64,000 bases of DNA from Pascua guehoae (taxonomy: Eukaryota > Basidiomycota > Tremellomycetes > Trichosporonales > Trichosporonaceae), in NCBI GenBank assembly GCA_001600415.1, contig BCJX01000001.1, positions 2,222,271-2,286,270 of the forward strand, in the 5' to 3' direction. Below the pieces are notes generated by a model, which was given only the letters and a program-made list of their open reading frames with translations, was not told where the DNA came from and did no database searches. Positions within the stretch are counted from its first letter, which is position 1; each line of letters begins with the position of its first letter. Both the position numbers and the translations under genes were made by a program. Below, one piece after another: positions 1-64,000 of the stretch.

Positions 1-72
1 TCCTCACCAACACCAACATCACCCTCACCCCCATCATTGCCTTCCTCACCAACCTACTCCAATCTAGCAACA

Positions 73-1573
73 ATGGTCGCACTCGCCCGCCTCGCGCGTC
101 CCGTCTCGCGCGCTCCAGCCCTTCTTGCTCGGGTACGTCACGCTGGTAGTCTGCGCCGCTCGAGCATCGCGCACGCCTCTTCCTCCCTTCCCCCCGCTCC
201 CCGCTCCCCAGCCAGCAATGCAGAGACCATGGCGGGCGTGTATCCATCAGCGTCGGCGTCGCTGCCATCCCTCCGACCACGCCCGTTATCAGCTCCCACC
301 CCTGACTCCCATTATCCCGTCATCTTGATCACCGTCCCCTCCCCTGCATCTTTGCGCGCCACTCATTGCCTCTCACCACTTGTCACCCCCGGGCCGCCCT
401 ACCGCTCTCGCTTCCGCACCCATCCGGCGGTTCACTAACCCCCCAGCGCACACTCGCCTCTGTACCCCCGCTCCCGCCCGACCCGAAAACGCACGCGCAC
501 CCCAACACCCCGCCGCCCCAGTCGCCCGTAGGCGGCACGGCGCAGAAGAAGCCCGACCCGAGTGAGTAGAGTCTGCCAAAAGGCAGTTGGGCATGCCGAT
601 TGCGACGATTGCCGGATGCGCCGGATGCGACGCCATGGTGGCAGGTGCTCAGCGTGGCAGCGTGTGGCGTGGAACTGGACACGACCTTGTTGGACGTTTC
701 TTGGGCTGCAGTCTGCACTGTAGGCAGGTGGGCGGTTGGCTCCACTGAACTGTGAAGGCGTGGCAGTCGGCGGCGGCAGTTGCACTGCACAACCGTATGC
801 GTACCAGTTGAGCCCACGCTTGCTCGCAGCTTGCGTCGCGTGTCTGCCTGCGTCTGACGTCTGCCGACTCCGACTCCATCTCAAACTCCCATATCCAACT
901 CCCATCTCCAACTCCCATCTCCAACTCCCATCTCCAACTCCCCGCTCGCAACCTCCCTCCCAATCCCTAGCTCCCAGCCTCCTTCCCAATCCCCAATCCC
1001 CACCTCCCAACCTCCCATTTTCACAATTAGACCCCCAGATCCCCACCCCAACCTCTTCCCCGCCCCTCTCCCTCTCCCTCTCCGACACCCGCTCCCGTGG
1101 TCCAGACCCAGACTGACCCCAGACACGCCCCTGTACATTGCGGGCGTCATCGCCGCCGTCGGCGGGGGCTACTGGTGGGTCACTCGCAAGGAGTACAAGG
1201 ATGCCAAGAAGGTGAGTTTTGGGTTACGGGTTGGCGGGGTCGTCCTGTTGTCAAGGTGTCGAGCTGTCGAGGTGCCGAGGTGTCGAGCTGTCGAGCTGTC
1301 GAGCTGTCGAGCTGTCGAGCTGTCGAGCGTGATGGTTTGGAATGTTGTGGCACCCACACGTCCTTCTCAACCCCTTCCACCTCACACTTGACTTGCGACT
1401 CGGGTCGAGTATCCAAATCTGGTCGACTGCCCAGAGCTGGTCGAGTTGCCGTCGGTTGGCTATTGGCCGTTGGCGGCTGTCTCCAAGTCTGGGCCCATCG
1501 TTTGCCAACCACTAACACCCAGGACGTCATTGCAGCCACGGCCGACCAGCCGGGTAAGGGCAAGCCGACGTAA
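73..1573 (+). CDS. small mitochondrial-type single-pass membrane protein, unknown function
   Basis: Four exons: 73-132, 447-561, 1123-1211 and 1523-1573, totalling 315 nt and encoding 104 residues. Introns start GTACGT, GTGAGT and GTGAGT, and a CTAAC branch site precedes the first acceptor. The N-terminus is rich in Arg, Ala and Leu with no acidic residue, like a mitochondrial presequence. A Pro-rich linker follows, then one hydrophobic Gly/Ala/Val segment (about residues 59-75) ending in Tyr-Trp-Trp, and a Lys-rich charged tail. I do not recognise the family; an inner-membrane location is inferred from the presequence-like start and the single membrane span. The introns (314, 561 and 311 nt) are long for this window and two carry tandem repeats. 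It is convergent with the myosin gene. Confidence 0.6.
890..942. repeat. 12-bp tandem repeat in intron 2
   Basis: About four copies of a unit close to ccatctccaact lie inside the 561-nt second intron of the small membrane-protein gene. The surrounding intron is pyrimidine-rich on the coding strand. Confidence 0.75.
1281..1328. repeat. 8-bp tandem repeat (tgtcgagc) in intron 3
   Basis: Six exact head-to-tail copies of tgtcgagc, preceded by degenerate copies from about 1257. They lie in the third intron of the small membrane-protein gene, between the donor at 1212 and the acceptor at 1521. Confidence 0.85.
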
Positions 1574-1959
1574 ACACGCGTAAATCGTCTCAAGGTGAAT
1601 CGTCAAAAGCACAGTGTCAGCAGTCGGCAAACCGTCAATTGTTTGTAGTCGAACCAAAAGTCAAGTATGCAGCAAAAGCAGCAGATGCAGAGGGTCGAGT
1701 GTCAAAGACCATTGGATAAGCTCTGGAGAGACTGTCGTCCCAACGACGACATGAGAAACGCATGTGGGGACCTGACGCACAAACCAGCTTCAATGGCAGC
1801 CACGGTACTGCATGGTCGTACTGTACAAAACAATGTCCTCGTGTCGCCTACCTCTACAGTCTCTGCCGCGCCCGCGTGGCCGCTCCCCCTAACAGACGTA
1901 TCGGTTGCGTGCATGTCGCACTCGTGACCGCTCGTGTAGCGTTGGCCTGTGAAACACGC
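1574..1959. other. intergenic, between convergent 3' ends
   Basis: Separates the stop codon of the small membrane-protein gene from the stop codon of the myosin gene on the other strand. It presumably holds both 3' UTRs. I see no gene or clear repeat. Confidence 0.5.
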
Positions 1960-4900
1960 CTACATGCGCTGCTCTTCCAGCTGGCGTATCCGCTTGGACA
2001 CGTCCGATCCCGTACCCAACCCTGTGCCGCTGTTGAGCCTGCGCGAGGGGGCGAGGGGAGCAGAATCGAGGCGGCGGAGTTGGTCCGACATGTCGCGCCC
2101 GAGCGCCTCGTGCGATTGCTGAAGGCCGCGCAGTAGATCTGCGCGTGACGACGGCGCACGCGCACGCATCTTGGCCTCGGCGAGCTCGGCTTCAAGACGG
2201 GCATTCTTGGCGAGCATGTCGTCTTGTACTCCCTGGAGACGCTCAATCTCGTTGAGGGCGCGCTGGAGCTTGACCTCGGACGACGACGAGACCACACGCT
2301 TGGGGCTGAGCGCTGCCGTCGACATGCGGCGACGCTGGTCCTGGAGGTCCTGCTCCAGAGCGGCAGCCTTGGATTCGGCCGCGAGGCGCGCCTTGCGCTC
2401 CTCTTCGAGCTGCTGCATTGCCGTCTTGTCCTCGACGCCTAGCGACGCCCGCGCCGCACGGGCCTCGCGGCCACGCGTCTTCCTGAGCAGCTCAAATGAG
2501 CGCTGCAAGTCGTCCAGGTCCGCCTGCAGGCGGTTGCGCTGCGTCTCGAGCGACCGAAGCACAGTATTCAGACGCTTGTTCTCAGACACTTGCTCGGCAA
2601 GCTGCCGGTCCGTCATCTTCTTGGCCGACTCAAGGACGTGGACATGCTCGACAATCGTCTTATTCTCGCGGCTTCGCAGAAGGGCAACCTCGTCGTCGCG
2701 CGCCTTGATGTCTCCAGACGCTTGTGCAATGTCGCGTTCGAGCTGCTCAACGTCGTTGCGGTGCTGCGCCAGTTCGGCGCGCTGCTCGTGGACTTTGCGT
2801 TCGAGGGCCTGACGCTTGTCAATCTCACTCGACAGCTGGCCATTGACGTCTTCGAGGCGCTTGCGGAGCACGTCGCGCTCGTGCTCAAGAGGGAGCAGGG
2901 CATCTTCGAGATCGGCAAACTTCTCTTCCTTGTCCTGGACCAGGCGCTGCAGTTCCTACAGGGTCAGCATCCACCTCTATTCACTAGACCTACGTCGCAT
3001 TCCGCCTTTGAGGCCTGGAGGTCGCGCTCAGTGGTCTTGAGCTTGCCACGGACAGACTCGAGCTCATCTTGAACCTGCTTGTGCGATTTGGCAGCTTCGG
3101 CGGCTGCAGCATGCAACTTGTCGACCTCTGACTCCTTGCTCTTGAGTGCATCGGCTTTGGCGCGGAGATCGCGCTCGGCCTGGTTGTGGCGCTGTCGCAA
3201 GCTGTCAATGTCGATGCGGAGCTTGCTGGCGAGTTGCACGGCATTATCGCGCTGCTTCTCCTGGGCCGCCTGCAGCTGGGTGACCTGCTTGCGCAGGCCG
3301 GCCATCTCGGCATCGCGGCTCTTCTCGGCCTCCTTGCGCTTGACCTCTTCCGAGACCTTGGCATCCATGACCTTGCGCAGCTCGTCGAGCGATTTTTCAA
3401 GCTTGGTACGCTCAGCCGCGTCCTTTACCCGCTCTCCGTCACGCGAAGCCAGGTCAGCCTTGAGGCTGTCAATCTGGACCTTGAGAGCAGCCTTATCGGC
3501 TTCGCTCGCCTGGTGGGCCTTTGCCGCTGCCGCTCGCTTGGTCTCGAGGTCGACAATGGCCTGTTGCTTGGCGGCCATGGTTGCCTCGTGAGCCTTGATC
3601 ATTTCCTGTAAGTCTGCGAGTTCGGCTTCGCGGCGCTTCAAGTCGCGGCTGAGGGTCGTGACTTGGCTGTTGCCAGTGTCGCTTCGCAAGTTAGCGGGAG
3701 CCATACATGTACTTGCGACAGCCATACACGTTTGTACTCACGACTTCTTCTTCTCCTCGTTGAGGAGTCGCTGAACCTCCTCCAGTTCGCCGTCCCTCTT
3801 CTCCTTGGTCCGCCGTGCCTGCTCGTCGCGCTTGGTAATGTCACGGCGAAGGTCCTCGAGCTGGCGGCCGAGATCAATCTTTTCATTCTCGAGTTTGGAG
3901 TGCGCTGCCGAACGGTCCGTAGACTGGCGCAGAAGATCGGCTTCACGTTGACGCCATGCAGCCCCATCCTTTTCGAGCATGCGGACTTGCTCAGCCAGCT
4001 GGTCGTGTTTGTGCTGAAGCTTGACGAGTTCGTTACGGCGTTCATCGGCTGAAACAGTCGCAGTGTCGAGCGACGTCGTGAGCTTGTCGAGTTCGGTTTC
4101 AAGCTCTGTGACACGATCTTGAAGTTGAGCTTCATGAGCCTTGGCGCGCTTGAGAATCTCGTCCTTCTCCAGGCCAAGATCGCGCTCCGCAAAGAGATCC
4201 TTCTCGACTTTTTCCTTCTCCGCCAACAGGTTTGTGCGAAGCTCTTCGAGGCGCTTCTTCTCCGCCTCGTCACGCTCTGCACGCTCCTTGGCAATGGTAA
4301 GCTCCGCCTGTTTGCGAGCAAGTTCCTCGTCCACACGCGTAGCGGCCAAGAGGGGGCGGACCTTGACGTACAGCGACCACCACGGCCAGTCGCGCAGCTC
4401 GATATATGCACGGGCATTGCGCTGGATTGTGCGGACAGCCTGAGCACGGTTGATTAACTTGTTGATCCGCCGGCGCGCAATGTGCATACGCGCAGCAGAC
4501 TGGAAGCGGCGGAAGATGTCGGCGAGAAGGTTGTCGCGGCGCTCCTCGAGCTCGGCGAGGATACCGGCTTTGAAAAAGATCTTGGTCGCACCAACGGCGT
4601 AGAACCCGGCATCGAGCTCGAGTGCTTCGGCAATAATGACGGCTGCCTTGCGACCGTCCATGTAGCCTTGGGGAATAACCCCGGGTGTGAGGACTTCGTA
4701 CCGCTGGCGGAATTCACCAAAGGCTAAACGGTTCGGATAACCGAGGCGCGCAATACGAATGCCTTCAATGACACCGTTGCAGCGGAGCTGGTCCAGCACG
4801 AGGTTGACGTCGACCTTGCCAGGTTTCTTATCCCCATTGGGCACAATGCAGCGGACAAAGTGGGGCTGAGTGCTGGCGAGCTGCTGCATGAGCTGGCCCA

Positions 4901-7444
4901 ACTGCTCCTTGTGACGCTGGCCGACGGTACGGAACGCGCCACGCTTGATCCGTTTGCCGCCCGCAGTAGGTGTCGTGTCCTCGGCGTACTCGGAGAACAT
5001 GGCCGCAATAGACGGCACGTCGGACTGGGAGAGAAGACGAGCAACGGCGTCGTTGATCGGGTCCTTGTTCTTGGTGAGCCAACCCTCGGTGCGGTACTCG
5101 ACGTCGCCAGCATAGTGCTTGATGACGAAACCCTTGCCGAAGCGGGTGGGACGGAACTTGGCAGAGCCAGGGTGGACCTTGCGGTTCGAACCCTTGGGAG
5201 GCTCCCACTGCTCTTGCACCTTTTCGGTAAACGTAACGTCGGTCGCCTTGGGCATGATACACTCCTCGTCGAGGAGAGACAGGATGCCAATCGGCTGGGT
5301 GCTCTCAATGAGCTCGATCGTTGGCTGCAGGTCGAGACCAAAGTTGACAAAGTCCCACGTGATGCCCTCGCGAGTGTACTCTTCCTGTTCGAGCGTGAAC
5401 ATGTGGAAGTTGAAGAACTGCTGCAGTTTTTCATTGGTAAAGTTGATGAGCATCTGCTCGTAGCTGTTCTCGACTGCGTTGTTAGCTCGGCCGCCTTGCC
5501 GCAGCTCACCAAAGATTTCAAAGCCGGCAATATCGAGCACACCAATCGAGAGGCTCTTGGTGCTAGGGCGATCAAGGGCCTTGTTGATCCGGTCGACCAT
5601 TCCACTAAACGTCTTTTCGTACATAAACTTGGAGAGGGCCGCCAGCTCGTCCTCGGCTTGTTTCTTGGAACGAGCATGCGTGACCCACTCCCGGCCGGCG
5701 CGGACCCTCGGAGACAGAACCGACTTCATAAACTCCTTGACGGACACGCCGAGCAGGTGGCAGACCTTGTCGGCCACCGACTGCGATTCGGGAGGGAGGA
5801 ACGCCTGGTCTGCCGAGCTGCCCACCAGAGCAATGTTGCCAATGTGCAGGATGGTCGCAACAACGCGGAAGAGCTCAAACTGCTCGTCTTTCGTGAATCC
5901 GACCACGCCCAAGGCATCCTGAATGTCAGCGCGTTTTACGAACTGCAGGTTATACCCACCTTGAGAGTCTTCCATTCCGCAAGATCATCAACACCGTCAA
6001 TCTGCTGCCTCGACTTGTTCAGAACATTATAATGCTCAGGTCCAGACTCGAGAAGCAGGGATGCTGCAGGTTAGATTGTTGTCCCTCAAACGCAACAGCT
6101 CACCACTGAGTCCAGCCTCCTTGGCGCCTCGTAAGAGCTGGTAGAAAACATGGAAGCTTCGCTCGCCCTCGGAACGGCCCGTTACCCTGCTCTTCTCGAG
6201 GAGGTACCAGTCAATGTTGGCTCCAGCGATGGCACCAGAGGGCGAGAAGAAGATTCGAATAAACTTGCCGAAACGGGACGAGTTGTTGTTTCGCATCGTC
6301 TGTGCGTTACCAAACGCCTCGAGAATCGGGTTTGCCTGAAGAATCTGGCGTTCCAATAGCCCCTGTTCGGTTTCGTCCCGACTGCTTGTTTGGAGCTCAA
6401 TCTCATCGGCATCCTTGCCCTTGAAGCTCGCGGAACGGGGAAGACCTGTGATCGGCGCGTTCGACGACGAGTCGGACGCCGTGGCAATGGCAGCAAGGTA
6501 CTGAATGACCTTCTTGGTGTTCTCAGTCTTGCCTGCACCAGATTCACCTCTGGAACGCGTGAGCACAGGCCTCCAGACCAAACAAACAAACAACTTACGT
6601 GATGAGAATGCTCTGACTCTCGCGCTCTTCACCAATTTGCTGCCAGGCTCGTTCGGCAACAGCAAAGATATGTGGTGCGTTCTCCTCTCGTCGCTTGGTG
6701 CGGTATTGTGAAATGACCTTGGATGTGTAGATGGGGAGCGAACGGTAGGGGTTGAGCGAAATGAGGAAGAGGCTGGGGGGAGGTTAGCAGGATTCAAGAG
6801 ATGCGGGAGTAAACGCACCCAGAGTATGTCTGCAGAGGTCAGCGTCATTCACAATGTGCAGGCCGCCATGGCACTCACGTAGATGCTGCCCGCGCCATAC
6901 CGTTGGCGCAGATCGTTGACTACGCTGGCTTCGTTGAGGTGGGTGAGTTCGGCAATGTCCTCGACGCCGTCAAACTGCGGTGGGTTCATTGGGGAGAGGC
7001 TGTGGAGGGCCACTGTGCGGATCTCTCCCGTGGTGGTGACGACGACCTCGGCGGTAGCGTCTGCCCCCGCGGAGCCTCCAGGCTCGGCCTTGATCCATCC
7101 CGGAAGGAAGCCTTCGGTCGCATCAGGGATCCATACTCGTCTGTTTGGGTCGATATCATCCATGTCGACAGGGATGCGGGAACGGGTTATACGAAGGACA
7201 GGGGTGGATAGGAAGCCCATGTGTGGTTGTCGAGACGAAGAGAAGTGTTGTGACAAGACAGGCAAACGAAGAGACGGAACAGATGACAACGATGTGCGAT
7301 CAGCGATGTTTGCCCCCTGCGACGGTGCACGGTGGTCAATAACAACAAACACCCTACTCACTTCTTCTCTGTAAACTCTGCTTGGGCCGCAGCGTCTACA
7401 GCCGTGTCCTTTTGGACCCTCCCAAGTAATTTGGCTGGGTCCAT
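1960..7444 (-). CDS. MYO1: class II (conventional) myosin heavy chain
   Basis: Nine exons on the minus strand: 7362-7444, 6879-7140, 6819-6829, 6599-6772, 6104-6549, 5960-6063, 3742-5918, 2994-3681 and 1960-2955; 4941 nt, 1646 residues. The start at 7444 supplies the segment ending QAEFTEKK that joins to [10 protein letters not shown], the usual myosin II N-terminal SH3-like region. The motor holds the P-loop GESGAGKT (about 178-185) and the actin-binding [10 protein letters not shown] segment (about 717). The neck near 835-870 has an IQ-like [16 protein letters not shown] stretch. From about 870 to near the C-terminus the chain is a heptad-rich coiled coil with no DIL or other globular domain, which separates it from class V. 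Expected role: contractile-ring motor in cytokinesis. The tail is somewhat shorter than in typical conventional myosins. Exon 3 is only 11 nt. It is divergent from DHH1 across a 0.94-kb gap. Confidence 0.9.
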
Positions 7445-8386
7445 GATGATATCTGAGCGCAAGGGCCCCAGGCGCGAGAGCACAATATAGGTCGATGCGG
7501 CAGTCAAGCCTGGTGTTTACGTCTGTTTGGTTGGGTGGAGGAAGGTGTCTATTGGCGGTTAGAGGGCCACACCTGGTGGCTCGCTTGGTGTACTTTGTCG
7601 ATGTCCAGAGTAGATATAGAGAGACGTATACACCTGTGAATGGTTGTCGTTTATGGTGCGATGAAGAGGGTGTGATGTGAGTGGGTGCAAAAGCAAAGAG
7701 TTGTTGACAAGCCAAGTGTTGCCCCCCCCTTGTTAGTTTACCCCGTCATGGTTGCACTGCCGTCATGTCGGAAGGACTACAGGCCAGTGCGCACCAGGGC
7801 AACAGCCAGGCAGCTGGCCCTCCGAGACGCGTCCGAACATCAACAAGCCACTGATACTCGTTGATTTCTTGGAAAGAAATCAACACGTCATTAACCTCTT
7901 AAAGGGACCGCCACCTGTTTGTAATTCCGTAATGCCGCTATTACTCTTGTGCGCGTGGGCTAATGCTGCCCGGCCGTAACCATTTCTGAGGCGCGGCTCG
8001 TGCATGATCGTGCAGTGCAGTGGTGACGCTGGGTACAGTAGTCGGTAGGCAGGCAATGACTGTGATGCACCCACGCCTGCCTTCCTTGTTCTCGAATCCA
8101 TCCATCCACGACTCTCTCTCTCTTGCTCGCTCAAACCACCAACTCTCCCACCTTCACCCATCCACCACAGCTCTCCACCAGCACCCAACTCAACCCAACT
8201 CAACACCCAACACAAACCACACCCAACATCATTGACAACCCGAGGCACCTCGCTCTTGATTTTGCGCGAGATACACGCCCCTCGCCTCTTTGGTGAACAC
8301 CTCAACTCGCCCTGGTCGGCGCCCTTGCCGACACTTGCTCCACTTCCTCCACTCTCAACCACTACTACCTTCCTCCAAACTACATC
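7445..8386. other. divergent promoter region, myosin / DHH1
   Basis: Shared upstream region of two divergently transcribed genes. The DHH1-proximal 250 bases are rich in C and T on the plus strand (runs such as accaccaactctccc), as is common upstream of fungal housekeeping genes. No unambiguous TATA box or further gene was seen. Confidence 0.45.
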
Positions 8387-10333
8387 ATGGCATCCACTTC
8401 CTAGTACGTGCTCGAAACCAATCTCCTGACGCTCCATGCTGATCGTTAGCCCCCCCTACGATGATTACCGGTCAGGCCTCAAGCGTCCTCCCAAGGACAT
8501 GCGTCCCCAGACCGAGGTGCGTTGCCCACGTTGGCAACAATCGAGGTTGTCATGCAGGCACTGATCATTGCGCAGGATGTCACCGCCACTCAGGGCTCGT
8601 CGTTTGACGACTTTGGATTGAGTCGCGAGTTACTCATGGGCATCTGGGAGGCTGGCTTTGAGAAGCCGAGCCCCATCCAAGAAGAAGCCATCCCTATGGC
8701 CATTACAGGCCGCGACATTCTTGCTCGCGCAAAGAACGGCACCGGCAAGACCGGCTCGTTTGTCATTCCCACTCTTAACCGTGTCAACCCCTCCATCAAC
8801 CACATCCAGGCTGTCATCCTCGTCCCCACCCGTGAACTTGCGCTGCAGACCTCGCAAGTATGCAAGACGCTCGGCGCCCACGTTCCGGGTCTGCAGGTCA
8901 TGGTCACCACTGGCGGCACCACATTGCGAGACGACATTATGCGTCTTCAGCAGCCCGTTCACATTCTCGTCGGTACCCCCGGCCGTATCCTCGACCTCGG
9001 CGGCAAGCGCATCGCCGACCTATCCAAGTGCGGCATCTTCGTCATGGACGAAGCCGACAAGCTCCTCTCCGAGGAGTTCACCCCCGTCGTTGAGCAGTTA
9101 CTCAACCTGTGCCCCCAGGAGCGCCAGGTCATGCTCTTCTCTGCAACCTTCCCCGTCCACGTAAAGGACTTCCGCAACCGCAACATGGTCCAGCCCTATG
9201 AGATCAACCTCATGGACGAGCTCACCCTCAAGGGTGTCACCCAGTACTATGCCTACGTTGAGGAGCGGCAAAAGGTCCACTGGTACGTGCACCGTGGTTG
9301 CCCATATGCTTGCCCCGCACACTCTTTGCTAACTCTACAGCCTCAACACGCTCTTCTCCAAGCTCCAGATCAACCAGTCCATCATCTTCTGCAACTCCAC
9401 CAACCGTGTCGAACTCCTTGCCAAGAAAATTACAGAACTTGGCTACTCCTGTTTCTACTCCCACGCCAAGATGCTTCAGTCGCACCGCAACCGTGTCTTC
9501 CACGACTTCCGCCAGGGCATGACCCGCAACCTTGTTTGCTCTGGTAGGTCCTGGCCACCTGTTGCTCCTAATTCTCGTACTCATCTCCCAGACCTCCTCA
9601 CCCGCGGTATCGACATCCAAGCCGTCAACGTTGTCATCAACTTCGATTTCCCTCGCACTGCCGAATCATATCTTCACCGCATGTGAGTGGAATCGCCTGC
9701 GACAGAGAACGTGACTAACCTGGCAGTGGTCGCTCTGGTCGTTTTGGTCATCTCGGTCTCGCCATTTCCCTCCTCACTGTGAGTTTTGCTACTGAGCCTG
9801 TCTGCTCGTTGTCTGACATTTTCCAGTACGAGGACCGCCAGAATCTCTACCGCATCGAGACGGAGCTCGGCACGGAGATTGCGCCGATCCCGGCTGTCAT
9901 TGACCCCGTTCTCTATGTCGCTCCTGCCGTCGAGGAGCCTGTCGCCCCTCCTCCTCAAGCTACTCGTTCCGCTCGGCCCCCAGCACAGCGATCACCCGCA
10001 CCTGTTGCGCAACCTTCTAGCGCTCCCCGTCCTCCTGTCGCACAGCCTTCGCCACACCCGCCACCCATGCAGCAGCAGCAGCAACAACAGCAGCAGCAGC
10101 AGGCTCCCGCCCAGGTGCAGCCCATTGCTGACGGTGTCGCCACCCCATCATCGGACGCCCAGCAGCGCTCGCAGAACAACTCGCGCCCTCCAAGTGGCAA
10201 CCGTGGACGTGGCCAGCCTCGCGGCGGGCAGGGCGGTCGTGGACGTGGTGGACGACAGGGCCAGCAGGGCCAGGGTCAGCAGCAGGGCCAGCAGCAGCAG
10301 GCCGCGCCGACCGCAGCGGCTCGTGCGGCGTAA
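8387..10333 (+). CDS. DHH1: DEAD-box RNA helicase Dhh1 (DDX6 family)
   Basis: Seven exons: 8387-8403, 8450-8516, 8576-9282, 9341-9543, 9592-9682, 9727-9778 and 9827-10333; 1644 nt, 547 residues. Helicase motifs appear in order: F-x17-P-x-P-I-Q Q-motif (about 38-63), AKNGTGKT (80-87), PTRELA (112-117), GTPGR (161-165), DEAD (186-189), SAT (217-219), then RGID and GRSGR in the second RecA lobe. This core and its tight spacing match Dhh1/DDX6, a P-body helicase that promotes decapping and represses translation. The C-terminal tail (about the last 140 residues) is low complexity: Pro/Ala, an 11-residue Gln run, then RGG-type and Gln-rich repeats, typical of phase-separating Dhh1 orthologs. Exon 1 is 17 nt and carries only the first five codons and part of the sixth. 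Confidence 0.95.
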
Positions 10334-10445
10334 TGTGGAGGTGGCGGCGGGGTAGGTGGAGGCAGTGGGGAGCGGGGCGGTGGACGAATGAGGCGGTGGA
10401 CGAATGAGAAGAGTGGGGGTAAAGTTGGAGTGAGAGGGGAGAAGA

Positions 10446-10522
10446 GGTGGCATCAGAAGTCAGAAGCCACGCAGAGCAATAGACTCTGCGTAAGTGGTGC
10501 GAGATTCAACTCTCGTAGCACC
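10446..10522 (+). other. tRNA-like segment, degenerate
   Basis: A 77-nt stretch with a perfect 7-bp stem (10470-10476 with 10484-10490) closing a 7-nt loop. A 5-bp T-arm-like stem around ttcaac follows, then a 3' end tagcacc that partly pairs with ggtggca at 10446. Length and arm order resemble a tRNA. However, loop position 33 is A rather than T and there is no A-box (TGGCnnAGTGG), unlike the real tRNA-Leu at 18452. At best a decayed tRNA or tRNA-derived relic in the DHH1 3' flank. Confidence 0.2.
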
Positions 10523-10612
10523 TAAAGAGAAGAGGTAGGGAGCGGGGAGTGCGCGTGAGGGGAGGAGGAAGTAACCTTTTTTTCTTTTTTTTTTCCTTGC
10601 ACTTTGACTGTA

Positions 10613-10762
10613 GAGTTTGTGGCGCTCTGGAACCACCTGAGTGAGCAAATGCAACTGTTGAATGTGGGCTCGGACACGACCGGCGCCGAGCATGCCAAGG
10701 TGCGCCGAATCTCGATTCGCCGGTATGCGGCGCCGTACAAAAAGAAACAGCGTTGTTGAAGA
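10613..10762 (+). other. possible orphan coding exon
   Basis: After a long T-rich tract and a tttgactgtag acceptor-like site, a frame entered in phase 1 runs about 49 codons to a TGA at 10760-10762. Its third positions are mostly G or C, as in real genes here, and it ends in a basic stretch, YAAPYKKKQRC. I could not find an upstream exon joining in the right phase, and I do not recognise the product. Confidence 0.2.
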
Positions 10763-12151
10763 CTGAGGCTGAACGCGGTGATGAGCCGGCCCAAGCCGGA
10801 ATAGAGAGACCAGAGGCACGCGGGTGATGGTGAGTGGAGGTAATGACAAAGTGGTGCCTGTGCGACCAAGTGATTGGCTTATGTACACACTACGCTACTG
10901 TAGTCCCACCAGCAGCCGCACAGCGGCATTCTGTACGGTGCTGCGCGTGCATTCGCGATTTTGCTATAGTAGTCTGCATCACTGTCGACTGGACAGTGGG
11001 ACAGTGGTGTCGGGATTGACCGCGTAAGCGACCTGGAGGCGTTCTATGTGACGGCTTTGAAAGGGTGAAAGTGAGGCCAATGTCAGGTCAAGGGGGACGC
11101 CACTGCAGGTACACGACAGGACCCCCAGGGGTTGGATCAGCCAGTCGTCACCCACAAAAGGGCCACAAACGGCGCAGCACGCGGCGCCACCGGGCACCCG
11201 AGGGAGGGAGGGTGCACTTTGGTGCACGCGCAAAGCATCAGCAGAATCATGGCTCATGGCTCATTGCCTCATTGACCTCATTGTCCCCTCGACTAGCCCA
11301 CCCATTTTCCAGTGGACCAATGGTGGGGGCCTTTTGATCGTGGACAGTTGGGTGTTGGCAGGGGGTGAGGGTTGGTTGGTTGGTTGGCTGGAGGAATGTG
11401 TGCCACTTGACCGACTCGGCGCTACCAGAGTCGAGCAGAGAGTAGGCGTATCGCATGCCGACTAGGTAGCCAAGGCACGCCGCGTGACCACACCACTCAA
11501 AGCACAGCAGAGCACGACAGCCAGCCAGCCAGGAGAGCCAGCCAGCCAGGCAAACCCACAGCCTACCCCAGAGTCTACAAACTAGTCAACACCACGGCCG
11601 TCACGATCGATACATTGCTATCTCGAGTTGATCCTTCTTGACCACAACACTCTTGTCTACTGTACACACCACACATCACTTGACATCCCCTGTCATTCAC
11701 ATCCCCCCACCAGCCCACGCCCACCTGGCACTCGGCTCTCTTTACAAGCCCAGTTCCAGTCGCCGGCCCACACCACCCAACCCCGTCCGGCCCCCCTCCC
11801 CCCACATTAAGGCCCGCGTCCTGACACCCCCGACCGACCGACCCGATCGCCGCCGCCGCCCCCTCTGCCCGCACAGGCCTGGTCTTGCCCGGTTGTCCGC
11901 CAACCGCCAACTGGTCAGCAGCTCAGCCAACAGTCATCCAGTGACTCGACGCGCTTTTCCTGTCTGTCCGTCTGGTCATCGTCACCCACTTCGCTTGGTT
12001 TCGACGTACACGCTACTCTTACGAAAGCCCACGGTCCCGGTCCCGGTCCCCCCTCATCGTGTCCCATCTTGCAACAACTATCCATAATCCAACACTCCGC
12101 CCCCCAACGACTTTGCACATCATCGATACTGTCGAGTCGACACGTATCGCC

Positions 12152-14468
12152 ATGAGCGCCACGACTCAGCCCACACTGGCCGCCAAGCCCATCCCGCGCA
12201 GCCGCCCCACGCCCATTGCAGGCGCCGCCGGCTCGCCCGCGCGACAGGCCTCGCCCGGCGGCGCGTCGTTTGCGTCGTCGTTTGCGCGCCGCGCAGGCCG
12301 CTCGTACGGGTTTGACGCCAACGGCCACAGCGCCGAGGACAACAACTGGCGCGCGCGCGGCGTCAGCGCCACGGGCACGAGCGTCGGCGGCGCTGGCCCG
12401 ACTGCCGCCTCGGCCGCTGCCGCCACGGGAGAAACCCCGTCGTCGGTCGCGGGCTCGGCGCCAAAGGGCCGCGGGCCAGAACGTACCGTCGGCGGCTTTG
12501 AGAAGCGCGAGGTCCGCGGAGGCGGCGGCGCGTCGGCCCTCTCGAGCACCAAAGAGCGTGGAGACGTAAAGTGTAGGTACTCCGATAGCGGGGCAGACAG
12601 ACCACGCAGGCGGGCAGGGACGCAGGACGGGTGACTGGCCACCAGTGGCCACGACAGCACCAAGCCGCCCCCCCGGTGGCGTGCTCATGCCGGACAGACA
12701 GCCTCCCCTGCTACCCCCCCCCCCCCCCAACCCATTCCCGACGACAACGCTGACTCTCCAGCCGCAGCCCTCAGCCATGTCCCGTGCCGCTTTTTCAAAG
12801 CCGGCGCTTGCACGGCTGGCGCGAGCTGCCAGTTCTCGCACGACAGTGAGTCCCAGCGCGAGCGTCACGCGCGCGCTCGTTCCCGCTCCACCTCGTGACC
12901 AGTTTACCGTGTTTGGTGTAAACGTCCTGCTGATCCCACAGTCGGTGCCAAGAAGGAAGTGTGCCAGTGGTTCCTCAAGGGCGACTGCAAGTTTGGTCAC
13001 AAGTGTAGGTTTCCCATTGTGCTTGAGAAGCAAGCCCCAGTGTCCCCCCGGATTCTCGCCCTCCGGTCCCCCGCTGACCCCCGCAGGCGCGCTCGCGCAC
13101 GTCCGGCCCGGCGAGCCGATGTCGATGGATCGGCGCAACAAGAAGGAGCAGCAGCGTGCTGTGCGTGAGCGCGGCGACGGCAAGGGTGAAAAGGGCGAAG
13201 AAGGCGACGCCGCCGGCACGTCTGCGCCGACGGGGACGTCGGTGGGTGCGGCGCGTGCGGCGCCCATCCCGACGCCGATCTCGCACCCTGTCCCGATCAA
13301 GTCGGCCATTTCTGCATCGCTGCACTCTGGTTCGATGCACTCGCCGAGCCGCTTTGCGTCGTCGCCCCTGCGCGAGCCGTACGGCCCACCGTCTGCGGTG
13401 GTCGCTGGCTCGCCGTCTGCGGGTTTCAACCAGGGCCAGGGCCGCTCTCTGAGCGGTGCTGCGGGCTTTGGCGCCTCGCCGAGCCGCCCGTCGCCGCTGT
13501 CGTCGTCGTTCAACGCACGCACGGGCGTGTCGCTCAAGGGCAGCTCGCTCATCAATGCCCACTCGCCGCTGCGTCCGCCGACCAACTCTGGCGCGTTTTC
13601 CAGCTCGTTTTCGCACGCGGCCGTTTCGGGCGACAAGGCGAGCGGCCAGCTGTCTGCGTCGTTTGCGGGCCGCAGCATCTGGGCCCACTCTGAGACGCCG
13701 GAAGAACCGCTCAGCCCGGCGCGCCGCCCCGTGCAGCCGCCAGTGCCTGTGGTCGACGACGTCGTGTTTGACGACGAGGCCGAGCACGGCGCCGAGGACC
13801 TGCTCCCTTCGAGCCTGACCGACCTCTTGACGCCCAAGGAGCGCGCGCGCCGCATGAGCCGTACAGACTCGCAACAGTCGTACACTGCCGGGGGATCAGT
13901 GTCGCCGTCCCGTGCGGCGTCTGCCAACCCCCACCAGTACGTTGGTGCCGAGCGTCTCGCGCAGTCGGCCAACGCTGCGCTCCCTGCTGGCAACTTTTTG
14001 CAGGCGCTCTGGAACCAGGACGGCAAGGACGCTCGCCAAGCGCCCGCGACCGCCGCGGTACCTGCGTCGGCGTCCCCGAGCGGCAGCGGCAGCGGCACGG
14101 CCTCGCCCGCCCCGGAACTGAGCTTTGCCGCCATCACCCAGACCCAGCCGCCACTCCGCCACAGCCTCCTGTCCCAGTCGCGCCAGCCGAGCTCGCCCAA
14201 TGTCAACATTCGCCAGGTCGCACCTGCCGTCGACGCGCCCTACCTCGTCCGCGAGACAGATCCGTCGTCGCCCTCGGCCCGCGCGCTCCAGGAACACGCC
14301 CCCGGCCAGAGCCTCCCCGGAGGCATTGCCGCCGCCCTCTCGCGCATGCACATGCAGCCACAGCAGCGTGTGCCCTCGGGCCTCGGCACACCGGCAGGCG
14401 ACACGGCCACGCCCCCGCCGCGCCGCGAGGACCACGACGAGGACGAGCTCTTCCACATGGAGGGCTAA
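12152..14468 (+). CDS. tandem CCCH zinc-finger protein
   Basis: Four exons: 12152-12572, 12768-12845, 12942-13004 and 13087-14468; 1944 nt, 647 residues. Two C-x7-C-x5-C-x3-H fingers lie at about residues 147-165 (C147, C155, C161, H165) and 174-192 (C174, C182, C188, H192), the second followed by PGEPMSMDRRNKKEQQ. The leader LSHVPCRFF plus this trailer is the signature I associate with the fungal Lee1-type CCCH proteins; that assignment is from memory of the family. CCCH fingers of this type bind RNA. The rest is Ser/Pro/Ala-rich and probably disordered. Two of the three introns fall between or inside the fingers, so without splicing the fingers are invisible. Intron 1 contains a run of about 15 C. 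GC content is very high, which creates long spurious frames on the other strand. Confidence 0.85.
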
Positions 14469-14797
14469 GCGCAGGGAGAACCAAAAAGGAAAGAAAAAGC
14501 GCGCGCGAGGAAAACAAAGCGAGCAGTGAAACGCAGAGCAGCAACACAGCATGGGTCGCTCGTACACGGGCCGGTTGGCATGTGGGTGCCCGTGCTGGAA
14601 TGCCAGCGGGGCACGCGCGCAATGCAACGCGGCGCAAAGCAATGCAACGGGACGCAACACGTTGCATTGTCGGATTTGTCTAAAAAAACGCATCGAGAGA
14701 AGAGATTATACAACAAGGACGACGAGATGAGACGGGCGAGCGAGCGTCGTCGAGACGAGGCCGAGGCGGGACGGGGCTCGCTCGCTTTTCGAAGAAA

Positions 14798-14824
14798 ACA
14801 CACACACATACACACACACACACA
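14798..14824. repeat. CA dinucleotide microsatellite
   Basis: About thirteen CA units interrupted once by TA. It lies in the 3' flank of the CCCH gene. Confidence 0.9.
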
Positions 14825-15545
14825 ATGGCGTGGTTGCAGTAATCCGTGCAGTGATACCTACCCCGGCTTGATGCACCAGAGTACAGTACATGCAGAGTGG
14901 GGTGTGCGAGTGGGTCGGGGTGCAAGGGCATTGGGGTTGCAGCTCACAGGGGTCAACGATCCTCTACCCCCTTACCTATTCTGCTCTTTTGACATCCCAC
15001 CCATACACATTGTCTTGTCTCCGCTGCCGGCCCTTCGCCACCTGTCGGCACCTGCTCACTGGGATCACGATCCCCCAGCTCATTCTGCCCTCGTGCAATC
15101 CCACCATGTTCTCCTGTTCTCTTCCGCTGTTCTGTGTTCCCAACTGCTGTCCTCTTCGAATCTCGCGCCCTGGTGCACCACTTCCTGCTCGGCATGCCTG
15201 CGCGTGACCGGTGTCGCTCTCTTGCCACCGCCTCCCCCCTCCTGTCCCCTCCTAGCCTCTGTTTGGGGTTGGAGGGAGAGCAATGTGGAGAGTGCAGAGC
15301 AGGCCGTTTGGGTTGTGGTCATGGGGGAGAAGCGGTCAGAGTGTTATCGCGGTATTGGTAACGAGGCGAGTGTGCACCGAGCGACGGCGGTGTGCAGTGC
15401 AGTCAGTGCACAGAGAGCCACCAGCCTACGCGCCGTACGAGAGAGCAACTGGGTGTGCTCGGTGTGACGGCAAGATGCAAATTCACAGAACATGTTACCG
15501 CTACAGAGGAGTGAGTGGACAAACAGTGGAGACGGTGTGTCTGAA

Positions 15546-15623
15546 GGACAGCAAACGGACAGCAAACGGACAGCAAACGGACAATAGACGTACAGCAAAC
15601 GGACAATAGACGTACAGCAAACC
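15546..15623. repeat. 11-bp tandem repeat (ggacagcaaac) and 22-bp variant
   Basis: Three copies of ggacagcaaac are followed by two copies of a longer variant in which aatagacgta is inserted. All copies are in the same orientation. Confidence 0.85.
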
Positions 15624-16051
15624 GAGTGCCGAGAGCATACCGCAAAGCGACTGGAGCAGAGTACATGGCACCGCTCAAGGCACTAACAGACTACATGCGG
15701 GTGGTTGCAGAATAAAGAGCACGGCGATGCGGCCCCGGCGGTCGGGTGTGCTACGGGGTCGAGTGTGCTATGGGGGTAACAAAGGGCGCGCACCAACCAA
15801 AGACAGACTACCCAGTTTGTTGCTCGTCCTGTTGGCGGCGGCCTCGGACTCGACAAACCACGCTCTGCATGGCAACGACCGTGACCACGACCACGGCGAC
15901 GATTAACCCCACCCAATGCCCTGCTCCACGGCCATGCCCGCTCAGTACCACCCCCATGCACATAGTACCGCCTTCACCCCCAAATACACCTCCCCAAACC
16001 CACTACCACCTACCCCTCCCCCCCGTCCCACCACACACCCACACAACCCCC

Positions 16052-17131
16052 CTACTCATCCAACCCCCAAAACGCCCCTTTCAACCCCACACTCCCAAAA
16101 TACCTCTTGGCCGCCCCCGGCTCCCTCCTCCTATACCCCCCCTCCAACCGCCCCGCGTACCACCCCCTTGCAAGGTGCCACAGCGTATCGAGGTCCATGA
16201 CGTATCCCCTCGTGTTGCCGGTACGCGCGAGCCACGCGTCGACGCACGCGCGCGTGCAGAACAGGCGCTGGTGGGCGCACGTGTGCACGACGTCGTCCCA
16301 CATGCGGGTTGTGGGGAGGAGGAAGTGGGCCACCGGACCGGCGGGTTGGGATCCTTGTACTTGGCCGCGTTGTTTGGGTTGCTCGTGTGTGGGTTGCTCG
16401 TGTTCGTGTTCGTGTTCGGGTTGCTCGTGTTCGTGTTGCTCGTGTTCGGGTCGCTCATGTTCGTGTTCGGGTCGCTCGTGCTGCTCAGTGTACCCCTTAG
16501 GCCCCGGCGGCGCATCCACACCGACATCCAGCGCCATCGCCCGCTCGCACCCGGGACACCGTGTCGCGACGAGCACGGGCGCCTCGTCGGGAAGTAGGTG
16601 GGGGAGGGCAAACGCGTCCCACGCGCAGCCGCCCCACCAGAGCGTGCGGCGGCCCATGACGCTGAAGCCGAGCGGGAGGGAGGAGAAGGGGTGCGCCATG
16701 AGGATTGTGTGTGGGTGGGTGTCGGCTTGCAGGGGGCCGGTGGGGTTGGGGTTGGGGTTGGGGTTGGGGTCGGTGTTGGGGCCGGGGTTGGGGTCGGCGT
16801 TGGGGTCCGCGTTGGGGTTAGGGCTGGTTGACATATCCGCACGCCCGACGGCGCGCGAAAACGCCTCCAACGCCTGGGGAGAGAGGACGATATCCCGCGA
16901 CTGATGCAGCGCAACCAACGCAGCGCGCACGGCGGGCACGGACTGCCCCGTCCTCTGTGCCAGTTCCGGGACGGTCGGGGCGCGCCCGCGCGTCGCGAAC
17001 GAGGCGTACAGCGCGACGCGGGTGGGTTCTGTCATGTGTGGGGGCTGGACGCCGGGGTGTAGACTTGGGAATAGGTGGTTTTGTGAAGAGTCTGGCGGTG
17101 AGTCGGAAGTCAGACTCTGAGTCGGCATCAC
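16052..17131 (-). CDS. organomercurial lyase (MerB)-like protein with His/Glu-rich insert
   Basis: Single exon, 359 residues; the alternative start at 17035 gives 327. In order: a short helix-turn-helix-like region (about 38-85, with a PELAQRTG segment), a linker of Pro-Asn and Asp-Pro-Asn repeats (103-130), then a core with HPFSSLPLGF, WWGGCAWDAFALP and PVLVATRCPGC. An insert with ten His alternating with Glu (217-250) follows, then a C-terminal part with VVHTCAHQRLFC. This matches alkylmercury lyase (MerB): C169 and D172 form the CxxD pair equivalent to C96/D99 of the bacterial enzyme, and C285 lies where C159 is expected. MerB cleaves the carbon-mercury bond by protonolysis. The activity is inferred from these residues only. 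No mercuric reductase or transporter is next to it. Both inserts are absent from bacterial MerB as I know it. I kept the upstream start because its second ATG has A at -3. Confidence 0.65.
   Translation of the reverse strand: MMPTQSLTSDSPPDSSQNHLFPSLHPGVQPPHMTEPTRVALYASFATRGRAPTVPELAQRTGQSVPAVRAALVALHQSRDIVLSPQALEAFSRAVGRADMSTSPNPNADPNADPNPGPNTDPNPNPNPNPTGPLQADTHPHTILMAHPFSSLPLGFSVMGRRTLWWGGCAWDAFALPHLLPDEAPVLVATRCPGCERAMALDVGVDAPPGPKGYTEQHERPEHEHERPEHEQHEHEQPEHEHEHEQPTHEQPKQRGQVQGSQPAGPVAHFLLPTTRMWDDVVHTCAHQRLFCTRACVDAWLARTGNTRGYVMDLDTLWHLARGWYAGRLEGGYRRREPGAAKRYFGSVGLKGAFWGLDE
16741..16824. repeat. G-rich (tggggt)n tract inside the MerB-like gene
   Basis: The plus strand has more than ten runs of four G separated by 1-5 bases. 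On the coding strand this is the C-rich sequence for the Pro-Asn repeats of the linker. It could form G-quadruplexes on the non-coding strand. Confidence 0.8.
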
Positions 17132-18451
17132 AACAACTGGCCAACTGGGGGTTATGTCGTCATTGTGTGGGGTGCGGGGTGGCGATCGGCGATTGCACGA
17201 TTGGGCGTGCCTACTCGACGGACCCGACGACTGGCCGACTGGGCCGAAATGTGAGCCCGACGCGACTGCTGTACAGTCGGGGTCGAACGAGTCAAACGGG
17301 GGCTGCGTCGGGATGGTCGTCTTGGTCTTTTGGCCCTCTGGTCTTTTGGCCTTGCTGCATGCTGGCTGTGGTGAGAGCTGAAGCTAGAGTATAGGCGCGA
17401 ATGTGGCTAGCCCACACATACTCGCATTGATGCACCCGGGCGGCGTGTGTTTGAGCCGACATCGGTTCCATATGAAGCCTCGCGTCCTCTTGGCTGATAC
17501 CCGTGATTCTGCTGTGATCCTAGTGCGCTGGTACTGATGTTGATTCGTGGCGGAGCAAGGCCACAATCGCCACCCTGAACGGCCGAGTTTTGTGTATCGC
17601 ACTTCCCCCCTCCACCACTAGATTGCAGAGCTAGGAAAGCAGTCGCTGGTGAGTATCGTTGCAGTTGGGGCCCGTGATCTCGGAGCGCATTGATGGTTGC
17701 GCCGGCCCCAGCTCGAGAGGCCTTCCAGTACGTCCTCGCACTGTCCCTTCCGTTCTCCCAAACGACACCCCAAATACGGTTGTAGATTGCCGTGTTGTGT
17801 CGGTGCGCGTGATGGGGAGGGGGGGTGTATGCAAGTACAGTTGGAACGTAACACCAGAGGAGATCAGGACGTTGCGTCCGCAACCCCTCTAACCATTCGC
17901 TTACAGCATAAAACTGGGGCCCTGATCGTGTGCCAACACTCGCAGCCCGGGCCTCGATTGAAGAATACGCAACCATTCATGCAAACCGCGATTCGGTACC
18001 CGTGGTTTTCAGTCAAGATGTATCTCCATGCCAGTATGGATACTGCAACCTCAACAGTCATTAGTTGTCAGCACCCCACTCACTCAAGGGGCTTCGACTT
18101 GCCCGCGCCTGGGGCGAGTTTCTCCTATCCCCAGGAAACTTTGGCTGGAACCACCACCTACGTGGTTTGATAGCCTTGCGCACCATTAACTGGGTTAGAT
18201 TGTTTCCCCAGTCATATCGTGTCCGAGGAAATGGGGCCGGGGAGGACAGAAAGCCCACACCATCTGCTTCGCCGCTGAGAAGAGAATCCACCAAGGCGTG
18301 TCAGGGGATGTCATTGGCTCGGTTCCAAGTCTTACCTGCCCCTCTCCACCTACCAATCTCACCCTTCACCATCGTCCTCGACAGACCACCACTCTCCTCC
18401 CCCACCTGGCCGACCCAAAAATGTTGGCTTGGGAGGAACCGAATCCTCTGT
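17132..18451. other. intergenic, 1.3 kb
   Basis: Upstream of the MerB-like gene, up to the 3' end of the tRNA. The base composition is more even than in the genes. A 189-codon minus-strand frame (17407-17976) has no recognisable domain and looks random. Short CT-rich stretches occur just before the tRNA. Confidence 0.45.
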
Positions 18452-18539
18452 TGACGAGAGTGGGATTCGAACCCACGTCCGAAGACTGCGGAGGTAATAG
18501 ACCTTAACACAGCGCCTTAGACCACTCGGCCATCTCGCC
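18452..18539 (-). tRNA. tRNA-Leu(AAG) with intron
   Basis: Read on the minus strand, an 88-nt cloverleaf. Acceptor stem GGCGAGA pairs with TCTCGTC (one G-U), discriminator A. The D-arm contains the A-box TGGCCGAGTGG. Anticodon stem CTGTG pairs with CGCAG. The loop begins TTAAGG, giving anticodon AAG (Leu, CUU codons), and carries an extra stretch of about 10 nt (tctattacct or a shifted equivalent) at the canonical position 37/38 intron site. A long class II variable arm with a TTCG loop follows, then a perfect T-arm GTGGG-TTCGAAT-CCCAC. All features fit a functional intron-containing leucine tRNA. Confidence 0.93.
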
Positions 18540-19234
18540 GATGCTGTAGGTCAGCGCCGAGCGCCATCGCCGCTCCGCCGGGGTGTTTGGGGGTAGCGAG
18601 CGCTGGGAGAGTGCTCTGGCCTGGAGGATATGCGTGGGTTGCGTGGCACAAGCCGAGCTGGAGCAGATGACATTGGCTTCGGATGCCAGTCTTGCCGGGT
18701 CGGAGTCGGGCCTCCAAGGGCCTGGCTCGTACGCGATGCTGGGGATTTCTGTGTATCACGCCACATCTTTTCTGTTCCCTTCCAGTTCAGTTGTTGAATT
18801 GTTCAGTTGCTCATGACCGTAACCGCTCGGGTTACCGTGGTTGTGCATGATGCGGGCTTTAGACTGACAAAGGGTTCCTGTGATGCGAGCAGTTGGGCAG
18901 ATTGCCACGTTGTGTCCTCGTTTTAGCATGATGTGCCTCACTCTCTCTCGACCAAGTCTCGCCACGAACAGAGAACGGGCCAAGAGCGCCAGATAACCAA
19001 ACTCCTAGGGACCAAATCCGATCCATGCTCTCGATGCCCTTCTAGAAAAGAGTGTCCTATCACATATCCAAAGTCCAATAATTATACGAGCCCTGGCCAG
19101 ACCGTGTCGAAGCAGGAAAAATCCAAGTGTCCCATGTCCGCCCGAGCCATTTCGGCCGCGGGCAGTTGTCTATTTTCCTGGCCAGGCAAAAACCAAATGC
19201 GCAAAGGTCACAAGACGCGTGTTGCTGCACGCCT
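18540..19234. other. intergenic, 0.7 kb
   Basis: Between the tRNA-Leu 5' end and the stop codon of the CPL1-like gene. I see no gene; it should contain the 3' UTR of that gene and the 5' flank of the tRNA. Confidence 0.5.
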
Positions 19235-20365
19235 CTAGGCCTTCTTACATGTACCGTCGACGGCGTCAAAGCCCTCGAGGCAGGTGTAGACCTGGCACTG
19301 GCCCTGTACGCAAGCGACCGAGTTGACGCCCGGGATGGCCGAGCAATCGACACTTGCCGGTGTGCCCGGGCAGCCGCCGCACGACTCGAGGTGCGAGGTG
19401 GTGTCGAGGCACTCGTAGCCCTGTCCGCGGTCGAGGGGGCACACTTCGTGGTTTTCGGGGCATGCAGGGAAGACGGTCTCAACGTCGCCGGGGGCGGCCT
19501 CGCGCTTGTTCTTCTTGGGGACGGGGATGCCCGAGGCGCACGTCTGGCACGAAGGGTCAATGCACACGTTGCCGCACTTGACCCAGCCCTTCTTGCACTC
19601 GGTCGGCGCGCGGCACGACGTCGGGTTGAAGCCGATGGGGGACATGGGGTTGAAGCCGTAGTCGTGCGTCGCCGTCTGTGTGTTAGTTGTGTTATCACGG
19701 CACAACCCGGTGCAGTGCCGAAACTCGAAAGCCACTCACCATGTGGACAATGTTGGCGTTGAGGAACTCGACACACTCGTCGATACCCGTCTTGCCGCCC
19801 TTCTTGCACACTTCCTTGCCGTACGGGCCATCGACGTAGGGCGTAACAATGCAGTGACGGATGGCCCTGTCAATCTCGGCGCGGTGCCAGCTGTGCAGCT
19901 TGCCCTCGCGCCAGCACCATCCCCGGTCGGTGGTCTTCAGGACCGTCTGTGGGGTGTGAGTAAGTCCCAGTTGACAAGCGTGGTCCACCTTGAGGATATC
20001 TCAACGATATCATGAAATTGATTTCATTGATATCACCAAGATGGCCATGGACAGAGGTCTGACCCCAGACTCACCCTGGGAGACCGGCCGTTGTCACCGT
20101 ACGCCCAGCCGTAACAGACACACCCAGTACGCTTCCACTTTGCAAGCTCGCCGTACACGTCCCATGGCCACGACTTGCTCTTGTCCTGCTTGAGCCAGTC
20201 ACCAAAGAGCCACCAGGTGCGGGGCGCGAGGTCGTCGTTGGCAAAGGGCGGCGCGACAATGGCGTAGCCCTCGCCGTACTCTTCGCCGGGGGCGGCGGCG
20301 GCAGCGGCGTTGCGCGCCCCCAGGGCCAGTGTGAGGACGGCGCCGAGGAAGGATGCCTTGACCAT
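19235..20365 (-). CDS. secreted Cys-rich protein with CPL1-like C-terminal domain
   Basis: Three exons: 20075-20365, 19740-19946 and 19235-19675; 939 nt, 312 residues. Residues 1 to about 24 form a clear signal peptide (MVKASFLGAVLTLALG followed by an Ala run). The middle part has paired Trp and Cys residues (WWLFGDW, RGWCW). The C-terminal third is a Cys-rich domain: CPENHEVCPL, YECLDTTSHLESCGGCPG, DCSAIPGVNSVACVQGQC and VYTCLEGFDAVDGTCKK. That pattern is the CPL1-like domain found in many secreted basidiomycete proteins and named for a Cryptococcus capsule-linked protein. Secretion is inferred from the signal peptide and disulfide-rich composition; the molecular role is unknown. A KKNKREA stretch before the domain is a possible dibasic (Kex2-type) processing site. 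Confidence 0.8.
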
Positions 20366-20663
20366 CGTTGGGTTGTCGCGGGGGCTGAGGAGAGGAGTGT
20401 GGATAGGGAGAGTAAGAGGGGGGTAGGATGGGGCTAGAACTGGAGAGATCTAGACGCCTTGAAAGAGTGACTCTGGTGAGAGGGGGGAGAGAGAGAGAGG
20501 AGGACGAGATAGGGTGTTCCCATAGCCGCATCAAACGGTCTTTATGTACAGTTCCAACACCCCCCATATCTGCGTCTTCAGCTACCTTTGTCAGCAAGGC
20601 TAGTGTGGTGTGGACAAACATCGCCCAAGAGCGGGACGCAAAGAACCGAGGTGGTTACCAGCC

Positions 20664-20790
20664 CATAACGTCAGAAACCCGCCAACGGCCACAAAGTACC
20701 GAAGACTTCCCGGATCCATAACGTTAGAAATCTGTCATTCGCCAGAAAGTACCGATGCCAGCGTTGCAGGTTCATAGCGTCCGGCGCGTG
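20664..20790. repeat. three degenerate ~54-bp tandem units
   Basis: Units begin catamcgt at 20664, 20717 and 20773. The first two share cataacgtyagaaa and, about 40 bases on, gccasaaagtaccga. The third keeps only the start. Confidence 0.45.
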
Positions 20791-22095
20791 CCGTCTGGCG
20801 ACAGAGGCATGGCATGCAGTACTGCCATGAAGCGCTCTAAAGGCTGGTTGATTTCCACGGGCCAAGACCCTATGTGGTGTTTGGCAGAGTTACGATACCC
20901 GGACGTCCCGACGAGTGGCCAACTTGCAGTATAACAGGACACGATGCTCATGGCCCATGATGGCTGGTGAGTGTTATCGCGATATCAGGATCCCGGAATG
21001 CCACAAGCTTGGAGCGAGCTCTGTGAGGTCTTGTGAGGCTTGGCGTAAACGCTCGCAAGGCCCAAGGCACTAAAGGCACACCAACCCCCACAGCTTGTAC
21101 TTAGTCCCAGTTATGCATTTGGTCAATAGCGGGACACGTTGCTCGACGCTAGCGGGGACGACGCGTCGCGTCGGGGCGTGTTGGTGGTGGTTGTGATTGG
21201 CAGGAAAAGGTGGGGTCTCACTCTCTGACGCGGGCCAGGAAGGGTCAGGGGGGTGGGTGCGTCCCGCAGTCGTCGTTCCAAGTTGCGGGACGCGTTCCGC
21301 GCCCAAGTACCGAACAAGTGGTGGGGGTCTTAAGACGTTTGTTTTGGGTTTAGTGTTTTCTCCGGCCTCGGGTGATTAGCAGGGTCCTTGATCCAGCCCA
21401 CATCTATCATGACTGCTTGTTTTGTCAGTGGGCCTCGTCAGTGTGGGTGGTGGCGTGATGGGATGTTGCATGTTGCGTGTTGCGTGTTACATCTGTTAAA
21501 ACTCGACACCAACAAGGTTGCTCGCAGGCGGGACGGCATGACGGCACTGATTGCTTCCGTTTGTGGCACTCTGGCAAGACGAAGCCATTTTCCGACCATG
21601 TACGGCACCATCGACAACCTTCGTCAAGGGATGCTACCTATTCGTCCTAAGTCGAGCTCGAGCTCATGGGACGTCGTGTGGTCAAAGTCTACACAGTGTT
21701 CAGGCCGGAGGATTCCCGTACTCTAGCGCACGGAAGGTAGGAAACAGCGACTGTCGCGTCCTTAGTGCCCTACCCCGTGGAGCAGCGGCTCTAGCGCCGG
21801 GACCTCTCGGGAGCTCTACACAAGCCATCAATACAACAGGCCTCAATCCAACGGGTACCGAGGTTTGAAACGGGCCATAACAAGTACACTAGAAGAACGA
21901 ATGGGTGTCCTCGAACCTTGATGGTTCTTGGAAGCTCTTTCGTTTCTTCTCCTTGCACCCCAAAATCCATCATCGCCTGTGCTATTCGTCGGCGCGTTGG
22001 AGCGTTACTTGGTATCACCGAGGCTTGACTCAGGACACCTCAGCTAGCTCACGCAAGGTTGAACCGAGCCGATGGCCGAGGTGGTCCCAAACTAC

Positions 22096-22118
22096 CATGC
22101 CGAGCGGCGTTCGGCATG
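22096..22118. repeat. 8-bp perfect inverted repeat (hairpin)
   Basis: catgccga (22096-22103) and tcggcatg (22111-22118) flank a 7-nt loop. It is isolated in a gene-free stretch, with no downstream T-run and no neighbouring tRNA arms. Confidence 0.5.
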
Positions 22119-22632
22119 CCGTAGCGTGGTCGATAATAAGAGCCTTAAACGTCTAAGTAGGGGCGTATCTGCCGAGACGCGTACGATGGGACTGGACAGA
22201 GTGCAGTCTCATGTGGCCTGGAGTTGATTCCGGTGCCCCACTGGTTCCCGAGACGTGTGCTGTGGATCACGCGGAGTATGGAGCCAGTGTTGGGGGGGAG
22301 GGGGACACAGACTGGCAGGTAGAGAGATGTGCTGACTGCTGCGAGTGCAGTGGGGCAGTAGTCAAGGGAGGGGCCCAGACGTTTCTTGGGGGGTCGAATC
22401 GGGAAAGGACTGATGCTGCGTTGTAGGCGTGTACTACAGTACTGTGTTGGGTACGTGATATTGAACAAAGACGGAAAAGCAAAAGAAAAAGCAGCTCTAC
22501 GACCACCTCCCCTCATCTCGCCGCCAACTACCGATCTGAACCTATCAAAACATCTTACGCTCTGCGCTGAAGATCGTGAAAATACGGACGCCATCATTTG
22601 GCCGTTTTCCCGAACACAGCCCGCTAGCAACT

Positions 22633-25117
22633 CTACTGGCCCATCTTCTTGCTCGTGCGTGGTCCCATGGGTCGCCCAGGTGACGGATGGTTCCCAGAGT
22701 GGCGGCGCTCCGAGGTAGGGTTGGACTGCATAGACTGAGGGCGTGCAGCTTCCATGCCCGCAGCGTCGGTCGATTCGACGACGGGGGTGGGCTGTATCAT
22801 CTCATCGACCGCGGGGGTGGGCTGTATCATCTCATCGGCCGCGGGGATGGGCCGTCTCTTCTCGTCGACCGGGAAGGCGGCACCTGCAGCAGATGGACCG
22901 GAGATGGGAGTGGGTCCAGGGCTGGGTGTGTGGAATTCGGGCTGGGGTTGGTGGCTGGACGCACTGCCGCCAGTGTAGCTGCTGCCAGAACCACCAGGGG
23001 CGTCATACGGGGCATGCGAGGTCGAGGGCGAGAGGTAGTCGGTGCCGGAATGGGCCACAGAGCTAGAGGCGCCCGCCTCGATGTGCGCCTGTTGCCAAGC
23101 GGGGTTGTAGCTCGGGGGAAGGGTGGCACCCATCGGCACGGTGCCCGCGTCCTCCTCCATAATGGGCCAGGCAGGAGTAGGAGTAGGCATCGCGACAATC
23201 GGCGGCGAGGCGACAACTGTTGAAGACGTGCCGGACATGGGCGAGCCAGGGCCAAGTGAACGGTCTGCGTTGGACGACAGCCGGCGCTTTTCATCAGAGA
23301 ATCCATACGCCCCGGCACCGGCCGCAGCAGCTGCTGCGACACCAGTAGACGAGCTGGCCGACGAGAAGTCGGCACTCTGGTGGTTGGGGTTCAGGTAGGC
23401 GTTCTCCCCCTGTGAGCCGCCAGAACCACTCGGCGCGTAAGCACCAGGGGGCAGGCTCTGGTGTGGATCCGTGGGGCTTGTCACTCCTCCCGACGAGCTG
23501 GACATGTGAGCTCACAATCCACTGAACCTAGGAGGACTTACAGAAGAGGCGTGTACAGCTCGTGTCCAGCGTAGCCTACGTCTGTGTGTCCAGTGTAGCC
23601 TGCAACTGCAGACTTTGCTGGAGCAGGTGCTGTGCATCAGCTGCCAGACTTGTAGGATTGTAGGCGTGTTCCCGTACTTACGCGCTTGGTGCGGGAAGGG
23701 AGTCGTCTTGGACGCTGCTTCCTCGTCAATAACAAAGGTCGCGGCATCCTCCCTGTTAAGACGGCGGCGGCGCTTGCGGAGGAAGAAGATTGCAATACCT
23801 GCCAGAACAAGCGCAGAGACACCACCGACCTGGACAGTCAGTTTGGTTCCCCACGTGATCGGTGGATACATACGACGCCACCGACGATCGGGCCGATTGG
23901 CGTCTTCTTTGGTTTGGGGCGCGGCTTTCTGTCCTGTCAGCAATGGCATGATAGCAGAGTCGAGTATGGTCAACGTTGGTGGCCATCTGTTGTCACGTAC
24001 GTGCTGCTGTAAAAGGTCATGCTCTGGGCACGGATCTGGGTGGGCGCGCCTGTCACGTCTTTACCGTCGGACATGGTATTCAGAGTGATATTGTACTGGA
24101 CATTCGGGTCGAGAGGCGTGGAATACAGGGTGGCGCGGCTACGCCAGGGGTTGTAGGTGGTGTACGTATTGCTGTCGATTAAGTTGAAACTCGGATCGGT
24201 GGTGATGTAGAAACGACCCTGGTCAGGCCCGACGGCGCCTTGAATGGTAAAGAAGCTCGTGTTGCGGGGGACAGCGACGGTCACACTGGCCCCGTTGCCA
24301 CCGACGATGTGGTCCCATGCCATTGGGGACTGGCCGCCTGTGATGAAGAAGCGTCAGGTGGGTGCTTGCTCGCCCCTCGTCATACAAGTAGACTTACCAA
24401 CATTGTCACCCAGCGTGTTCGCTATCGACCAGCCACCCTTATACTGGTAGATAGGGTTTGCCGCTCCGTTGGTAGTAAAGCTCTCTGTTCTCGCTATGCT
24501 GCGCATGTCTGTTCTGGTAGAGTCAGCAACCCACTTGGTCCATGCCACACAGGTGCAAGAACCCGCGGGACTCTAGTCGCTTCCAGGTGCACGCACGCGG
24601 TGGTCTCGACGGCCCAAGTCACCACAACGGCCTTGAGGTGGACAATAACGTTCTCGATTGCGAGGAAAGAGACCGACTGCCTTGCAATGGGCTGTGAATC
24701 GGAGGTGATTGAGGCTCCCAAAAAGTCACCTTGCGGTGTAAAACATTTGACTTGTGTGTTCACGACGACGCCAACCGTGCAGTTCCTCAAGTTTTCCGTG
24801 GTGCCGTAGAAGTAGGAGGCCACCCCGGCATACTCGACCAAGGCTCCTGTGGGCGGCTTCTCGGTGTTGCCTGTGACCGTCGCCAAAGGAGTGCCTTGCC
24901 CCACCATGCCAGGAACATAGCTCGACCATGGCGTGTCGGAGAACGAAAAGTTCCACAGCTGCTCGTTGTACTTGCCATTCGTTACAACGACGTTGGGCAC
25001 ATACTGGATGATGGGGTCGATGGCGTTGTACGTCACGTTGAACTGCAGGTTGGGGTTGAAGGCGTGGGCGACACCAGTGGCCGTCGTGACCACCAGCAGA
25101 GCGAGGGCCGCAGCCAT
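22633..25117 (-). CDS. type I single-pass membrane protein, basidiomycete-type, unknown function
   Basis: Seven exons: 24597-25117, 24398-24513, 24001-24337, 23882-23933, 23682-23829, 23542-23629 and 22633-23497; 2127 nt, 708 residues. All junctions are GT-AG and phases match, with CTGAC/CTGAT branch sites before most acceptors. Residues 1-19 are a signal peptide ending in Ala-His-Ala. An extracellular region of about 330 residues follows, with several N-x-S/T sites (NVTY, NFSF, NCTV, NTSF, NITL). A transmembrane segment VGGVSALVLAGIAIFFL is closed by the stop-transfer cluster RKRRRR. The cytoplasmic tail of about 360 residues is rich in Ser, Pro and Gly and includes a duplicated DEMIQPTP segment. 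The start at 25117 was chosen because the signal peptide begins there. This architecture is common in basidiomycete cell-surface proteins; the function is not known to me. Confidence 0.75.
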
Positions 25118-26730
25118 GGTAGTTGTCGTTGGTGGCGTGTTCAACGGAAGTGGGAGCTGTGGTGGATGGAGTGAAAGTGAGAGAGAGAGTGAATGAGGAA
25201 TGCACAGCCGCAATGTCCTTGCAGAGGAAGGAAGCGGTCCGTGAGTGGTAGGTTCAGAGGTCGGAGGCGTTAGGAAGCGAGACTGACTGGCAATGCAGAG
25301 TTTGGATACACCAACAGTGACGCGAGCCGACGGGGCTGGGGCGCGCGGGACAGCGCTGTTTGTCTGTCTCTCTGACTATTACCTCCGCCGTACAGGACAA
25401 GATCACCATCCCATCCCCCTCCTCACGCCTGGCGGCTCATCGAGCCTCTGCACAGCAATCTGCACATGTAGTACCCGTACATTCTGTGCCTCCCAGGTGC
25501 TGCGCTCTGCACAAGAACGACACGCATGGAAGCATGCGGCACGGCCAAGGTTAGAGGGCAGAAATCAAGGTATGCAAGGCAAGGGGCGGCAAAGCATGCA
25601 TGAATTGGCCTCCATGCCTCGATGCCTCTCCATGCCTCCGTGCCCCGCTTCCCCCACACCGCCATTGACGCCACAGGCCTCTCAAGCACAGGCCACATGA
25701 TGCGGTCCGTCCTTTGGGCGTGCCTCTTGGGCGGCACCTTGGGCAGTCCATTGGGCTCCATGGCGGTGCAGATATCGGATGAAAGTCTAGGAAACACGGC
25801 CATGAGTGCCCGACATGTGGGGGGGTCCAAGGGTACGAGCCTCTGGAACGGTGAGGAATGAGAAGGAGCGGAACTGATCAATCGCATTCCTGGATTCTTG
25901 CCAAGATGACCCTTGATCAAACGGCCCCAGACCCAGTACTACCATTCTGTACTTTCTATAGCCTCCCAAGCCTCTGGAAGTATTGTTGCATCCCAGCCAT
26001 CCACGCAGCCAAGGAAGGGCTGGGCCCACAGATCCATAGATGGCGGAACTTGGGTTCAAGATTACAGGCACCCGCACCACTTTTGCCATGAGCCTTGCTT
26101 CGTCCTGTGCCCAAACCGGCAAGCGTGCCGGCTTTCGCTCATCTCACGCCTGCGGCCTTAGAATGCATGCTGCAAAACTACGTAATGATAGAATCGGCAG
26201 AGCGCTGAACCAGCGAGCTCTTAGAGAAGCTTGAATGCAGGCACGCGACGGTTAACATCATTAGCGTTGTCAGGAGCTCATTTAGTCCATCGTCGTGCAC
26301 AGCCTACTGTAGTCTGTCCTCGCCTTGTTCGTCAACGCTTGGTTGGTGGGTTGGTGCAAGTCCACTGCACTGGATCACTACCTCACTGTTGGACCACTAG
26401 AGTGCCAAGCAAAAGTGCGCAGTTGCTGTGTAGTGACTGTTTCGCCCCCCCCTGACCAATGAGACGCATGCACACATGTGCTCGAGCAAGGAGATACCTG
26501 TCGACCGGGTACCACCCCATGGGGAGATGTCCTCGCTTCGTGACAGCCAAGTGCGACATGCTTTTTGACTACCTTCTGGCGCCCATAGCACCCTTGACAG
26601 CCATTCAGTCGCAGTCCTGAGGATGCATATATGTACCGACCCAGTGTTCCAGCGGCCAACCACAATACTCACGACTCTTGTCCACCACTGAATACCTCGC
26701 TCGCTATCATGATGCAATATTGCAGTCGAC

Positions 26731-27162
26731 TTGGGCCAAACCGAACCGAGTTCTGGCCGTCGGTCCGACTCTCAGGTTGCGTTTCAAGGCCTAGGTAAGG
26801 GCGAGTCGCTTGGGCACGCCCATAACCCCTGTGTACCTGTGTGTCCCACTGGGGGGCATTGCTTCCCAGCACAATGCCAATACCTCCAGACAACGCTTCC
26901 GGACCGCAACAGTATCCGGACTGCGTTTGACCGCGCTGTGCCGCGATATGTTTCTCGCTCGATGTTGAGCACAGCTCCCCGATCTTTCATCTGGTGCACG
27001 ATCTCAATAGACCCCGTGCCTGCGCTGAACACATATCGTCCTTCAGCGCCGACACCGGACATCGTATTTCATTTCCTTTTGGACTGCCAGATCGACCCTA
27101 GCACATGGCCCGACCTTGGCGATGCTGCTGTGTGTTTTATTCGGACTCGGCTTGAGAGGTGA
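26731..27162 (+). pseudogene. possible retroelement relic (C-terminal fragment)
   Basis: A 143-codon frame whose end reads like the tail of a LINE-type reverse-transcriptase polyprotein: a basic RAVPRYVSRS stretch, then DIVFHFLLDC, reminiscent of the H-F-L-x-C zinc-knuckle region, then FIRTRLER and a stop. No reverse-transcriptase catalytic motif is nearby. The resemblance is weak and is offered only as a possibility. Confidence 0.2.
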
Positions 27163-27798
27163 TAGTCTGCTGACACTTCACACTTAATACATTGCCTCGC
27201 CCCGCATTTCTCACAGCTCGTGCCGCTTACTTCCAGCTACTGACAAAAGCTCGCGCTCTTCGGGCCCGACTCTTGGGTTGTGGTGTGGCTAGTCTGTGAC
27301 GTGTTTAGCTGACACTACCTGACGACTTATCCACCCCAACCACGAAACGAATGGGGGTAGATGTGGATGGGAGATGTTACAGCATGCGATGTAGAGGTTC
27401 TTGAGGGATGAAAGGGACGTCGGGGTCTGCGGCGTCCCACTCCACTGCCGAGATGCGTGTCCAGAGCCCAGTTCACCGTCTTACCCTGCAAATCCAAACT
27501 TGTATGTGGAAAGCTGTGTAGTTGCAGCACACACATTCTCAGGCATCAACAGGGGCCAGTGGCACTTGGGACGTGCCCCCATACTGCAGCTGCCAGCATT
27601 TTAATGAGCAAAAAAAGCCCCAAGCCGATGTCCAGAGAGGTCATGGCACAGCGCACAGGCTCCAGTCCACCCCAGATTGAGCAGTACATAAACATCAATT
27701 GATTCAACGACGTCTATCTCAGATGCAGCCACATCTGATTACGCCTTGTGTCAGCGCGGCCTTTGCCATCCAGTTCTATAATTTGTGGTGCAAAGTCG

Positions 27799-27928
27799 AG
27801 AGGGTGTCAAAAAGGACTGTGAGGGGTGGTGCACGGTGACATTTGTCTTGCCCTGCCTAGCCAGTACCAGCTCAAAGCTACATGCCACAGCATCCCTGCG
27901 CCCCTCACAGTGCTTTTGGACACCCTCT
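27799..27928. mobile_element. MITE-like element, copy 1
   Basis: 130 bp bounded by 28-bp terminal inverted repeats (27799-27826 and 27901-27928) that match at 26 of 28 positions. Both ends start agagggtgtc and both repeats end actgtgagggg. The interior has no coding capacity. The same termini recur about 0.4 kb downstream. No convincing target-site duplication is visible. Confidence 0.65.
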
Positions 27929-28326
27929 GGAACATCCATCGCACCCGCGGAATGTCGTGCAAACGTGGATCTGGGCGAGATCTGCGGTGATTGCCCGTTT
28001 GGGTGGCGTTAGTTTCCGTCCCCCGGGGCTACGTCATGTTCGAGCCTTGCGTTGACCCCTAACTCCACAAACATTGCGGTATGATGTCTGCTATGGGGGG
28101 GGGGGGACCTTGGTAGGGCAGGGCAGAGAGCAGCCCGGCACAGCCCAGCGACTATTGCATGGTTAGCTCAATCTTGCCACGTTGCCCCACCAGGATCAGC
28201 TCAAAGCTGCGTGTGCACAGTTCAAGATACTGGAGTTGGAAGAACCTGGCCGCAAGTAGCACCCGCCAGGACAAGCTGATTACAAGTGCCTTCAAGAGTA
28301 ACGACTATTCATTGGGTGAGCACACT

Positions 28327-28470
28327 GTACAGAGGTGTCAAAAAGGAACCAGAAATGGCGCAGGGTGAGACTGGCCGACTCTTGCAAGGTCTGCACGTCT
28401 GCAGCAGCTCAACATCTGCATGCCTCGGCATCCCTGCGCCTTTCTCGTTCCTTTTTAACACCCTCTGTAC
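28327..28470. mobile_element. MITE-like element, copy 2
   Basis: 144 bp counting a gtac at each end. Inverted repeats of about 34 bp start agag(g)gtgt at 28331 and at 28466 read in reverse, and both continue aaaaaggaac to a shared ggcgcagg. They differ by a one-base indel and a few substitutions. The gtac at both borders could be a target-site duplication or part of the inverted repeat, since it is palindromic. The terminal ten bases and the inner gcatccctgcgcc are shared with copy 1. Confidence 0.65.
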
Positions 28471-29310
28471 GATATCAACAACGGCCGACTTTTGCGAATG
28501 CAGCGGAAGTATGATAAGTGCAGGACGGGTTTTGCCGATAGCTTGGCCAAAGACGATAGAGCCTGCTTGCATGTCCCTGCCCGCAGTATAGCCAATATCG
28601 TATAATGGGTGCCACGGTTTGATACACATGCACGTGGGCAGTGGGCATGTTGTCGGGATCCTTTCGGCCACCCCCGGCTCGCTAAGTTGACAGTGGGACA
28701 TGTCCACCCGCACAAGAATAAGCCATGGAATCCTCACAACAAACGATTTCAACTCCCCATCGCAGACGGCCTAGGTCCTCTTGCATTCGTACGTTGTTAG
28801 GATCATTACACGCGAGTGAATCGGCCACAAGCTGAAGATATCAAGATACCCATACAGTGGTCCGAGCCATATCCGACGCTTGCCGCTTGCTCGGCGGCGA
28901 TGGCCGATTCGGAACTAGGCACCCGAGAAGTCCGGCGTCAGTTACAGTTACCCCGCCTCCACCTTACTACCGGTCCTGGCGCTTACCATTCGTAGTGATA
29001 GTCGTATCGAGTGTTGGTCCTGGCGAGCTGCGCGAGTTGGCGAGGGTAGTGACTAAGCCCTCAACGAGTCAATATATCGGGCAACGAGCCGCCGGGCAAG
29101 CGGTGGATGTGGCCAACAGGCTCTGTTTCTGTTCGAAATACTTGACGACCGCGTCGCCATCTCATGTCTTCCCCCCATCTCAAGTGGATTTGTGCCCACC
29201 AACAACTAACTGAGACACACGGACCATAAACGTCAACTCGAACTCTTGATTCAACCCATCCTAACTCCTACAGTTGTTCATAACTCTCACCCTACCCCCG
29301 GATCATTGCA

Positions 29311-31252
29311 ATGACAGCCGCGTCTTCGAGCACGGCCAACGGCGGTGCCAACGGTCACGCTGTCAAGGCGGACCTTCCCGTCGCCGTGGACCTGTCGCAC
29401 CACCTCTCGACGCTCGCCCGGTCCCGCATGCCGTCTCCTCTCAAGGACATTATCCAGTTTATGACGCTGGACAACATGATCTCTCTTGCCGGTGGCCTCC
29501 CGCACCCGTCGTTGTTCCCATTCCACTCGCTGTCGACGTCCATCTTCCCTCCGTCGACTGTTATGGACCCTGCTGCCCCAGCCCCGCCTAGCGAGGCGAT
29601 CGACATCGCTGTCGGCCGCACGGCGGCCGCAGACTCGCAATTCAACATCTCCGCCCACCTGCAGTACTCGGGCGGCAGGGGCCTGATTCCGATGGAGACG
29701 TGGTGCCGCGAGCTCACAAAGCGCCTTACGCCCCCGGCCTATGCCGACTGGGAGGTTCTCATCAACTGCGGCGGGACCGACGCATGGACCAAGTGCTGCA
29801 CCCTCCTCCTCGAGGCCGGTGACACGATTCTCACAGAGGGACAGGTCTACCCGTCCGCTCAGGCGACGTGGGTGCCCATGGGCGTCCGCGGCGTCCCCAT
29901 CCCCTGCGACAGCGAGGGTATGCGACCAGACATTCTCGACGAGACGTTATCCAACTGGGACGACAATGACCCCCGCGGGCGCAAGCCGCGTCTCGCTTAC
30001 CTCGTTCCCGTTGGCCAGAACCCACTGGGGAGTACGATGGGCCAGGAGCGCAGGCAGGCCATCTATGACCTTGCCGTCAAGCATGGTGAGTACCCTGGTG
30101 GTGATTGGTGATCTGCGACCTGTGACGCGCTTGGTCCTAAATGCGGTCAGCGAGCGTAATGCTGCCCCAGTGATCACCACTACGTGTGTCAAGAGAGGGC
30201 TCAGGAGAACCCGGCCTTACTCGCAGACATTGTCATTGTCGAGGACGACCCATACAATGCGCTCCAGTTTGAGCCCTTCGAGTTCGGTCAGCCTGTAGCA
30301 CCGCCGGCAACCGAAGTCGACGCCGAGGCCTTCTTCGCCAACATGTCGCAGTCGTTCCTGCGCATCGACGTCCAGGGCCGCGTGATTCGTCTTGAAACAT
30401 TCTCAAAGGTCCTCGCCCCCGGCGCGCGTATCGGTTGGTTCGTGGCCAACAAGATGTTCATTGAGCGTCTCCTCCGCGGCACAGAGGTGCAGAACCAGCA
30501 GCCATCGGGCTTCTCCCAGGTGCGTCAGATAGGGGGGCTCTATGGGGTGACGATGCCTTGCCTTTGGCTTGTCCCCCCGCGTCGGTGGTACCAACATCCT
30601 CTGGCGTCACAAGCAAGCAGCACCCATAGTGACCCAAGAACGAGCACACAGCTGACGTCCAGATGATCATCGGAGAGGTCCTGAACAAGTGGGGTATCGA
30701 CGGCTACCTCGAATGGTGCACAAACTTGAAGGAACAATACCGCGTTCGCCGCGACTGGATGGTGAGTTGGGGATTGCTGAATGGAGCATTCACTGATGAC
30801 AGCTCGAGACACTGGCGGATGAATTCGACCTCGTCCCTGCCTCTGAAAGCGGCGTCCCCGGCGCAATTGGCATGGTTGCTTACCCCAAGGGACAGGCCAA
30901 GACGGGTCCCGCACTCATGTCGTTTGTGCCGCCGGTCGGCGGCATGTTTGTGTGGTGCACCGTGTACTACAACACGCACCCCCAGTTTGCCGCTTTCAGT
31001 GAGACAAACAAGGCGCCCGAACGCGAGTTTGAGAATGTTTTCTGGCGCAAGCTCGTCGACAGCCGCGTCCTCGTCACGCCCGGGTTCTACTTTACACCCT
31101 TTGAGGGTGAAGGCGTCGCACCAGCCCACCCCGAGCCCGGGTGTGGGCACTTCCGTCTTGCGTACAGCTTTGAGCCCAAGGAGGCCATGGTCGAGGGTCT
31201 TCGCCGTCTCGCGCGTGTCATGCACACCGAGTGGGAGGAGGTGCAGGCGTAA
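29311..31252 (+). CDS. ARO8: aromatic amino acid aminotransferase (class I, PLP-dependent)
   Basis: Four exons: 29311-30085, 30194-30519, 30663-30761 and 30803-31252; 1650 nt, 549 residues. The fold-type I aminotransferase pattern is clear: LAGGLPHPSLFP near the N-terminus (substrate side), a glycine-rich QYSGGRGLIPMETW, NCGGTDAW, LVPVGQNPLGSTM, IVEDDPYNAL (PLP pyridine Asp), RLETFSKVLAPGARIGW with the PLP-binding lysine at about 330, and a C-terminal HFRLAYSF with the carboxylate-binding Arg. This set is typical of fungal Aro8/kynurenine-AAT II proteins, which transaminate Phe, Tyr, Trp and 2-aminoadipate with 2-oxoglutarate. The ARO8 rather than ARO9 assignment is by general resemblance. 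The N-terminal Ala/Ser-rich 25 residues lie outside the conserved core. Confidence 0.88.
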
Positions 31253-32008
31253 CCTGCAGAAGGGGCCGGGTGAACGAACAAGCAAACTGGGTGAGAGGTG
31301 AAAGCAAAGCGGACATTCGCCAATCGATACACAGCGCGCCAAGCCCCCCGGGGGCCAAGTACACACTGCAGGCGGCGCGGCTGAGGCGACGCTGGTGCAC
31401 TGCGGCGACAAGTGGGATCGGATTGGGGACCCCACATTGACATGATGTGCGCAGCAAGTGACAAGACGGATCCGGCATTTCTTGTCGGGGCACCATAGGG
31501 TAGAAGGCCGTTGACGCATATGAACATCATGGCCAAGTACCAAGGGCTAGGGCCAGGGCTGCGAAACGACTGAATGGTTTATTGTCTCGCCCACCGTGCA
31601 CTAACGGATACAATATCTGGATGCGGACGAGTAGTCGTGAAACCATCACACACACACATGTACTGTACGTACCCTAACTCGACTTGCACACTTGACCGGT
31701 TGCGGCGTGGCGACGACCACCCCAGCGTGTCGACCCCCCAAGGCTGGCTGTGATACAAAAGACGGTCCTGTATCCGTCTTCCCCCGTCTTTCTCATTCTT
31801 TCACTCTTTCACTCATTCACCCATTTCTCTCATTCTTCTCTTTGTTTCTTTTGTTCACTGGCTCTGTCACATCACTTGTTCCCTTTACAACCTCCAACAT
31901 CCTTTCAGTAGCCTATACCCTTTCCCCGCTACCCCACTAGGGGTGGTGCGCGTTACCTCTTATCTCGCCACCTCGCCACCACCTCGCCACCCTATCCCAA
32001 CCGCCACC
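31253..32008. other. intergenic, 0.76 kb, tandem genes
   Basis: Between the ARO8 stop and the coiled-coil protein start. The last 250 bases are CT-rich (tctttcactctttcactcattc near 31800), as in many promoters of this window. No further gene was seen. Confidence 0.5.
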
Positions 32009-35000
32009 ATGCCCTTCCCTCCGGCGTACCCCGACGTCGACCCCATACCTTCCCCCGGTCCCATCCACCCGTCAATCGGTGACATCCAACTCGACAGTGA
32101 CGGCGAATACGACATCTTAAGCGAAGGTGATAGCGAGTTCGAGATTGTTCCGAATCCGGTGGCAAACGGTATCGTAGAGATCAATCAGGACCACCTCAAG
32201 AATGGTCTGGCCGCCCTCACCATCACGTCCGAGGACGATACGGAATCTGCGTATGGCGGGATCGAGGAGAATGCCGCCGTGGGTACAAGCAGCCGCGTGG
32301 ATGATAAGGACGACACGCAAGACAAACAGGACAAGGATGTGAACAAGTTCAAGTGTACCCTGAATAAGGGAACAGACAAAGAAGAACACCACGAAGAGAA
32401 CGTTCGCCTCGAAGACCGATACCAGGACAGTACCAAGCGAGAGCCCCTCCCATACGAAGACAACGGGTGTAAGAGCAACGCAAAGGGCAAGTACAAGGAC
32501 GACCCGCTCGGAGACAACGATTCTGTGGGCCCCGGAAGGGTAAACGCCGTCGAGAACGGCCGCAACGAAAGCGGCCAAGATGACACCTTCGACCTGCCCC
32601 ACCATCAGCGAGCACGACGCAGTCGCAACCATCCACCCAGCGCTCCCTTTCTCCGCCCTGCTACCCCCGAGTTTGCCTTCTCCCCTGTGCCTCCTCCAGC
32701 CCCAATCAACCTCCCGAAATCGGCCTCCCGGTCGCTCGAACGTCCAAACATGCCTTCCGGCTCCAACTTGGAAACAAACCACGCCTATCCCCCACCTCTG
32801 GCGTCCAGGTCAGGCACTTCCAAGTCGGTATCTTCCATTAGGTCGTATGTCACGGCCCGCACTTCCTCATCTTCGGTCATTGTCACCGACGACATCACCG
32901 CAGAGCAAGAACCATGGACCTCCACGTCCCCCGGAGATTTGCACGAAGAACTCGCAGTCTCCGAAGCGGAGCGCGAAGCGGCTATCCGTGCCGCAGCATT
33001 CGCGGGTGCAGCCTTAGAACGTGAACGTGCGGCGCACCGTGCCGCTTTGCACACCCACGAGACGGAGCGTCGCATGAGTGAAGAGAGGTCATCTAACCTA
33101 TCCGAGCTGCAACAGCGCTACAGGTTCCTCGAGCACGAGCACGAAGAGACGCTTGGTCGCGTCCAGCGCCTGCATAAGGCGCTCAGGGCGACGGAGGACG
33201 CGCGTGACAAGGCACTCCTCCAAAACAGTGCACTCAAGGCTCAAAACAATACACTCCGGAAAGAGCATGATGACCTCCAAAAGAGCCATGTCAAGCTCGA
33301 GAAGAGCCACGACGTCCTCCACTTGTGCCACGAAAACGTCGATCAACGCCGTGAAGTGCTGCAGCAAAGCCACCAGACGCTCTATCAAGCCCACAACGAG
33401 CTTCAACGGAACCACGATGAGCTGCTGAGATCACACGCGTTACTGCAAGCCACCCACCGCAACCTTCGGGTCCGCCATGAAACGCTCAAAGAAACGCATA
33501 CCGACCTCCAAAACCGCCACGGTGCGGTACAAAAGCATCACGAGAAGAGCCAAATGCATGTCGACCCCCCGAGCGCAACGTTCAAAGCTTTCCCAGGTCA
33601 TTTGCAAAAGCGCGTTGAACGGTTCGAGATGGACTTTTGGGATCAGGACCCTGTCGGCCGCGCAATGTCCCACGAGGCCAGCAGGGTCAAGGCCTGGAGC
33701 AATGGTTTCCAGCGCGCGTTTCTGTCCTCTGCGACTCTTCCTAGGGCGGACGAGATGATCATATTTGACGAGGTGCTCACCACCATCGAAAACTACGGGG
33801 TTATGAGGGTCGAATACCTCCTGTACACCAAGATTCACAAGGGTGGGTCCACAGAGCTCAAGTGACTGCTGACCATTAGTAATGAGGAAGATTGCCGCTC
33901 TGGACAATATCCCCGGCAACGACAAGTTCCACATCACGAACCGAGCGGAAAAACTTGCAAAACAGGTACGTTGGTCTATGCATAGTAGCATCCGCTAACA
34001 CGCAGTGGGAACTGATGATTGAGAAGGCAAAGCCCAACAACAATGTGGCTGCAACCGACGACCGGGCGGGCACAGGTGTGGCGCCCCCGGGGCCATGGGT
34101 TCCCGCGAACGGCATCGACAGGAACTCGAATGCCCATGAACAGGTTGACTATGGTCATGCTAAGCTGCGAGGCTTCGAGAGTGAACGTGCAGCCCAGAAG
34201 GCCCCCGCAGGTCACGCACAGCTGTTGGAGCACCCCAGTGTTGATTCTGGCCGCCCCCACATCGAACCCAACACAAGTTCTGCAGTCGGAGCCCCTAGTT
34301 GGGTCCCGGATGACTCGACGATGGCGACAGGAACTACGAGGCACCTCAAAATCAACCAAGAACGCCTCGGGCTCCCTCCGACGAGGGACAGCACCGACGG
34401 TCTTCCGAGGGAGCGTGAGCTCACCGTTGCGCGCGATCACGACCGTGCTCGGCTCGAAAAGCGCGCCAGGAGGAAAGCCACCGTCCACGCCCACGACAAG
34501 GTGCCTCCGGGTGTGAAGCGCCCGTCATTCACTCGCCTCCGTGGTAAACCCCATCGATCGTTGGAGGTCGCCAAGCCCGGCCGCCGGTACTCTCTCGAAC
34601 GCCTGACATGGAAGTTCGACGACCGGGGCCACCCAAATGAGGTCAACGAGGACGCCCGTGGAGGTGACGATCCCGCTCTTACGGAGTTGATCTCTGCGAA
34701 GATGGTCTCCCAGCAGGAATTGGACCAGCCTGAGCAAAGCAGCTCCCAGTTCGAGGACTGTCCCAGCGTCGATACAAGTGTCAAAGGAGACGGCCCCGAA
34801 GCAAACGATCTCGACTCATTGCAGCTCTACCCGGCGTACTGTCGAAGCCTCGAAGACCATTCCAAGACTCCCAGCGATCCGACTCCAGGGCGAAAGGGCA
34901 AGGAACGAGAGCGAATGGAGCAGGGGACAGGGAAGGATGACAACGGTGCTAAAGTACTGAACCATGCCCGGGAGCGGAAGGACGAGCAGCAACATGTCGG

Positions 35001-36195
35001 CGACAGCAGCTCTGTCCAGGTCCCCATGCCCAGGAATGCACCGGACGTTAACAACAATGGTCCCCGCTTCTCCGAGTGGAATGCGCCAAGGGCCGGCCCG
35101 TCGCGCCAGGCTCCTCTCCGGCGCACTCCCACCATCCCGCCCCTGTCCATCCCCCGCGGAGGGGTCTTCTCACAAAATCGCAAATCGAGTTCGGGATACG
35201 GTTCTCTCTTCTCGCGTTGCGCCACGTCTCCGAATGCCACGGATGCGCCCTCCATCTCCCTCATGGAGGTCGTCCCTACCAACCCTGCCCAGCTGCCGGC
35301 TTCCCAACCCGCCATTGATCCCATTGACCCATCCCCTGCGACCGCGGTCCCGGCAGCCCCCGCCCAACCTGGCATTCCCCGAACCACCGCACTTCCCAGC
35401 CTCCCCGCCGCAGCCACTGTCCAGCGCCCGCGGGAGGAATCGCAAGGCTATCGCCAATCCCAGATCACCCCTGCCCTTTACCCTCGTCCAGCGGCACGCG
35501 ACACCACGCATGAAGCAAGGTACGCCACCATCAATTGGGCCCGCGCTCAGCGCCGGCGCACGACGGATGGTCAAGTCACTGGGGTGGACCAGCTGGGTGA
35601 TCTCCCGGGCTCGTCTGGATTTGCCCCGCACGCCGCTCACGAAAGGACGTCAATCGCAGCGGCCCCTTCGGTCGGTGTTACACCGTCTACGACTGTGCCT
35701 ACGGCCGTCGCCACTCAACGGGCCGCCCCACGTCGAGCAGCTGTCCCACATCAAGTGGTTGTCCCACGGCCTGTCGCAGTGCCAACTCAAGTTCCCGGTA
35801 ACGCCCTTGGTGCCAACGGGTCGATGCAGAGCGAGGTCAACGACAGTGTAATCGGCACGGACCGCCGCCCCCGCATGGTTGCTATCAAGTTCGCGGCTCA
35901 TGAAGCGGCTACATGGAACGGGAGGCCGGTGACGAAGAGGGCTCCGGTCGCGCATGCTGCTCTGCCTGCTTCTCTGCCTGCTGCGGCCCCGTCATCTGGT
36001 CTCCTTCAAGTTCCTGGCCAAGCTGCAGCGGTTGCCACGGATGCGGACCCCAACCGCGCCGAGCGCAGTCGCCGGGGTACGACCGCCTCTGACCCCCCGC
36101 GGTTCGCCGACTCGCTCCACCGCCGCCTGCTCGAGGTCAAGCGCGCAGAGGGTCGTGGCGACGGCCGTGGTCGTGGTGGCGTCAACGCGTCGTGA
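32009..36195 (+). CDS. large coiled-coil protein with a TFIIS-N-like region and a histidine-heptad core
   Basis: Three exons: 32009-33842, 33880-33965 and 34006-36195; 4110 nt, 1369 residues. The start has a near-perfect Kozak context (gccaccATG). Residues 1 to about 330 are acidic, Ser/Pro-rich and probably disordered. A coiled coil runs from about 335 to 520. Within it, residues 420-511 form successive heptads of type HxxLxxx, with His at 420, 427, 434, 441, 455, 462, 469, 476, 483, 490, 497, 504 and 511 and Arg at 448. Residues about 580-650, crossing both introns, resemble a TFIIS N-terminal (TND/LW) helical domain: TTIENYGV, YLLYTKIHKVMRKIAAL, RAEKLAKQWELMI. The remaining 700 residues are basic, Pro/Ala-rich and low complexity. 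I do not recognise an ortholog. A transcription or chromatin role is only suggested by the TND-like part. Confidence 0.75.
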
Positions 36196-36565
36196 CCAGC
36201 GTGGCTGTAGCAGGCCGCGGGTGTAGTGTTGGGGTGTGCTGTCAGTATGCTCCTGCCCTGTCAATGCAACTGTCGCTTGGGAAAAAGTCAAGTGTCGCTC
36301 GAGAAAAAGTCAGGTGTCGAGAGAGAAGCGATCTATCCAGAGTTGCTGTGGCTTGAGAACTCTTCACTGCCACTTGAGGGATTGCTGTCGCGCGCGACAT
36401 CCCCCTGTCATCAACAAAGAGGTCAACTGGTGAACTGAACGGTGCTGTCTGCGGATGGATGCATGTAGAAGATGCCAAGTGTGGAGCAAATGCCATATGA
36501 TGTCGAATAATCAGCCCGTGATATCCCCAACTCGCCTCGACGACCGAGGCTCGACGCCCACGGCC
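36196..36565. other. intergenic between convergent genes
   Basis: Contains two imperfect copies of a ~24-bp unit with gaaaaagtcaggtgtcg (about 36276-36325). Otherwise nothing recognisable; both 3' UTRs must lie here. Confidence 0.5.
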
Positions 36566-39310
36566 TCATTCCGAGTCTGAGCCTCCCCCTTGGAGCTGCG
36601 CCTTGTGCTGCGCCTTGCGCTGGGCCTGACGTGCCTTGCGCGCCTCGCGCCACTTGACGACCTCGCGCTGCGCCTCGTAGTCTTCTGGGGAGACAAACGG
36701 CCGGACGAGGCGGTGGAAGCTCGTGTCGACCTTTGTAACGTCTTCGGGGTTGAGCTTGAGGAGGAACGGCATCGCGAGCGACTCCCATGCGTGGTAGCTG
36801 GTGTCAGCGGTGGTTGTGTTCGAGGTGTCCCAGCAGGGATAAATGCGCGTCTAGCCTTGTGGCCTCGTGGCCTTGTGGGCGCGTGGCTCATGGTTGGCTC
36901 TTCCAGGCAACCCAACACCGTTCACAACGCGACACACAACACCGTCACGTCACCCCTGCACCCGCCTCCCTTGCACTCACGCATACTGCCCGCTCGAGTA
37001 CCAATCATACTCGTCGAGCTCGTGCACCTTGTTCACCTCCTGTCCCTGCCACATGGGCCAGAAAAAGGCCGTCGTGTTGAGCACCTGGATCTCCGAGGGG
37101 TGGCTCCGCGCCAGGTCCCAGGGGAGGGCGACAGAGTGCTCGGCCCACTCGTCGCCGTTGAAGAAGCGGTACGACTCGAGCCAGCGCTTGATGAAGGGCG
37201 CGTTGGGGGCGGCGATGATGACGCCGTTCTGCGTGTTAGCTGGTGGAAAGGGGGGTGGTGATGGTTTGCGGGGGAGGGGAAGAGGGGGCAAGGAGAAGGG
37301 AGCGAGGGGCGAAAGGAGGAGGGAAGAGGGGAGGAGTAGAGAGTGGGATCAACCAAGGTGTGTCTCGGGAGTGGGATCGACCAAGGGGTGTTTTGAGAAG
37401 GCCACTGCACCAATGCCCAGTTCATAATGGAGCGGTCGTAGGTCCCGACGACCAAAGTGGCACGCGCTTTCGCTCGCACATAGACATGCGCGTAGGCACA
37501 TGCAACCGGCACACGCCGGCACACTCGACGCCACAGTACCAGCGCACACCTGCGCATGGCCACAACAAACAGCACACCACACACACCACACACACCACAA
37601 CCCGACCCCAGCTGCCCACCTTCACCCCAACCCCATCCCCGCCCCCGACCCAGCCCCCACCTCCGCCAAAACCACAACCCACACGCAACTCACACAAAGA
37701 CCAGTCGGGTCCAGCGGCCCCTTCTGCGAGTTTGGCGACCGCTCCATGCCCATCGTGACGGGGAACGAGAGCAGGTCGTCAAACGGCCGGATACTGCGCG
37801 TCAGCGAGCGTCAAAGCGCGGACCCCAACAAGACGACTCTTGTCCTGGTGACAACGCTGGGATGGTGGCTGAAACGCGGCAGGGTTGTCACGCCACGCCC
37901 CTTGTCGGCGTGCACGCGACGTGGAGGGGTTGGGCGCACGGACGTGCTTGTCGGTGTTGCGCGTACACGTGTTGGTGTTGCGCGATGATGGTTGATCGTG
38001 CGAGGGGGTGTGAGGACATGCGAATGGTACTGCGTACTGCGGGACAGCTAGCTGCGGAGGAGCAGATTGCGGCAGGTGCCAGCGCTGCAGGCCGCTCCCA
38101 AGTCCTTAATCCCCCTCGTCCTCCCCACCTCCCCTGGCCCGACGTACCCCCACCTCGCTCCCCCTCCCCCACGCCCCCACCCACACACACACACACACTC
38201 ACATGTACATGTCAATGTCGAGGTAGATGCCGCCCGACTTGAGGAGCGCCCAGAGGCGCACAATGTCGGCCTGGTGCGCAAAGTGCTTGATGTCGTGGTT
38301 GAAGAAGCGGTTCGGGACCGTCGTCTCGACGAGCGTCAGGTGCGGGACAATCAGGTCCCACCAGGGGCCCTGGGGCATGTACTTGTAGTGGCTGGGGTCA
38401 GTCTGAGAGTGCTGGGAGGGATGTGATGGGATGTGATGTTCTGGTGCGGTCGTGTCGTTTAGTGCGCGTGCTAGTGTGATCGACATGTTGTAGCGCGCTT
38501 TTTCTGTATCCCTTGTCCTGCGCTCTCGGGCACCTCCTTATCAACGTCCCCACGCGCCTCCATGGGTGCGTCTGGCGACCGGCTCCCTGCTTCCCAGACA
38601 GTCGCGGGTAGGCCACTCGGTAGCAGGTATCTGGCCCCACCGCGCCCCACCGATACCTCACACCGCACCCCGCACCCCGCGCGCTCAACACACCCGACAC
38701 TCCCGCACGCGGTGGGAAGACGCAAACCCAGCACTGCGACTCACAAAAAGATGGTCTTGGGCTTGAGATGCTTGATGACACTGCGCACGCTCAAGTAGGC
38801 ATAGTACGGAAACTCGGAGCCCGTCTCGCCCTCGGTGGGCGGCTTGAGGCCGTACACATAGTGCACGGCGTCGGGGATGACGTCGCTGCGCGTCCGAGTA
38901 GTGACGGGCCCGGGCATGTCGTGGGGCACGCCCAGGTCGATGGGGATATAGTCCTTTGGCGACACGAGGAAGGGCGACAGCGTCGACCCGACGCCGAGTA
39001 CGGGGTCGCCGACGGCGGGCCCGAAAAAGCCGCTCCCGCTGCACAGGTAGAGGAAGGCGCAGAGCGCAAAGAGGCAGAGCGCGAGGAGCGGCAGGGGGCG
39101 GCGGCGTATTGGTGGTGGCTGCGTGTTAGCACTTGCTTTGCGTGGGACGAGAGCAAGGGAGGGCGTGCGGGGCTATGCGGGGCTGCCAAGATGGCACACC
39201 TGGCCTGGCACTGCGAGGCGACCGGCACTCACCATCATGTCCCGCCCGTTCTTGACCCAGGTAGGCAGCATGCTGGGGTTGGATCGACTGTAGCGATGGG
39301 AGCTCAGCAT
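36566..39310 (-). CDS. GT32-type glycosyltransferase (DXD), type II Golgi membrane protein
   Basis: Six exons: 39233-39310, 38745-39118, 38203-38391, 37694-37793, 36981-37228 and 36566-36797; 1221 nt, 406 residues. A short N-terminal cytoplasmic part is followed by one membrane anchor (PLPLLALCLFALCAFLYLC) and a luminal catalytic region. Landmarks: IPDAVHYVYGL, FPYYAYLSVRSVIKHLKPK, HYKYMPQGPWWD, HQADIVRLWALLKSGG, then the DXD motif LDIDMY, RPFDDLL, and GLCNGVIIAAPNAPF. These fit the Gly_transf_sug/Och1-related GT32 superfamily, which uses nucleotide sugars with a divalent metal held by DXD. Donor and acceptor cannot be told from sequence; a role in glycan or cell-surface assembly is inferred. 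The last 40 residues are highly charged, with Gln/Lys/Arg-rich repeats. Introns of 114-465 nt are long for this window. Confidence 0.82.
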
Positions 39311-40269
39311 TGTCGTGTTGGTGGTATCGACCGCGGTCAATCAAGGCTCGCAGTCACGGAAATGGGATGCGGGGCGCAGCACGTGATCCAGCAGGTGCAG
39401 CGCAAAGTCTTGTGCGTGTGGCGTGGCCTTGTGAACAAGCTAGGTAGGCTCGTGGTCGACGTCGCTAGTCTAGTCTAGTCGTCGTCGTCGGCGTTGTCGT
39501 CGCAAGCTTGTGACAATTTACGACTACTGTGGAAAAAGGAGATGCGGTATCAACATTTTATCACTTCTGGTACTTGTGACTCGGTGCCTCGGTGCCTCGT
39601 GTCCCGCGTTCTCCGCTATTGTCCACTTGCCTTGGCATTGCTGGCACCAGCGCACTAGCGCACCAGCGGCCAGCGGACCAGTGTGGGTGGGCCCATCGGC
39701 ACATGGCGGCGCATGGCGTACCGACGCTTGGGCCCTTGCGCAGCGACCTCTGCATGCTTGCAGCTCGGCGCACGCGCCAGAAGGGGGTTATGCGGGAACG
39801 GAAAGACCGCTCCCTGAAAGCAGGTTCATGGCTGGCTGCGGGGCTGCGGGGCTGCGTACGACGAGGAGGCACCCTCATTAGTAGACCCAATTAGCAAAGT
39901 CCAATTTCAGAAATTGTAATAGTCCCTTCAGAAGTCCCCGCCCCCGCCCGGCTGTTTCATCCGCGAGGCAGCCATCCCTTTCCGGTGCCATCGGTCTGAC
40001 ATCGCACAGCGTTGTTATCGCAATGCTCTGTCGCGCGTGTCAACAGGCAACATGGATACATTCTTACGACGACCCTCTCCCAGCCCCATTATCCTCACAT
40101 GTGCTCATAACCAGCACACCAGACTCATGCTTCTGGGTCTCGACGAATCCTACTCCCCATTCTACCGGTATCTCTCGCCCTACTCCCCATCCTCCTTCTC
40201 GTCCTACTCCCCATCCTACCTGCCCTACTCCCCATCCTACCTGGCCTACTCCTCACCCTACTTGCCGCC
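39311..40269. other. intergenic, 0.96 kb
   Basis: Upstream of the glycosyltransferase and downstream of the DUF4870-like gene. It has short tagtc and tcg reiterations at 39467-39500 and ends in a tandem repeat that just enters the 3' end of the next gene. No gene was seen. Confidence 0.5.
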
Positions 40270-40279
40270 CTACTCCTCA
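40148..40279. repeat. ~20-bp tandem repeat (cctactccccatcctacctg)
   Basis: Five to six imperfect copies of cctactccccatcctacctg. The array runs to the stop codon of the DUF4870-like gene on the minus strand, so the last codons and 3' UTR lie in or next to it. Confidence 0.75.
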
Positions 40280-41283
40280 TTAACCCAGCGCTCCGCAATC
40301 TCGCCGATATACGGCAACCAGTACCTGCTAAGGCCGTCCTGTGCGTCCTTCCACGCGCGATACGCCGAGTAGAGGGCCGTGCCGATGCCGCCGAGGATGA
40401 GCAACACGCGAATAAACGACGGGAGAGGGATGAGCAGGCTGGAGATGAGGAGGAGCGTGAGGATGGGCGTCGTGAGAAGCGCCGATTGGTACGCTGGGGG
40501 GTCAGTGCTGCAAGAGCAAGACTGCGACCAGCACGTACCGTGAAAGCGGACATAGTCATTCTGGGTCTCGAGGATAAGGAAAAGCAGTGCTGTAGGTCAG
40601 GACATGTGTTACAGGAAGGAAATTCCGCTCGACTTGCACGCCAGTTCCCCGAACGCACCAGTCACAGGACCGCCGAGGTATGTGGCCGCGGCCATGGCGT
40701 CGATACGCCAGCCAAACCGGCTCTCCCAGGCATTGACGCGGTCCTCGCCGCCACCAGAGTAGCTCTCCCCTCCGTTGCCGTAACCTAACGCTGCTTCGGG
40801 GTCGTTGCCAAACGCCTGGTGCGCGGCAGTCGGGTCCGCCGCGGCGCCGCCGCCCTGGTACGAGTTTCCATACGATGACGGGTCGCTGTGTTGCAAAAAG
40901 ATGGGCGGTATACAGATTGGCGACGAGCAGTCGTATGACGGCCGAGGAAGCGCAGGTTGTTGACACGGTGCACGAGAGAAGATTGAAAGTGGAGGCAGAA
41001 ACGGGGGAAGGCGCGTGCGAGAGAAGACGGATGTGATGTGGTCAGCCCCACCCCCCGAATCCTTTGGCCACCATACAAGGCCGCCCCATCGCCAACTCAC
41101 CGAGTAAACCATGGCCGCGCCTTTCCCTTGCCCTTGGACCGGCCGAGCGCGGGCGTCGTCTCAGAGTCGCCCGGCGCGTCGGGAGGGGGCTGGTCTGCGG
41201 GGCGTGAGCGCGCCGTGTCTTGCGTGCGTGGGAGACTCGGGAATCCCGAACGGCCCGGACGACTTACATGGTGAGAAGTTCAT
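40270..41283 (-). CDS. small polytopic membrane protein, DUF4870/Tic20-like
   Basis: Five exons: 41268-41283, 41101-41194, 40659-40885, 40539-40589 and 40270-40493; 612 nt, 203 residues. The first half is hydrophilic and Gly/Ser/Asn-rich. The second half reads WRIDAMAAATYLGGPVTGALLFLIL, then ETQNDYVRFHAYQS, then two long hydrophobic segments (LLTTPILTLLLISSLLIPL and IRVLLILGGIGTALYSAY), and ends ISRYW-type LSRYWLPYIGEIAERWV. The N-D-x-V-R-F-H-A-x-Q-S signature between membrane helices is that of the DUF4870/Tic20-like family of small membrane proteins. The function in fungi is not established to my knowledge. Exon 1 carries only five codons and one base, so the start depends on the splice at 41267/41195. 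Confidence 0.75.
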
Positions 41284-41953
41284 GCTTTGTCGCCGCTCTG
41301 TCGACAGAAAACTCTAGCAAGCACAAAGGCGATGCGGGATGTGGTTGATATGGATGATTGTGGAGGATAGCGAGGCAATATGTTGAATTGGAGATTGTGA
41401 TTGCGGCAGTGTCCCTGTCCTGTCGTGCCCGTGTCCGTGTTGGTTGGTGGCCGCGTACACTTGAGTAGTGAATGGCCACCGACGTCACGCAAACGACGAG
41501 CAACCCAACACAGGTTGGCCTCCTCGGTGCCATTATTTGAAATGATTTTCAAGTGTATTTCTCCCAGGCAGCCCAGCTAGCACAGGCTGGGGGCACACGT
41601 GGCAATGGAGCGATGGAGGCGGTGAATCGGTGACGTCCGCGCTCTCCAGTTACCCCCCACCCCATCTGTGGTCAGGTACGCAGCACAATGAGACATTGTC
41701 CTCCAACCCACCCAACCAACTGCAACACACACTCCTTTAACGCCTTCATCATCGCCGACAACCAGCGGCGACACTGCCCTCCTTCAACTCACTCAACCCC
41801 ACCTTTTATTATCATTACCCATCCACCCATCCACAGAACAGCACAATCAATCAATATACCCCGCTCCACCGTTTGCCTACCATCATAGGCCTGCCTTGCA
41901 CCCGGCCCCCTTGGTAAACGCCCACTTGCAATCGCACCACTGCAGCAGCCACC
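41284..41953. other. divergent promoter region
   Basis: Between the start codons of the DUF4870-like gene (minus) and VRP1 (plus). The VRP1 side (41690-41950) is strongly C/A/T-rich with few G, like other promoters here. Nothing else recognised. Confidence 0.5.
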
Positions 41954-44301
41954 ATGAACGCGGCGCTCCTGCAGCAGATCCAAGGTAGGTTCAACAAATA
42001 CTCACACACCGCTAACGGTTAGCCGGAAAGGGCCTCAAGAAGACTGAGACGAATGACCGCTCCGCACCCGCAGTAGCCGGAGGTCCAGCTGGCGGAGGCG
42101 GTGGCGGAGGCGGAGGCGGCGGAGGTGGTGGTGGTGGTGGTGCGCGCGGACCTTCGGCATCGACACCCATGTCTGGTGCCGACGGGCCAGCTCAACAGCT
42201 TGCAGGTCTCTTTGCAGGTGGCATGCCGCAACTCCGAAAGACGGGTGGTGGAGGAGGTCGTGAGTGATTCTTGCCGTGCTCAATTGCTTTACCCCTCTGA
42301 CTTGCAGGCGGCCCCACGCCCGGCCTAGCCAAGCCCCCGCCGATTCCTGGCGCCGGTGCGCGCGCATCGAAACCCACAGGTGCGCCTCCGCGCCCGCCTG
42401 CTCCGCCTGCTCCCTCCGCACCGGCGCGTGCCCCGCCTGCGCCCCCGCGCCCGCCTCCCTCGGTCCCGAGCCGTGGCCCACCGCGCCCACCGCCGGCACC
42501 ACCGGCTCCTTCCCGCCACGTCCCCGCCCCGCCGCCTGCGCCGTCTCGTCACGTCCCCACACCCCCTGGCCGAGCGTGAGTTGTCTGACGTTTGATTCTG
42601 TGGTCCCAGTTAACAGCCAGCCCGCCCGCGCCACCCCCTGCGCCGCCGGCCCACTCGTCTCCGGCCCGTGCTCCCCCTGCACCTCCTCGCCCGCCTCCTG
42701 CTCCGCCCCGCGCACCACCTGCTCCTCCTGCACCGCCCTCTCCTCCCCCGGCGCCTGCACACAGGGCGCCGTCGCTCCCGAACCGCGCCCCACCTGCTCT
42801 TCCTGGCCGTACAGCACCACCGCCCCCGCGCCGTCCGTCGCACGGTGATTCTGGCCGTCCTGTACCCCCGCCTCCTCCCCGTTCGTCTCCAGGAGGCGGG
42901 CGCGCAGTGCCGATGCCCCCGCCCCTGCCGAACAGGGCTCCCACGCTTCCCAGTCGCCCAGGCGGTGCAGCTCCGGGTGTGAGTTTCAGATAACCCCTAA
43001 AGAATGACGATATACTCACCTCGCAGCGTGCCGTGCCCCCACCGCCGCCGCGTCACGGAAGCGGAGGCTCGACGTTGACGCCGCCTCGTGCTCCCCCGCC
43101 GCCGCCGCGCCCAACTGGGCCCCCGACACTCCCGTCGCGTCACTCTCCGGCCCCGCCGTCGCGCCACATCCCCGCCAAGCCTCCAACCCCTCCATCGCCC
43201 GAGCCGGCCGCCCCGCCCCTCCCGCGCCGTCCTGGCGGAGCGGCGAACTCGATGTACGGTAGTTCAGCTCCCATGCCGCCGCCGCCGTCCCGCAATGTTG
43301 CGCCTCCGGCACCACCCCCTCCACCTCCCCAGCGCACTGNTCCGGCTCGGCACATTCCGTCGCCTGAGCGTCAAGACGACTCCCCGCCGCCGCCCCCGTC
43401 CCGCAATGCTGCGCCTCCNGCACCACCCCCTCCNCCTCCCCAGCGCACTGCTCCGGCTCGGCACATTCCGTCGCCTGAGCGTCAAGACGACTCGCCGCCT
43501 CCGCCGCCGCAGGGCAGGAGTCCCGCGGCGATTGCCATGATGAACGCTGGCCGAGTGGTGAGATGACGCCCTAGCCACCGTGCTAACACTGTAGCGCGCA
43601 ACCAGCAACCCGACTGTGCAGGTTCACCAACCCGAGCCCGACGATGCACCGCCGCCCCCGCCCATGGGGATGAGCCCCGCTGCGCGCGCCATGGCTGCTG
43701 CTGGTCGAGTGGTGAGTCTTTTGGTTGGAACTGACAGCACGAGCTCACACTTGTAGCGTGCGCCCAGTAACCCACTGCCGTCCCCTCCGTCGGCGCCCAG
43801 CCCGCCTCCGCAGCGTGCGCCTCCGCCCCCGCAGCGTACGCCGCCTCCTCCTCAGCGCTCGACACCAGAGCCTCCCCAGCGCTTGACACCAGAGCCTCCC
43901 CAGCGCTCTGTGCCTGAGGCTCCTCCCCCGCCCCCCGGCCCCAGCCCTGCCGTGAGTTGGAAAGTGTCCCAAGACAAGAATACCCCCTCTGACACGCAGC
44001 GCATCCAACGTCCGACATCGTTTGTGCCCCCACCCCCGCAGCACCTCGCGCCGCCCCAAAAGGCGCGCCCGGCATCCGTGTCGCTCTCGACGCCCGCCAA
44101 CGGGCACATTGCACACGTGCCCGAGCCGCCCGCCGTGGTCGGTAACTGGACGTTTGCGATGAAGGGCATGTTCCCCCCGCCCCGGCCGTGGGTTGGCGGA
44201 CAAAAGTGAGTCGACGAGTGTACAAGCGTGGGCGTTGCTGACGGGCCAGGACGTATGCGAGCGGTAACGTAAGGGGCGGTGGTGTGGGCTACAATGTCTG
44301 A
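41954..44301 (+). CDS. VRP1: verprolin / WASP-interacting protein (WIP) homolog
   Basis: Nine exons: 41954-41984, 42023-42259, 42308-42575, 42621-42978, 43027-43557, 43595-43711, 43757-43951, 44000-44205 and 44250-44301; 1995 nt, 664 residues. The N-terminus is an actin-binding WH2 motif (NAALLQQIQAGKGLKK), split by intron 1. A 17-residue Gly run follows. Most of the rest is proline-rich with many PPPPP and APPAPP stretches for SH3 and profilin binding. The C-terminus, GMFPPPRPWVGGQKTYASG, resembles the WASP-binding end of verprolin/WIP. Role: links WASP (Las17) to actin nucleation at endocytic patches. The 48-nt intron at 43952-43999 is divisible by three and has no stop, so retention would add 16 residues. 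Three ambiguous bases (43340, 43419, 43434) lie in a tandem repeat. Confidence 0.88.
43286..43507. repeat. 111-bp in-frame tandem duplication in VRP1
   Basis: Two nearly identical 111-bp units (37 codons each), beginning at the SRN-(V/A)-AP codons and running through PARHIPSPERQDDSPPPPP. All three N bases of the gene fall in these units, as if reads from the copies could not be separated. Confidence 0.85.
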
Positions 44302-44765
44302 TTGGGAATGAATACAACGTACAGCGTACACGAAGCCTAGGCTGCAGTAGAATGTCTATGGATCTGGATAAAGGTTTGAGCGGGATGTGTGAGCGGGGAG
44401 TGTACGTGCAGTGACGATACCGTCGTCATGGAACTGCGTGCACGCCGGGAACCGAACTCGCCAGTGCTAGTGGGTATGGAGTGGCTGCATGCACAAACTC
44501 GAACTCGCAAAGCTCGTGCTCGTACCTCGTTCCTGCCGAAACGCGGGACCCCACGCTCCGGTGCCCAATTTGAATGTTTGGGAATTAGGTGGTGACGTGA
44601 TGACGCGCTATCGACTTTTTCCAGACACCCACGAGACAGGACCAAGACAACGAGGCTGTTTTCTCGCCTTAAGGACTGAGGACTGGTTACACTCGCACGT
44701 CTTTCTACTTGCTCCCCGCTTCGTTCGCGCACACGACCAACCCCCCAACCTACTACATACCCAAC
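44302..44765. other. intergenic, upstream of MET14
   Basis: Promoter region of the APS kinase gene. A gtgacgtgatgacgc stretch at about 44592-44606 is notable, but it is not the CACGTG core expected for Cbf1/Met4-type control. No gene was seen. Confidence 0.45.
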
Positions 44766-46217
44766 ATGGCGACCAACATCACCTTCCACCCGGGCGCGGT
44801 GACGCACGACGAGCGCGCGGGGTTTATCGGCCAGCAGGGCGCGACGATTTGGTTTACCGGGCTGTCGGCTTCGGGCAAGGTGAGTTTGGTGGCGGTGGGG
44901 GGCGGGGGGGGGCGGGGGGGCAACGTGGTGTCGGCGTCGGCGTTATGGGAAGGGTGGTGTCGGCGTCGGCGTTGTGGCAAGGGCGGTGTCGGTGTCGGCT
45001 GTAGGCTGTGGGTGAGGCTGGTCGGGGGCGTAGGGTGTTGTGCGATCTGGCGCGTTGTCGCCTAGGCGGTAGGCTGGCAGCCATCGACGGCAGACGCGGT
45101 TGATCCCCGCTAGTAGGGCGTGGTCGGCGGTGAATCCTGGCGGACGGGGTGTGAGCGGGGTGGGGGCGGTGGAGACGACGTCGTCTTGCTGGACGATTCT
45201 TCGACGTCCGCGTCTAGGCGTGGCCTCGTCTCCTTGCCTTGCCTCTCCTGGCTCTCCTTGCCTCCTTGCCTCCTTGCCTCCTTGCCTCCTTGCCTCCTTG
45301 CCTCCTTGCCTCCTTGCCTCCTTGCCTCCTTGCCTCCTTGCCTCCTTGCCTCCTTGCCTCCTTGCCTCTCGCTGCTTCTCCTTGCCTCTCCTTGCTTCTC
45401 CTTGCTTCTCCCCGCCTCCTGGCCTCTCCGTGCCTCTCCATGCCTTTCCTTGCCTTTCCTTGCCTCTCATCGTATCCCCTTGCCTCCCCTTGCCTCCCTC
45501 GCCTCTCCTAGCCTCTCCCAGCCTCTCCCAGCCTCCCCCTGTTCTCTCTCCCTTATTGCCCTCTCCTCGACCGACACTGACCCCAGTCCACCATCGCCAC
45601 GGCGCTCGAGCAGCACCTCCTCCACAAGGGCCTGCACAGCTTCCGCCTCGACGGCGACAATATCCGTTTCGGCCTAAACAAGGATCTCGGCTTTGACCCC
45701 GCCTCGCGTGTCGAGAACGTGAGTGGTGCCTTGAGTGTCTTGGAGTTGTGGGCATGGGACAGAAGATCCGGGGTTGGGGTTTGGGTTGGGGGTGGGGGTG
45801 GGGGTGAGGGGAGTTGGGCTTGTTGGGCGGTGTAGGGGGATGTGGCCTGCTCGTCTCGATTCGGTTGCGAGTTGAGACCGAGGCCGGGGACCGGGGTTGC
45901 AGGGTACGCTACCCACCGGTTTAGTCGTGTGGATGGTTTGGGATCAACGACGGACTGGGTTGTGAGCATTGGTGGAAGGTGCCCCGCAGTGACTGCTCGG
46001 TTACGTACCCGCCCTTGCCGTCGGTGGACGTGCGCGTGCGCGTGTTCGCATCGCTACCCCGGGCTGTGCCATGGCCGTCGTGGGCGCGTTGGCATTGGCT
46101 GTGCGGTGCGATGCCCCACCTCGTCCCTGGGCTAGGTCTCGACTGTCCGTCTCTGCATTCTGCCTCGCCCAACTATCCTACTCTGCCTGTCCTCCCCCAC
46201 CTGTCCAACTCTCGAAC

Positions 46218-46255
<38 letters not shown>

Positions 46256-46679
46256 TTCCCGACACACTCCCCATACCATAACAAGAACATGCCCAGCTAA
46301 TGCGCAGATCCGCAGGATAGGCGAAGTCTCCCTTCTGTTCGCCTCGAGCTGCTCGCTCGCGCTCACGGCCTTCATCTCGCCCTACACGTCCGACCGCGAC
46401 CTCGCGCGCACGCTGCACGCAAAGCACTCGCCGCCCATCCCCTTCATCGAGGTCTACGTCGACGCGCCGCTGAGCGTCGTCGAGCAGCGCGACCCAAAGG
46501 GCCTGTACAAGAAGGCGCGCGCGGGCGAGATTAAAGAGTTTACCGGCATTAGCGCGCCGTACGAGGCGCCCGCCCAGCCCGAGATTCACATCAAGACGGA
46601 CGAGGTCGATGTGGCCGGCGCCGTCGACATTGTCGTAAAGTACCTCGAAAAGGAGGGTATCATCAAGACCGAGGCGTAG
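44766..46679 (+). CDS. MET14: adenylylsulfate (APS) kinase
   Basis: Three exons: 44766-44879, 45587-45718 and 46308-46679; 618 nt, 205 residues, the normal length for fungal APS kinase. The P-loop GLSASGKST spans the first intron. It is followed by [31 protein letters not shown], the conserved [24 protein letters not shown] and [18 protein letters not shown]. It phosphorylates adenosine 5'-phosphosulfate to PAPS in sulfate assimilation. The N-terminal [14 protein letters not shown] is the usual lead-in. The two introns (707 and 589 nt) are among the longest in the window; the first carries an 8-bp minisatellite and the second a run of 35 C. The gene is convergent with the karyopherin gene. 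Confidence 0.93.
45256..45367. repeat. 8-bp minisatellite (ccttgcct) x 14 in MET14 intron 1
   Basis: Fourteen head-to-tail copies of ccttgcct with essentially no divergence, followed by about 170 bases of degenerate ccttgcctctc-like sequence. It lies wholly inside intron 1. Confidence 0.92.
46219..46253. repeat. homopolymer of 35 C in MET14 intron 2
   Basis: An uninterrupted C run about 55 bases upstream of the acceptor at 46306-46307. Its true length is uncertain because such runs are hard to sequence. Confidence 0.85.
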
Positions 46680-47039
46680 AGAGGCCAAGTGGGGGGTAGA
46701 AGTGGGCGCCGCGTGACATCCCGGACAGTTGGCGGGCCGTGATAGACATGTACAAATTGCATAGTGCATATTCTACAGAAACGCAGCAGGCAGCAGGGGC
46801 AGAGCAGGGCAAGCACGCCGACTCGCAAGTGACAGGAGGGTAGGAGCGGTCACCCGCATTGCTGACCACTAAGGGAGGCGGACGTGTGCATTGCTCAACC
46901 CAATGAGGTCGCCAAAAAGGTCGCCAACTCGGTGCATTGGGGCTGGCATCGGGAGGTTTGCGTGCCGAGGGTAGAGGGTAGGGATCGCGCGCTTCTCATG
47001 GCTCGCGTGCTTCGCACGCTCGGACGCTCGCTCGCTCCG
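46680..47039. other. intergenic between convergent genes
   Basis: Holds the 3' ends of MET14 and the karyopherin gene. I looked here for further exons of the karyopherin on the minus strand and found none with importin-like sequence. Confidence 0.55.
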
Positions 47040-50000
47040 CTACCACACACACGCCGCGGCGCGCACCTTCTGCGTCATGGTCGCAATGTCGCCCATGGCA
47101 GCCAACGCCGCCGAGTTGCCCTTGACGACACGGCCAAACGCGACATCCATGCAGTGGAGCGCGTCGTTTTCCGCGGCCTCTTCGTCCTGCTCGGCCTCGG
47201 CCCAGAGCCAATAGTCGCCGCGCCGTGCCTTGTTGGCTGCCTCGGCCACGCGCTCCCTGCGCCGCTCGTACAGGCTGTGCAGCCACTGGTGCGTGGCGCG
47301 GGCGAGGTGGGACGTGCTCGCCTCGGGGAGGGGCGCATTCAGGACACGGAGGCAGTCGCCGATCGACTGGTACAGCTGGCCCACGCCTGTCGCGTCGTCC
47401 TCGTGCGGGATCGCATTGATCAGTGTCCGGAAAAGCACCTCGAGATTGGACGTATCTGACACCCAGATGCCAGCGTCCTTTGCCACCTGCAACAGACCGG
47501 GGACGAGGAAGCATGCCGCCTGTCGGGTTAGCGAAGACAAGAGACGTGCAACCCACCTCGCGCACACCGTCCGACCAGTGCGAGTGGATCGCGTCGAGCG
47601 TCACACGCATGGTTTCGCCGAGCCACGGCGCGTACGCCGCCTGCATCTCGTTGACGTAGACGGTCAGGTGGATGAATGCCTCCTCCTTCTCCTGCATCTC
47701 GTCTGAGTGTGCGTCTGCCGCCGCGTCCTCGGGCTCATCAATGAGGCCTAGGGTCAGCGAGTATCCTCGCAATACCACATACCCGTGGACCTCTGTGGAG
47801 GGACATAGGACGCAGACCGGAGAACGGGCGGGAGCACAAACTGCAAAAACGGCGCAAAGTCGAACCCGATCACGCTGGCAATCACTCGCCAAGCCTCGGA
47901 GAGGTATGCTCGCCGCCGGTCTTCGGGCTTGATGACCTGGTTCTGGATCCCGAGGTATGCCTGGCACAGTGGCACTGCGTCTTTGAAAAAGTGCTGTTGG
48001 TTAGCTAGTGATTCTGCGGCGGCCGTATTGTGCTCGCTTCCTCGACTCACCTCTTTACCAACGGCCTGGGCAACCAAACTGGCGCACTCGATCGCACGGC
48101 CCTGCAGTTTTTGTTGTGATTCATTTGCAGGCGTCGAGAGAACACGCAGGTTGAGATCCATAATGTCGCGGTAGTATGGGAGGAACGCGAGTTCTTCGTG
48201 GAGGGCAATTGTGCCTGGACGATCAGCCGTGCACAGCTAGCGATTGCTTACCGATAGCTGCCAATGCACGCTCCTTGATGTACAATGGTCCGTCCTTCAT
48301 AAAGGCGTTGATCAAGCCCGTGAGGATCGGCTTGAGCTTGTTCTCAAAGCTGGATGTGTCCTCGGGCTCGAAAAAGTTGACGAGCGCAGCCGCGGCCGCC
48401 TCGCGTACCCTGCTGGTGAGCAAAGGTCTTTGTAGCATTCACAGTTCAGACACACCTTGGGACCGGGTCCTCGAGAAGTCGCAACGTAATGTCGATAGTC
48501 GCGTCTGCGTAATCATTCTGAATAATGTCCTGGAAGGATCAGTCATGGTGGCCGTAGAAACTCTGAGCAGACTTACATCCAGGCCCGTCGCCATTTTGGA
48601 AATGCAGAATAGGAAGCCGTACCGCACACGCGGGTGTTGATCTGTGGCTGCAGGCGAGACGAGTCTAATGTGAGCAACGCTCATAGACGCGGGCGCGGGT
48701 TGCAGACTCACTCTAGCAAACTGCGCACTCCGTGGCCCATGGGCTGGAGGGTTAGCAAATGGCGGAAGGCGCAAACCCACCTCGCGGCAACCCTCAATGA
48801 TGCTGGCAAAGGCCATCAATGCACAGTACTTTGCTCGCCACTCCTGCCTTCGGAGCAGGGATGACGCAACCTGCCCAACTGCTTGAAGTACATCCTCGCT
48901 CTCTGTCGGGTATCAGCACAGCACGACCAGGTTGCCGACGGGTACGCACTCAGAATAATGGATAGCCGATAGAGCATCTCCTCGGTATACACGGGGTACT
49001 CTTCATCCTCCTCGTCGAGCTGCTTGTCAGAACAACCACACCTGCCGTCCACCCCCAACTCACATCAACTTGGTCAATCCAGTCTCGGCTCTCCTCTCCG
49101 TCTTGTGCAAATGCCGCGACCTGCCTGCCCACGAGCGCCGTCACGACATCGGGCACGAGACGGCCATTCTCCCACGACGGTGCCGCCGCGGGGTCGGCAA
49201 TGATGAGGCTGTACAGCACCTCGGTGGCCATATTCGCCATGTCGCACCAGGTCTCAAACTCCATGTCGCAGTGCGGGTACCGGGAAAACGAGTGGCCCTG
49301 GAGTGTCTGCGGTGGAGAGATGCACATGACCAAGAAGGGCACTGCGACCTGGAGCGAGTCGCGGAAGAGGTCTGGGAAACTGGACGCAATGTCAATCATG
49401 GGCTCGAGGCCGTGCTCGAGTGCGGATGCAGGGAGGGCGGGGATGACCTCAAACGCGGCAGCGACGAGGCCCGACCCAAAGTCGGCGCGCGCCCGCTCGG
49501 CCATGCCGTCGTGCAGTACCGAGCGTGTCGCCTTGAGTGCCTCGACGCGCACGTCGACACTCGGGTCGTGGATCCCGCCAAGCAGGAGCTCGGTGACCTT
49601 GCGCGCAGGGACGGTCTGGCCGACGCCCGAGAGAAGCGTCGGCGCAGCGTCGAGCAGCTGGAATGGCGAGAAGCGGTGGAAGGGCCGGGGCGACGCGGCG
49701 AGCCGCAGCAGGATTTCGGGAAGGCTCTCGAATGGTCCTGCAATCGTGTCAGTGTGGACAACAACATTCACCCCCACACTCATTTCTCGCAGACACAACA
49801 AATGGAGTTGTGACCCAGACTTGGATTCTAAACTCGGACTCGGGACTCACGCTGCCGCCGCTCGCTCTCCGTGACCCACTCGGCGACACACACGCCGAGG
49901 CCCTTGCGCAGCCGCGCGTCCATCTCGTCCTCGAGTCCGGCACCAAAGATGCGCTCGATGCGCGCGCGTGTCGGTTCGGGGACGACATCAAACGGCGCCG

Positions 50001-50425
50001 TGGCCCGCGGCACGCCGTCAGAGGCCGGTGCGAGGTCGAAGCGCTCCGTAAACGCCAGCCGGCGGAGGAGGATGAGCGTGAGCAGGCGGTGCTGTCGGGG
50101 CCGTCAGTTTCGAGTGCGCACAGAGACGAGATGCTCGGTCGCGCTCGACCGCAAGCACATGGTAGACTCACGTCCAGTTGGAACCCGCCTACGCCCTGCG
50201 CTCCGATCTGCGCGAGGAGGAGAAGCACATCGGCCGGCGTGCGCGCTACCAGCTGGCCCAGGTGGCTTTCGGCCCTTTGTTCCGTCAGTGCTCTCCCTCG
50301 CCATTGTCCGCATCCCGGTGTCCGGGACGGCGTCTGGGTGCTCACTTGTGCCGCGCAGCATTGTCAATGCCAATGAGCGCGTCGAGGATGGCGCCCATGT
50401 CCCCGAGGAGGTGCTCGGTGGACAT
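47040..50425 (-). CDS. PSE1: importin-beta family karyopherin (importin-5/Kap121-like), C-terminally short
   Basis: Fourteen exons: 50346-50425, 50172-50274, 49851-50091, 49064-49737, 48950-49022, 48781-48902, 48712-48743, 48577-48664, 48456-48529, 48252-48409, 48051-48214, 47783-47993, 47557-47747 and 47040-47519; 2691 nt, 896 residues. It is a HEAT-repeat solenoid. Diagnostic importin-5 segments are WRAKYCALMAFASIIEGC, HPRVRYGFLFCISKMAT, VREAAAAALVNF, GRAIECASLVAQAVGKE and SHWSDGVREAACFLVPGLL. These proteins bind RanGTP and carry cargo such as ribosomal proteins and histones into the nucleus. The match stops about 170 residues before the end of typical importin-5, and no further exon is visible downstream. 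The N-terminal third is only weakly similar, so this may be a diverged paralog rather than the essential Kap121. Confidence 0.8.
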
Positions 50426-51044
50426 TGTGGTGCGTGGTGGTCGGTGCGGGGCGGGGAGAGTTGTGTGCGAGGTGGGTTTTGGTGGTCAACAGTTGGTTGT
50501 AGAGGTCCTGGGGCGCGAATTGGACCAAAAGAGTTGGACATTATTGTCAGTCGGATGGCCTCCACCAAAACTCGCTCGGGTGGGCTGGGGCTGCCTCGTG
50601 GCACGCACGCACGCACGCCAGCCAGCCAGGCTCTGCAGGCTCCAGGCTGGCCTGGATGAGCAATGACGTCGTGGACAAGACGACGACAAACCCCTCTGCC
50701 AGTGTCCGAAACACCATCCAAACCCGTGTCTTGCTCTCAAAGTGTACTGTTGACCCAAGGTACTAGACGCTGCGCCGAATAGCACGACCACGAGGTCCAC
50801 TACACGCGCTGCAATGCACACTGGCGACCCCAAACTGGCCACTTGTCGACGTCGGCCCTAGGATGGTCGTGTAAACAGGTGCGTGCCTGGTGCCCAGTAG
50901 TATGGTATGGATCTTGGGTGGATATCTGGGTCGCCACACTTGGCATCGCTCCTCGCCACACTTGGCATCTCGCACTTGTCTCAGCACCCATTCGTTTCTC
51001 AACCTCTTTTGTTACAACACGGTTGTGTGTGTACTCGACCAGTG
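50426..51044. other. divergent promoter region
   Basis: Between the karyopherin start (minus) and the F-box-like protein start (plus). Contains short cgcacg and gccagcc reiterations near 50605-50635. No gene was seen. Confidence 0.5.
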
Positions 51045-52484
51045 ATGCGGTTAAACCTCTCCCGCGCCCTCCGGGGCTTCAAGTCTGGGTCCAACAGTGG
51101 CGATGCCCCAGGCTACCGCCGCGCCAACTCGCTCGACGACGGCGCGCTTCGCTCCTTTGCCCATTCGGGCGGCACTGTCGCGCGCACGATGACCGATCCC
51201 AACCTGTGCGCCAACAGAGAACAGTCGTCGACGAACCATGCGCAGTGGTGTGCGCACGAGGCTTCCGAATCGCCCTCGGTGTCCAGTCACACTCTCGAAC
51301 CTAGTCCCTCCCTACCACTTCTTCCCGAGGACATTCTCCTCAACATTGTCGACCTTGCCCCCTGGGAGCTGCTCGTACGGCTCCGCACCGTTTCACAGTC
51401 GCTGCGGGACCGAATCGACGCAAAGTACCCGTTCCACGTCCGGGTCACCAACGAGGGGCCCGAGTACGGCAACCGATGGGTCGTGGTGCGAAATGCGCTT
51501 TCGGGGTGGGAAATCGTGCGCGTCTGGTTGCAGGAGAACACGGACGGTCAACTGATTGACGACGATGACGAGCGGGTGGACGAGTATGGGAGGCTGGTCG
51601 ACTACCAAGGCAAACTCATCAATCGGTACGACGACTACGAGACGTGGGGCCAACCTCCTCCCGAAGACCTGCAGAGCGGGGCAGTCGAGCAGCTATTGTT
51701 GGACCCGTCGGTAGTCAGCCTCTTGGCCTATGCGCAGATTGTCGACTTTGTCGGCGACGGCCGCCAGTTTCACTATCCGTGGTTGCTGGGCCAGTACCTG
51801 AGCAACGTACACACTGTGCGTTATGCGGGCACCTTTCACGGGTACGGGCCGCACTGCATGGACGCGTCAAAGGTCGTCGTACGTGTCCGCCCACCAGGCA
51901 GCGATGGGCTCCCGCACGTGGACCCGGTGCTGAGTGGCAACTCGTTGGACCCAGGACACCAGAGCCGGCTCGGCGGCCGTGTCCAAGAGGTCGTCTTTGA
52001 CATTGGCCTCGACGCCGCCGACTTGCTCGCGACCTACACCCAGTTTCGGGGGTATACAGTCGACACGCGCGACCATTACCGCGATGCCGCGTACAACCCA
52101 TTCAGCAAGCCGCATGTCCCCGGCGCCCACCCCCGCCATGTCACGTTTGTCTTTTCAAGACTGCCATCCGTCTTGGCGAAACGCAACCTCAACCTCTTGC
52201 GATCCAACCGGCACGCGTCGCGGTACTGGCAGTCGATGATCGGCCACACAATCACGCTCGTCGACGCCCACCAGCATGTGCGCTGGTTCAACCTCCAGCC
52301 CACATTGCTCCTCGGCCTGGGCCGCAGAGACGTCGAAGAACGCATACGCCGGCGCATCCGCGACATACAGAGCAAGGCTGCAGGCACCCAACCAGCCTCT
52401 GGAGATGTGGAATTCTTGGACCGTACAGAGTACTGCGCACAGCTCGATCCATCCCACTTGTATCTCCACACGCACCCGCCTTGA
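51045..52484 (+). CDS. F-box-like protein, function unknown
   Basis: Single exon, 479 residues. After a Ser-rich basic N-terminus, residues about 89-125 read LPLLPEDILLNIVDLAPWELLVRLRTVSQSLRDRID, which has the L-P-x-x-i-L-x-x-I-x-x-x-L pattern and following Arg/Val residues of an F-box. That would make it a substrate receptor of an SCF ubiquitin ligase (inference). An acidic DDDDERVDEYGRLVDYQGK stretch follows. The rest is a globular region of about 300 residues without obvious LRR or WD40 repeats, of the type common in basidiomycete single F-box proteins. I chose ATG 51045, closest upstream of the conserved part; an in-frame ATG at 50907 would add 46 unconvincing residues. Confidence 0.7.
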   Translation: MRLNLSRALRGFKSGSNSGDAPGYRRANSLDDGALRSFAHSGGTVARTMTDPNLCANREQSSTNHAQWCAHEASESPSVSSHTLEPSPSLPLLPEDILLNIVDLAPWELLVRLRTVSQSLRDRIDAKYPFHVRVTNEGPEYGNRWVVVRNALSGWEIVRVWLQENTDGQLIDDDDERVDEYGRLVDYQGKLINRYDDYETWGQPPPEDLQSGAVEQLLLDPSVVSLLAYAQIVDFVGDGRQFHYPWLLGQYLSNVHTVRYAGTFHGYGPHCMDASKVVVRVRPPGSDGLPHVDPVLSGNSLDPGHQSRLGGRVQEVVFDIGLDAADLLATYTQFRGYTVDTRDHYRDAAYNPFSKPHVPGAHPRHVTFVFSRLPSVLAKRNLNLLRSNRHASRYWQSMIGHTITLVDAHQHVRWFNLQPTLLLGLGRRDVEERIRRRIRDIQSKAAGTQPASGDVEFLDRTEYCAQLDPSHLYLHTHPP

Positions 52485-52911
52485 TGATGTATCATTTGTG
52501 CCGCTGGGCTGGAGCAAGAGCGGCACTGCGCGCAGCTGCTCACGAACATGACCCCCGCGAGGGGGACGAGGGGGGGCGATGGGAAGAAGGTCTTGCGTCC
52601 CACCCCCCAGGACATCTACCTTGCTTTGTGCACCCTTGTCTTTGCCAATCTACACGCTTGGCATGTGCTTGGACTCATCCTGCACTTGGCAGCCTGCGAG
52701 GCGCCCCACGCCCTCACATTCCTGTCGATGTGGGCGTCAGCCACAACAAAGATGCCAAGGTGCCACCAACAAACCCATATCCGAGACCAACCGACCTCCA
52801 CCTTGGAATCACGTGACTTGGCGTTTCGAGTTGCGAGTTGCGACCGACTAACACTTGGGCTGCAGTCAATACCACCACAACTCGACCTCCCCACCAACGT
52901 TCCGACTCCCC
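52485..52911. other. intergenic, tandem genes
   Basis: Between the F-box-like gene and the mitochondrial Phe-tRNA synthetase gene. No gene or repeat seen; it presumably holds the 3' UTR and a compact promoter. Confidence 0.5.
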
Positions 52912-54466
52912 ATGATCCGCACACAGTTTTCGCGCGCGGCTGCCAGCGTCGCTGGCGCCGGGTGTGCGGCGCGCCCGCGCGTGGCGGGGACGCTGTTCCT
53001 GCGCGTCAGTGCCCGGCGGTTCCAGAGTACGAGTGAGTGCCGAGTTTTGGTAGATGTTGGCGGAGATGAGTAGGTGGTGACGAGTTGGTGGTGGGCGGTG
53101 GGCATGGGGAGTGGCCTAGTGGCAGCATGTTGCAGGGGCCTGTCAACCTTTTGTGCTTTGTGTATTTCTGGGGGGGCACGACTAACACTGCGCAGACACG
53201 GAACCGACGGTGATTGACGGGACATCATACGCGCGCGACGGATGGACGAACACGCCGCCCTCGATCCTGTCCAAGGTGGGGCGGCAGCTGCACATGCAGC
53301 CGGGGCACCCGCTCGCGACGCTGCGTTCCGTGATCGAGGACCACTTTGAGACGTTTACAAAGATCCGTCCGGCGTCTCCCGTGGTGACGGTAGTGCAAAA
53401 CTTTGACGAGCTGGGTTTCCCGGCCGACCACCCGGGGCGGTCCAAGACGGACTCGTACTATGTCAACGGGACGCACATGCTGCGTACGCACACGTCTGCG
53501 CACGAGGTGGAGACGTTCCGGACGGGCGCCGACGCATTCCTGATTGCGGCCGACGTGTACCGGCGCGACGAGATTGACTCGTCGCATTACCCCGTCTTCC
53601 ACCAGATGGAGGGGATGCGGACGTGGACCGAGGCCGGGTCGGCGTCGCAGCTCGCGTCGATCAAGGACGACAATGCGCGCATGGCGGCCGAGCTCGCGGC
53701 GTGCCCGCTCGTCATCGAGGACGAGACGCAGATTACGGCGTCCAACCCGTACCAGCCCAGCCACGATCCCGTGGTGGCGGCCGAGATTACCCAGCACCTC
53801 AAGCACTCGCTCAACGGCATGATTTTCAAGCTCTTTGGCGGCGCCGCCGCCCAGGCCGGCGAACCCCTCCGTGTCCGCTGGATCGAGGCGTATTTCCCCT
53901 GGACATCCCCGAGCTTTGAAGTGGAAATCTGGTGGAACGGCCAGTGGCTCGAGATTCTCGGCTGCGGCGTCGTCGTCCAGTCCACCCTCGAGCGCGCGGG
54001 CATGGGACACAAGTCGGGCTGGGCATTCGGCCTCGGCCTCGAGCGCATCGCAATGGTCCTCTTTGGCATTCCCGACATTCGCCTCTTTTGGTCCACCGAC
54101 CCCCGCTTCCTCGGCCAGTTTGCCGCGGGCACACCCGGAACCACCTTTCAGCCATACTCGAAATACCCCCCGTGCTACAAGGACATGTCCTTCTGGCTCC
54201 CCACCCACGCCGAAACCCAGCAAGAGGGCACACTCGCATGGCACGAGAATGACTATTGCGAAATCGTGCGCGACGTCGCGGGCGACCTCGTCGAGACTGT
54301 AGAGCTCATTGACGACTTTACACACCCAAAGACAAACCGCCGCTCGCTCTGCTACCGCCTCAATTACCGCAGCATGGACCGCTCCCTCACAAACGAAGAG
54401 GTAAACGAGCTTCAGAAGCGAGTGCAGGAGCGTGTCGTTAATGAGATGGGTATCGAGATGCGCTAG
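52912..54466 (+). CDS. MSF1: mitochondrial phenylalanyl-tRNA synthetase
   Basis: Two exons: 52912-53032 and 53196-54466; 1392 nt, 463 residues. The first 40 residues are Arg/Ala/Ser-rich without acidic residues, a good mitochondrial presequence, and the intron lies just after it. The mature part is a class II synthetase. It has VQNFDELGFPADHPGR, the THMLRTHTSAHE motif 2 lead-in, FRTGADAFLIAADVYRRDEIDSSHYPVFHQMEG, and motif 3 as GWAFGLGLERIAMVLFGIPDIRLFW. It ends in an anticodon-binding FDX-ACB domain (KYPPCYKDMSFWLP to the C-terminus). Single-chain PheRS with this domain order is the mitochondrial form (Msf1/FARS2), which charges mitochondrial tRNA-Phe. Confidence 0.95.
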
Positions 54467-55024
54467 GGAGAGCGGCGCGAGCGAGCGTGAGCGAGCGCAG
54501 GCGAGCGCGTGCGCGTGCGCGGCGTAGAGCCCGAGTGCCTGCGAGCGCCAGCGCAACGCGAGCGGAGTGCGAAAGCGTGCTTGAAAAAGGAGTACGCAAC
54601 GGTAGAAAATATAGGCAGCTAGGCAGGCAACATGCAGCATCCTCTCAACTCTGAGTACCGGCACAAGGCAGTCCGAGGATGGCGAGTCTGGCAATCATGG
54701 ACATGGGGTTTGCCGTCGTGCCCCACGAGCATCAAGGCTACAGCACCAATTATGCAAGCACAAGCAGACCGTGGATACCAAGCCGCTCAATCCGCAGTGG
54801 CGCCCAGCCCAACGACAGCAGCGACGGCGGCGTCGATTTGTACTGGGCGTGACTGCAGCAGCGCACCTTTAGTAGCAGAACCACTCCCCCCACTGCTCAT
54901 ACCACAAAACCGACCACCCCAGCTCCGCCCACAACACCCAGCCACAGCACCCGACTCACAGCACCCACACCCACAGCCAGGCAAATGAGGAGGGTGATAC
55001 ATGCACTACAGACCGTCCGCTCGT
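54467..55024. other. intergenic between convergent genes
   Basis: Begins with a gagcgagcgtgagcgagcgcag reiteration right after the MSF1 stop (54480-54560) and becomes C/A-rich near 54890-54980. No gene was seen. Confidence 0.5.
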
Positions 55025-56050
55025 CTATCCCTGGCGCTGGCATGTCAGTGGGTGAACAGCGAGAGTATTATACCCACCTGCTTGTGCTTGGGGTTCTTGG
55101 AGCAGACAACGTAGATGCGCCCTTTGCTGCGGCGTCAGTGTCTGTATCCATAGGGGTGCCGCCGCACAGCCGAGGAACAGTTCTAGTCCGTTATGCAGGC
55201 CGGGGCTGTCAAGGGTGGTGACTCTTGTACAGCTGTCTGGGTCATGGGCAGCGGCCAAGTGGCATGACATGGCATGTCCGTTGGCCATGGCAGTGTGTCT
55301 CCAGCCTCTTGTTTCTGGTTCTTCGTACGCCTCCTCTCTGCTACCCCTCTCCATGCCCCTCGCTCTCCGGGTCTGCGGTCTCTTCCTATGTCGCCTCGTT
55401 CTCCAGGCCGCTGCCATCTTCCATTGTCGTCTGCTCTTGTTGCCCGACACTCTCATCCACTCCTCCTCACGCGCCCTTTCCGCTGAATCTCTATCCTTCC
55501 CCATCTCTGCGTTTCGTCGTACCCACTGCCCCTTCCCCAGTCGTCCCCCCCTCTCTCCTCACATCAGACTTTCCCTCTCTTCAGACCAGCCCTGTCCTTT
55601 CCCAAGCCCAGGCTCGTTCTCGTATCCTCCCCTCCGACGTTAATACCCTCTGGCACTACTCCCCTCTCCCATCTTCCGGGACCAGTACTGTCGTTGCCAA
55701 CCCCGGATCCCCACTGTATCCCAACCTCAACCCCAACCCCAGCCATCCCTTTCCCTCCCAAGACCATCGCCATCCCCCCCCCCCACTCTTCCCCCGCCCA
55801 ACCCAAACCAGACTCACCGCCTAACAATCGAACACCCATCACAAAACTTCTTCACACTGCTCCGGACCTTCATGCCGCGCACCTGTCCCATCGTCCGCAT
55901 CGCCTGCGCCGCCGCGACCTGTGGCGCGCGCGCGGCGTGCGGGAAGCGGAGGGACGAGGCCGCCGCGAGCGTGGGGCGCGCGAGGGCCGCGTGCGCGTGG
56001 GTGCTGCATGCGCGCGAGGGGCCCGCGAGGAGGCGGAAGAGCGGGAGCAT
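55025..56050 (-). CDS. RTC6: mitochondrial ribosomal protein bL36m
   Basis: Three exons: 55818-56050, 55078-55126 and 55025-55036; 294 nt, 97 residues. The first 58 residues are an Arg/Ala-rich mitochondrial presequence. The C-terminal 39 residues are the complete bL36 protein, starting MKVRSSVKKFCDGCSIVRRK and continuing GRIYVVCSKNPKHKQRQG, with the zinc ligands Cys, Cys, Cys and His in place. It belongs to the large mitoribosomal subunit. Intron 1 (691 nt) falls inside the codon of the second Arg of IVRR and is very purine-rich on the coding strand. The last exon is only 12 nt (Arg-Gln-Gly-stop), so gene finders could miss this gene or end it wrongly. Confidence 0.92.
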
Positions 56051-56776
56051 CGTTTTGTCGTTTGTTGTTGGGTGGTGCGTGGTCGATGTGTGTCCCAGTT
56101 GCTGTTGCTGTTGCAGTCAGTTGCAGTTGTCCAAGTCGGTCCGAGTCTGTTGAAATCGCTGAGGCTGACGTGCATGTTCGGGGGTGAGGCTGATATTTCG
56201 TGGGCGGAAGCAAATGGTGCCAATCGGTGCCAATCGGTGCCTTGGATGCCCGTTGGATCTGGGTGTGACCGGCTGTCGGTTGTCGGCTGTTGCCATGTTC
56301 AAAGTCTTAGTCCAACTCGACATCTCCCCACACCAACGACGACGATATGCTGCTTGGGCATGCCCGCGGCCCACTCACAAGGCACTCTGCCTTAGCGGCA
56401 AGCATACAAGCATGCAAGCAAGCATGCAAGCACCCCACCCCTGACGCCAATGTCCATGTGATTACTGCATCTTGACCTGCTCGCTCGCTATGTATTCTAC
56501 TTCTGTCCGACCTCTTACCTCAAAGGCCGCATGGTCTGCGTGGAGCAGATGCTACAATGTGCACTGTTGAACGCGGCGCCGCAAAGGCGCCCGTCACGCA
56601 CGCGCACCCCGGAAACCAAACCATGAACCGTGGGGATCACACGCCCATTTAGCCCACCATGCGCACGCTGCTGCCAATCTATTGGGGGGGTGGCGGAGAC
56701 GAATACAGGCGCCGCACGCGCCTGCGTTTGCTGCTGTTTTACTGCTGCTGTGCCTGCCGCTCCCCACTCTTCCCGT
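56051..56776. other. intergenic, tandem genes on minus strand
   Basis: Promoter of RTC6 and 3' flank of HOG1. Short reiterations caatcggtgc (56219-56240) and aagcatgcaagc (56400-56430) occur. No gene was seen. Confidence 0.5.
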
Positions 56777-58262
56777 TTAGGAAGTGGGAGCGGCCGTCGC
56801 AACGTCGCTACCGGTCACGGGACCCTCGGCTTCGTTCTGAGTCATGTCGCCAAGGTTGTGGAAATCTGGAGATCATGGTTAATACTCGTTTGGCTGTCCG
56901 CTCGCGTTGTTTCGGAGGGGACGCACCAAGAATGTCCGAGTACATCATGACCTTCCAGGTGTCAACAGGCAGGTCGGCGTCGTTGAACGACCAGTCAAAC
57001 ACCTCTGCCGCAACTGGCTCGTCGGTCGGGTCATGGTACGGCGCCAGGTACTCGTGTGCAAGGCCTTCAGTCGCAGAGATACGCGTGCGCGGGTCAAACA
57101 CGAGCATCTTTTCGAGCAGGTCGAGCGACAGAGGGTCGGCGTTCGGAAACTTGGTCGCAAACGGCACCTTCTCCCGCTTCGGCAAGCTCTGCACAAAGCG
57201 CAGTGTCTGGTTGTCAGTGCAGGATGAGACCATTGATACCCACGTTCTCGCTCGCAATGGTCTGGATAACGTCGTCGGGGGGAGTGCCGAGGAGCTCGGT
57301 GATAATGGAGAACTGGTTGACGTCTGCGGTGTGAGCTGCTGGCCGGGTTGTTAACAACTCACGGTCCTTTCCTGGGAACAGTGGCTTGCCCTCGAGCATC
57401 TCTGCAAAGATACAACCTGTGCTCCAAATGTCCACTGCGACTGTCAGCGTGGCCCCGAGACGCGCCGCTCAGCACTCACCGGCAACATCGTACTTCTGCC
57501 ACGTCAACATGATCTCGGGCGCGCGGTAATAACGCGTCGAGACGTAGCCGGTCATCTGGGGGTCCTGGATACGAGCGAGGCCAAAGTCACAAATCTTGAG
57601 GTCACAGTTTTCGTTGACGAGAATGTTGGAGGGCTTGAGGTCGCGGTGAACAACGCCTGCCGAGTGGACATACTTGAGACCACGGAGAATCTGGTACAGG
57701 AAGTATTGGATAAACTGCTTCTCAAGTGGCCGAGAAGTGAGGAGGCGGTGGAGGTCGGTACCAAGGAGCTCGGTCACAAAGTAGATGTCCTCGAGCGGGG
57801 AAATGAAAATGTCGCTGAGCGAGATGATCTGCAGTGTCAGCAAGAGCGGTTTTGTGTGCATGCGGGTGGGCTGGGGCCGCAGCGGTTGGGCGTCCGCAGC
57901 GCCAAAGTGTGGAGCCGAGCCACGGCAGAGAAGCGCTTATCGGCTCTGGCAGCGTCACGTCACGAAATACTAACATTCTCGTGGCGAAGGTGCTTGAGGA
58001 GCTTGAGTTCTCGGTAGGTGCGCTTGCTCAAGACGGGGGTGGAGAAGGGCTTCATGATCTTCTTGATGGCCACAGACGTGCCCGAGAGTTGGTCCTTGGC
58101 CGAGCTAGACAGGTGTTAGTTGGGTCGCGAGGGACGCCGGTGAGTGCGCCATGCTTACCAGACGAGGCCAAAGGCGCCCATGCCTACGGGCTGGAGGTCG
58201 ACATAGCGGGTAGTCACCTCAAAGACGGTACCGAAGATGGAAAGCTTTACGAAGTCGGCCAT
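56777..58262 (-). CDS. HOG1: Hog1 stress-activated MAP kinase
   Basis: Seven exons: 58159-58262, 57975-58104, 57480-57828, 57363-57434, 57244-57323, 56927-57206 and 56777-56865; 1104 nt, 367 residues, the usual Hog1 length. It has the Gly loop GMGAFG (27-32), the AIKKI lysine, HRDLKPSN (139-146), DFG (159-161) and the activation motif TGY (171-173) that marks the p38/Hog1 class rather than Fus3 or Slt2 (TEY). [23 protein letters not shown] and [10 protein letters not shown] are classic Hog1 sequence. The C-terminus continues the common-docking region into [18 protein letters not shown] and ends [10 protein letters not shown]. It is phosphorylated by a Pbs2-type MAPKK under osmotic and other stress. 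The donor of intron 2 is GTTAGT, unlike the GTGAGT-type sites elsewhere. Confidence 0.97.
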
Positions 58263-58945
58263 GATGGCTTATGTGGTGGTCTGGAGGCAAGAAGCAATGG
58301 GAGACAATGAGTGGGGGTGGATGGGGTTGGGCGTAACGCGTGGGGTTGTGCGTTGCGAAGGTGGGTCGGCCAGGCGTGTGTGCGGGGTTTGGCAATGTGA
58401 CAGGTGACAGGGCCAACAAGTGGAGGGGGCAAGAAGCAAGGGTGGAGGTGGGAGACAGACACAGAGGGAGCGGGAGAAATCAGACGCAGCGGCGAAAGAC
58501 GACGTGAGCGTATCCAAGAGGGTCGTGTTTCGGAGCGGCGCCAGCAGCGAGCAGCAGTCAGCAAGGTGGCCGGGGGAATGAGCAAGCGTCGCGGGATGCG
58601 GCTGATCCAGCGACTCGTTGCTATGAGAGCACAACCCACGATGATGTGTGTGGACAAGCAAGTGGCGCGCGGGGTGGATGGCAATTGACCAACAGCGGAT
58701 GTTGGTGGGTATCTGCGCGCAGGCAAAGAGGGTCGAACAAATGCGACCCGTGTCTCGGTCGGTCGCAGCAGGTCGCGGTGCGTGCGGCCGACGGGAAGGG
58801 TGGGATGCAAGGGGTAGAGAGAGAGAGCGAGCGAGTGAGCGTCGTGGTGGTGGTGCGTTGTTTCGCTGTCCGAGGTCCGGGGGTGGACGTTGACGTGTGT
58901 GGTGGTGTCTGAGGCGTAGCTAGCGCGGATGTGACGGTGGGGGGG

Positions 58946-59440
58946 NNNNNNNNNNNNNNNNNNNNNNNNNNNNNNNNNNNNNNNNNNNNNNNNNNNNNNN
59001 NNNNNNNNNNNNNNNNNNNNNNNNNNNNNNNNNNNNNNNNNNNNNNNNNNNNNNNNNNNNNNNNNNNNNNNNNNNNNNNNNNNNNNNNNNNNNNNNNNNN
59101 NNNNNNNNNNNNNNNNNNNNNNNNNNNNNNNNNNNNNNNNNNNNNNNNNNNNNNNNNNNNNNNNNNNNNNNNNNNNNNNNNNNNNNNNNNNNNNNNNNNN
59201 NNNNNNNNNNNNNNNNNNNNNNNNNNNNNNNNNNNNNNNNNNNNNNNNNNNNNNNNNNNNNNNNNNNNNNNNNNNNNNNNNNNNNNNNNNNNNNNNNNNN
59301 NNNNNNNNNNNNNNNNNNNNNNNNNNNNNNNNNNNNNNNNNNNNNNNNNNNNNNNNNNNNNNNNNNNNNNNNNNNNNNNNNNNNNNNNNNNNNNNNNNNN
59401 NNNNNNNNNNNNNNNNNNNNNNNNNNNNNNNNNNNNNNNN
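58946..59440. other. assembly gap (495 N)
   Basis: All bases are N. The flanks are G runs on both sides (58940-58945 and 59441-59451), suggesting that a G-rich homopolymer or repeat caused the gap. Confidence 0.98.
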
Positions 59441-60688
59441 GGGGGGGGGGGCGCGCGGAATCCCAACAGGATGCAAAGGATGGTTAAGGCGTGGGAGAGT
59501 AGAAGTACAGTAGTAGTAGGCAGAGGGCATTAAGGAGGGCCGGCCCCAGAGAAAAAGAGGAAAACAGGGTCCAAAGTCACCAGGGGGGTTGAACAAGAGG
59601 GCTGCCGCCACGCCGCCACGCCGGCATGACCTGGGTGGCTGCACATTCAAACAAAAAAACACGCTCCAAAACATCAATCCACTCTTTCTAGGCTCGGCTC
59701 CACAACAGAGGAACAGGCAGGGTTGCAAAAGGGGCATCCATCACCAGCCTGCACCTGCAACCTGCAACCTGATAACCTACCTGATGGCTGCCAAACGCTA
59801 GGCTCCAAAGGGACATGTGGTGACTGGTGAGGTGGGCTGTGGCTTGGCTGCGACGGACAATGGTACAATATGGGCTTGCAGTCTGCTCGGCTCGGTGGTG
59901 GGTCTGCGTCGCCAACGCGCCAACACCGTGCACTCGCCTATGTCGGACCTCTCCGACCCCACCTACCCATCAACATACGAGGGCGAGTCGCATGTACCAT
60001 GTAGCAGCCTGCTGCCCAACCAATGTGCAAGGCGGCCAGCTCCGGCCGTGCGCCCACCCTTATGCCTATGAGCCCCTATCTCTTCCCCTGCTGCGCTACA
60101 TCGGGGACAATAGGCATGTCAACGCTCACGTCTCTTCAGCCTCATCAGCGAACCAGAGTACTGCCTACGGCGCAGCGGTGTTGTTGTCAGCCACGCTCCG
60201 ACCCGACTTCTCGCCTACTTGGTGGCAGGCACACGTGCACCTGGGTCCCCATAGCGTCGTATGAATGTGGCACAATGTGCCTGAGCGTGTTCCTCGCCCC
60301 TGACCTCCACCTTTTGAGTCTGTCACCCATTTGCCCAGGTATACCAGACTAGTCTGTCGGCGCCCCGGCCGCTCTCTTGGCCATTTCATTGCCCCCCCGA
60401 AGGTCGCGACTTTTTTTTTGCAAAACCCACCAACGAGCCCCGGCCCTTGGGGCTCAGGAGTGCTGGTCCCGCCTTTTCGAGTTGTTTTGTTCGGCTTGGG
60501 CCAACTGAAACGTCCAGAGCCAAGACGAGGGGGTAGCAGTCGCGTAGTTGGGCAGGCCAGGAAAAGCACAGTGATCCAGTGACGTACCCAAGTGGCCATG
60601 CCACATTGCATCCACACTTGCTTGACCCCCCATGCCCCTCACTAAATGCTTGGCTCGTGTTGTAACGCAGCCTCACGCACAATCTGCG

Positions 60689-60710
60689 CCCCCCCCCCCC
60701 CCCCCCCCCC
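60689..60710. repeat. homopolymer of 22 C
   Basis: Uninterrupted C run in the 3' flank of the OPA3-like gene. Confidence 0.9.
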
Positions 60711-60905
60711 GACGCAGACACGTCCACGCATCAGATACCACAATCAAGATGAAACCCTGTAGCATGCCGTCTGCACCGATTCTATCTGTACGGGCGGGGA
60801 ACAATGTCGACGTTGGCTCTTGGCTCCCACTCGGGCCAGGCACACCTGGCTGGCATCCGGGGGCGTCTCTCACGCTCGTGGTCTCGACACACGAGGGGGA
60901 CTGGT

Positions 60906-62142
60906 CTATTCGGCATCGGTGCCCTCGATCGCATCGACCTCGCGAGGCACGGGCTCGGCGGAGTGGGGGTTCTCGCTGCCGTCGGCTAAGCGCAGCGCCA
61001 GTGGTCGTCCTGGCAACTGCTCGACGAGGCGGAGGACTTCACTGTCGTTGTGTCCGAGGCTCATCCACCCTGCGCGGAGGCCGTTGGAGACTACTGTTGA
61101 CAATGCACGCTCGAGCGCAGCGGATCTGTCGGGAGAACAAGAAGGGTAGATACGAGGAGATGGGTAGATCCCCAGGGTTTGGATACGTGGGTGATCGAGC
61201 CAAAAGGCAGTTCGATAATCGTTTGGGGACGGACAGGAACAAGGCGAGACGACATGTATCAGCCTCTGAGCTGTGCCAAACCCACATGTCGCAGCTGAGG
61301 CTGCACTCTGACTCACCGTTCTTGCAACTCTCTCACGGCCTCGTTCTCATCCCCGCGCAGCTGCTGGATCTCCGTCTCGAGGCTCTCAAGCCGCTCCGCC
61401 ACCATGTCTCGTCGTTTGCCTTCTTTTCTTGACGAGCGGTATGTTTCGCCCAATACGACTGATACGCCTACAAGGAATAGAAACGACTCGGCTAGCGTCG
61501 TGGCGCCGTTCTGCACGGCTCTGGGCATTAGCCTGGCTCGAGGGCAAGAGGAGCAACAGAAGTCTGTTCCAGCTGGGTGCCAATCGTGAAAGGCTGAGCT
61601 GCCTGGTGCCCATTGACATTACCCAAGCACTCACTTGGCATCGTTGAGGGGCTTGATGTTCCGTGCCTCCTCGTTGAGTAGGCCCATGCGCATTCGCGCC
61701 TCGGTGCGGTGCATGCGCTGCGCGGTCAGTGCTCCAAACGGAGCTGCGGGAAACACACCGCGCGTCATGCAGGGCGGGTACATACCTGTGCGAGGCCGAT
61801 ACAGATGTTGCGGAACGACTCGTGTCTGTTGTCCCGACGGGTACATTGGCGACAAGTGACGTGAGCGCATGCGCAGCGCCGCAGGGACCATGGTGTGGAG
61901 TGGGAGGGTGGGAACAGCAGTAAGTCGGGGTAGTGAGTGTCATCGGAGCAAAAGGGGAAATATTGTCAGCTCGGCCAACAACCAACAGTCTATTCTGTGT
62001 GAGCTCACTGTGTCGCCTGGGCCTTGATCATGTTGGCAATGGGCTTGGCCACCGTCTACTTTGGTGTCAGCTGCCGCGTACACGAGACCCAAAGCCAAAA
62101 GCGCACCCTAATGGCCAAGCTCATAATCTTGATAGACGCCAT
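60906..62142 (-). CDS. OPA3-like mitochondrial protein
   Basis: Six exons: 62107-62142, 62009-62055, 61786-61825, 61635-61717, 61317-61520 and 60906-61125; 630 nt, 209 residues. The conserved OPA3 order is present: MASIKIMSLAIRTVAKPIAN, MIKAQATQHESFRNICIGLAQ, RMHRTEARMRMGLL and IKPLNDAKAV. A hydrophobic segment AESFLFLVGVSVVLGETYR follows, then a Lys/Glu-rich coiled coil (MVAERLESLETEIQQL). OPA3 proteins are mitochondrial, and human mutations cause optic atrophy; the biochemical function is unresolved. The first four exons are 36-83 nt long. The last 73 residues continue beyond the usual OPA3 end and are not conserved to my knowledge. It shares strand and mitochondrial location with ATP23 upstream. 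Confidence 0.88.
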
Positions 62143-62725
62143 GGCTGTTCTGTGACTGGCGGCCTCGAGTACGCGCGGGTGTGGATAGGTGAGGAATGCA
62201 AGAGACTGAAAGAGAGTAGGTATCGTCCAGAACACAACCGGCTGGTATGCGTGTTGATACTGCGGCAAAGCCACCAGCGTTCCGTCAGGCGACTTCGTCA
62301 CGAATGGGTGCGATCGACAACAACGCGTGGCCGGATCGGCACCGGCGCCGACGGAGGCAAAATGTCGGGCCTATCGCATCAATCGGTATTCGAGACATGG
62401 ACAAGCCTCGATTCTAGATGCAGCAGAACTGTCTGCTATTGACATCGAAGAGGCAAAAACGACGCAGAAGAGCTTGTTGACGCGGCGCCAGAGGGCGAGT
62501 GACTACTCGTGCATGTGCACTCTCCCATACGACATTTGTGGGTACAATCGTATCTGCAACGAGGGGTTCTGAGCGGGCTGTCCTCAAGAGCGCACCATAA
62601 CCTGTAAATAGCCTTCCACCAGAGTAGCCCGAGCAAGGGAAGAGTGCAACATCAGTCGGGAGCCAGTCCGGCGTCATTAAGGGAGGTTACAAGTACATGC
62701 AATGCCAGTCCTAGTCTACACAAGT
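62143..62725. other. intergenic, tandem genes on minus strand
   Basis: Between the ATP23 stop and the OPA3-like start. No gene seen; it contains the OPA3-like promoter. Confidence 0.5.
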
Positions 62726-63609
62726 CTAGTAGATCTGTTGTGTCAGCTGAGCACGTAGTCGCTAGCTCACCTCGTCAAACGGCCGCGTGTCATTGAAGCA
62801 GCTATCCCAGACCTCGTTGACGGCCTTTTCTGCCTGCTCTTGATCCTTGCAATTTGGGTGAGCCATGACGGAGAGGACGGCGCGGCGCTTGACACAGCTC
62901 TGGTGCTGCTTTGAAAACGACCAGAAGCCACGCTGGACCTCACGGGACCAGCGACAGTCGCCCGAGAGGTTGGCCGCGCGGATCTCGGTGCACGCGTGGT
63001 GTCGGAGATTGTTCCAGTCGACCTTGAACCGGCAGTGGTCAAACGCGTGGATGAGCTCGTGTGCCACCGTGTCCTCCATGTGCTTTTTGTTGATGAACCG
63101 GTTCTGGCAGAGCAAGATGCCATAGTCTGGCGAAAAGCCTCCCGCGCGCGTCGCGTCGCATGGGTGGCACTGCATTGCAGACGAGGGGAACTCGCACCCG
63201 GCCAGTCGGAGGTGCTTGAGCATGAAGACGATGATCGGACCTGTCCTGTCAGCTGGCTTGGTCGTACAGCATGCCTTCCGCTAGGGCGCCACCAAGCGGT
63301 ACCAGCACCAACGAAGGCGTTCAACTCCGCTCATGCTCTACAGACACGCCGGCAGCACCCAACAGCAAAACACGTACTCCTCTCCATCAACTTCTTCTTC
63401 CACCTCTCGCATTGGTCCCAGTCGCGCGCCAGAGTTTGCTGCTCGCGCTCGGCTCCGAGTCGCCGGTCGCGTTCCGCCCGTTCGTCCTCGGACAGACCGA
63501 GTCCCGTAAACTCTGCCAAGGACTGGCGCCACCGCTCAAAGCCCGGCGTCGACTCTGCCGGGCTGGCGGAGCCTGCCACAGGTTGTGGAGGCTGCGTGGT
63601 GTCGGACAT
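62726..63609 (-). CDS. ATP23: mitochondrial inner-membrane protease Atp23
   Basis: Three exons: 63378-63609, 62771-63240 and 62726-62734; 711 nt, 236 residues. It is a zinc metalloprotease with HELIH (HExxH) in MEDTVAHELIHAFD. The family Cys pattern is present: CHPCDATRAGGF, ILLCQNR, HHACTEIRAANLSGDCRW, HQSCVKRRA, NPNC and WDSCFNDTRPFDEIY. Atp23 processes Atp6 and assists ATP synthase assembly in the intermembrane space. The final exon is 9 nt (Ile-Tyr-stop) after a GTGAGC donor; it restores the DEIY end of the family, whereas reading through would give DEVS and a stop. I start at 63609 (MSDTTQPP); an upstream in-frame ATG at about 63645 adds 12 residues. Confidence 0.94.
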
Positions 63610-64000
63610 TGGAGGGTAGAGGATGGACAAGTTGGCCGATGTCATGGAAACGACAAAGCGGTTCCGAACCCTTGGCAACATTCGGCGACGGAAGCAAATT
63701 GATATCCCGACTCGCCACTGACGCGGTGCTCGTCTCTCTCTCTGCGTTCTCTCTGCGCGCGCGCCTTGCTGATTGCCTGCCAGCCGCACGCCCGCCCTGC
63801 ATCCTTCATCATCTTGCCCTCCTCGTGACATCTACCCCCACATCCTCGCACTACTATTCTCCCAGAGGTTGCTCCGTTTCCCATCGACCTACACTTTGGA
63901 CGATACCATACCCAGCACCACTGCCGCCTCGCCGATCGGGATACCCCTCGCATTCGTGCAACTAGGCTTTGGCCATCAGCAACCCGACTGACAGAACGCT
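63610..64000. other. intergenic, upstream of ATP23 to the window end
   Basis: Promoter region of ATP23. The last 250 bases are pyrimidine-rich on the plus strand, like the promoters of plus-strand genes here, so another gene may start just outside the window. No supported coding exon is visible. Confidence 0.4.

Follow-up and report, generated by a model that had tools for sequence, protein, structure and literature searches.

Can a coiled coil keep histidine at one of its two core positions over 14 successive heptads, and what might such a coil do for the protein that carries it? The question is raised by an open reading frame in a stretch of DNA from Pascua guehoae, 64,000 nt long, which was analysed as a whole and is referred to here as the window (Table 1). 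The window lies on C1, one of the 28 contigs of a genome assembly of 33.6 Mb, which is called the own genome below.

Table 1. Positions of the features discussed (window positions, unless another contig or accession is named)
Feature	Position	Strand	Basis
Source DNA (the window), 64,000 nt, Pascua guehoae, assembly GCA_001600415.1	BCJX01000001.1, 2,222,271-2,286,270	forward	
Predicted exon 1	32009..33842	+	translation, splice model, intron position common to the C2 paralog
Predicted continuous helix, residues 357-515	33077..33553	+	AlphaFold2 single-sequence model
Register-setting upstream heptads, residues 364-419	33098..33265	+	register listing, per-position hydropathy
HxxLxxx array, residues 420-511	33266..33541	+	His at a 13/14, Leu/Val at d 13/14
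C-terminal domain, residues 535-650 of the spliced protein	33611..34035	+	span of three exons with introns; own-genome paralog
Predicted intron 1	33843..33879	+	37 bp, GT-AG; C2 paralog split at the same place
Predicted exon 2	33880..33965	+	splice model, paralog match
Predicted intron 2	33966..34005	+	40 bp, GT-AG; GTACGT donor at the same place in the C2 paralog
Predicted exon 3, tail to stop	34006..36195	+	open frame
PWWP-domain gene with a paralog of the C-terminal domain	C2, about 3645174-3646540	-	same intron position
Coil with five HxxL/V heptads	C2, 3772893-3773496 (run near 3,773,049)	+	own-genome coil search
Long coiled-coil protein with six His-at-a heptads	C17, about 52758-53060	-	own-genome coil search

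The histidine array and its heptad register

The array is real and unusual. When the translation was read codon by codon from the ATG at 32009, histidine was found at codons 420, 427, 434, 441, 455, 462, 469, 476, 483, 490, 497, 504 and 511, and the only other residue at these 14 positions was Arg448, in agreement with the sequence-only reading from which the analysis started. The coordinates given there were also exact, since His420 begins at base 33266 and His511 ends at base 33541. The 14 heptads follow each other without insertion or deletion. The same reading had placed Leu or Val three residues after each histidine; this holds for 13 of the heptads and not for the last one, where Ser514 comes after His511. 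The residues at the +4 position are, in order, Q/E/H/D/Q/Y/Q/L/Q/R/K/Q/Q/Q, that is Gln in 7 of the 14 heptads and Ala in none, and the net charge of the coil segment is 0 over 98 residues.

The heptads preceding the array define its register. Their a positions are occupied by L364, Y371, H378, V385, L392, R399, N406 and N413, and their d positions by L367, L374, T381, L388, T395, A402, L409 and L416. The hydrophobic residues L364, L367, Y371, L374, V385, L388 and L392 thus fall on a and d, in phase with the array. Because these ordinary heptads enter the array in the same phase, His is assigned to a and Leu to d, and the earlier proposal that the two take the core positions is supported by the unbroken a/d register upstream. 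Inside the array only the d position is strongly hydrophobic. The alternative register, with His at e and Leu at a, is less likely, as it would place Ser, Cys, Arg, Ala, Asn, Thr or His at d and would need a break from the upstream register. Compared with a two-stranded coil of the leucine-zipper type, the hydrophobic d layer is present (13 of 14 Leu or Val) and the mostly hydrophobic a layer is absent, a being His in 13 heptads and Arg in one.

The predicted structure is in line with a helix, as had been supposed. AlphaFold2 was given residues 356-527 (window 33074-33589) as a single chain and a single sequence without alignment, and it returned one helix without a turn over model residues 2-160, with a mean pLDDT of 93.0 and a pTM of 0.50. 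AlphaFold2 tends to return a lone helix for a heptad sequence.

Relatives of the coil and the origin of its heptads

In the protein database no relative of the predicted protein was found among 3166 candidates at E 0.001, none among 2863 candidates when the spliced protein was the query, and none among 58 candidates when the coil alone was searched at E 10. The matches to known families that did appear were set aside. The Pfam family OVT1 (helical domain of major antigen) matched residues 370-462 with E 1.6e-5, below its curated cut-off (25.7 vs 30.9 bits), and this match is read as coil-to-coil similarity; a match to Pax2_C (E 0.01) was below the curated cut-off as well. The PDB matches GDAP1 and BAP29/31 (E 0.055 or worse) and, for the coil, GDAP1 and TSG101 (E 0.031 or worse) are also read as coil-to-coil similarity, and the four alignments listed for the coil, all to GDAP1, keep a single histidine of the array, His441.

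When the coil was searched against the own genome, long coils were matched on C17 (E 9.6e-4 and 0.033) and on C2 (E 0.41). The C17 protein has the heptads HEALQKE, HDTLSGE, HKTLRAT, HDDLTTL, HDKLKDE and HGTASGS, with six His and five Leu, and this run is preceded by hydrophobic residues alternating between a and d in the same phase. A further His-rich coil lies downstream. The run of five heptads on C2 comes after a break in the register and is then followed by Tyr at a and Leu at d; Ala and Gly are common at b and c of this coil. Since the matches to the array-bearing coil are weak, the coils on C17 and C2 show a shared style rather than kinship. At another match, on C3 (E 0.126), no HxxL/V/I run longer than 1 was found in frames of at least 100 codons.

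The regularity of the array is far from what chance gives. Residues 330-520 were shuffled 20,000 times with their composition kept, and the best single-phase His count over 14 heptads was taken from each shuffle; none of them reached 13, the best value being 8. In 964 stop-to-stop frames of at least 100 codons, taken from 20 stretches (200 kb, all on contig C1), the maximum was 7 His in 14 heptads and an HxxL/V/I run of 2, against 13 and 8 in the array; as these frames are six-frame readings, many of which are not genes, they are a control for chance and not for coiled-coil proteins.

A young tandem repeat is ruled out as the source of the array. Tandem Repeats Finder reported no array at 33266..33541, and the mean pairwise identity of the 14 heptads is as low as 0.295. 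At the DNA level the first two heptads are 71% identical, identity falls to 29-52% in the other 11 of the 12 adjacent pairs within the first 13 units, and the most similar pair of any two of these units reaches 76%. The first two codon bases are nearly constant (1.0 and 0.86 at a, 0.62 and 0.86 at d), which is partly expected because the columns were picked for His and Leu, and therefore only the third bases inform on age. The pairwise identity of these is 0.51 in the a codons and 0.35 in the d codons. The histidine codons of the array are 9 CAC and 4 CAT, and in the frames of at least 500 codons of the 200-kb sample 214 CAC and 83 CAT were counted. Since the heptads have diverged and the third bases vary while His and Leu stay, it is the residues rather than the DNA that look maintained. 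This divergence, which like the array and the register is read directly from the sequence, agrees with a residue that was selected or converged upon, and speaks against copying in recent times.

It could still be supposed that a 21-base unit was multiplied long ago and drifted, and that the histidine layer is a meaningless by-product of this growth. Besides the similarity of the first two heptads and of the best pair, it speaks for such an origin that 21-base repeats reading His-x-x-Leu/Phe are common in viral contigs. When these were scanned for six HxxL/F heptads (Val was outside the pattern), at least 120 loci were found, and among the matches listed 86 of 120 loci had an open array, 98 arrays in all. 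None of these 98 arrays, among the matches listed, was as diverged as the one studied here, the lowest mean identity being 0.48 vs 0.295. This result, the low identity of the 11 other adjacent pairs and the empty output of Tandem Repeats Finder argue against the by-product, and unselected drift should have cost the array more than one histidine; we regard this origin as very unlikely. The cut-offs applied to the viral arrays were a mean heptad identity of at most 0.45, Leu/Val/Ile at +3 in at least 70% of the heptads, and no Pro or Gly. An array on the - strand of viral contig L170 was rejected by them, since it has Phe at +3 in most heptads. This viral array consists of eight His heptads, mostly HxNFQxD (HANFQVD...), in a frame of 300 residues.

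The gene model and the C-terminal domain

The open reading frame with the coil (32009-33865, + strand, 619 codons including the stop) had been taken as the whole protein, which has to be revised: the frame is probably the first exon of a longer gene, which would encode about 1369 residues. In the splice model three predicted exons are joined to a protein of 1369 residues, and the first intron has a counterpart in a paralog on C2, where the domain query is split at this point, positions 1-77 lying in one exon and 77/78-107 in the next. The predicted exon 1 comprises an N-terminal part without a strong domain match, the coil, and the start of the C-terminal domain, in this order. No Pfam match was obtained in the region of exon 3 (window 33892-36192).

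Between the C-terminal domain and that of the C2 paralog the identity is 54% in one exon, 71% in the exon after it and 61% overall. Upstream of the shared domain the C2 gene has a PWWP domain (E 3.2e-15 with an approximate splice, E 0.0042 from one frame alone) and a Lys/Ala/Pro-rich stretch; it has no HxxL/V/I run longer than 2 in frames of at least 100 codons. For the gene with the coil, the Pfam search detected no PWWP match in either exon 1 or exon 3. A further match of the domain in the own genome was seen on C5 (E 0.33). Since it is common to a PWWP-domain protein, the C-terminal domain may be a nuclear protein-binding module.

Its fold is less clear. The domain could conceivably be helical and TFIIS-N/IBD-like; a likeness to the TFIIS N-terminal domain (TND) is suggested by its motif, by a match to Med26 that is no better than chance matches, and by the PWWP domain next to the paralog. 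Direct searches did not confirm it. Pfam gave no match to the spliced domain, with E values up to 1 admitted, and a search of the own genome with PF08711 found three other places and not this domain. Against the PDB it matched Med26 with E 0.38-0.60, at the level of an unrelated chain, FAP95/MC6 (0.52 and 0.55), and the Med26 match was lost with a two-sequence profile. The hhalign comparison with the three TND stretches of the own genome gave 0.5%, and a structure model of the incomplete domain had a pLDDT of 54.

Other features of the window were recorded as well. An ORF at 16052-17128 on the - strand has the Pfam domain MerB (alkylmercury lyase) with E 2.2e-18, above the curated cut-off, and is thus an organomercurial-lyase-like gene in a fungal contig. 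On the same strand a Myosin head is encoded at 3738-5972 (E 1.4e-140), and behind it there is a coiled-coil match below its curated cut-off. A 111-base tandem repeat with 93% matches and 2.1 copies is located at 43275-43509, with three single N positions inside, and at 58946-59440 the assembly has 495 consecutive N.

Possible roles of the coil and known histidine-based systems

Our best reading, which we hold tentatively, is that the coil serves as a module for weak, conditional or partner-selective association, and that the protein carrying it may be nuclear. Residues 357-515 would form one long helix, pairing through the Leu layer at d together with the a layer, and the latter would turn along the helix from mixed hydrophobic to polar, with Asn, Asn and then His. 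We infer that a coil whose a layer consists of 13 His and one Arg would bind itself or a similar His-bearing coil only weakly and in register. Because such pairing would be weak and in register, the coil could act as a conditional or partner-selective clamp joining copies of the C-terminal domain. If the cell interior became acid, the His layer might be protonated, or a metal might be bound to it, and the clamp would then shift. At neutral pH a histidine at a should contribute little stability, and for this reason the segment may not pair at all.

Sensing of pH or of a metal by the coil is possible as a hypothesis. In its most explicit form, which we consider unlikely, the 13 stacked His layers would hold the domain copies together at neutral pH and release them on acidification, or would lock with metal; the domain copies would be chromatin- or transcription-linked, the acid trigger would be, for example, starvation, and the coil itself would be the sensor. 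A simpler view, which is a serious contender even if it falls short of being probable, needs no sensing: histidine at a would be tolerated in the way of Asn, keeping the register or pairing similar coils, and it would be the style in which some of this genome's coils are built. The shorter His-at-a runs of two other coils in the own genome and the presence of Asn406 and Asn413 at a just before the array agree with this. Those runs, however, extend over only six and five heptads, the style is not a general one, as HxxL/V/I runs do not exceed 2 in any of the 964 background frames, and Asn, Gln, Lys or Ser would serve equally, yet 13 of the 14 residues are His.

Designed coils with rows of histidine chelate metal, and two or three helices of the present coil could likewise chelate Zn, Cu or Ni through their rows of His. 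A histidine every seven residues is also found in a fragment of the histidine zipper protein of PDB 5LOS, and Hartmann and Lupas suggest metal scavenging for the histidine zippers (PMC8616854). Against this stand the +4 position, which is Gln in 7 of 14 heptads and never Ala, the residue that fills it in 4 of 5 heptads of the 5LOS fragment, the single-chain model without a hairpin turn, and the absence of 5LOS from the PDB matches of the coil, and a metal-binding coil seems improbable to us. Finally, there may be no coiled coil in the cell, only a lone helix or a Leu stripe lying on another surface with the histidines exposed. One strongly hydrophobic position per array heptad, a net charge of 0 over the segment and the lone helix of the AlphaFold2 model would suit such an arrangement; it is opposed by the upstream heptads, in which two hydrophobic positions are used and which continue into the array in phase, and we give it hardly any weight.

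The statement that no natural example had been described was too strong. Coiled coils called histidine zippers have been published as a natural class, in which histidines interdigitate between antiparallel hairpin helices; structures are known from one fungus (PDB 5LOS, protein PIIN_05872 of Serendipita indica) and three bacteria, with T1083, T1084 and T1087 as CASP14 targets, and the identity among the members is only 15-23% (PMC8616854). The length and the Leu layer of the array do differ from the published histidine zippers. The likeness consists in histidine at regular heptad spacing along a helix, which in the array is kept in 13 of 14 heptads, the helix being predicted. Their helices form hairpins with antiparallel interfaces, whereas the window gene would, according to the model, have one long helix without a turn. 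A 35-residue fragment of 5LOS has five heptads, all of them with His at the same phase; two have Leu or Val at +3, in contrast to 13 of 14 in the array, and four have Ala at +4, a residue that is not stated to be class-defining and in whose place the array most often has Gln. The array also lies in a far larger predicted protein, of about 1369 residues, than the histidine zippers. 5LOS is absent from the 9 PDB matches of the coil up to E 10, which is a weak test of kinship given that the members are 15-23% identical. On the features tested the array is set apart from the histidine zippers, because the residues at +3 and +4, the turn-free model and the size of the protein differ. PIIN_05872 and Dld1 of Serendipita indica are presumably one protein. 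A review lists Dld1 under metal ion homeostasis (PMC9610748).

With parallel leucine-zipper-type coils of the Asn-at-a type the array has in common the Leu/Val layer at d (13 of 14), a polar a and, in the two preceding heptads, Asn at a. Such coils usually have one or two polar a layers, whereas the array has 14 of them in a row. As regards the domain architecture, LEDGF/HRP-2-type proteins, which combine PWWP and IBD, resemble the C2 paralog with its PWWP upstream of the shared domain (PMC13175633, PMC7835958); they differ from the present case in that the coil gene shows no PWWP match in its exons 1 and 3 and that no TND/IBD model matches the shared domain significantly.

A precedent for histidine-based sensing in a fungal nuclear complex is given by SNF5 of yeast. 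Histidines in a sequence of this protein are proposed to sense acidification inside the cell, and without them transcription is not efficiently reprogrammed on carbon starvation, when the nucleocytoplasmic pH changes (PMC8890752). The SNF5 sensor is a Gln-rich low-complexity sequence and not a coil, and no sequence relation to the array is claimed. Helical filaments that were designed to respond to pH, each subunit burying six or nine His as the responsive element (PMC11286511), may be likened to the array by their idea, theirs being designed and the array a natural sequence. Pairing of the coil via its His layer, if it occurs, would give the designed His-based pH switches a counterpart in nature, and a test case of unusual regularity for histidine in the core of a coiled coil. 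If the coil responds neither to pH nor to metal, it would still show that a nearly all-His a layer can be kept over many heptads of a long coil against the usual rule, and the class of histidine-built coils would be widened from hairpins to a long single helix.
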